Source of the DNA: Alcaligenaceae bacterium | GTDB taxonomy: Bacteria; Pseudomonadota; Gammaproteobacteria; Burkholderiales; Burkholderiaceae_B | NCBI GenBank assembly: GCA_029267415.1 | Contig: JAJUIY010000006.1 | Location: forward strand, 1 to 37,024 | Length of the DNA stretch: 37,024 bases | Direction of reading: 5' to 3' | Part shown: one piece after another, positions 1 to 37,024 of the stretch | Numbering within the stretch: position 1 is the stretch's first letter | Layout: the number at the start of each line of letters is the position of its first letter | Program-made: the position numbers and the translations under genes | Notes under the pieces: generated by a model | Seen by the model: the letters and a program-made list of their open reading frames with translations, nothing else | Told to the model about the DNA's origin: nothing | The model's database searches: none

Positions 1-428
1 ACCAGTGCCATTTCTGAGAATGGACACCAGCAACGCACTGCCAGCTCTTCAATAATTTCGATTTTGTCGGCGCGCCGCAAGCACTCGGCGGCACAGCCGC
101 CATAGGCACGTACGAGACCGCCTGTACCCAGTTTCACCCCGCCAAACCACCGGATCACCAAGACAACCACCTGATCGCACTGCTGGCCTTGAATCGCCTG
201 CAGAATTGGCCGGCCCGCCGTGCCTGCCGGCTCACCATCATCAGAAAAGCGATAAGCGTCACCGATTTGGTATGCCCAACAGTTATGGGTGGCGTCGGGC
301 ACACTGTTCGTCTGGATGAAAGCCATGGCTTCCTCTGGCGTGCGCACCGGTTCGGCCAGCGCCAGAAACCGACTGCGTTTGATTGTTTCTTCCAGGCGCG
401 CCGCTTTTTTCAACGTAAATACGGTCAT
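1..428 (-). CDS. YigZ/IMPACT family protein (partial, runs off the left edge)
   Basis: Manual minus-strand translation MTVFTLKKAARLEETIKRSRFLALAEPVRTPEEAMAFIQ...THNCWAYQIG...RFSDDGEPAGTAGRPIL...VVVLVIRWFGGVKLGTGGLVRAYGG; the DGEPAGTAGxPIL and RWFGGVKLGTGGLVRAY motifs are typical of IMPACT/YigZ. Confidence 0.9.
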   Translation of the reverse strand, partial: MTVFTLKKAARLEETIKRSRFLALAEPVRTPEEAMAFIQTNSVPDATHNCWAYQIGDAYRFSDDGEPAGTAGRPILQAIQGQQCDQVVVLVIRWFGGVKLGTGGLVRAYGGCAAECLRRADKIEIIEELAVRCWCPFSEMAL

Positions 429-445
429 TTCCTAAACAAGCAAAA

Positions 446-1438
446 CTAGCTATGGGGATGCGCATGCTGGTGGTCGTGCTCGTCGAGCAATAAATACGCC
501 ATGCCTTCTTCGGTGGCGATGCCCACCTTACGTCCGACAGGTAACGTCGCTTTGGTGGGGACATGGCCATACGGCAAACCGGTGACCACCGGCACCCGCA
601 CAGTAGCACGTAGCCAGCGCACCACCGCCGGCAGGTCAAAGCCATTGTCCTGGCTACCCAGCTGGTATTCGGTGAAATGCCCTAGAACGATGGCGCTCTG
701 GCGCTCCAAAATACCGGCGTGCCAAAGCTGGGTCAGCATACGCTCAACACGGTATGGGTGCTCGGCAATGTCTTCCAGAAACAATACCCCGCCCTGTACA
801 TCGGGCATGTAGGGAGTACCTACCAGCGACGCCACCAAGGCGAGATTCCCCCCCCACAGCACGCCGCGCGCATCCACCGCGTCGGCATCGGGCGCTTCGA
901 AACTAAGTACCTGAAGTTCGCCACGCATGACTTCAACGAATAAGTCCGCAGTAAGTTCGTCCGGATTGTGCGTGCCGAAATCATGCAATGCACTGGGCCC
1001 CGAATAGCTGACGGCCCCCGTTTTGGCCAGCAACGCAAGATTGAAGGCGGTGAAATCGCTGTGTCCCACAAAGCGCTTGCCACTGGCCGCCACGGCATTC
1101 CAATCAATGTAGGGCAATATCCGGCTGAGCCCGTATCCGCCACGTGTGGCCATAACGATGGGTAACGGCTGGCGAATTGCACGCTGAATGGCGGCCACCC
1201 GCTGTTCGTCTGTGCCGGCAAAACGTTCGAATCGCGCTAGCGCTGAGCCATCGGTTTCCACCTTGAACCCGTGCGTCTGCAATCGATCGCGCGCTTGCGC
1301 AAGGGTGCCTGGATCGGCCACAAAGCCCGAGGGCGAAATCAGATAAATACCATCTGCCTGGTGCGATGAATGCGAACAAGCCGGTGCGTTGGCCGCAGCG
1401 TGGGCATGGGCTGAAGAAGAAAAATCAATCTGGTTCAT
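446..1438 (-). CDS. LD-carboxypeptidase (peptidase S66, muramoyltetrapeptide carboxypeptidase-like)
   Basis: ORF 446..1684; start set at MNQIDFSSS (1438). Motifs YLISPSGFVADP, MATRGGYGLSRILPYIDW, GHSDFTAFNLALL, LWGGNLALVASLVGTPYMPDVQGGVLFLEDIAEHPYRVERML, GLPYGHVPTKATLPVG fit S66. Confidence 0.88.
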   Translation of the reverse strand: MNQIDFSSSAHAHAAANAPACSHSSHQADGIYLISPSGFVADPGTLAQARDRLQTHGFKVETDGSALARFERFAGTDEQRVAAIQRAIRQPLPIVMATRGGYGLSRILPYIDWNAVAASGKRFVGHSDFTAFNLALLAKTGAVSYSGPSALHDFGTHNPDELTADLFVEVMRGELQVLSFEAPDADAVDARGVLWGGNLALVASLVGTPYMPDVQGGVLFLEDIAEHPYRVERMLTQLWHAGILERQSAIVLGHFTEYQLGSQDNGFDLPAVVRWLRATVRVPVVTGLPYGHVPTKATLPVGRKVGIATEEGMAYLLLDEHDHQHAHPHS

Positions 1439-1756
1439 GGTGACGATTGGTGGGTAATTCAACACCCATATAGTAATTGACAGCGCGGCTGACACACCCG
1501 ACTGGCGGATAGCCAAACAGCGTAAAGCAATGGGCTTACGCTTTCTAGGGCATACCGGGGCCCCGGCATCGGCCCTATCATTTTTATCAAACAGCAAAAA
1601 CAAACGTCCGGGGCGGGGCCAAATCCACGGATCCGGTGTGAACCGGACCAAGCAACGTGGCGGCAGCGGGCCGGCCACACCCATGCTCTGGGTCGGGGAG
1701 ACAATAATGCCACATTACCACAGCGTCTGCGCCTGGCATCCGCGAGGTGAACGTGC

Positions 1757-3718
1757 ATGAAACGTTTCGCTTCAGCCATGTTCACCACGTTGTCACTTAC
1801 CGTTGTATCGGCGCACAGCGTCGCACAGCCAGCGCAGACCCAAAATGAGGCCGCGCTGGCGAGCGCACGCGCAGAGATCCTGGGACTGGAGCGTGCCGGC
1901 TTGCCCTGGCTGGCACTGCAAGCCGCTCAACGTAATCCCGGGGCGATCACCCCGCCCAAAATGCGGCAGCTGGAGGCCGATTACGCCGCTGAACTGACAC
2001 GCTTGGCCGTGATCACGACACGTCAGGAATCAGAGCGATTCCGAATTGCCGATCGGGCCCTGGCCATGTACGACGACCTGATCGCTAAATGGACGCCTTT
2101 GGGTGCGCCTGCAGCAAGAGACGTGGCGCGCGTGCGTATCGACCGCCTTGAAGCCTTGCGGGCACGTAACCTGATGGCATCCGTAATCCACGAGTACCAA
2201 ACCCTGCTACGCGACGGCATTGCCATACCCCCGTATGCCATGGCCCATGTGGCCGCCGCACATTTGCACCAGCGCCGGCCGGATGACGCTCGCCGTTTTT
2301 ATGAGTTGGTCAATGACACCGACAATGACCTGCCTCCCGAAACCCGCCTCGACAACCAGATAGGCTTGTTTTATTCGTTGGTTGAATCGGAGCAGCATGA
2401 CCAGGCACGGCGCGTAATTGAAGCGGCCGTGCATGAGCAACCGATCTGGCTTTACCGCAAGGGCAACCCCAACCGGGTAGGAAACCCCCTGCGACTACAC
2501 GCCGAACACACCGAGGCGCTTTCCTACCTGTATGCCGACGACACCGTTGAAGCCGAAGAACGCCTTGCCCATATGGTCACGGCCGCGCCCAACAACGCCG
2601 GTTTGCGTGCATCAATGGCCGCTGTCTACAGAGAGCGCGACCAGCCCCGCCGCGCCGACACAGAACTGAAAATTGCGGAAACGCTGGAACCGCGTGCTAT
2701 TGCCGTAGAGGCCGAGCAATTCCAGGTGGCCATGGACCTGGGACAGTGGGAGCACGCAGAAGCGCTGCTGGATGACCTGCAGCAGCGCACGCCCGAACAC
2801 GCATTGACACTCAACGCAACACGCCGCTGGGCCAACCACAACAAGGCCGAGCTACAGGTGTCCGCCCAGGGTGGCCTGGTTTCAGATACTCCGGTGTCGG
2901 GCGAGAACGACCTGACGATGGAAACGGTTCTGTACTCGGCACCCATTAATTACAACTGGCGACCGTTTGCCGGGGTGGGATACGCCCAGGGTGACTTCGA
3001 AGAAGGGTCTACCCATTTCCGCTGGACGCGTGCCGGCGTTCAGTGGCAAGGCAAAGGCCTGACGGCTGAGATCGAAGGCTCGGCACAACGCTACGGCCAC
3101 GGCACGCGCCCGGGTGCCCGGGCGGCTGCGTACTACGACCTGAACGACCACTGGCAAATCGGCGGCGAGGTGGCATGGCGCAGCATTGAGACGCCGGTGC
3201 GCGCGCTGCACCACAACATCAGCTCCAACAGCCTGACGGCATACACCCGTTGGCGTGCCAATGAACGGCGCGAGTGGTCATTGACCGCCACAGCTTCGCG
3301 TTTCAGCGATAGCAATAAACGGCTGAGTCTATTGTTGAGCGGTCGCGAACGGCTATATACCAGCCCGCACATCAAAGCGGATGCGCTGTTGGGCATCTAT
3401 GCGTCGCGTAACAGCCAACGAGATGCGCCCTACTTCAACCCTCGGGCGGATATCGAAGTGCTGCCCGCCATTCGGGTGAGCCACATTTTGTACCGCCGTT
3501 ATGAGCGACGTCTGGAACACGCGCTGACGCTGGGCGGTGGTATTTATGCCCAACGCGGCTATGGCAGCGGCGGCGTGGCCGCTGCCACATACGAAGTGCA
3601 GTACGACCACAACCGTGACATCAGCGTCGGCGCGTCGCTGACCGGTACAACGCGACCCTATGACGGAAACCGCGAACGGGAACTGCGTTTCATGCTTAAC
3701 CTGAATATTCGCTTTTAG
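1757..3718 (+). CDS. pgaA: Poly-beta-1,6-N-acetyl-D-glucosamine export porin PgaA
   Basis: 653 aa; signal peptide, TPR-rich N-terminal half, beta-barrel C-terminus ending in LNIRF; first gene of a pgaABCD-ordered operon. Confidence 0.88.
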   Translation: MKRFASAMFTTLSLTVVSAHSVAQPAQTQNEAALASARAEILGLERAGLPWLALQAAQRNPGAITPPKMRQLEADYAAELTRLAVITTRQESERFRIADRALAMYDDLIAKWTPLGAPAARDVARVRIDRLEALRARNLMASVIHEYQTLLRDGIAIPPYAMAHVAAAHLHQRRPDDARRFYELVNDTDNDLPPETRLDNQIGLFYSLVESEQHDQARRVIEAAVHEQPIWLYRKGNPNRVGNPLRLHAEHTEALSYLYADDTVEAEERLAHMVTAAPNNAGLRASMAAVYRERDQPRRADTELKIAETLEPRAIAVEAEQFQVAMDLGQWEHAEALLDDLQQRTPEHALTLNATRRWANHNKAELQVSAQGGLVSDTPVSGENDLTMETVLYSAPINYNWRPFAGVGYAQGDFEEGSTHFRWTRAGVQWQGKGLTAEIEGSAQRYGHGTRPGARAAAYYDLNDHWQIGGEVAWRSIETPVRALHHNISSNSLTAYTRWRANERREWSLTATASRFSDSNKRLSLLLSGRERLYTSPHIKADALLGIYASRNSQRDAPYFNPRADIEVLPAIRVSHILYRRYERRLEHALTLGGGIYAQRGYGSGGVAAATYEVQYDHNRDISVGASLTGTTRPYDGNRERELRFMLNLNIRF

Positions 3719-3727
3719 GAAACCACC

Positions 3728-5755
3728 ATGAATGCCCTGTTGCGCTTTTTGTTGATCGTTCTGGTGAGTGTGGCGCAAAGTGTTGCCCTGACAGCGTGCG
3801 CCAAGGAGGACGTGGTGTTTGTACCACCGGCTGAACGCCCGCAACCGCTGTCCAGTCAGGAATGGCTCCCCAATAGAGTGCTTGCCCTGGCGTGGCACGA
3901 CGTTGAGGATACAGATCCGGACCAGGCGTTTGTGAGCGTCAGAACCGATCACCTGATCAACCAGTTGGCGTGGTTGCGTGAAAACGACTATCAACCGGTA
4001 TCGATTGATCAGATTATTCAGGCATCCGAAGGCAAGATCACCCTGCCTGACCGGGCAGTTCTGCTCACCTTTGACGATGGTTACAGCAGCTTTTACACGC
4101 GTGTTTTTCCGTTATTGAAAGCCTACCAATGGCCGGCCGTTCTGGCGCCCGTGGGCAAATGGCTGGACACCCCGGCCGATCAGCCCGTGCACTTCGGAGA
4201 CCAGGAGGTGGAACGCTCGCGCTTTCTTACGTGGGAGCAGGTTCGCGAAATTTCACAATCCGGACTGGTCGAAATCGCATCGCATACCTACAACCTGCAC
4301 CGTGGTGTGCGCGGCAACCCCCAAGGCAACGAACAACCCGCCACTGCCGCCCGTATTTATGATCCGCGCACCAATACGTACGAAAGCGAGGCCGACTTCC
4401 GTCGCCGTATTGAAGAGGACGTCCGAACCATTACGGCGCGGCTGAAATCCGCCACCGGCAAAACCCCACGAGTCTGGGTTTGGCCCTATGGCCGCGTGGA
4501 CGGCACCACTTTGCAAATAGTGCAGGACAACGGCTATTCGATTGCCATGAAACTGGAAGACGGGCTGGTTCACGTCAACGACCTGATCAACATGCCGCGC
4601 GTGCTTATCGCCAATGACCCCTTGCTGGATGAATTCGCGCGCAGTGCAGTTTATATGGAGAACGTGACGCCGCTGCGTGTAATGCATATCGACCTGGATT
4701 ATGTCTACGACGACGATCCTGAGCAAATGGAACGCAACTTGGGGCAGTTGGTGCAACGTGTGGCCGACATGCAGATCAATACCGTCTTCCTGCAGGCATT
4801 TGCGGATCCGCTGGGAGATGGCTTGGTACGTTCGCTGTACTTCCCCAATCGCCACTTGCCGGTACGCGCGGACTTGTTTAACCGGGCCGCGTGGCAACTG
4901 CGAACCCGTGCGTTTGTGCAAGTGTTTGCTTGGATGCCGGTGCTGGCCTTCGACCTGCCAGAAACGTTGCCGCGCGTCGAGCGCTGGTACCCGGACGCCA
5001 ACACCCATGGCATCGACCCGGACCAATATACGCGCCTTTCGCCGTTTGATCCCGACGTCCGTCGCGTGATCACCGAGATCTATCAGGACCTGGCCCGCCA
5101 CGCCTTGATCGATGGCGTCTTGTTTCACGACGACGCCATGATGACCGACTTTGAAGACGTGAGCCCGCCCGCAATGGCGGCTTACCGTGCAGCCGGCCTG
5201 CCGGACGACATCCGGCGCTTGCGTGATGATCCCGACACCATGCAGCAATGGACCCGCTTCAAGACCCGGTACCTGACCGACTTCACCAATGACCTTGCAG
5301 GAGAATTACGGGACATTCTGGGGCCACAGATTCAGACGGCACGCAATCTGTACGCGCAACCCATGATTAACCCGGACAGCGAGGCCTGGTTTGCGCAAAA
5401 CCTGGACGATTTTTTAGAGAACTACGACTGGACCGCGCCCATGGCCATGCCATTCATGGAGGGCGTAAGCATGGCCGACTCCGGACAGTGGCTGGCCAAC
5501 CTTGTCGACATTGTGCGCGAGCGGCCCGGTGCGCTGGACAAAACCGTCTTTGAAATCCAGGCACGCGACTGGGCCCAGACGGAATTCAACGACGAGGGGC
5601 ACATCCCCGCGTCGGTGATGGCTTCCTGGCTGCGCCAGCTCCAGATGCATGGCGCCCGCCACCTGGGCTACTACCCCGATGACTTTGTGACCAACCAGCC
5701 CCGGATCGAAGTAATCCGGCCCGCCATTTCCAACGCATGGTATCCGCATCAATGA
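3728..5755 (+). CDS. pgaB: Poly-beta-1,6-N-acetyl-D-glucosamine N-deacetylase PgaB
   Basis: 675 aa; lipoprotein-like N-terminus (TACAK), polysaccharide deacetylase motifs (VLLTFDDGYSSFY, EIASHTYNLHRG, VWPYGR), C-terminal glycoside hydrolase-like domain (HIDLDYVYDDDPEQMERNLG, GVLFHDDAMMTDFED). Confidence 0.93.
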   Translation: MNALLRFLLIVLVSVAQSVALTACAKEDVVFVPPAERPQPLSSQEWLPNRVLALAWHDVEDTDPDQAFVSVRTDHLINQLAWLRENDYQPVSIDQIIQASEGKITLPDRAVLLTFDDGYSSFYTRVFPLLKAYQWPAVLAPVGKWLDTPADQPVHFGDQEVERSRFLTWEQVREISQSGLVEIASHTYNLHRGVRGNPQGNEQPATAARIYDPRTNTYESEADFRRRIEEDVRTITARLKSATGKTPRVWVWPYGRVDGTTLQIVQDNGYSIAMKLEDGLVHVNDLINMPRVLIANDPLLDEFARSAVYMENVTPLRVMHIDLDYVYDDDPEQMERNLGQLVQRVADMQINTVFLQAFADPLGDGLVRSLYFPNRHLPVRADLFNRAAWQLRTRAFVQVFAWMPVLAFDLPETLPRVERWYPDANTHGIDPDQYTRLSPFDPDVRRVITEIYQDLARHALIDGVLFHDDAMMTDFEDVSPPAMAAYRAAGLPDDIRRLRDDPDTMQQWTRFKTRYLTDFTNDLAGELRDILGPQIQTARNLYAQPMINPDSEAWFAQNLDDFLENYDWTAPMAMPFMEGVSMADSGQWLANLVDIVRERPGALDKTVFEIQARDWAQTEFNDEGHIPASVMASWLRQLQMHGARHLGYYPDDFVTNQPRIEVIRPAISNAWYPHQ

Positions 5756-7077
5756 TAGATCGACTGATTGCCTTTCTGATACTGAGCATTGCCCTTGGAG
5801 CACCGTTCGGGCTGGCTTTGGTCGCGACCAGCAACCTGCTGCTGAACTTTGTATTCTTTTACCCCTTGTTCATGTCGGTGATCTGGATGTCCGGCGGCTT
5901 GTGTTTCTGGCTTTTATGGGAGCGAAACTGGCCCTGGCGCGGTGACCCCCAGCCCTACCCAAACCACGGATTGGTGACAGTATTGATTCCGTGCCATAAC
6001 GAAGCCCGCCATGTGGAACAAACAATCTTGGCGGCCTTGGCCCAAGATTACGCCGACATTGAAGTGATTGCCATCAATGACGGCTCGACCGACAACACCC
6101 GCGCGCTTTTTGACCGTCTTAGTAGCGAACACGATCGTCTGCGCATTATCCACCTTGTGCATAACCAGGGTAAGGCCATGGCCCTTCGTATGGGCGCCTT
6201 GGCGGCACGCAGCGAATATATCGTTTGCATTGACGGCGACGCCCTGTTGGCACCCGATGCGGTCCGGTATCTGACGGATTCGTTGGCCAGCCGCCCGGAC
6301 ATTGGCGCGGTTACGGGCAATCCACGTATTCGTACGCGTTCCACGTTGATCGGCCGGATTCAGGTGGGGGAGTTCTCATCCATTATTGGCCTGATCAAGC
6401 GCACCCAGGGCGTCTATGGACAGCTCTTCACCGTGTCCGGTGTCGTGACGGCCTTCCGGCGTCGCGCACTCGACGATGTCGATTACTGGAGCGTTGACAT
6501 GATCACGGAAGACATCGACGTGACGTGGAAGCTCCAACGCAAAGAGTGGAAAGTACTGTTCGAGCCCCGTGCCCTGTGCTGGGTACTGATGCCAGAGACC
6601 TTGCGCGGCCTGTGGCGACAGCGGGTGCGCTGGGCCCAGGGCGGCGCTGAAGTGCTGCTGAAAAACTTTTCTACCATCTGGCGGCCCCGTTACCGGCACT
6701 TGTGGCTGTTGTTGATCGACTATTGCCTTTCCGTGGCATGGGCCTTCGCCTTGTTTCTGTCCATCGTGCTGTGGGCAATGGGCTATGTGGTGGAACTTCC
6801 CCCCGCGCTACAGGTTACTCGCGTATGGCCGCCCGCCTTTACCGGAATGGTACTGGCCATGGTGTGCCTGTTTCAATTCTCGGCAAGCGTGCTGATTGAC
6901 CGCCGCTATGAAGCTGATCTGCCACGCGCCCTTTTCTGGGTGATTTGGTATCCGTTTGCCTACTGGCTGATCAATTTATTAACCACGCTGTACAGTTTCC
7001 CCAAAGTCATGGTGCGCGGACAGCGCAAGCGCGCACGCTGGACAAGCCCTGACAGGGGGATCGAGGAGCTGACATGA
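5752..7077 (+). CDS. pgaC: Poly-beta-1,6-N-acetyl-D-glucosamine synthase PgaC
   Basis: GT2 synthase motifs VTVLIPCHNEARHVEQTI, VIAINDGSTDNT, VCIDGDALL, ITEDIDVTWKLQ, QRVRWAQGGAEVL. Start set at MIDRLIAF; ATG (5752) overlaps the pgaB TGA. Confidence 0.93.
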   Translation: MIDRLIAFLILSIALGAPFGLALVATSNLLLNFVFFYPLFMSVIWMSGGLCFWLLWERNWPWRGDPQPYPNHGLVTVLIPCHNEARHVEQTILAALAQDYADIEVIAINDGSTDNTRALFDRLSSEHDRLRIIHLVHNQGKAMALRMGALAARSEYIVCIDGDALLAPDAVRYLTDSLASRPDIGAVTGNPRIRTRSTLIGRIQVGEFSSIIGLIKRTQGVYGQLFTVSGVVTAFRRRALDDVDYWSVDMITEDIDVTWKLQRKEWKVLFEPRALCWVLMPETLRGLWRQRVRWAQGGAEVLLKNFSTIWRPRYRHLWLLLIDYCLSVAWAFALFLSIVLWAMGYVVELPPALQVTRVWPPAFTGMVLAMVCLFQFSASVLIDRRYEADLPRALFWVIWYPFAYWLINLLTTLYSFPKVMVRGQRKRARWTSPDRGIEELT

Positions 7078-7667
7078 TCATCACGACACGACGCCCGCCC
7101 CGCATCCTGCTTCTGGACATCTTGCTGACCGGCACCGCCTGGCTGGCCTTCGTCTACCTGTTTACCGACGGCGTTGTCTACATGCTGTCAGAACAAAGCA
7201 GCGCACCGTTGCCACTGCTGTATGGCCTGCAATTGAGTGAAACCGCCATCACGCTGGTGCTGTGCCTGGTGGTTAGCCTATTTAATGCCAGCGTTGTCTA
7301 TATATGGGCTCGCTGGCGGCGTGCAACGGGCGAGGTACCCCAGACAGCCGCCATGCCAGATGCCCTGACCATGGACATGATGGCCGAACACTTCAGCCTT
7401 TCGCCCAACGCGCTTGGCCACGTCAGGGACAGTCGGGTTACGGTGGTTTACCACTCACCGTCCGGCGGTATCAGCCGACTTGAAACGGCAGGTAGCGACG
7501 CCGTCACGCACGACGTCGAAGAAGTAATCGACACCGGCTTCACGGCACAAGAATCCGAAGAGGCAGCCGGTGTCGGCATCACGACACACGAATCAGAAGA
7601 AACCGTTGTACTGGACACCGCACACGAGCTGGACGACGCGGTGGCCGCCCGATTGCGCGTAGCCTGA
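7074..7667 (+). CDS. pgaD: PgaD-like PNAG biosynthesis protein with acidic C-terminal extension
   Basis: ATG overlaps pgaC stop; two TM segments near the N-terminus as in PgaD; fourth gene of the pga operon. Confidence 0.8.
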   Translation: MIITTRRPPRILLLDILLTGTAWLAFVYLFTDGVVYMLSEQSSAPLPLLYGLQLSETAITLVLCLVVSLFNASVVYIWARWRRATGEVPQTAAMPDALTMDMMAEHFSLSPNALGHVRDSRVTVVYHSPSGGISRLETAGSDAVTHDVEEVIDTGFTAQESEEAAGVGITTHESEETVVLDTAHELDDAVAARLRVA

Positions 7668-7918
7668 CGCGCCACACCGACGACGGAGCACCTTGCTCCA
7701 AACAGCCTAGCCCGCAATTACTAGAACTTTACGCCATAAAGCGGGCCAGGCTTACGTCATGCGGCGCATGTATTTCGCGCCGGTGCTAATTACCATGAAA
7801 ACGTAATAAGTGCTTAATAACGTTCGCTGCAAATGTAACAAGTGCGGCAACGCAAGACATCAAAATAACGGCCTGCAAAAGGCCAAAGCAATAAGAAGAT
7901 CAGAGGGAGGAAGACGAC

Positions 7919-8515
7919 ATGTTGCCGGCTCGCGTACTGACGGCGCTATTTGTTGGCATGGCCCTTATGCCGGCGTATGTGTCCGCCCAAGAGTCAGGGA
8001 AGTCAATCACCCAGGCCGCCGCACGCAAGGCAGCGTCCAAGCCCTCGGCAACCGCACCCCGCGCTGCGGGCAGCACATCCAGCCGCACCACTGGCACATC
8101 GGGCGATGCCAGCGGTACCAATAATGACGCCAATGGCGCGCTGAATGGTTCCGGCAAAGCCTTGCAACAAGCCAAACGCGTCATTGAAGACCCGCTCACC
8201 GGGGTGGTGGTTAACCGCACCGTTACCGTGCAGGGCCATGACTTCTACCGATATTTCTCGGCCTGGTGGCGCGACATGGACGCGGAAGGCAGTTATTCCA
8301 TTTCCATCCACGAGCGCCCCTCCGCGCGCTGGGGCAGCGAAGTCTGGGTGCAATTCCGCCGTGAGCGTGTCTTTCATATGTTTCTGCCCCCTGCCCGCTC
8401 GCGAACCAAAGAAATCAGTCGCCAGGCGGTAGAGATCGCCTGGGACAACATCACCCGAAACGAACTGCAACGGGCCATTTATCAAAGTGAGGACCTGGGT
8501 CCCGAGGAGATGTAA
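7919..8515 (+). CDS. csgE: Curli production assembly/transport protein CsgE
   Basis: LTGVVVNRTVTVQGHDFYRYFSAWWRDMDAEGSYSISIHERPSARWGSEVWVQFRRERVFHMFLPPARSRTKEISRQAVEIAWDNI is CsgE-like; SD GGGAGGAAG upstream. Confidence 0.93.
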   Translation: MLPARVLTALFVGMALMPAYVSAQESGKSITQAAARKAASKPSATAPRAAGSTSSRTTGTSGDASGTNNDANGALNGSGKALQQAKRVIEDPLTGVVVNRTVTVQGHDFYRYFSAWWRDMDAEGSYSISIHERPSARWGSEVWVQFRRERVFHMFLPPARSRTKEISRQAVEIAWDNITRNELQRAIYQSEDLGPEEM

Positions 8516-8989
8516 ATGAGCAACTCACGCAAATTCATCAAAAAAGCCGCAGCTTTCAAAGGGACGACCGCTCTGGCCGTCTTGCTGGCGGTAGCCGGCC
8601 TGCCCGATGGACGTGCCAGCGCGAGCGAACTGGTGTACCACCCTTACAACCCATCGTTCGGCGGAAATCCGCTTAACGGATCCGTGCTGCTGAACTCGGC
8701 CTTGGCCACACGTAAACACAAAGCACCCGACATGGATTCGGATCGGTTGGGCATTGAAGACCAATCTCCCCTTGACCAGCTGAACGAGACTCTGGAAAGA
8801 CTGATTGTGTCACGCATGGCCACGGCGGCAAGCTTTGCCATTCTTGACGAAGAAGGCAACTTTATTCCGGGCCAGCTAGAGACGCAGAACTTCATCATTA
8901 CGGTGGCTGACATAGGCGGAGGCAAGCTGACCGTCACGACGTTCGACAAAACCACCGGCGCAACTACCACGGTTGAGGTCAGTTCATGA
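8516..8989 (+). CDS. csgF: Curli assembly component CsgF
   Basis: ELVYHPYNPSFGGNPLNGSVLLNSA is a CsgF hallmark; between csgE and csgG. Confidence 0.93.
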   Translation: MSNSRKFIKKAAAFKGTTALAVLLAVAGLPDGRASASELVYHPYNPSFGGNPLNGSVLLNSALATRKHKAPDMDSDRLGIEDQSPLDQLNETLERLIVSRMATAASFAILDEEGNFIPGQLETQNFIITVADIGGGKLTVTTFDKTTGATTTVEVSS

Positions 8990-9945
8990 AAACAGCAACA
9001 CCAAAACAACAACGTTCAACGTATCGCCGCAAACTGGCCGTTCTAAGTGCCGTATTGGCCAGCACAACTGTATTGGCATCGTGCACAGTGATGGAGCAGC
9101 CGGTTGAAGCCAGTTACAGCGCCCAGCTGACGCCGGCAACGCCGTCTACCCGCGACCTGGTTCAGCTGCCGCCGCCGCGCGGCAAAGTGGTGGCTGCCGT
9201 GTATGGGTTTCGGGACCAGACCGGCCAATACAAGCCTTCCCCCGACAGCTCTTTTTCGACGTCAGTAACCCAAGGGGCGGCCTCCATGCTGGTCAAAGCC
9301 TTGTCGGATTCCGGCTGGTATACGCCAGTTGAGCGTGAAAGCTTGCAAGAGCTGCTGACCGAGCGCCGCATTGTGCGTGCCCTGGACGGTTCGCAGCCCG
9401 AAGATGCGCCACCTATCCAGATCCCCGCCCTGATTCCGGCATCGGTGCTGATTGACGGCGGCATCATTTCGTACGAAAGCAACGTACGCACCGGCGGCGC
9501 GGGCGCGCGGTTTTTAGGGGTGGGCCTGTCTACGCTTTACCGCGTCGACCAAGTTACCGTAGCGCTGCGCTGTGTCGACATCCGCACCGGCCGGGTACTG
9601 CAAAACGTGTCAACCACGAAAACCATTTTCTCGTACGAGATTCGACCGAGCGTCTTCAAGTTTGTGAACTACAACGACTTGCTCGAAATTGAGGCCGGCA
9701 TCACCCGTAATGAACCCGCGCAACTCAGCGTCAAAGAAGCGATTGACGCCGCTGTCATCCATTTGATTGTTCAGGGGCTGCGTGACGGCAACTGGCAACT
9801 GGCCAACGAGGACGACTGGCAAAACGAAACCATTCAAAACTATCTGAATGCCTCGTCAACCTGGGCGGTTCCGCCGCCTCCGCAGGCCGCCGCCAATCGT
9901 CCGGTTGGCCCCAACGCCTACAAAAATCAAGAAACCAGCCTGTAG
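8986..9945 (+). CDS. csgG: Curli secretion channel lipoprotein CsgG
   Basis: Lipobox LASC; PPPRGKVVAAVYGFRDQTGQYKPSPDSSFSTSVTQGAASMLVKALSDSGWYTPVERESLQELLTERRI is strongly CsgG-like; overlaps the csgF stop. Confidence 0.96.
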   Translation: MKTATPKQQRSTYRRKLAVLSAVLASTTVLASCTVMEQPVEASYSAQLTPATPSTRDLVQLPPPRGKVVAAVYGFRDQTGQYKPSPDSSFSTSVTQGAASMLVKALSDSGWYTPVERESLQELLTERRIVRALDGSQPEDAPPIQIPALIPASVLIDGGIISYESNVRTGGAGARFLGVGLSTLYRVDQVTVALRCVDIRTGRVLQNVSTTKTIFSYEIRPSVFKFVNYNDLLEIEAGITRNEPAQLSVKEAIDAAVIHLIVQGLRDGNWQLANEDDWQNETIQNYLNASSTWAVPPPPQAAANRPVGPNAYKNQETSL

Positions 9946-9988
9946 CACTGAAACAAGAAACGAGAAAGCAACCCTTAGCGTTCGAAAA

Positions 9989-10022
9989 CAGGGGCGCGGT
10001 GCCGGAGACCACCGCAACCCTG
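9989..10022 (+). promoter_or_regulatory. Stable hairpin in the csgG-curlin intergenic leader
   Basis: CAGGG-GC-GCGGTG-CCGGAGAC-CACCGC-AA-CCCTG: 5 bp plus 6 bp stem with a 2x2 internal loop; no T-tract; GAGGAG SD of the curlin gene follows. Confidence 0.55.
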
Positions 10023-10058
10023 CTCTAAACCCAATGTCTCCAAACTGAGGAGAAATCA

Positions 10059-10778
10059 ATGAAACTCACACTTTCCACAACTGCCCTGGGCCTTGCTCTT
10101 GCGTTTGGCTCGTCGGCTGTTCTGGCCGACTCCAGCGCGTCAGTCACCCAAACGGGCGACTGGAACAAGGCCGTGGTCGAACAAAGCAATAACAACGATG
10201 CTGATGCTGTAATCAGCGTCCTGGGCAGCTTCAACGACACCACCATCGAACAGCGCAACAACCGCGATGTGGAGGGCAACATCGATGTGACGTTCGGTTT
10301 TGGCAACACATCCGTCATCGTGACTGAATACGCGCGAGATTCCGACGCCAGCATCGAGCAATCGTTTGCGACCGGCAGCGATGCCACCATCGAGCAAAGG
10401 GGCAGCAGAGGTAAGCGCGACACCAACTACGCCTATGACCTGCACGCCAGCATCACCCAGACAGCAAGCTGGGGCGATGTGGCGTGGATCACCCAAACCG
10501 GTTCAGGCCAGGATGCCACCATCTTGCAAACCGGCAAAGGCAACGTCGCGGGTATTGAGCAAAGTGGCTCCGGCAAAGGCGGATCCAACGATGCCTACAT
10601 CTCGCAGGCGGGCGCTTTCAACGATGCCTACATCAAGCAGAATGGCCGCAACCTTTCTGCCACCGTTGGCCAAACGGGTGCGCTTAACGTCGCTGTGGTG
10701 GATCAGCGTGGACGCAACTTGACTGCAACGGTTTCCCAAACCGGAACGGGCAACAATGCGTACGTCCATCAGCGTTAA
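10059..10778 (+). CDS. Curlin (CsgA/CsgB-like amyloid subunit)
   Basis: Signal peptide ending VLA-DSS; repeated curlin-type units e.g. ATVSQTGTGNNAYVHQ, ATILQTGKGNVAGIEQ, AYISQAGAFNDAYIKQ, ATVGQTGALNVAVVDQ. Confidence 0.93.
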   Translation: MKLTLSTTALGLALAFGSSAVLADSSASVTQTGDWNKAVVEQSNNNDADAVISVLGSFNDTTIEQRNNRDVEGNIDVTFGFGNTSVIVTEYARDSDASIEQSFATGSDATIEQRGSRGKRDTNYAYDLHASITQTASWGDVAWITQTGSGQDATILQTGKGNVAGIEQSGSGKGGSNDAYISQAGAFNDAYIKQNGRNLSATVGQTGALNVAVVDQRGRNLTATVSQTGTGNNAYVHQR

Positions 10779-10800
10779 TCAACGTCTAAGCAGGTGACAC

Positions 10801-10838
10801 CGGAACACGGCCGGTTGATGTAATCGGCCGTGTTTCCG
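10801..10838 (+). promoter_or_regulatory. Intercistronic hairpin between the curlin gene and the CsgC/H-like gene
   Basis: CGGAACACGGCCG-gttgatgtaat-CGGCCGTGTTTCCG: near-perfect ~13 bp stem; no T-run on the + strand. Confidence 0.6.
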
Positions 10839-10897
10839 AGCGACGGACATGATAACCACCCAACCGTCCACCCCGCACGAACGCTAAAGGAAGCCGA

Positions 10898-11218
10898 ATG
10901 GACAACGATATCAATCTGCAAGTATGGCTGGAAACCACCACGGTGGCACAAGCCAGTGTCATCGTGCCGTATGTGCGCAGCGTCCAGGAAGGCGAACTGA
11001 CATACGCAATAAAAATGGTGCAAGAGCGGGCGAACGGGCGTTCATCAATTGGACAATCCGGGCAGCTTTATCTTCAAGCAGAAACCCCAACCGCTTTGTC
11101 ACGCCTGGCGATACGTCAAGTTCCGCAGGAAAATTGTCAAATTAACATTGTGCTGACCCGCCCTGCGCTACCTCCAAGACGATTTGATTTTGAGTGCCCT
11201 ACGGAGATGTCAGGCTAG
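10898..11218 (+). CDS. CsgC/CsgH-like curli amyloid-inhibitor chaperone
   Basis: 106 aa immediately downstream of the curlin gene; ...RSSIGQSGQLYLQAETPTALSRLAIRQ... resembles CsgH/CsgC-type proteins; no long signal peptide is obvious, so assignment rests on resemblance plus position. Confidence 0.6.
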   Translation: MDNDINLQVWLETTTVAQASVIVPYVRSVQEGELTYAIKMVQERANGRSSIGQSGQLYLQAETPTALSRLAIRQVPQENCQINIVLTRPALPPRRFDFECPTEMSG

Positions 11219-11342
11219 TAATTACCCGCATAAAAATGGACAAATTACCGTCATTTTCATGCGTGATGTTTCATTAAGTAGCAATTGTAGTAAATTGATT
11301 CTTATTCGATCTCGACACGCGTTACGATGGACTTTATTACGG

Positions 11343-11379
11343 CGGATAGCCATTCAGATTGCGTCAAACAGGCTATCCG
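11343..11379. repeat. Perfect 9-bp inverted repeat CGGATAGCC...GGCTATCCG
   Basis: Arms 11343-11351 and 11371-11379 separated by 19 nt, in the long AT-rich leader of the LuxR-type gene. Confidence 0.6.
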
Positions 11380-11522
11380 GGCGACGGTCACACGCAAAAA
11401 TAAGCTTATTACCTGTGTGATCACGTCAATTTGTAACGATGTCATAAATACCGTCTCGCCATGCCTGCAACGAGGGTATGGAGGGTCCCCTACCGAACCT
11501 GAAGTGATATCAGGAGTAAAAG

Positions 11523-12260
11523 ATGACTGTAATCGTTATTATCGAACCCCACCCGGTGCTGCGTTTTGGTTTGGCTCAGCTTTTATCGGACACCCATCCC
11601 GACGCAACTATCGAGGGGTTCGACTACGATCACCTCAATAATAGCAACAGTCGCGACATCGAAGCCGAACTTGTTCTGTTGACGGTATCATCCAGTGGGC
11701 AATACCGCGCACAGCTCGACGCCGTCAAGCGTATCCATCGCCCCAGGGCCGTTCTTTTGCTGGCCGACCCGGACGAGATCACCCCTGCCATGTATAGCGC
11801 GCACGCTGTGGTGCGTGGCCTGGTCAAAAAAGACGCCACGCCCGAGCTGTTAAAAGCGTCAGTAAGGCTAGTGCTGGCTGGTGGCAGCTGCTTTCCGGTA
11901 TACCGGCGCCCTGCCGGCGAGTCTCCGTTTCTGTCGTACGAACCGGTTAAATGGCCACCGGAAGCGGGCGCGTCAGAAAGCAAATCGCACCATACGGATG
12001 AAGCCAAACTACTTGGGCTTACCCCCCGTCAATACGAAGTATTAGTGCTTCTTGCCCGTGGCTACCCGCTGAAAACGGTGGGCAAACGGTTGAATATTTC
12101 GGTAGCGACCGCAAAAGCGCACACCGAAACGCTATACCAGCGGCTGGATGTGCATAACCGCAACGCTGCCGTCTACGCTGCGGTATCGCGCGGCGCAACG
12201 CTGGGTTTGCCCAATATTGCCGCGCCACGCAAACAGATCAGCGACGGTCCATGCTTGTAG
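11523..12260 (+). CDS. LuxR/FixJ-family transcriptional regulator with degenerate receiver domain (CsgD-like by context)
   Basis: C-terminal LuxR HTH: LGLTPRQYEVLVLLARGYPLKTVGKRLNISVATAKAHTETLYQRLDVHNRNAAV. N-terminal receiver fold but the phosphoacceptor Asp is replaced (ELVLLTVSSSG). SD AGGAG upstream. Confidence 0.85.
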   Translation: MTVIVIIEPHPVLRFGLAQLLSDTHPDATIEGFDYDHLNNSNSRDIEAELVLLTVSSSGQYRAQLDAVKRIHRPRAVLLLADPDEITPAMYSAHAVVRGLVKKDATPELLKASVRLVLAGGSCFPVYRRPAGESPFLSYEPVKWPPEAGASESKSHHTDEAKLLGLTPRQYEVLVLLARGYPLKTVGKRLNISVATAKAHTETLYQRLDVHNRNAAVYAAVSRGATLGLPNIAAPRKQISDGPCL

Positions 12261-12261
12261 G

Positions 12262-12288
12262 AAGGCCGGCCCTAGCCGGCCGGCCCTT
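12262..12288. terminator. Putative bidirectional GC-rich hairpin between convergent luxR-type gene and sufT
   Basis: AAGGCCGGCC-CTAGCC-GGCCGGCCCTT between the two convergent stops (overlaps the sufT stop); weak T-tract. Confidence 0.5.
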
Positions 12289-12841
12289 ACAGCAGACCCA
12301 TTTGAAGGCGTGCTGATTCGCTGATCATTTCGCGGCTCCATGGTGGGTCCCACACCAGGTCGACGGCGACCTCATCGACACCGGGGATCGTCAGCAGCTT
12401 GCCGCGAGCTTCGTCGGCAATAAATGGCCCCATGCCGCACCCCGGAGCGGTCAGTGTCATGTCAACTTCAATGTTGAATGTCTCAGGGCCGGTCTCGATA
12501 ACTTCGCAGCGGTAAACAAGCCCCAGGTTGACGATGTCCACGGGAATTTCAGGGTCGTAACACGTTGACAGCCGCTCCCAGGCCTCGTCCTGCACGTATT
12601 GTGCGGTAATGGGGCCTTCAGGACGCGTGTTTTCGACTTCTTCGGGTTCGTGGCCCAAGGCGTCGGCGTCTTGCCCGTCGACACGGTACAGGTTCCCGTC
12701 GACCATCACGGTATAGCTGCCGCCTAATTTCTGTGTAATCAGTGCCACGCAGCCGGCTTCAATGGTGACCGGCGCGCCATAGGGCACCGACACGGCAGGT
12801 ATGTCGCGACTGACGACAACCTCTTCGCGTTCAAAACTCAT
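12287..12841 (-). CDS. sufT: Putative Fe-S cluster assembly protein SufT (DUF59/MIP18-like C-terminal domain)
   Basis: AWERLSTCYDPEIPVDIVNLGLVYRCEV...DMTLTAPGCGMGPFIADEARGKLLTIPGVDEVAVDLVWDPPWSREMISESARLQMG; last gene of the suf operon. Confidence 0.9.
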   Translation of the reverse strand: MSFEREEVVVSRDIPAVSVPYGAPVTIEAGCVALITQKLGGSYTVMVDGNLYRVDGQDADALGHEPEEVENTRPEGPITAQYVQDEAWERLSTCYDPEIPVDIVNLGLVYRCEVIETGPETFNIEVDMTLTAPGCGMGPFIADEARGKLLTIPGVDEVAVDLVWDPPWSREMISESARLQMGLL

Positions 12842-12855
12842 GGCAGATACCTCGA

Positions 12856-13308
12856 TTATTCCGTCTTGGCCGTTTCACCGGCCTGGGTAATAGCATTGTG
12901 CAATGTATGCCAGGCCAAGCTGGCACATTTGACCCGGACGGGGAACTCGCGCACGCCGGACAACACCTCTAATTTTCCAAAGTCGCGCCCCTCGGGGTGC
13001 GTTTCGGTAAGCATCAGGTGCATGTCGTTGAATAGCGCTTCGACCTCGGACAACGGCATGCCTTTTACCGCTTCCGTCATGAGCGAGGCCGACGCCGTGG
13101 AGATGGCACACCCCTGCCCGACGAAACTGATGTCTTCGACGCGATCGTCCTTGACCTTTACGAAGACAGTGAGCAGATCGCCACAAAGAGGATTATGCCC
13201 ATCGGCCACGCGGTCGGCATCGTCCATCGGGTGAAAGTTACGCGGGTTGCGGTTGTGATCGAAAATGACTTCTTGATAAAGTTCGCGTAAATCTTGATTG
13301 CCCATCAT
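12856..13308 (-). CDS. sufU: SufU-type Fe-S cluster assembly scaffold/sulfurtransferase
   Basis: LYQEVIFDHNRNPRNFHPMDDADRVADGHNPLCGDLLTVFVKVKDDRVEDISFVGQGCAISTASASLMTEAVKG: SufU/IscU-like with Cys motifs. Confidence 0.92.
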   Translation of the reverse strand: MMGNQDLRELYQEVIFDHNRNPRNFHPMDDADRVADGHNPLCGDLLTVFVKVKDDRVEDISFVGQGCAISTASASLMTEAVKGMPLSEVEALFNDMHLMLTETHPEGRDFGKLEVLSGVREFPVRVKCASLAWHTLHNAITQAGETAKTE

Positions 13309-14561
13309 GCGTGCTGTCCCGTCCCAAAAAGTTGCTGGGCTTTGCGCAGGCCGTTGACCAGCGCATCAATATCGTCCATAGAGTTATACAGAGCAAACGA
13401 GGCCCGCGCGGTACCCGGCAAGCCAAAGTGTGTCATAAGCGGCATGGCACAATGATGGCCGGCCCGGATAGCCACGCCCTCATTGTCCAGAATGGTGCCC
13501 AGGTCGTGCGGGTGGATACCCTCTACCACAAACGACAAAATGCCGGCCTTGTCCGCGGCCTCGCCAATAATACGTATGCCGGGCAGGGTGTTAACCTGTG
13601 CTGTGGCATAGTCGAGCAAGGCCTGCTCGTGCGCAGCAATGGCGTCAAGCCCGATGCCCTGTACATAGCGGATGGCGGCGTGCAAGCCAATGGCCCCGGC
13701 AATATTGGGCGTACCCGCCTCGAACTTCTGCGGAACCGGCGCATAGGTACTTTCTTCGAAGCTGACGGTGTGGATCATGTCGCCACCGCCCAGCCACGGC
13801 GGCATGGCATCGAGCAGGTCGTAACGACCATACAGAACGCCAGTGCCTGTTGGTCCGTACAGCTTGTGCCCCGAAAACACGTAAAAGTCACAGCCAAGGT
13901 CTTGCACATCCACCGGTGTATGTGCAACGGCCTGGGCGCCGTCAATCAGTACCTTGGCACCCGCCTGTTTGGCCAGGGCAATAATTTCACCAATGGGGTT
14001 GACGGTACCCAGCGCATTGGACACATGCACTACACCGACCAAGCGCGTACGCGGGCCCAACAGCGCCCGATACGCGTCCATGTCCAGCTCGCCGCGGTCG
14101 GTTACGGGCACCACCTTGATGACGGCGCCGGTCTGCCGTGCCACGAGCTGCCACGGCACAATATTGGAGTGGTGCTCCATGCCGGTGAGCAGAATCTCGT
14201 CGCCTTCTGACAAGTTGGCCAGGCCCCAGCTGTACGCCACCAGGTTAATGGCCTGGGTGGTGCCGCTGGTGAACACGATTTCTTCGACACGTTCCGCATT
14301 GATGAATGCTCGAACACCTTCACGGGCCTGGTCGTACATATCGGTGGCAACCTGCGACAACACGTGCACGCCACGATGGATGTTGGCGTTGGACTGGCTG
14401 TAGAAATCGGCCTCGGCCTGAATCACACAGGCCGGTTTCTGAGTGGTGGCGCCGTTATCAAGGTACACCAGCCGCCGACCACGCACCGGCCGCTGCAGCA
14501 CCGGAAAATCGGTGCCGCGGTTTAGGAGAGGTGCCGATACCGACACGCAGGGTGCGTTCAT
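13305..14561 (-). CDS. sufS: Cysteine desulfurase SufS
   Basis: YLDNGATTQKP, GMEHHSNIVPW, IDGAQAVAHTPVDVQDLGCDFYVFSGHKLYGPTGTGVLYG, IRAGHHCAMPLM. Confidence 0.96.
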   Translation of the reverse strand: MNAPCVSVSAPLLNRGTDFPVLQRPVRGRRLVYLDNGATTQKPACVIQAEADFYSQSNANIHRGVHVLSQVATDMYDQAREGVRAFINAERVEEIVFTSGTTQAINLVAYSWGLANLSEGDEILLTGMEHHSNIVPWQLVARQTGAVIKVVPVTDRGELDMDAYRALLGPRTRLVGVVHVSNALGTVNPIGEIIALAKQAGAKVLIDGAQAVAHTPVDVQDLGCDFYVFSGHKLYGPTGTGVLYGRYDLLDAMPPWLGGGDMIHTVSFEESTYAPVPQKFEAGTPNIAGAIGLHAAIRYVQGIGLDAIAAHEQALLDYATAQVNTLPGIRIIGEAADKAGILSFVVEGIHPHDLGTILDNEGVAIRAGHHCAMPLMTHFGLPGTARASFALYNSMDDIDALVNGLRKAQQLFGTGQHA

Positions 14562-15895
14562 CAGATATCCCCCAATACCGCGCCACCCGGCAAGCGCTCG
14601 CGAATCAGGCCGGTAACCCGATCACGCAGACCGGGCAGGCTGATGCGTTCGATTACTTCTGCCGCAAACGCGTACGTAAGCAGGTTATGGGCGTGCGTGT
14701 CGTCAAGACCCCGGGTACGCAGGTAGAACAAGGCGTCTTCGTCGATCTGCCCTACAGTGGCGCCATGTGCACACTGGACGTCATCGGCGTAGATTTCGAG
14801 TTCAGGGCGCGCATCGGAGCGTGCCATGCGTGACAACAGCAGGCTATCGCAGCGCTGGACGGCATCGGTGCCGTCAGCACCCGGGGCAACCCGGATACGC
14901 CCACCAAACACGCCGCGACCGGCGTCGGCCAGAATGCCACGATAGTATTCGCGGCTGACGCCATCGGGATGGGCGTGATCGATCAAGGTGTTGTGGTCGG
15001 CATGACGCCGCGCGTTCACGTAAAACAAACCGTTGAACAGCGTTTCGCAGTGTTTGCCGCCAAACTGGGTGCTGATGTCATTGCGGGCCAGCCGCGCCCC
15101 AAACGACATGGAATGCGAGTTGAATACGGATGCTTCGTCTTGCTTGGCATCAATAAAGGCCAGATGGTAGGCCTGCTCGTTTTCGACTTGCAGCTTCATG
15201 TGCGTAAGTGACGCATCGCGCGCAACCTGCGTACGCGTGACGGCATTGGTCAAGGTGGCCGCCGCGTCGGCGTCTGTGCCGGCGTCAGCACACAGATAGT
15301 GCTCGACGACGGTGGCACGTGCGCCTTGCTCGACCGAAATCAAGTTGCGGGGAAAAACCGCATTGCCATTGCCGACGGTGAAAAACACCAAATGAACGGG
15401 CTCAGAAAGGTCAACACCGCGTGCCACAGAAACAAAGCCGCCGTCACCGGCCAAGGCGGTATTGAGGGTGGCCGGAGCCGGTCCGTCTTCTTCCGTGCCT
15501 GTCAGTGCCTGCACCTGATCGCTGTGCGCGTCCAGCGCCTGCGATACGGGCATGACCACCGCGCCTTGCGGCAGCGCGCCAATGTCAGAAAGGCTTTCAA
15601 CAAACCCGCCGTTAATGAATACCAGCCAGTGCCCCGCTTCACCGCGCCGCAAATCGGCAAGTTGCTCTTGCACGCTTTGCGTGTTGGCATCTGCCACGGC
15701 ATCATTGAATTCTTGCTGTTGCAACAGCGCCAACGAGGTATGGCGCCAGCCGTCCTGTCGGCTGGTGGGCCATCCAACGGCACAAAAACGATCAATGGCC
15801 TGCTTGCGCAAGGCATCAAGCCACGGCGTGCCCGCACCCGGCAGAGTGGCGGCGCGTGCCTGGTAATACGTCATCCATGCATCGACACTGCTCAT
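14561..15895 (-). CDS. sufD: Fe-S cluster assembly protein SufD
   Basis: [90 protein letters not shown]. Confidence 0.95.
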
Positions 15896-16677
15896 ACAGC
15901 CGCTCCGGTTTGGGGTGCCTGTTCAGCTTCGAGCTGTTTGACCCAGCCGTAGCCACGCTCTTCGAGCTCGAGGGCGAGCTCACGACCGCCCGAACGTACA
16001 ATACGCCCATCAGACAATACATGCACATGGTCGGGCACAATGTAATCGAGCAGACGCTGGTAATGTGTGATCACGATCAGGGCACGATCAGGCGAGCGGA
16101 GGCGGTTGACACCATCGGCCACCACGCGCAGTGCATCGATATCCAGACCCGAATCGGTTTCGTCAAGTACGGCCAAAGTGGGTTCAAGCAGCGACATTTG
16201 GAGAATTTCGTTGCGTTTTTTCTCGCCACCCGAGAAGCCTTCGTTGACCGAACGGTACAAGAACTCTTCCTTCATGCCCACGGCCTTCATTTCTTCTTTG
16301 GCACGCTTGAGGAAATCCATCGCGTCGAGTTCGTCGAGGCCGCGATGGCGACGTACCGCGTTGACGGCGGCGCGCAGAAAATACGCGTTGGACACGCCCG
16401 GGATTTCGATGGGGTATTGGAAGGCCATGAACAACCCGGCGCGGGCGCGCTCTTCAATGGGGAGCTCGAGCAAGTCGTGTCCCATGTAGGTAACGCTACC
16501 GCCGGTGACCTCGAAGGCCTCGCGCCCCGCCAACACTTGCGACAGGGTGCTTTTACCGGAGCCGTTGGGGCCCATGATGGCGTGAACCTCGCCCGCGTTT
16601 ACCGTCAGGTTCAGGCCTTTCAAAATCTTCTTGTCTTCGACAGAAGCGTGCAAATCCTTAATTTCTAACATCGTCAT
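15892..16677 (-). CDS. sufC: Fe-S cluster assembly ATPase SufC
   Basis: [62 protein letters not shown]...[47 protein letters not shown]; start trimmed to 16677, preceded by AAGGAG. Confidence 0.95.
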
Positions 16678-16690
16678 TTCCGTGCTCTCC

Positions 16691-18229
16691 TTAGCCAACG
16701 CTGCCTTCCAGGCTGACACCAAGCAGCGCTTGAGCTTCGACAGCAAATTCCATGGGTAATTCTTTGAAAACTTCTTTGCAATAGCCGTTTACGATCATTG
16801 AGATTGCATCTTCGGCCGACACACCACGCTGCATGGCGTAGAACAATTGGTCTTCACCGATGCGCGAAGCCGTGGCTTCGTGTTCGACCTGAGCGGTCGG
16901 GTTTTGGACTTCCATGACCGGGAAGGTATGCGCTGCACACTTCTTGCCGATCAGCAGGGAATCACATTGAGTAAAGTTGCGTGCGTTTTCCGCCTTGGGG
17001 GTAATACGCACCAGGCCGCGGTAAGCATTGCTGCCCCGCCCGGCCGAAATACCTTTCGAGATAATGGTGCTGCTGGTATTGCGCCCGATGTGGATCATTT
17101 TGGTGCCGGTATCCGCTTGCTGACGGTGGTTGCTAAGCGCTACCGAGTAAAACTCACCAACAGAATCGTCGCCACGCAGCACCACACTGGGGTATTTCCA
17201 CGTAATCGCCGAACCGGTTTCAACCTGTGTCCAGGAAATTTTGGAACGGGCTCCGCGGCATTCGCCACGCTTGGTGACAAAGTTGTAAATGCCGCCCACA
17301 CCGTCTTTGTCGCCGGGGTACCAGTTTTGTACGGTGGAGTACTTGATGTTGGCGTCGTCCAGCGCGATCAGTTCAACCACCGCGGCATGCAGCTGGTTCT
17401 CGTCGCGCATCGGCGCCGTACAGCCCTCAAGATAGCTGACCGAGGCGCCCTCTTCGGCGATGATCAGCGTGCGCTCGAACTGACCCGTGTCGCGCGCGTT
17501 GATGCGGAAATAGGTAGACAGCTCCATGGGGCAGCGAACGCCCTTCGGGATGTACACAAACGAGCCATCCGAGAACACGGCCGAGTTGAGTGCGGCGTAG
17601 AAGTTATCGCTAGGCGGCACCACCGTACCCAGGTACTTTTTGACCAGCTCGGGATATTCACGCACGGCCTCGGAGAACGAGCAAAAGATGACGCCTACTT
17701 CTTCAAGCTGCTTGCGGAATGTTGTAGCGACCGAAACTGAGTCGAACACCGCATCGACCGCAACACCGGCAAGCCGTGCACGCTCGTGCAGGGGCACACC
17801 CAGCTTTTCGTAGGTGCGCAGCAGCTCAGGGTCGACCTCGTCGAGGCTTTTAGGGCCGTCGGCCTTGCTTTTAGGTGCCGAGTAGTAACGGATATCCTGG
17901 AAATCGATGGGCGGAAAATCGACGTGCGCCCATTCAGGGTGTTCCATGGTTAGCCACTGCCGATACGCGGCAAGACGCCACTCGAGCATGAATTCGGGCT
18001 CTTTTTTAATGGACGACAGAAACCGGATGGTGTCTTCGTTCAGCCCCTTCGGAATAGTGACGGACTCGATCTCGGTCTCGAAACCGGCGGTATATTCACG
18101 GTCGAGAAAGTTATCGATAGCATCATCTGGGTGCCCATCGGGCCGGACAATGGGCCGTGGGGACGCAGGTTTGACGGTTGGGCCTTTAACACCCGGACCC
18201 GGGGTAACCTTATCAGTAACCGTGTTCAT
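16691..18229 (-). CDS. sufB: Fe-S cluster assembly protein SufB
   Basis: [16 protein letters not shown]-type N-terminus, [101 protein letters not shown]. Confidence 0.97.
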
Positions 18230-18730
18230 TTATGTAGACTCCATGCCAAGGCTGCACGTTTGCATGCCTGACCCGACAGTGTTGGCACTTTTGCGGGATT
18301 TATGAAAGGTGATGGGCTCGTCGACCACAGGGCAAACCATATCTGCCACCGTGACACCTTCAAGCGTGCGGCGCACTATAGCGTTGATGCGCTCCCAGTT
18401 GGAGCGGATATGGCAATCCGCTTCGACGCTGCATACCCCCGGTGTCGACGTGCATTCGGTTAGCCCGAAGGGCTGGTCGTCGAGGGCATCGATGATCTGG
18501 GCGATGTTGATCTGGTTGGCTGGGCGTGCCAGGCTATAGCCACCGCGCGAGCCGCGGGTGCTGGTAACCAGCCCGTTTTGGCCCAGACTTTTCAGAACCT
18601 TGCTGACCGTGGCTGGGCCCAGGCCCAGTGCCGAGGCGAGTTCGGCCGCACTGATAACACGATCAGGCGTGCCGGCCATGTGGGTCAGTATAAGGGTGCC
18701 GTAGTCGATAATTTTGCTGATACGCAGCAT
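18230..18730 (-). CDS. Rrf2 family (IscR/SufR-like) transcriptional regulator of the suf operon
   Basis: MLRISKIIDYGTLILTHMA...SAAELASALGLGPATVSKVLKSLGQNGLVTSTRGSRGGYSLARPANQINIAQIIDALD...Cys residues CTSTPGVCSVEADCHI for a putative Fe-S ligand set; immediately upstream of sufB. Confidence 0.93.
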   Translation of the reverse strand: MLRISKIIDYGTLILTHMAGTPDRVISAAELASALGLGPATVSKVLKSLGQNGLVTSTRGSRGGYSLARPANQINIAQIIDALDDQPFGLTECTSTPGVCSVEADCHIRSNWERINAIVRRTLEGVTVADMVCPVVDEPITFHKSRKSANTVGSGMQTCSLGMEST

Positions 18731-18762
18731 GCGTTACAATGCCTTGTTTGCCGCTAGAAGTC

Positions 18763-18794
18763 ATATAGTACCAATTTGGTCCTATATATGTCAA
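18763..18794 (-). promoter_or_regulatory. Sigma70-type promoter with embedded 25-bp dyad operator, upstream of the Rrf2-suf operon
   Basis: Minus strand TTGACA (18794-18789), 18-nt spacer, TACTAT (18770-18765); palindrome ATATAG-T-ACCAA-T-TTGGT-C-CTATAT at 18763-18787. Confidence 0.65.
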
Positions 18795-20572
18795 TCGACG
18801 CGTTCGGCCTGCTGCATTGCCCACATCTGGGCATATCGGGCCCCTTGGCCAATTAGCTCGGCGTGGGTGCCACGCTCTACAATCCGGCCCTGCTCCAGCA
18901 CAATAATCTGATCTGCATTCACAATGGTAGAAAGCCGGTGTGCGATGATCAAGGTACTGCGGTCGCGGGCAATCTGTTCCAGTTCCTCTTGTATGGCGCG
19001 CTCGGTCCGGGTGTCCAACGCACTGGTGGCCTCGTCCAACACCAAAATGGGCGGGTTCTTCAAAATAGTGCGCGCAATCGCCACGCGTTGCTTTTCGCCG
19101 CCCGACAACTTCAAGCCGCGCTCGCCCACCTGGGTCTCATAACCATCAGGCAAGCTAGCGACAAAGTCATGAATACGCGCTGCTTTTGCCGCCGCCACAA
19201 TTTGCTCGTGGCTGGCCGACGGGTTTCCGTATGCGATGTTGTACAAAATGCTGTCGTTAAACAGCACGGTATCTTGCGGCACAATGCCAATATGGCGACG
19301 CAGGCTTTCTTGGGTCATGTCGCGCACATCAATGCCATTGATGCGTATGGCGCCTTGGGTGACGTCATAAAACCGAAACAACAGACGCGACAAGGTTGAC
19401 TTGCCGGCACCGGACGATCCCACCACCGCCACCGTTTGCCCCGCCGGAATACTGAAACTGACACCATGCAAAATCTGCCGATTGGACACATACGAGAAAT
19501 CGACATTATCAAACTGGATCGTCGCTTGGGCCGTATCCAGTTCGAGCGCGTCGGGTTTATCGGCCACTTCCTGGCCTTCCCGCATCAGTGAGAACATCCG
19601 CTCCATATCAGCCAGGGCATGCTTGATCTCCCGATATACGAAGCCCAGGAAGTTAAGGGGCGCATACAACTGGGTTAGATAAGCGGACACCAGCACGACG
19701 TCGCCCACGGTCATGGTTTGCCCCACAACCCGCGCCGCAGAAAGCCACAACAATATGGTGACGCCAACCGTGATAATGACGCCTTGCCCCACATTCAGGA
19801 AATTCAGGGACACCTGGTTTTTTACCGACGAATTGACCCACGCGGCCAGGTTATCGTCGTAGCGCTTAACTTCGTAGCGCTCGTTCCCGAAATACTTGAC
19901 GGTTTCATAGTTGAGCATGGCGTCAATCGCCTTGCTGTTGGCCGCGCTGTCCAAGGTGTTCATCGTCCGCCGGTACACCATGCGCTTTTCAGTAACAACA
20001 AGCGTAAACGCGATGTAGGCGCCAATAGTGGCCAACGTGACGACGGCAAACGGCCAGTCGTAACGCCAGAACAAAATAATGGCCACCATGCTGATCTCGA
20101 GCAGCGTGGGCAAAATGTTGAACATCATGAAGTTCAACAAGAAGCCGATACCCTTGGTGCCGCGTTCAATATCACGGCTTAAACCCCCCGTCTGCCGTTG
20201 CATATGGAAACGCAACGACAACGACATCAAATGGTCGAACAACTGGGTGGCAATACGCCGGATCGACCCTTGAGTGACGCGGGCGAACAAGGCATCACGC
20301 AACTCGCCAAAAGCGCTGCTGGCGAAGCGCGCAAACCCGTAACCCAGCAAGGCGGCCACCGGCAGCACCATCACGCTTGCCGGTACACTTAACTGATCGA
20401 TAACGTCCTTCAGGAAAAGCGGCATCACAACGCTGGCCACCTTGGCCAATACCAGACAGGCCATGGCAACACTGACCCGCCATTTGAACTGCCATACGTA
20501 CGGCAATAACGTTTTGAGCGTGGCGAAATCCGTGCGCGGCTTAGGGGCTGTATCGGGTTGCGAAGCTTTCAT
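18791..20572 (-). CDS. Atm1/HMT1-type ABC exporter (fused permease-ATPase)
   Basis: 593 aa; ABC exporter TM domain, Walker A VGSSGAGKSTLSRLLFRFYD, signature LKLSGGEKQRVAIARTILKNPPILVLDEATSALDTRTE; MLNYETVKYFGNERYEVKRYDD is characteristic of the ATM1 subfamily. Confidence 0.92.
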   Translation of the reverse strand: MKASQPDTAPKPRTDFATLKTLLPYVWQFKWRVSVAMACLVLAKVASVVMPLFLKDVIDQLSVPASVMVLPVAALLGYGFARFASSAFGELRDALFARVTQGSIRRIATQLFDHLMSLSLRFHMQRQTGGLSRDIERGTKGIGFLLNFMMFNILPTLLEISMVAIILFWRYDWPFAVVTLATIGAYIAFTLVVTEKRMVYRRTMNTLDSAANSKAIDAMLNYETVKYFGNERYEVKRYDDNLAAWVNSSVKNQVSLNFLNVGQGVIITVGVTILLWLSAARVVGQTMTVGDVVLVSAYLTQLYAPLNFLGFVYREIKHALADMERMFSLMREGQEVADKPDALELDTAQATIQFDNVDFSYVSNRQILHGVSFSIPAGQTVAVVGSSGAGKSTLSRLLFRFYDVTQGAIRINGIDVRDMTQESLRRHIGIVPQDTVLFNDSILYNIAYGNPSASHEQIVAAAKAARIHDFVASLPDGYETQVGERGLKLSGGEKQRVAIARTILKNPPILVLDEATSALDTRTERAIQEELEQIARDRSTLIIAHRLSTIVNADQIIVLEQGRIVERGTHAELIGQGARYAQMWAMQQAERVD

Positions 20573-20724
20573 GTAATCCCTTTTGATATGTGCGGGGCAA
20601 GTATACGCAATCGCGGCGCGTTAAAATTCAGCGTAGGTCACAAATGGGCATGGCCCTACAAATATCAGGTACCGCTCTACAATATAGCCCTGCGTTTTTG
20701 AAGCGGACCACTCACAGCTTAGGT

Positions 20725-21249
20725 ATGACACACCATTCTTTTGACTATGCCGCCCACGTGCATGCCATCGCCCGTGGCGATCACCATGCATTTGTGGCGT
20801 TGTACCACCATGAGGTGCCCTTGCTGCTTGCGTTGGGCAAAAAACTGCTCGGACGCCGCCACGACGCGGAAGAATCCGTCAAAGACACTTTCGTTCTGAT
20901 CTGGAAGCACGCCGAAAGCTGCGACACATCGCAACCCTCTGTACGCGCATGGATTTACAGCATATTCCGCCATCGCGTCATGATGACCTTGCGCCAGCCG
21001 GGCCGCATCGCACCAACGGGCGGCGCCTGGGTCGAGCACCTGCCCGACGCTGGCGAGGCAGGGGCCCACAAGCCGCTGTACCAAGCGCTGCAAGCCATGG
21101 ATCGCGCGCAACGCCGGCCTGTCCTGCTTGCTTACTTTCATGGTTATAACTACCGCCAGATAGCGACCTTGCTGGAACAAACGGCCGATCAAGTTCGACG
21201 CCAGGTACGCCAAACCCTGCGCCAGCTTTCCAGGCAGCTGCCCCAATGA
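20725..21249 (+). CDS. ECF-type sigma-70 family RNA polymerase sigma factor
   Basis: ARGDHHAFVALYHHEVPLLLALGKKLLGRRHDAEESVKDTFVLIWKHAESCDTSQPSVRAWIYSIFRHRVM...YRQIATLLEQTADQVRRQVRQTLRQLSRQL; start trimmed to MTHHSFDY. Confidence 0.85.
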   Translation: MTHHSFDYAAHVHAIARGDHHAFVALYHHEVPLLLALGKKLLGRRHDAEESVKDTFVLIWKHAESCDTSQPSVRAWIYSIFRHRVMMTLRQPGRIAPTGGAWVEHLPDAGEAGAHKPLYQALQAMDRAQRRPVLLAYFHGYNYRQIATLLEQTADQVRRQVRQTLRQLSRQLPQ

Positions 21250-22385
21250 TCAACCGCTCTAACCCGGCTTCCGAGCAAGATATACAGATTGCCCAATACC
21301 TGTTGGGGCTACTGGGCCCCGAAGAAAGCAGGCTGGTTCAAGATGCCCTGAACGGCGACCCTGCAGCGGCCCGACGCGCCTTGCAATGGGAAGCGGCGTT
21401 TCTTGATTTGATCGATGCCCTGCCCCCATGCCCGCCGCCCCGGCATCTGCTGAATCAAGTACTTGACACACTGGACCTTCCGCATCCGCTTGACGAGGAA
21501 CCGAGCGAACCCGATAAGGCGCTGCCATCGGTCGCCGCACAGCCAGCACGAAGCCCGGCAGCGCCGGCACAAGTGGAACCTTCACCCCCATTGCGGGCAA
21601 CGTCAGCACAACTGGAACCTTCACCCCCGCTGCGGGCAACGTCAGCACACCTCAAGCATTCATCGCCGTTGCAAGCAGGGTCCGCCCCGACCGCCAAAGC
21701 CCCCAAGTCCGAGCTTAAAACCTCCACACCTGAACTGGGCGCCTCCACGCCCGAGCCTAGACCATCCGATCATGCCCATGCAGCTCGACCCGAACACATG
21801 CCTCCGGAGACGCCCAAACCCAGGGCACTACGCCCCGACCCGGCACTTACCTCGCGCACCAAGTCGACACAGGCAAATGCCACGGCACACACGCCAACGC
21901 CGACCCCGGGGGTACGTGCCCGCTCAAAAAGCCGCATATACATGGGGGGCGCCGGAGTGGTGCTGGCCTCACTGGCCGTGCTGGCATTGGTAATGATGCC
22001 GCGCAGCCCCGCTGAACCGCCGGTTGTGGTGGTAGAAATTTCCCCAAAAAAGGGGGCCATACTTCAAGCGCCGGGGCAAAGCTCTACCCCGGGCTGGGTC
22101 GTTACTATAGATCCCGAAAATAATGTCAGTATGACGCCACAGGTGGTCACCGAAACACCGGCCGATACGTCGGTGCAGCTATGGACTTACAACAAAACGC
22201 AGCCCACGCCGCGCTCTTTAGGGCTGATCGATCCCAACCAGCTCGTTATCGTTCCGGCAGACGTGATGCGCGAGATTGGGGAGGACCAGTTTTTTGAGAT
22301 GACGCTGGAGCCCTCCGGAGGTGCACCGGGAGCCGAGCCCACCGGGCCCGTGTTATTTATTGGCCGTGTCGTGACATTCGAGTAG
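21246..22385 (+). CDS. Anti-sigma factor (RskA-like) with long Pro/Ser/Thr-rich linker
   Basis: N-terminal DIQIAQYLLGLLGPEESRLVQDALNGDPAAARRALQWEAAFLDLIDALPP; single TM VVLASLAVLALVMM; C-terminal PGWVVTIDPENNVSMTPQ...DTSVQLWTY...SLGLIDPNQLVIVPADV...FEMTLEPSGGAPGAEPTGPVLFIGRVV; ATG overlaps sigma factor stop. Confidence 0.85.
   Translation: MINRSNPASEQDIQIAQYLLGLLGPEESRLVQDALNGDPAAARRALQWEAAFLDLIDALPPCPPPRHLLNQVLDTLDLPHPLDEEPSEPDKALPSVAAQPARSPAAPAQVEPSPPLRATSAQLEPSPPLRATSAHLKHSSPLQAGSAPTAKAPKSELKTSTPELGASTPEPRPSDHAHAARPEHMPPETPKPRALRPDPALTSRTKSTQANATAHTPTPTPGVRARSKSRIYMGGAGVVLASLAVLALVMMPRSPAEPPVVVVEISPKKGAILQAPGQSSTPGWVVTIDPENNVSMTPQVVTETPADTSVQLWTYNKTQPTPRSLGLIDPNQLVIVPADVMREIGEDQFFEMTLEPSGGAPGAEPTGPVLFIGRVVTFE
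21568..21684 (+). repeat. 39-bp tandem repeat (about 3 copies, degenerating) coding for 13-aa units
   Basis: Units AQVEPSPPLRATS / AQLEPSPPLRATS / AHLKHSSPLQAGS; first two copies nearly identical in DNA. Confidence 0.8.
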
Positions 22386-22412
22386 ATCGATGACGCTTTG
22401 CCACGGTACTGG

Positions 22413-22829
22413 CTAACCTTGTACGCCAGTGTCACTTTGGAAACCGGCGTCTTGAAGGGCCTTGGAAAGCATATCGCGTACGGCGGTCAGATCGCGGCGC
22501 AGTGTCTGGAACTCGGTCGGCGAAAGCCGAACCGCCGCGTCTTGGTCGTGTACGGTTTCATTGCCGCTGCTTAGCCGGTTACGGGCACCGGCAATCGTAA
22601 ACCCTTCCTCGTACAACAGGTTTCGGATGCGGCGAATAAGCATGACTTCGTGATGCTGGTAATAGCGGCGATTTCCGCGCCGCTTTACCGGCTTGAGCTG
22701 GGTAAACTCTTGCTCCCAGTACCGCAGCACATGCGGTTTCACCTGACACAGTTCGCTGACCTCGCCAATGGTGAAGTAACGCTTGGCGGGAATGGGCGGA
22801 AGAGAAACGGAATCGTCACGAGTGGTCAT
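22413..22829 (-). CDS. MerR family transcriptional regulator
   Basis: PAKRYFTIGEVSELCQVKPHVLRYWEQEFTQLKPVKRRGNRRYYQHHEVMLIRRIRNLLYEEGFTIAGAR; start (MTTRDDS vs upstream GTG) uncertain. Confidence 0.92.
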   Translation of the reverse strand: MTTRDDSVSLPPIPAKRYFTIGEVSELCQVKPHVLRYWEQEFTQLKPVKRRGNRRYYQHHEVMLIRRIRNLLYEEGFTIAGARNRLSSGNETVHDQDAAVRLSPTEFQTLRRDLTAVRDMLSKALQDAGFQSDTGVQG

Positions 22830-22849
22830 AGGGGTTCGCACTAAGTGGA

Positions 22850-23161
22850 TCAGTCGGTAACAGGACCGGCTTGTTCAACGGCCGCACGCAGTTTTTGGCT
22901 GGCGTGGAAGGTCACGACACGGCGCGCCGCGATGGGGATAACCTCGCCAGTTTTGGGGTTGCGCCCCGGACGCGCCGGTTTGTCCCGTACCTGAAAATTT
23001 CCAAAGCCGGATAACTTCACCTCGTCGCCGTTCGCCAACGATTCGCGGATTTCGTCGAAAAATGCATCGACAATATCTTTGGCCTCTCGCTTATTCAGGC
23101 CCACACGCTCAAAGAGCAGTTCGGCCAACTCGGCCTTCGTCAAAGTTCGATCGATATTCAT
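22850..23161 (-). CDS. ihfA: Integration host factor subunit alpha
   Basis: [86 protein letters not shown]. Confidence 0.97.
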
Positions 23162-23176
23162 TGAAATGAAAGCTCC

Positions 23177-25585
23177 TTAGGTGCGCAAACGGGCACCGTG
23201 GGTGTCGGCCAGCGCCTGCAGCAAACGCTCCATGCAGCGCTCGACCGTGGCGTCGTCGAGTGTGGCGTCCGGGCTTTGCAGCCAAAAGCGCAAGGCCATG
23301 CTTTTCTGTTCAGATTGTGCCGCTTTGTCGCGCCAGACGTCAAACAGATTGATATTTTTTACCAACGACAATTCGGTGTCGGAGTGGATTGCCTGGTGCA
23401 GGGTATCCAGCATGCTCTGGAATGATACCTCGACATCCACCCACACGGCCACATCGCGTATCACCACCGGTTGGCGTGACAGCGGTTGCGGGCTTGGCAA
23501 GTCGACATCGCTGATGGCGTCGACGTCAAGCTCGAACACCACGGGCGGCACGTTCAGGTCAAGCTCCTGGAGCCAGCGCGGGTGTATTTCCCCCAGCCAG
23601 CCCACCGTTTCACCGGCCAGCTCCAGACGTGCCGAGCGCCCCGGATGCAGGGCACAGTGGGCGTCTGGCACACAGCGCAGCTCGGCCGCCCGGCCGCCCA
23701 ACAACAACTCGACATCCCGCTTGACGTCATAGAAATCGACGGGCCGGGCCGAAACGGCCCATTGCTCAGGTTGGGCCGGGCCCCAGGCAGCACCGGCAAG
23801 GCGGGTGGGTTGATCCACACCGGCCACAGTCAAATCGCCACCCTTAACCGTCGGTTGGCGCTTGAATACGCGACCAATCTCGAATACGCGCACACGCGTC
23901 TGACGATGGTGTGCATTGTGCTCGATATTATCCAGCAAACCGCCGATCAGGCTGGATCGCATCACGGCAAGCTGGCTGGCGATCGGATTAAGCAGTCGAA
24001 TGGGGTCAGCATTGCCCGCTAAATTTGTTTCCCAGGCTTCGCGCACAAACGAAAAATTGATGACTTCCTGGTAGTCGAGTTCGGCCATGCGTGCCCGCAG
24101 GTCGTGGGCGCTGCGTCGACCCTCTGGCTGGACGCAGATATTAGCCGGTGCTACCGGCGGATTGGCCGGAATGCGCTCGTAACCGTAAACGCGTGCGACC
24201 TCTTCAATGAAATCTTCTTCGATTTCAAGATCAAAACGCCATGACGGCGGTGTCACGGTAAATACGCCGTCTTGAACGGTGAACACAAAGTCGAGACGTT
24301 TGAAGATATCAACAACTTCTTCTTCCGGGACGTCCACACCCAGTACCTTGTGGCAGCGGGCCAACCGTACAGAAACAGGCGCACGTACCGGCATGCTTGG
24401 CGCCTGGTCGTCAATGGGTCCCGCCTGTCCGCCACAAATTTCCAAGATAAGCCGTGTGGTGTATTCAAGATGCTCGACAATGCTCTGTGCATCCACCCCA
24501 CGCTCGAAGCGATGGCTGGCCTCGGAGTTAAACTTGAATTGGCGCGCGCGCCCCATGATGGCCTCCGGCCACCAGAACGCGCCTTCCAGGTAAATATTGG
24601 TGGTGTCCAGCGTGACAGCGCTCGCGTCGCCGCCCATGATGCCGGCCAGGCTTTCAATACGTCCGCCACTGGCAATCACACCGTTATGGGTGTCGAGCGT
24701 GACGGTCTGGCCATTGAGCAGCTCGAGTGTTTCGCCCTTCTTGGCCCAGCGCACCTCAAGGCCGTCTTGCAGGGCATCCAGATCAAAAATGTGGGTAGGC
24801 CGCCCCAATTCGAGCATGACATAGTTGGAGATGTCGACCAGCACCGAAACGGGCCGCTGCCCCGCACGCAACAGACGCTGCACCATCCAGTCGGGGGTTG
24901 CCGCGCGGGCGTTCACGCCCCGAATGACGCGACCGGCAAATCGACCGCACAGGTCGGGCGCCTGAATGGCCACGGGCAGGATCTCGTCGATTTCCACGGG
25001 CACCGGCTGAAACGAAGGCAGGGTAAGCGGTGCACCCGTCAGGGCGGAAACCTCGCGTGCCACCCCATGTATAGACAGGCAATCACCGCGGTTGGGCGTA
25101 AGTTTGAGGGTAAAGCACACGTCATCCAACGCCAAGGCATCGCGAACAGACTGACCAGGCCGCAGTGTATCGGGCAGTACCATCAGGCCGTCGTGATCTT
25201 GCGAAATGCCCAATTCTTGCCCAGAGCACAGCATGCCAAACGACTCGACACCCCGCATTTTTGCTTTGCGGATCTTGAAATCGCCTGGCAGCACCGCGCC
25301 GATACGTGCCAAGGGCACTTTAATCCCCGGCGCCGCATTGGGTGCGCCGCAGACGATCTGCAGAAGGTCGTCCTCGCCATGCTGCACTTGGCACACACGC
25401 AAACGGTCGGCATCGGGATGGGGTTCGACCGAAACGATTTCGGCCACCACCACGCCGGAAAACTCCGGTGCTGCGGGCGCGGTTTCTTCAACCTCGAGCC
25501 CGGCCATGGTCAGCAAGTGCGCAAGCTCATCGGTATTCAGACCGGGATTAACAAAACTACGAAGCCAGGATTCAGGAAATTGCAT
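23177..25585 (-). CDS. pheT: Phenylalanine--tRNA ligase subunit beta
   Basis: MQFPESWLRSFVNPGLNTDELAHLLTMAGLEVEE; full-length PheT domain content; downstream of pheS. Confidence 0.97.
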   Translation of the reverse strand: MQFPESWLRSFVNPGLNTDELAHLLTMAGLEVEETAPAAPEFSGVVVAEIVSVEPHPDADRLRVCQVQHGEDDLLQIVCGAPNAAPGIKVPLARIGAVLPGDFKIRKAKMRGVESFGMLCSGQELGISQDHDGLMVLPDTLRPGQSVRDALALDDVCFTLKLTPNRGDCLSIHGVAREVSALTGAPLTLPSFQPVPVEIDEILPVAIQAPDLCGRFAGRVIRGVNARAATPDWMVQRLLRAGQRPVSVLVDISNYVMLELGRPTHIFDLDALQDGLEVRWAKKGETLELLNGQTVTLDTHNGVIASGGRIESLAGIMGGDASAVTLDTTNIYLEGAFWWPEAIMGRARQFKFNSEASHRFERGVDAQSIVEHLEYTTRLILEICGGQAGPIDDQAPSMPVRAPVSVRLARCHKVLGVDVPEEEVVDIFKRLDFVFTVQDGVFTVTPPSWRFDLEIEEDFIEEVARVYGYERIPANPPVAPANICVQPEGRRSAHDLRARMAELDYQEVINFSFVREAWETNLAGNADPIRLLNPIASQLAVMRSSLIGGLLDNIEHNAHHRQTRVRVFEIGRVFKRQPTVKGGDLTVAGVDQPTRLAGAAWGPAQPEQWAVSARPVDFYDVKRDVELLLGGRAAELRCVPDAHCALHPGRSARLELAGETVGWLGEIHPRWLQELDLNVPPVVFELDVDAISDVDLPSPQPLSRQPVVIRDVAVWVDVEVSFQSMLDTLHQAIHSDTELSLVKNINLFDVWRDKAAQSEQKSMALRFWLQSPDATLDDATVERCMERLLQALADTHGARLRT

Positions 25586-25600
25586 GATGGGTTACCGCGC

Positions 25601-26623
25601 CTATTTGTTGAACTGTCGCAAGAAACGAAGATCGCCTTCGAAAAACTGGCGCAAGTCATTGACGCCATAGCGCAACATGGTGAGCCGCTCGAGGCCCGAA
25701 CCAAAGGCAAAACCAATATAGCGTTCGGGATCGAGCCCAAAATTGCGCACCACCACCGGGTGCACCTGCCCTGCCCCGGAAATTTCGAGCCATTGGCCCT
25801 GATTGGGTCCGGAGGTGAACATCATGTCCACTTCGGCGGAAGGCTCGGTGAATGGAAAGAAAGATGGGCGAAAACGCACGACGAGGTCGTCGGATTCGAA
25901 GAACGCGCGCAGGAAATGGGTATAGACGCCCTTCAGGTCGGCAAACGAGATATCGTCGGCAATCCACAAGCCTTCGACTTGATGGAACATGGGCGAATGC
26001 GTGGCATCGCTGTCCACCCGGTAGGTACGCCCGGGCGCTATCACTTTGATGGGCGGTTTATGCATGCGCGCATAACGCACCTGCATGGGGCTGGTATGGG
26101 TACGCAACAACAGTGGCAGCCCCTGGGCATCATTCATGTCGACGTAAAACGTGTCTTGCATGGAACGCGCCGGGTGATTTTCGGGGTTGTTCAGGGCCGT
26201 GAAGTTTGTCCAGTCGTCTTCAATTTCAGGGCCGTCGGCCACATCGAAGCCCATGGATCGAAAAATTTGCTCGATACGCTGCCAGCTTTGGATTACCGGA
26301 TGAATGCCCCCGGCGCCGCGCCCACGGCCGGGCAACGTGACATCAATTTTCTCGGCTTGCAGGCGCTGCTCGAGCGCTGCCTGCGCCAGCTGCGCCCGGC
26401 GATCATTCAGGAGCCCTTCGATTTGCTGCTTGATCTGGTTAATGCGGGCCCCTTCGCTTTTGCGTTGTTGGGGTTCCAGCTTGCCCAGACCTTTGAGCAT
26501 GGCCGTAATTGAGCCCTGCTTGCCCAAGAACTTGGCTTTGGCGTTTTCAAGTGCTGCGACGTCAGCCGCCGCGGCAAAGCTGTCGCGCGCCTGACCAACC
26601 AGATCATCAACCGAAGAAGTCAT
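25601..26623 (-). CDS. pheS: Phenylalanine--tRNA ligase subunit alpha
   Basis: [11 protein letters not shown]-like coiled coil, [54 protein letters not shown], class II aaRS motifs, [29 protein letters not shown]. Confidence 0.97.
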
Positions 26624-26642
26624 TTATTGCTATTCCAAAATG

Positions 26643-26670
26643 GAAACGGAGCCCCTTGGAGCCCCGTTTC
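26643..26670 (-). promoter_or_regulatory. Hairpin between rplT and pheS (possible partial terminator/attenuator)
   Basis: Minus-strand RNA GAAACGGGGCUCC-AA-GGGGCUCCGUUUC: up to 13 pairs including two G-U, followed by CAUUUUGG. Confidence 0.55.
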
Positions 26671-26695
26671 TTGCAATCACAAGTCGAATCGACGA

Positions 26696-27055
26696 TTAAG
26701 CCGCCAATGCTGACTTGGCCTGGGCCACGACAGCGGCAAATCCGGCTTTATCGTTGACAGCCATGTCGGCCAGCACTTTGCGGTCGAGTTCGATCGACGC
26801 TTTTTTGGCACCGGCGATGAATGCGCTGTAGCTAATGCCTTGTTCGCGGCATGCCGCGTTGATGCGGGTGATCCACAATGCGCGGAACACACGCTTTTTG
26901 TTGCGACGGTCGCGATAGGCATATTGACCGGCCTTCATTACCGCCTGATTGGCTACGCGAAAGACCTTTCCGCGACGGCCGCGATAGCCCTTAGCCTGAG
27001 CGATGACTTTTTTATGACGTGCGCGGGCGTTTACACCCCGTTTTACTCGTGGCAT
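26696..27055 (-). CDS. rplT: 50S ribosomal protein L20
   Basis: [68 protein letters not shown]. Confidence 0.98.
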
Positions 27056-27068
27056 GGTTCAGATCTCC

Positions 27069-27266
27069 TCAAGCGTAGGGCAACATAGCTTTGACGGCCG
27101 CAACATCGGCAGCGTGTACAGCGGTGGTGCCGCGCAGCTGACGTTTGTTTTTGGTCGTTTTCTTGGTAAGGATGTGGCGTTTGAACGCCTGACCCCGCTT
27201 GATCGATCCGCTGCCGCGAACCACGAAGCGCTTGGCAGCGCCGCGTTTGGATTTCATCTTGGACAT
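27069..27266 (-). CDS. rpmI: 50S ribosomal protein L35
   Basis: [65 protein letters not shown]; start trimmed to 27266. Confidence 0.96.
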
Positions 27267-27385
27267 GATTGAAAACTCTGATTTGATGACGACAAGGTGA
27301 TTGCCAAACCAAAACGGCAATGCTTGCATAACCCGGCCATCACTTATTGGGCTTTTCCAAACGGTTTTACGCTGGAAAGCCCTTA

Positions 27386-27415
27386 ATTATACGCTGTACT
27401 TTGCCATGCTGTCCA
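27386..27415 (-). promoter_or_regulatory. Sigma70-type promoter for rpmI-rplT-pheST-ihfA-merR
   Basis: Minus strand TGGACA (27415-27410), 18-nt spacer, TATAAT (27391-27386). Confidence 0.6.
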
Positions 27416-27455
27416 TGGCGTGTACATAACACAGGCCAGCACCTGTATTGTCCAT

Positions 27456-28979
27456 TCAAAGGGGCGATTCCGGCCACGCATCACGATAGTGCATGGCTTC
27501 AGCAAGGTGGCCCGGCCCGGGTGTCGCTTCGCCGTCCATATCGGCAAGGGTACGCGCAACCCGACGTATGCGATGAATGACCCGTGCCGACCAAGCCCAG
27601 CGGGCAATGCCTTGCTCCAGCAGTCGTTGCCCTGCCTGGTCCAGCTGGCAATAGCGATCCAGCTGCGAAGGGCTTAGCCGAGCATTAGGGCACCCCTGAC
27701 GCTGCAGCTGGCGCTGCAGGCAGCGCTGCACGCGGGACCGAATGCTGGCCGAGGGCTCGCCCGCAGGCTGGGAAACCCAGTCGGGGCCGTTGGCAGGCAA
27801 CCGGATGTGCAAGTCCACCCGGTCCAGAAACGGGCCACTGATTTTTGCACGATAGCGTGTCGTTTGATCGGGCGTACACGAACAATGGCGTTGTGAATGG
27901 CCTGCCCAGCCGCATGGACATGGGTTCATGGCCGCCACCAGCTGAAAATCCGAGGGGAACACCATGGTGCGCACCGCCCGGGCGATGGCCACTTGGCCAG
28001 TTTCCAGGGGTTCGCGCATCGATTCGATCACCGACCGCTTGAACTCGGGGAGTTCGTCCAGAAACAGGACACCACGATGCGCACGCGAAATCTCGCCCGG
28101 CTGAGGGTTAATGCCACCACCGATCAATGCTGGCACCGACGACGAATGATGCGGCGCACGAAACGGCGGCTGCAGGCCAAAGGCGTTGTTCCCGTCGCCG
28201 GCCAGGGCACCCAACGCGGCCACCTCAAGTGCCTGGCTATGCGCAAGCTCGGGCAGCAAGCCCGGCAACCGGTGCGCCAGCATACTTTTTCCCGTGCCCG
28301 GCGCACCCACCATCAGCAAGCTGTGTTTGCCAGACGCGGCGATCTCAAGAACTCGTCGAGCCGTACCCTGCCCGCGCACTTCCGACATGCAATACACGGG
28401 ATCCTGACGTGGCGCGAGTGGCACCGGCACGGCCTCGGGCAGCATCTTCGCCGCGGAAAAGTGATCAACCACCTGCCGTAAGCTGCGCGCTGCCAAAATT
28501 TGCACCCCTGGCACATGCGCGGCCAGCCCGGCGCCTTGCTGCGGCAAGATCAGCGTTCGTACTGGGAGACTGCCCGCTACCCCCAGTGCTATGGCCAACG
28601 GAGCTCCTACCGGCATGACGGCCCCGGTCAAAGAAAGCTCACCGGCAAGCACATAATCGCGCACATCCAATGGCGAGGCATGCGGCGGGGCCACCTGACC
28701 GGAGGCCAGTAACACCCCCAAGGCAATGGGAAGGTCGAAACGGCCGGAGTCTTTGGGCAAATCGGCCGGCGCAAGATTGACGGTGATGCGTCCCGATGGG
28801 AATTCGAAACCGCTGCTCACAATTGCGGCACGCACCCGCTCCCGGCTTTCCCGTACGCCGGCGTCAGGCAAACCAACAATATGAAAGGCGGGCAACCCCG
28901 ATCCGACGTGTACCTCAACGCGCACGGACGTGGTTTTAAGACCCGCCAGGGCCAGGCTGGCGAGAATGGCTAATGACAT
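27456..28979 (-). CDS. comM: YifB/ComM family Mg-chelatase-like AAA ATPase
   Basis: MSLAILASLALAGLKTTSVRVEVHVGSGLPAFHIVGLPDAGVRESRERVRAAI...MVGAPGTGKSMLAHRLPGLLP...FRAPHHSSSVPALIGGG...HRGVLFLDELPEFKRSVIESMREPLETG. Confidence 0.96.
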   Translation of the reverse strand: MSLAILASLALAGLKTTSVRVEVHVGSGLPAFHIVGLPDAGVRESRERVRAAIVSSGFEFPSGRITVNLAPADLPKDSGRFDLPIALGVLLASGQVAPPHASPLDVRDYVLAGELSLTGAVMPVGAPLAIALGVAGSLPVRTLILPQQGAGLAAHVPGVQILAARSLRQVVDHFSAAKMLPEAVPVPLAPRQDPVYCMSEVRGQGTARRVLEIAASGKHSLLMVGAPGTGKSMLAHRLPGLLPELAHSQALEVAALGALAGDGNNAFGLQPPFRAPHHSSSVPALIGGGINPQPGEISRAHRGVLFLDELPEFKRSVIESMREPLETGQVAIARAVRTMVFPSDFQLVAAMNPCPCGWAGHSQRHCSCTPDQTTRYRAKISGPFLDRVDLHIRLPANGPDWVSQPAGEPSASIRSRVQRCLQRQLQRQGCPNARLSPSQLDRYCQLDQAGQRLLEQGIARWAWSARVIHRIRRVARTLADMDGEATPGPGHLAEAMHYRDAWPESPL

Positions 28980-29045
28980 GATGACGCACGATCCGAAAAG
29001 GGTTCAGAATGCGCACCAGTATTGCACTACGGGGAATGCCCGGCA

Positions 29046-29074
29046 AAGAAAAGCGGGACCAAACTGCCCCGCTT
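29046..29074 (-). terminator. Rho-independent terminator downstream of ubiK
   Basis: Minus strand AAGCGGG-gcagtttggt-CCCGCTT followed by TTCTTTG. Confidence 0.6.
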
Positions 29075-29127
29075 GACGTGTTGTAGAACGCCTAAACCGG
29101 CACGTGAGCTACCACGACAGGATAGGA

Positions 29128-29586
29128 TCAGACGCTTGGTTTTGCATCCGGCTTATTGGTTTCGGCCGGTTTAGCCTTGCTGCCAGTGGCATCCGTTGTC
29201 GCCGTTGTAGCGGAAGAATCTGATGTGGGCGGCGTTGCTGTTCCGGACGGTGCTGCACCGGTGGCAGATTCGCCACTTTTTGAAGTGGTATCAGCACTGC
29301 CGCCCGTGGTTGCCACCGCAACCTCGGCGTCCGGCCCATTATGGGCGCCTTCGAGCGCCTGGATGCGAAGTTCGAGGGCGGCCACCCGCTCAAACAAACG
29401 CTCGAGCAGCTCCTTTTGCACATCAAACTCTTCACGGGTAACCAGATCCAATTTCGAAAATGTCTGCGCCATCATGGCCCGGACATTACGCTCGATATCG
29501 GCGGCCGGACTTTTGGCGATCAGTTCGGAAATGTTACGTTGAAGGTCTTCCAGCCAGTCGTTACGCGAATTCATAATATGCTCCAA
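29128..29586 (-). CDS. ubiK: UbiK-family accessory factor (BMFP domain) with low-complexity C-terminal tail
   Basis: WLEDLQRNISELIAKSPAADIERNVRAMMAQTFSKLDLVTREEFDVQKELLERLFERVAALELRIQALE is BMFP/UbiK-like. True start may be the MNSRND Met a few codons in. Confidence 0.85.
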   Translation of the reverse strand: MEHIMNSRNDWLEDLQRNISELIAKSPAADIERNVRAMMAQTFSKLDLVTREEFDVQKELLERLFERVAALELRIQALEGAHNGPDAEVAVATTGGSADTTSKSGESATGAAPSGTATPPTSDSSATTATTDATGSKAKPAETNKPDAKPSV

Positions 29587-29758
29587 AAAGCCGAAGCCTC
29601 AGTGTAATCAAAAACCAATCTATGGGTGCGGGTAATCGACTGTGTCAATGCCAACCAGGCATTATCAAGCACATCGCATTACGCGGAGGACCGCAAGATT
29701 GAGCAAACCGGATGACACCAGATAGCACGCCCGAGCAGGCCCACGCACGCTTGCCGGC

Positions 29759-31516
29759 TTAATCCAGCGCTGACAAGTGAATACGTTCGGAGCGGTTAAG
29801 CGCGGACGCCACCGCTGCACGCAGGGCCGTAGAGTGCGCCCCGGTGATTTCCTTCTTGACGTCAAGCAGCTGCTGGGGGTGCATGGAGAAAGAGGTCAGG
29901 CCCAAGCCAAGCAGCAGCCGTGCCAATTCGGCGCTGCCCGCCATTTCACCGCACATGGCCACTGGAATGCCATAGCGCTCTCCGGCATTGATGACATTGG
30001 CTATCAGGCGCAGCACAGCCGGATGAAGTGGATCGTAAAGGTGTGCGACCTCGCCGTCGCCCCGATCGACGGCCAACGTATATTGAATCAAGTCGTTGGT
30101 GCCAATGGAAAGAAAGTCCAGTGTTTCGGCAAAAGGTTCTATGGCGATGGCGGTTGCCGGCGTTTCTACCATCGCCCCAAGCGACACATCGAACGCCGCG
30201 TCGTGCCCGTGCGCCATTAACTGCTCTTTGGCCGCTTGAAGGGCCTGACGCACCTCGTGTACCTCGTGTACATTGGTGAGCATGGGGATCAGTATGCGAA
30301 TGTGCCCAAACCGCGAGGCACGCAGCAACGCGCGCAATTGCGTAACAAATACCTCGGGGTTAGCCAGGCAATATCGAATGGCCCGCAGGCCCAGTGCCGG
30401 ATTGGTGGCCACCACGACATCCTCATCCAACCCCTTGTCGGCGCCGACGTCCAGCGTACGGATGGTAACAGGCCTGCCCTGCATAACGCGAACCACGTCG
30501 GCGTAGGCATTGAACTGTTCTTCTTCCGATGGCAATTCACGCCGGTTCATGAAGAGAAATTCGGTACGAAACAAGCCGATACCGTCTGCCCCGGCGTCAA
30601 GGGCCAGCCGGGCCTCGTCAGGCTGTTCAATATTGGCATGCAACTCTACCGCGACCCCGTCAATCGTGACGGCCGGCGCGTCACGCAGCCGGACCAGCTC
30701 TTGGCGCTCACGCAGAAAATCAGCCTGACGCTGTACGTATTCGTCAAGAATATATGGCGAGGGGTTAACCAGTACCGAACCTGTGAAACCATCTACCACC
30801 AGCATGTCACCATCGCGCACAAGCCCGCGGAAATGACCCAGACCGACCACCGCGGGCACATTCATGCTGCGCGCCACAATGGCAGTATGTGAGGCCGGCC
30901 CGCCCAGGTCGGTCAAGAATGCACTGAACCGACCGTCACGCAAGCGCAGCATGTCGGCCGGAGAAATATCGCGTGCCACAACAATGAGTGATTCGCCGCT
31001 GTCGGGTGTGTCCAGGTCGTGTATGGCTGATCCGCTGGTGCCGGACAATACGCGCAGCACCCGCTCGATCACTTGCCGGATATCGCTGCCGCGCTCACGC
31101 AGATAGTCGTCAGACATGATCGCAAACTGCTCTTCCAGCAGTTGCCCTTGCGTGGTGAGGGCCCATTCGGCGTTGTAATGTTGGTGAGTGATCAAGTCGC
31201 ACACTTGGCCGATCAGTGTCGAATCGTCAAGCAGCAGGCTGTGCACCGTGAGCAGCGGCCCCAGCTCGCGGGGCGCATCGGCCGGCAACGTCTCGGCCAG
31301 GCGTCGTAACTCGTCACGCGCCGCAGCCATGGCGTTACGCAGGCGTTCGCATTCGGCGCTGACCGTCTCGGGAGAAATGCGATAGTGATCGACCTCGAGC
31401 GCGGTAACCCCCATCACCACGGCTTTGCCAATGGCATAGCCTTTCACAACGCCCTGCCCCTGCATGCAGAGCATGGGACCTGCGTGATACGTTTTTGTCT
31501 GTGTTGTTTTCGTCAT
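29759..31516 (-). CDS. ptsI: Phosphoenolpyruvate--protein phosphotransferase (PTS enzyme I)
   Basis: GGPASHTAIVARSMNVPAVVG active-site His motif; IGLFRTEFLFMNR; LGAMVETPATAI; FSIGTNDLIQYTLAVDRGD (read as FLSIGTNDLIQY). Confidence 0.97.
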   Translation of the reverse strand: MTKTTQTKTYHAGPMLCMQGQGVVKGYAIGKAVVMGVTALEVDHYRISPETVSAECERLRNAMAAARDELRRLAETLPADAPRELGPLLTVHSLLLDDSTLIGQVCDLITHQHYNAEWALTTQGQLLEEQFAIMSDDYLRERGSDIRQVIERVLRVLSGTSGSAIHDLDTPDSGESLIVVARDISPADMLRLRDGRFSAFLTDLGGPASHTAIVARSMNVPAVVGLGHFRGLVRDGDMLVVDGFTGSVLVNPSPYILDEYVQRQADFLRERQELVRLRDAPAVTIDGVAVELHANIEQPDEARLALDAGADGIGLFRTEFLFMNRRELPSEEEQFNAYADVVRVMQGRPVTIRTLDVGADKGLDEDVVVATNPALGLRAIRYCLANPEVFVTQLRALLRASRFGHIRILIPMLTNVHEVHEVRQALQAAKEQLMAHGHDAAFDVSLGAMVETPATAIAIEPFAETLDFLSIGTNDLIQYTLAVDRGDGEVAHLYDPLHPAVLRLIANVINAGERYGIPVAMCGEMAGSAELARLLLGLGLTSFSMHPQQLLDVKKEITGAHSTALRAAVASALNRSERIHLSALD

Positions 31517-31551
31517 GGTGGGAAACCTGCGCCGCGCACGCGCATATCAGA

Positions 31552-31821
31552 CTATTCTGATTCGCCGAATTTACTGTCAAAAAGCGCCTGGATATCGGCC
31601 AGTGCCTGGTCGGCGTCATCCCCGGACGCATCGATACGTACCGTCACCCCAAGCCCTGCTGCCAACATCATTACGCCCATAATGCTTTTTGCATTGACGC
31701 GCTGTGCGCCCCGAGCGATGTGAATCTCACTGTTAAACGTGCTGGCCAGCTGCGTTAGCTTGGCCGCGGCACGGGCATGCAGACCCAGCTTGTTTGAAAT
31801 GACAATATCGATGGATTTCAT
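31552..31821 (-). CDS. ptsH: HPr family phosphocarrier protein
   Basis: NKLGLHARAAAKLTQLASTFNSEIHI...VNAKSIMGVMMLAAGLGVTVRI. Confidence 0.96.
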   Translation of the reverse strand: MKSIDIVISNKLGLHARAAAKLTQLASTFNSEIHIARGAQRVNAKSIMGVMMLAAGLGVTVRIDASGDDADQALADIQALFDSKFGESE

Positions 31822-31853
31822 TTTAACTTCCGTAACTGTAAGCCCGGTATGGG

Positions 31854-32261
31854 TTACTCGTCGGTACTGTCCGAACCGACGATGCCGCGCAGAACCCGGG
31901 CTCGGACACTGGCACGCAATGATTCGGGATCAGCCACCGGATCGGTGAGGGCCTTCAGCACCATATAGAGATTGGCCCCGCTTAATATGGCAGCCGACAC
32001 ACCGTGTTTGCGCACACGCTGTACTGCCCTCTGCGCAATATTAAATGGAGTGGCCCCATACAAATCGCACAACACCAGGGCGCCCTGTGGGGTATAGCCC
32101 ATCAACTGTTGCACCAACCCGTCGCAGACACGATCAATATCGGCGTCCGGCGCAATATCGACAACGTGCAAATGAGGGAGTTCGCCGCCCAGGACATGCC
32201 TTGCGCACTGGGCAAAGGCGTCGCCCAGGGGCTGGTGCATGACCAGGACGACCGGAACCAT
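31854..32261 (-). CDS. PTS mannose-type EIIA component
   Basis: VPVVLVMHQPLGDAFAQCARHVLGG...GALVLCDLYGATPFNIAQR...AILSGANLYMVLKAL. Confidence 0.92.
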   Translation of the reverse strand: MVPVVLVMHQPLGDAFAQCARHVLGGELPHLHVVDIAPDADIDRVCDGLVQQLMGYTPQGALVLCDLYGATPFNIAQRAVQRVRKHGVSAAILSGANLYMVLKALTDPVADPESLRASVRARVLRGIVGSDSTDE

Positions 32262-33221
32262 TCAGGCGGCCACGGCACGTTCGAGTGCCTCGACGAAAAA
32301 CGCACCGACATCAAACCCGGTCTGTTCGGTGATCTCTACAAAGCATGTCGGACTGGTTACGTTAACCTCGGTCAGAAAATCGCCAATAACATCCAGCCCG
32401 ACCAACAACAGCCCCCGCTGTGCAAGTACCGGCGCCAGTGACTCGGCAATTTCGCGATCACGCTCGGTAAGGGGTTGGGCAACACCACGACCGCCGGCGG
32501 CCAGATTACCGCGGGTTTCTCCCGCCAGCGGGATACGGGCGAGCGAGTACGGCACCGGCTTCCCGCCGATAACAAGGATGCGCTTGTCGCCGTTGACAAT
32601 GTCGGGAATATAGCGCTGCGCCATGATGGTGCGCTGCCCATTATCGGTAAGCGTTTCGAGGATAGAGCCAAGGTTGGGGTCAGACGAGGTGACACGGAAA
32701 ATACCCGTGCCGCCCATGCCGTCCAGCGGCTTGACGATGATATCGCCCTGTGCGGCGTGGAAACGACGCAGCCGCGCCATATTGCTGGTTACCACCGTGG
32801 GCGCCGTAAACTGGGCGAATTCAGTAATGGCCAGCTTTTCGGGATGGTTTCGTAACGCCGCACCGGCGTTGAACACACGCGCGCCCTGCGCTGCCGCATA
32901 ATCGACCAAATGCGTGGCGTAAAAATACTCCATATCGAAGGGCGGATCTTTACGCATCAACACGGCGTCAAAGTGCTGCAAAGGCACGTCTTGAGGTTCG
33001 TCCCGTTGCACCCACCAATCGGGGCCGTGCAAGTCGGCCCCTTGGACCAGGTCGATGCCCGTAGCCTGGGTTTTGACAACACCCTGATCAATATAGATAT
33101 CGCCTTGCAAGGTGACGCTAAGGGTGTGACCCCGGGCAACCAGCGATTGCATCATGGCAACCGACGTGTCCTTATAGGCCTGCAGCCCGGGCAATGGATC
33201 GATGACGAACAAAACGTGCAT
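32262..33221 (-). CDS. gshB: Glutathione synthetase
   Basis: MHVLFVIDPLPGLQAYKDTSVAMMQ...VLMRKDPPFDMEYFYATHLV...IIVKPLDGMGGTGIFRV...DVIGDFLTEVNVTSPTCFVEI. Confidence 0.97.
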   Translation of the reverse strand: MHVLFVIDPLPGLQAYKDTSVAMMQSLVARGHTLSVTLQGDIYIDQGVVKTQATGIDLVQGADLHGPDWWVQRDEPQDVPLQHFDAVLMRKDPPFDMEYFYATHLVDYAAAQGARVFNAGAALRNHPEKLAITEFAQFTAPTVVTSNMARLRRFHAAQGDIIVKPLDGMGGTGIFRVTSSDPNLGSILETLTDNGQRTIMAQRYIPDIVNGDKRILVIGGKPVPYSLARIPLAGETRGNLAAGGRGVAQPLTERDREIAESLAPVLAQRGLLLVGLDVIGDFLTEVNVTSPTCFVEITEQTGFDVGAFFVEALERAVAA

Positions 33222-33270
33222 ACAACACCTGCTGTAACCTGCCCCCGGCTGACGCCCCGCAAGACAGGCG

Positions 33271-33315
33271 GAGAAAAATGAAAACAGCGGCAGCCGGCAA
33301 AGGCGGCTACCGCTG
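33271..33315 (-). terminator. Rho-independent terminator after infC
   Basis: Minus strand CAGCGGTAGCC-gcctttgcc-GGCTGCCGCTG followed by TTTTCATTTTTCTC. Confidence 0.75.
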
Positions 33316-33328
33316 CGTTAGCGACCGT

Positions 33329-33847
33329 TTACTTCTTCTTGGGCGCAAGCACCATCACCATTTGGCGCCCCTCAAGCTTGGGCATGGCTTCGACTTGCGC
33401 GAGATCTTCCATATCGTCCCGCACGCGTTCCAAAACACGCATGCCTAATTCTTGGTGTGCCATTTCGCGGCCACGGAAGCGAAGCGTCACCTTGGCCTTG
33501 TCGCCATCCTCAATAAACCGCCTGAGATTGCGCAGTTTGACTTTGTAATCACCCTCGTCGGTGCCAGGACGAAACTTGACTTCCTTGACCTGGATAACCT
33601 TTTGCCGTGCACGGGCTTCTTGTTGTCGTTTCTGTTCCTGATAGCGGAACTTGCCGTAATCCATCAGTCGGCAGACTGGCGGGTTGGCGTTAGGGGCAAT
33701 TTCGACGAGATCTACTTCAAATTCTTCAGATTTCTGAAGGGCTTCGGCGATTTTTACAATGCCCAGCTGTTCGCCGTCCAGTCCAATGAGTCGTACCTCG
33801 GGGACACGAATCTCGCCGTTGATACGATGTGCTTTATCGGTTGCGAT
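33329..33847 (-). CDS. infC: Translation initiation factor IF-3, likely AUC start
   Basis: (I/M)[113 protein letters not shown]7-ATC just upstream; ORF track extends to a TTG at 33874. Confidence 0.95.
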
Positions 33848-33909
33848 GTCAGAGACTCCTAAGTTGTTGATCAATTTGCCGCCCGCTAACCCGCGAGCGG
33901 CTCGGTGCC

Positions 33910-35838
33910 CTATGTGCGGGCATCAATTCGATTTTGCAGCAATGCGGCAAAATCTTCAATTCCGATGATGGCCTGGTCGCGGCCGCCACGTTCACGTACC
34001 GCCACTTGGCCACTTTCGCGTTCTTTTTCACCCACGACCAAAATGTACGGCACTTTTTGCATACTATGCTCACGAATTTTACGGTTGATCTTTTCAGCGC
34101 GCAAATCGGCCGTGACCCTAAAGCCACGCTCTTTCAGCTTGGCAGCCACCTCGGCGGCATAATCAGCGGTGCGTTCCGAGATAGAACACACCACGGCATG
34201 CTCGGGGGCGAGCCAGGCGGGCAGCGCACCGGCATAGTTCTCGATCAAGATTCCAATGAAGCGCTCGAACGATCCCAGGATGGCCCGATGCAGCATCACC
34301 GGCGTCCGGCGCTGGTCATTGGCGTCGACATATTCGGCACCCAGCCGTTCCGGCATGGAGAAATCGACCTGGATGGTACCGCATTGCCAGTGACGGCCAA
34401 TGGCGTCTTTCAACGTGTATTCGATTTTAGGGCCATAAAACGCACCCTCGCCCGGCGAGACGTCATACTCGCAGCCGGTTTGCTCGAGGCTGTCGATCAG
34501 GGCTTGCTCGGCCTTGTCCCAGACCTCGTCGGACCCAATGCGCTTCTCGGGCCGTGTCGCCACCTTGTAGAGAATCTCGGTGAAACCGAAATCGCGGTAA
34601 ACGCGCTGCAACAGCGCCGTAAAGGCCGCGCATTCGTCCTGAAGCTGGTCTTCAGTGCAGAAAATGTGTCCGTCATCTTGGGTAAAACCCCGGACCCGCA
34701 TCATGCCGTGTAACGAACCCGAGGGTTCGTTGCGGTGGCACATACCAAATTCGCCATACCGGATCGGCAACTCACGGTACGAGTGCAAGCCGGCGTTGAA
34801 AATTTGAATGTGCCCCGGGCAGTTCATGGGTTTCACCCCATAGACACGGTTTTCGGACTCGGTCGTGAACATGTTTTCTGCATAGTTGTCCCAGTGGCCG
34901 GTTTTTTTCCATAGAGACAAATCCAGAATTTGTGGCGCCTTGACTTCTTGGTACCCGTTGTCTTGGTACACGGCGCGCATGTACTGCTCGACCTGCTGCC
35001 ACACCACCCAGCCTTTGGGATGCCAAAACACCAGACCGGGAGCCTCGTCCTGGAAATGAAACAGACCTAGTTCGCGACCCAACTTGCGGTGATCGCGCTT
35101 CTCGGCCTCTTCCAGCATCGTCAGATAGGCCTTTTGCTCATCTTTGGTGGCCCAGGCCGTGCCGTAAATGCGCTGCAGCATTTCGTTGTTACTGTCGCCA
35201 CGCCAGTACGCACCCGCCACCTTCATCAGCTTGAACACCTTGAGGTGGCCGGTGGAGGGCACGTGTGGCCCGCGGCACAGGTCGATGAAGTCGCCTTCGC
35301 GGTACAGTGTGATGGGTTCATTTTGCGGGATGGAAGCGATGATTTCCGCTTTGTATTGCTCGCCCTGCTGCTTGAAGAATTCGACCGCTTCGTCCCGATC
35401 CCACACCTCACGAGTGACAATTTCGTCCTTGCGAGCAAGTTCGGCCATTTTCTCTTCAATGGCTTTAAGGTCGTCGGGCGTGAACGGCCGGTGATAGGCA
35501 AAGTCGTAATAGAACCCGTTTTCGATGACCGGACCAATGGTTACCTGGGCGTCAGGAAAAAGCTCTTTGACCGCGTAGGCCATCAGGTGGGCGGTGGAAT
35601 GGCGCAGTATTTCCAGACCGTCGGGATCTTTTGCCGTAACGATTTCAAGGTCAATATCGTCTTCAATGACATATGAGGTATCGACCAGGCGGGACGGTTG
35701 CTCGGCCCCCTTGGGCTTTACGCGCCCGGCCACCGCCGCACGCGCGAGACCGGCACCAATTGACTGGGCAACCTCATCAATGGTGACCGGGCCGGGAAAT
35801 TCCCGTCTAGAACCGTCGGGCAACGTAACCTGAACCAT
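33910..35838 (-). CDS. thrS: Threonine--tRNA ligase
   Basis: [28 protein letters not shown] (TGS domain), [55 protein letters not shown]; start trimmed to 35838, SD AGGA at correct spacing. Confidence 0.97.
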
Positions 35839-35858
35839 AAATGCCATCCTGAACGCAT

Positions 35859-35884
35859 AAAAAAACGCGGCCAAAGCCGCGTTT
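35859..35884 (-). terminator. Intrinsic terminator immediately upstream of thrS (attenuator terminator 3:4)
   Basis: Minus strand AACGCGGC-TTTG-GCCGCGTT followed by five further T (7-T run); lies ~20 nt from the thrS start. Confidence 0.85.
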
Positions 35885-35932
35885 CGGGAATACTAATAGC
35901 CACTTATATGGCGAAACAGTACGCGGCGACTG

Positions 35933-35977
35933 TCAGAGACGCCAAGCCGTAGTTCGCGTAGTGTTTAGCCAAGCCAT
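35933..35977 (-). CDS. Candidate thrS leader peptide MAWLNTTRTTAWRL
   Basis: ATG GCT TGG CTA AAC ACT ACG CGA ACT ACG GCT TGG CGT CTC TGA read on the minus strand; 4 Thr codons in a 6-codon span; no clear Shine-Dalgarno seen. Confidence 0.6.
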   Translation of the reverse strand: MAWLNTTRTTAWRL

Positions 35978-36019
35978 GTAATATGCAATGAGTAGCCGTT
36001 AATTTTAAATGAAGAATTC

Positions 36020-36096
36020 TGGTAGGCAGTACTGGATTCGAACCAGCGACCTCTACGATGTCAACGTAGCGCTCTAACCAACTGAGCTAACCGCCT
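36020..36096 (-). tRNA. tRNA-Val(GAC)
   Basis: AGGCGGTTAGCTCAGTTGGTTAGAGCGCTACGTTGACATCGTAGAGGTCGCTGGTTCGAATCCAGTACTGCCTACCA: complete cloverleaf, anticodon loop TTGACAT, encoded CCA. Confidence 0.97.
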
Positions 36097-36106
36097 GAAG
36101 ACTTCT

Positions 36107-36136
36107 ATTATAGAGCAATTAGAATTTAGTTGTCAA
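36107..36136 (-). promoter_or_regulatory. Consensus sigma70 promoter for tRNA-Val
   Basis: Minus strand TTGACA (36136-36131), 18-nt spacer, TATAAT (36112-36107). Confidence 0.75.
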
Positions 36137-36804
36137 AGTGCGTCGCCGGTGTTTGCCAGCTGGTCGGCCTTGCGTACCGCACGAATGAATGCCCGGATTT
36201 TGTCGCCACTTTTAACCCCGGGTGCCGTTTCTACACCGCTGCTGACATCGACCGCATACGGCCTTACTTGGCGCAAGGTATTGGCCATCAGGGCGTCGTT
36301 AAGGCCGCCCGCCAAAATAACGGGCTGCGACTGCTCTGACGCAAGCACATCGGCCAGTAGCCCATGGTCAAATACTTCGCCACTGCCGCCATAGCCAGCG
36401 CTATAGGTGTCGAATAACCAACCGGCCGCATCCGGGTACTGCTGCGCTTCCGCAAGCACTTTTGCCGCGCTGTCCATACCCGGGCCGCCCATGCGAAACG
36501 CCCGCATGTAACGCCGCCCAAACTGCCGGCAGTAATCGGGCGTTTCGTCACCATGAAATTGCAGCACATCGGGTTGAACACGATCAATGACAGCCTGTAC
36601 GTCGGTGGGCGCTGCATTGACGAACAAAGCGGCAACGCTGACGAAAGCGGGCACCTTATCACGCAGGGCACGGGCCTGCTCGATGGTGACGGCGCGTTTG
36701 CTGCCTGGATAAAACACCAGGCCAATGGCATCGGCCCCCGCCTGAACAGCCGCGTTGACGTCATCGACACGGGTGAGGCCACAAATTTTGACTCGGGTAC
36801 GCAT
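36133..36804 (-). CDS. trpF: Phosphoribosylanthranilate isomerase
   Basis: RVKICGLTRVDDVNAAVQAGADAIGLVFYPGSKRAV...VQPDVLQFHGDETPDYC...PVILAGGLNDALMANTLRQVRPYAVDVSSGVETAPGVKSGDKIRAFIRAVR. Confidence 0.96.
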   Translation of the reverse strand: MRTRVKICGLTRVDDVNAAVQAGADAIGLVFYPGSKRAVTIEQARALRDKVPAFVSVAALFVNAAPTDVQAVIDRVQPDVLQFHGDETPDYCRQFGRRYMRAFRMGGPGMDSAAKVLAEAQQYPDAAGWLFDTYSAGYGGSGEVFDHGLLADVLASEQSQPVILAGGLNDALMANTLRQVRPYAVDVSSGVETAPGVKSGDKIRAFIRAVRKADQLANTGDAL

Positions 36805-36828
36805 AACTTCCTGAATTAGTTGCTACCC

Positions 36829-37024
36829 CTATTGGAACACAGCGCCGCCATCGTCGCCCCACTCAGAGCCAAAGGTGTTGTCGGTACCAAACTGTATGGT
36901 GTCAGGGTCGACGGTCACGGCGTCATGTTTGTAGTGCATCACCATACCCGGAAACAGCATTACCGCTGCCACCATGGTGATCTGAATCACGATAAACGGC
37001 ACCGAACCCCAGTAAATTTGCCCG
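36829..37024 (-). CDS. TRAP transporter large permease, C-terminal fragment (runs off the right edge)
   Basis: Minus-strand translation ...GQIYWGSVPFIVIQITMVAAVMLFPGMVMHYKHDAVTVDPDTIQFGTDNTFGSEWGDDGGAVFQ*, resembling DctM C-termini. Confidence 0.65.
   Translation of the reverse strand, partial: GQIYWGSVPFIVIQITMVAAVMLFPGMVMHYKHDAVTVDPDTIQFGTDNTFGSEWGDDGGAVFQ

Follow-up and report, generated by a model that had tools for sequence, protein, structure and literature searches.

The results presented here indicate that thrS, the threonyl-tRNA synthetase gene of an Alcaligenaceae bacterium, is in all probability (about 0.86 by our estimate) governed by a ribosome-mediated transcription attenuator of the trpL/pheM type that would tune its expression to the supply of charged tRNA-Thr. 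Attenuation of thrS through Thr codons had been proposed in a first-pass annotation of the same DNA. The proposal, which is read from sequence, is directly supported by the anatomy of the leader, its conservation, the specific enrichment of Thr codons, the competing pairings and their spacing relative to the leader codons. Attenuation of this class is textbook knowledge from trpL and hisL and, for an aminoacyl-tRNA synthetase, from pheM-pheST.

Anatomy and competing stems of the thrS leader

The window, that is, the whole stretch of 37,024 nt of DNA that was analysed, contains the following features at the thrS locus.

36107-36136, minus strand: sigma-70-type promoter TTGACA-18-TATAAT of the tRNA-Val gene (consensus match 12/12)
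36020-36096, minus strand: tRNA-Val (GAC) gene, immediately preceding the attenuator (ARAGORN; Rfam RF00005, 69.1 bits)
35933-35977, minus strand: Thr-codon leader ORF, MAWLNTTRTTAWRL and a stop codon (sequence; homologous leaders in many relatives)
35955-35970, minus strand: region 1, GGCTAAACACTACGCG, overlapping the first Thr codons (pairs with region 2; 1:2 pairing exceeds shuffles in 74 leaders)
35910-35927, minus strand: region 2, GCCGCGTACTGTTTCGCC, starting 5 nt past the leader stop codon (from the fold)
35876-35886, minus strand: region 3, CGAAACGCGGC, the 3' arm of the antiterminator and left arm of the terminator (2:3 duplex; 3:4 hairpin)
35859-35871, minus strand: region 4, GCCGCGTT, which with the T run forms an intrinsic terminator (sequence, hairpin energy, equivalents in relatives)
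33910-35838, minus strand: thrS, threonyl-tRNA synthetase (ORF; a homolog is present in 118 of the 120 genomes sampled from the order)

The leader ORF is 45 nt long and has 14 codons, four of them for Thr, in the order ACT ACG (CGA) ACT ACG. The ORF and its codons are present as first annotated, and the same is true of CACTACGCG at 35963-35955, of region 2 (GCCGCGTACTGTTTCG at 35927-35912) and of region 3. The terminator, also correctly placed by the annotation, is AACGCGGC-TTTG-GCCGCGTT followed by T7 and lies on the minus strand between the leader ORF and thrS. Its stem, AAACGCGGC/GCCGCGTTT, occupies 35884-35876 and 35871-35863, and the T run extends to 35859, which leaves approximately 20 nt to the thrS ATG (35838). 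The isolated 3:4 hairpin has a folding energy of -15.7 kcal/mol. AGGA precedes the thrS ATG. No clear Shine-Dalgarno sequence precedes the leader ORF in the window, a weak point that the annotation had conceded and that a re-reading of the sequence bears out.

Region 2 pairs with region 3 to form a 2:3 antiterminator, which is exclusive with the terminator and differs from shuffles in the window at p 0.04. The 1:2 stem joins GGCUAAACACUACGCG (35970-35955) to CGCGUACUGUUUCGCC (35925-35910); the pairing claimed originally is present, but the length given for it (8 of 9 bp) was too short, since the stem comprises 14 bp with two mismatches. Taken in the window alone, the 1:2 stem gives p 0.075 against shuffles. 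The minimum free energy fold of the leader, at -46.1 kcal/mol, contains the 3:4 hairpin plus most of the 1:2 stem.

Both pairings recur among relatives. Across 74 leaders, the mean z was -1.30 (sem 0.14) for the 2:3 duplex against dinucleotide-shuffled spacers and -1.22 (sem 0.15) for the 1:2 stem against dinucleotide shuffles, in a set that includes 17 leaders picked by eye and relatives that are not independent. The combined shuffle p-values of approximately 1e-16 overstate the case, given the kinship among the sequences and the selection by eye, and are not to be taken literally. For single species, the 2:3 pairing reached p<0.05 in 23 of the 74 leaders, and many others were indistinguishable from shuffles. 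The z of -1.30 was obtained with the loop included and the start set after the Thr codons, whereas a generic 60-nt spacer with the terminator arm alone gave a weaker value (z -0.88); the exact size of the 2:3 effect is therefore dependent on definition. Comparison of native partners with partners swapped from dissimilar species, with row and column effects removed, gave z -0.71 (sem 0.12) for 2:3 and z -1.15 (sem 0.13) for 1:2. The same stretch of region 2 is used by both pairings in 71 of the 74 leaders, which makes 1:2 and 2:3 mutually exclusive. The three regions also change together. GCCGCG/CGCGGC is replaced jointly in regions 2, 3 and 4 by GTCGAGG/CCTCGAC in Pandoraea and by TAGTCGCG/CGCGACTA in Advenella, and a further relative (L178) has a changed terminator arm with a matching change in region 2 (CTAGTCGTAC/GTGCGGCTAG).

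Measured over the 74 leaders, the median start of region 2 is 0 nt from the leader stop codon and 20 nt beyond the final core Thr codon. The start falls within -8 to +7 of the stop codon in 65 percent of cases, versus 33 percent in shuffles. According to PMC4833913, a ribosome at the stop codon can cover as many as 12 nt beyond it. The spacing fits the classical geometry, in which region 2 would be masked by a ribosome that terminates at the stop codon and left free by one stalled on the Thr codons.

Regulation would then proceed as follows. RNA polymerase would start upstream, the tRNA-Val promoter being the likeliest site in this genome, and transcribe the leader ORF with its four Thr codons. 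When Thr-tRNA is ample, the ribosome would reach the stop codon and cover region 2, and when no ribosome is present, regions 1 and 2 would pair. In both cases region 3 would remain available to region 4, and the resulting terminator would end transcription ahead of thrS. A shortage of Thr-tRNA would make the ribosome stall on the Thr codons and hide region 1, such that region 2 would pair with region 3, the terminator would be blocked, and thrS would be transcribed. The steps that we infer are that the tRNA-Val promoter is used, that the leader is translated, that transcription terminates and that charging is sensed.

The genes that follow thrS have features of their own. No ATG is found near the conserved start of infC (33329-33900), where the frame reads ...GAC ATC GCA ACC GAT AAA..., suggesting a putative non-AUG start (ATC). 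Non-AUG starts of infC are known elsewhere. A glutathione-synthetase-like gene, rather than rpmI-rplT, follows infC in the window (32262-33329) and in a relative (L084, 4090-4917).

Conservation and Thr specificity

The upstream regions examined came from 80 genome contigs, 30 relatives and 120 further genomes. Of 110 near relatives, 59 have a short ORF with three Thr in five codons ahead of thrS, where dinucleotide shuffles predict 2.2. The corresponding figures are 15 (0.9 expected) for 80 genomes from across the order and 1 (0.3 expected) for 40 genomes from other orders. Seven other codon boxes were at or near expectation upstream of thrS. The enrichment is also specific to place, as judged by a scan that covered the window and the loci of relatives. 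The thrS leader is the sole short ORF on either strand of the window that combines three Thr in five codons with a terminator, and the same scan of the loci of 40 relatives returned 21 matches, every one ahead of thrS, with none elsewhere in 515 kb.

Leaders were found in Achromobacter (MFFPLARTTTRNFRPMSR), Bordetella petrii (MISRPTRTTTGNFRPMSR), Pusillimonas caeni (MHIPFERTTTTAC), Roseateles (MTPRTTTTPTKV) and Noviherbaspirillum (MTPRTTPQQVQERR), as well as in further families (MSFRTTTTGTLNQG and MFKRTTTTRISR). In 57 non-redundant leaders that were selected solely by an Arg-Thr/Ser motif, Thr occupies core position +2 in 42 cases and position +3 in 34, neither position having entered the selection; all four Thr codons occur. 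Of 80 leader candidates, 79 received a call for a hairpin with a T run; six of the 80 are not clear Thr leaders and were excluded from the pairing tests.

The first-pass annotation had made its reading depend on homologs that retain the Thr ORF and the 2:3 pairing along with the terminator. This stands for dozens of betaproteobacteria, to which the Thr ORF, the terminator and the 2:3/1:2 complementarity are common, with Thr codons synonymously swapped and region 2 tracking region 3. It does not stand for five close relatives (L003, L007, L013, L022 and L086), in which a similar GC-rich terminator hairpin precedes thrS without a Thr ORF. The leader of L089, a member of the same genus, starts with GTG and is Thr-poor. 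Across the order, 65 of 80 genomes fall short of three Thr in five codons, and several of the 65 carry a related MTPRT or FRTCT leader. In a genome from another order (L216), a short ORF, MSTTTAQR, followed by a terminator lies upstream of thrS and is possibly an independent Thr leader.

The upstream tRNA-Val gene and alternative explanations

The tRNA-Val(GAC) gene at 36020-36096 was missed by the first-pass annotation, which had identified no strong dedicated promoter. That point is amended by the 12/12 match to TTGACA-18-TATAAT at 36136-36107. No promoter closer to the leader than the tRNA-Val promoter was seen in the window, and it is likely that the tRNA-Val promoter drives the leader. 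In this genome and in 109 of the 230 beta- and gammaproteobacterial regions read, a tRNA-Val gene immediately precedes thrS and shares its strand. The attenuator may also serve to separate tRNA-Val expression from thrS expression.

The frequent presence of tRNA-Val, together with the relatives that have a hairpin without a Thr ORF, would suit a simpler arrangement in which the hairpin serves tRNA-Val as a plain terminator, thrS is expressed from a separate promoter, and the Thr codons occur by chance. However, many relatives have the Thr leader and the hairpin with no upstream tRNA, and with a promoter-like GTTACACTA before the leader. Moreover, the Thr enrichment is approximately 27-fold and specific to Thr, and the T run lies only approximately 20 nt from the thrS ATG. 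Since the whole leader is kept in relatives that lack the tRNA, the plain terminator was rejected, and the simpler arrangement is highly unlikely. Feedback regulation of thrS is also established, through an operator in E. coli and through T-boxes in Firmicutes, and the leader RNA could correspondingly be an operator bound by ThrRS, as in the translational autoregulation of E. coli, or a T-box. Yet the leader matches neither a T-box nor any other Rfam family, and its conservation tracks the Thr codons, the competing stems and the terminator. Little space, approximately 20 nt, is available for an operator between the terminator and the start codon. The E. coli thrS operator is marked by hairpins that resemble the tRNA-Thr anticodon and adjoin the thrS ribosome-binding site; no conserved extra hairpin was noticed by eye here. 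An operator or T-box at this position is very improbable.

A different explanation is prompted by the Arg codon that immediately precedes the first conserved Thr codon: in 67 of 69 leaders it is CGA. With a share of 4.5 percent among the Arg codons of 93 thrS genes, CGA is rare. Several leaders also contain little Thr (MTPRTQETSLPAL, MTPRTCFFLR). The conserved core might therefore be a stalling peptide, or a rare-codon pause at CGA that couples ribosome and polymerase, with the supply of Thr irrelevant. Against this, the residues around CGA are variable except for Thr, Thr at +2/+3 is kept with synonymous codons, and three relatives (L143, L153 and L125) have CGA swapped for CTG or CCG with the Thr codons retained. 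A core indifferent to Thr is accordingly given very little credence, and attenuation by Thr codons remains the preferred reading.

The CGA-ACN codon pair and relation to known systems

In the window, the conserved CGA is at 35954-35956 (minus strand). CGA accounts for 15 of 69 of the other Arg codons of the same leaders. As their first Thr codon, 43 of 57 leaders use ACT, which represents 10.5 percent of the Thr codons in thrS. The invariance of CGA and ACT as a by-product of 1:2 pairing was considered and rejected, as core positions +2/+3 are no more paired than in shuffles. Likewise, the likeness of CGAACTCAG in some leaders to a segment of 5S rRNA was dismissed because other lineages have CGAACTACG.

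The complete genome of a relative (G004) contains tRNA-Arg with anticodons ACG, CCG, CCU and UCU and lacks UCG; by established decoding rules, CGA should therefore be read by an inosine-modified tRNA-Arg. A search for tRNA-Arg in the source genome with a guessed sequence pattern returned no match. It is conceivable, though on balance doubtful, that the sensor is a fixed CGA-ACN codon pair, in which CGA is read via the inosine anticodon of tRNA-Arg(ACG), and the I.A wobble in the P site slows Thr decoding and sharpens the response to a shortage of Thr-tRNA, within an attenuator family ancestral to many betaproteobacteria. The replacement of CGA in some lineages indicates that CGA is not indispensable. 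A function of the conserved CGA-ACT nucleotides at the RNA level is another reading.

Scans with Rfam rejected two known identities for the leader. Thr_leader (RF00506) gave no match at E<=1 in the window and none at the gathering threshold in 12 relatives, and T-box (RF00230) gave no match in the window or the 12 relatives. No family in Rfam 15 covers a Thr-codon leader of thrS.

The kind of mechanism is known; the CGA-ACN pair is the more novel part. Like the thrS leader, E. coli pheM-pheST has a leader peptide containing the codons of its own amino acid, competing stems and an intrinsic terminator before the synthetase gene. The two differ in amino acid, gene and taxa, and the thrS leader has the conserved CGA-ACN pair and the tRNA-Val gene directly upstream. 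We know of no sequence relation between the thrS leader and pheM-pheST. The E. coli thrS operator and the Firmicutes thrS T-box resemble the leader in providing feedback on thrS from the status of tRNA-Thr, but the former is translational, the latter is a tRNA-binding RNA, and both function without a leader peptide. In thrL of thrLABC (RF00506), a stalled ribosome also senses Thr codons, whereas thrL governs threonine biosynthesis and senses Ile as well. Both pheST and the trpS and leuS genes of Streptomyces are cited as classical attenuators (PMC1262725). The latter share with thrS the ribosome-mediated attenuation of a synthetase gene, but for other amino acids and in Actinobacteria.

A Thr-containing leader peptide on thrS itself was reported in 2021 in Streptomyces lividans, where a weak thrL leader, MKRVRPFLETTPGFVPAR, has 2 Thr (PMC8079986, Table 4). 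Unlike the leader described here, it belongs to a leaderless transcript for which the authors found no U-run terminator (PMC8079986); it was described in a single species with no alternative stems shown, and its sequence is unrelated. The novelty is thus smaller than the first-pass annotation implied. In the text of a 302-genome terminator survey, threonyl-tRNA synthetase appears solely as the E. coli case of autoregulation (PMC2965389). A comparative survey of aminoacyl-tRNA synthetase attenuators from 2010 (Lopatovskaya et al., Mol Biol 44:128), cited in PMC4833913, may already list a betaproteobacterial thrS leader. Besides Streptomyces, no precedent for a Thr leader on thrS was found in the literature checked.

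Finally, thrS is a textbook example of feedback on a synthetase, and a conserved Thr-codon attenuator of thrS in many betaproteobacteria would represent a third independent solution, beside the operator of E. coli and the T-boxes of Firmicutes. Such a leader would serve as a ready natural reporter of how far tRNA-Thr is charged, and would allow one to ask why a rare CGA codon is retained beside control codons.
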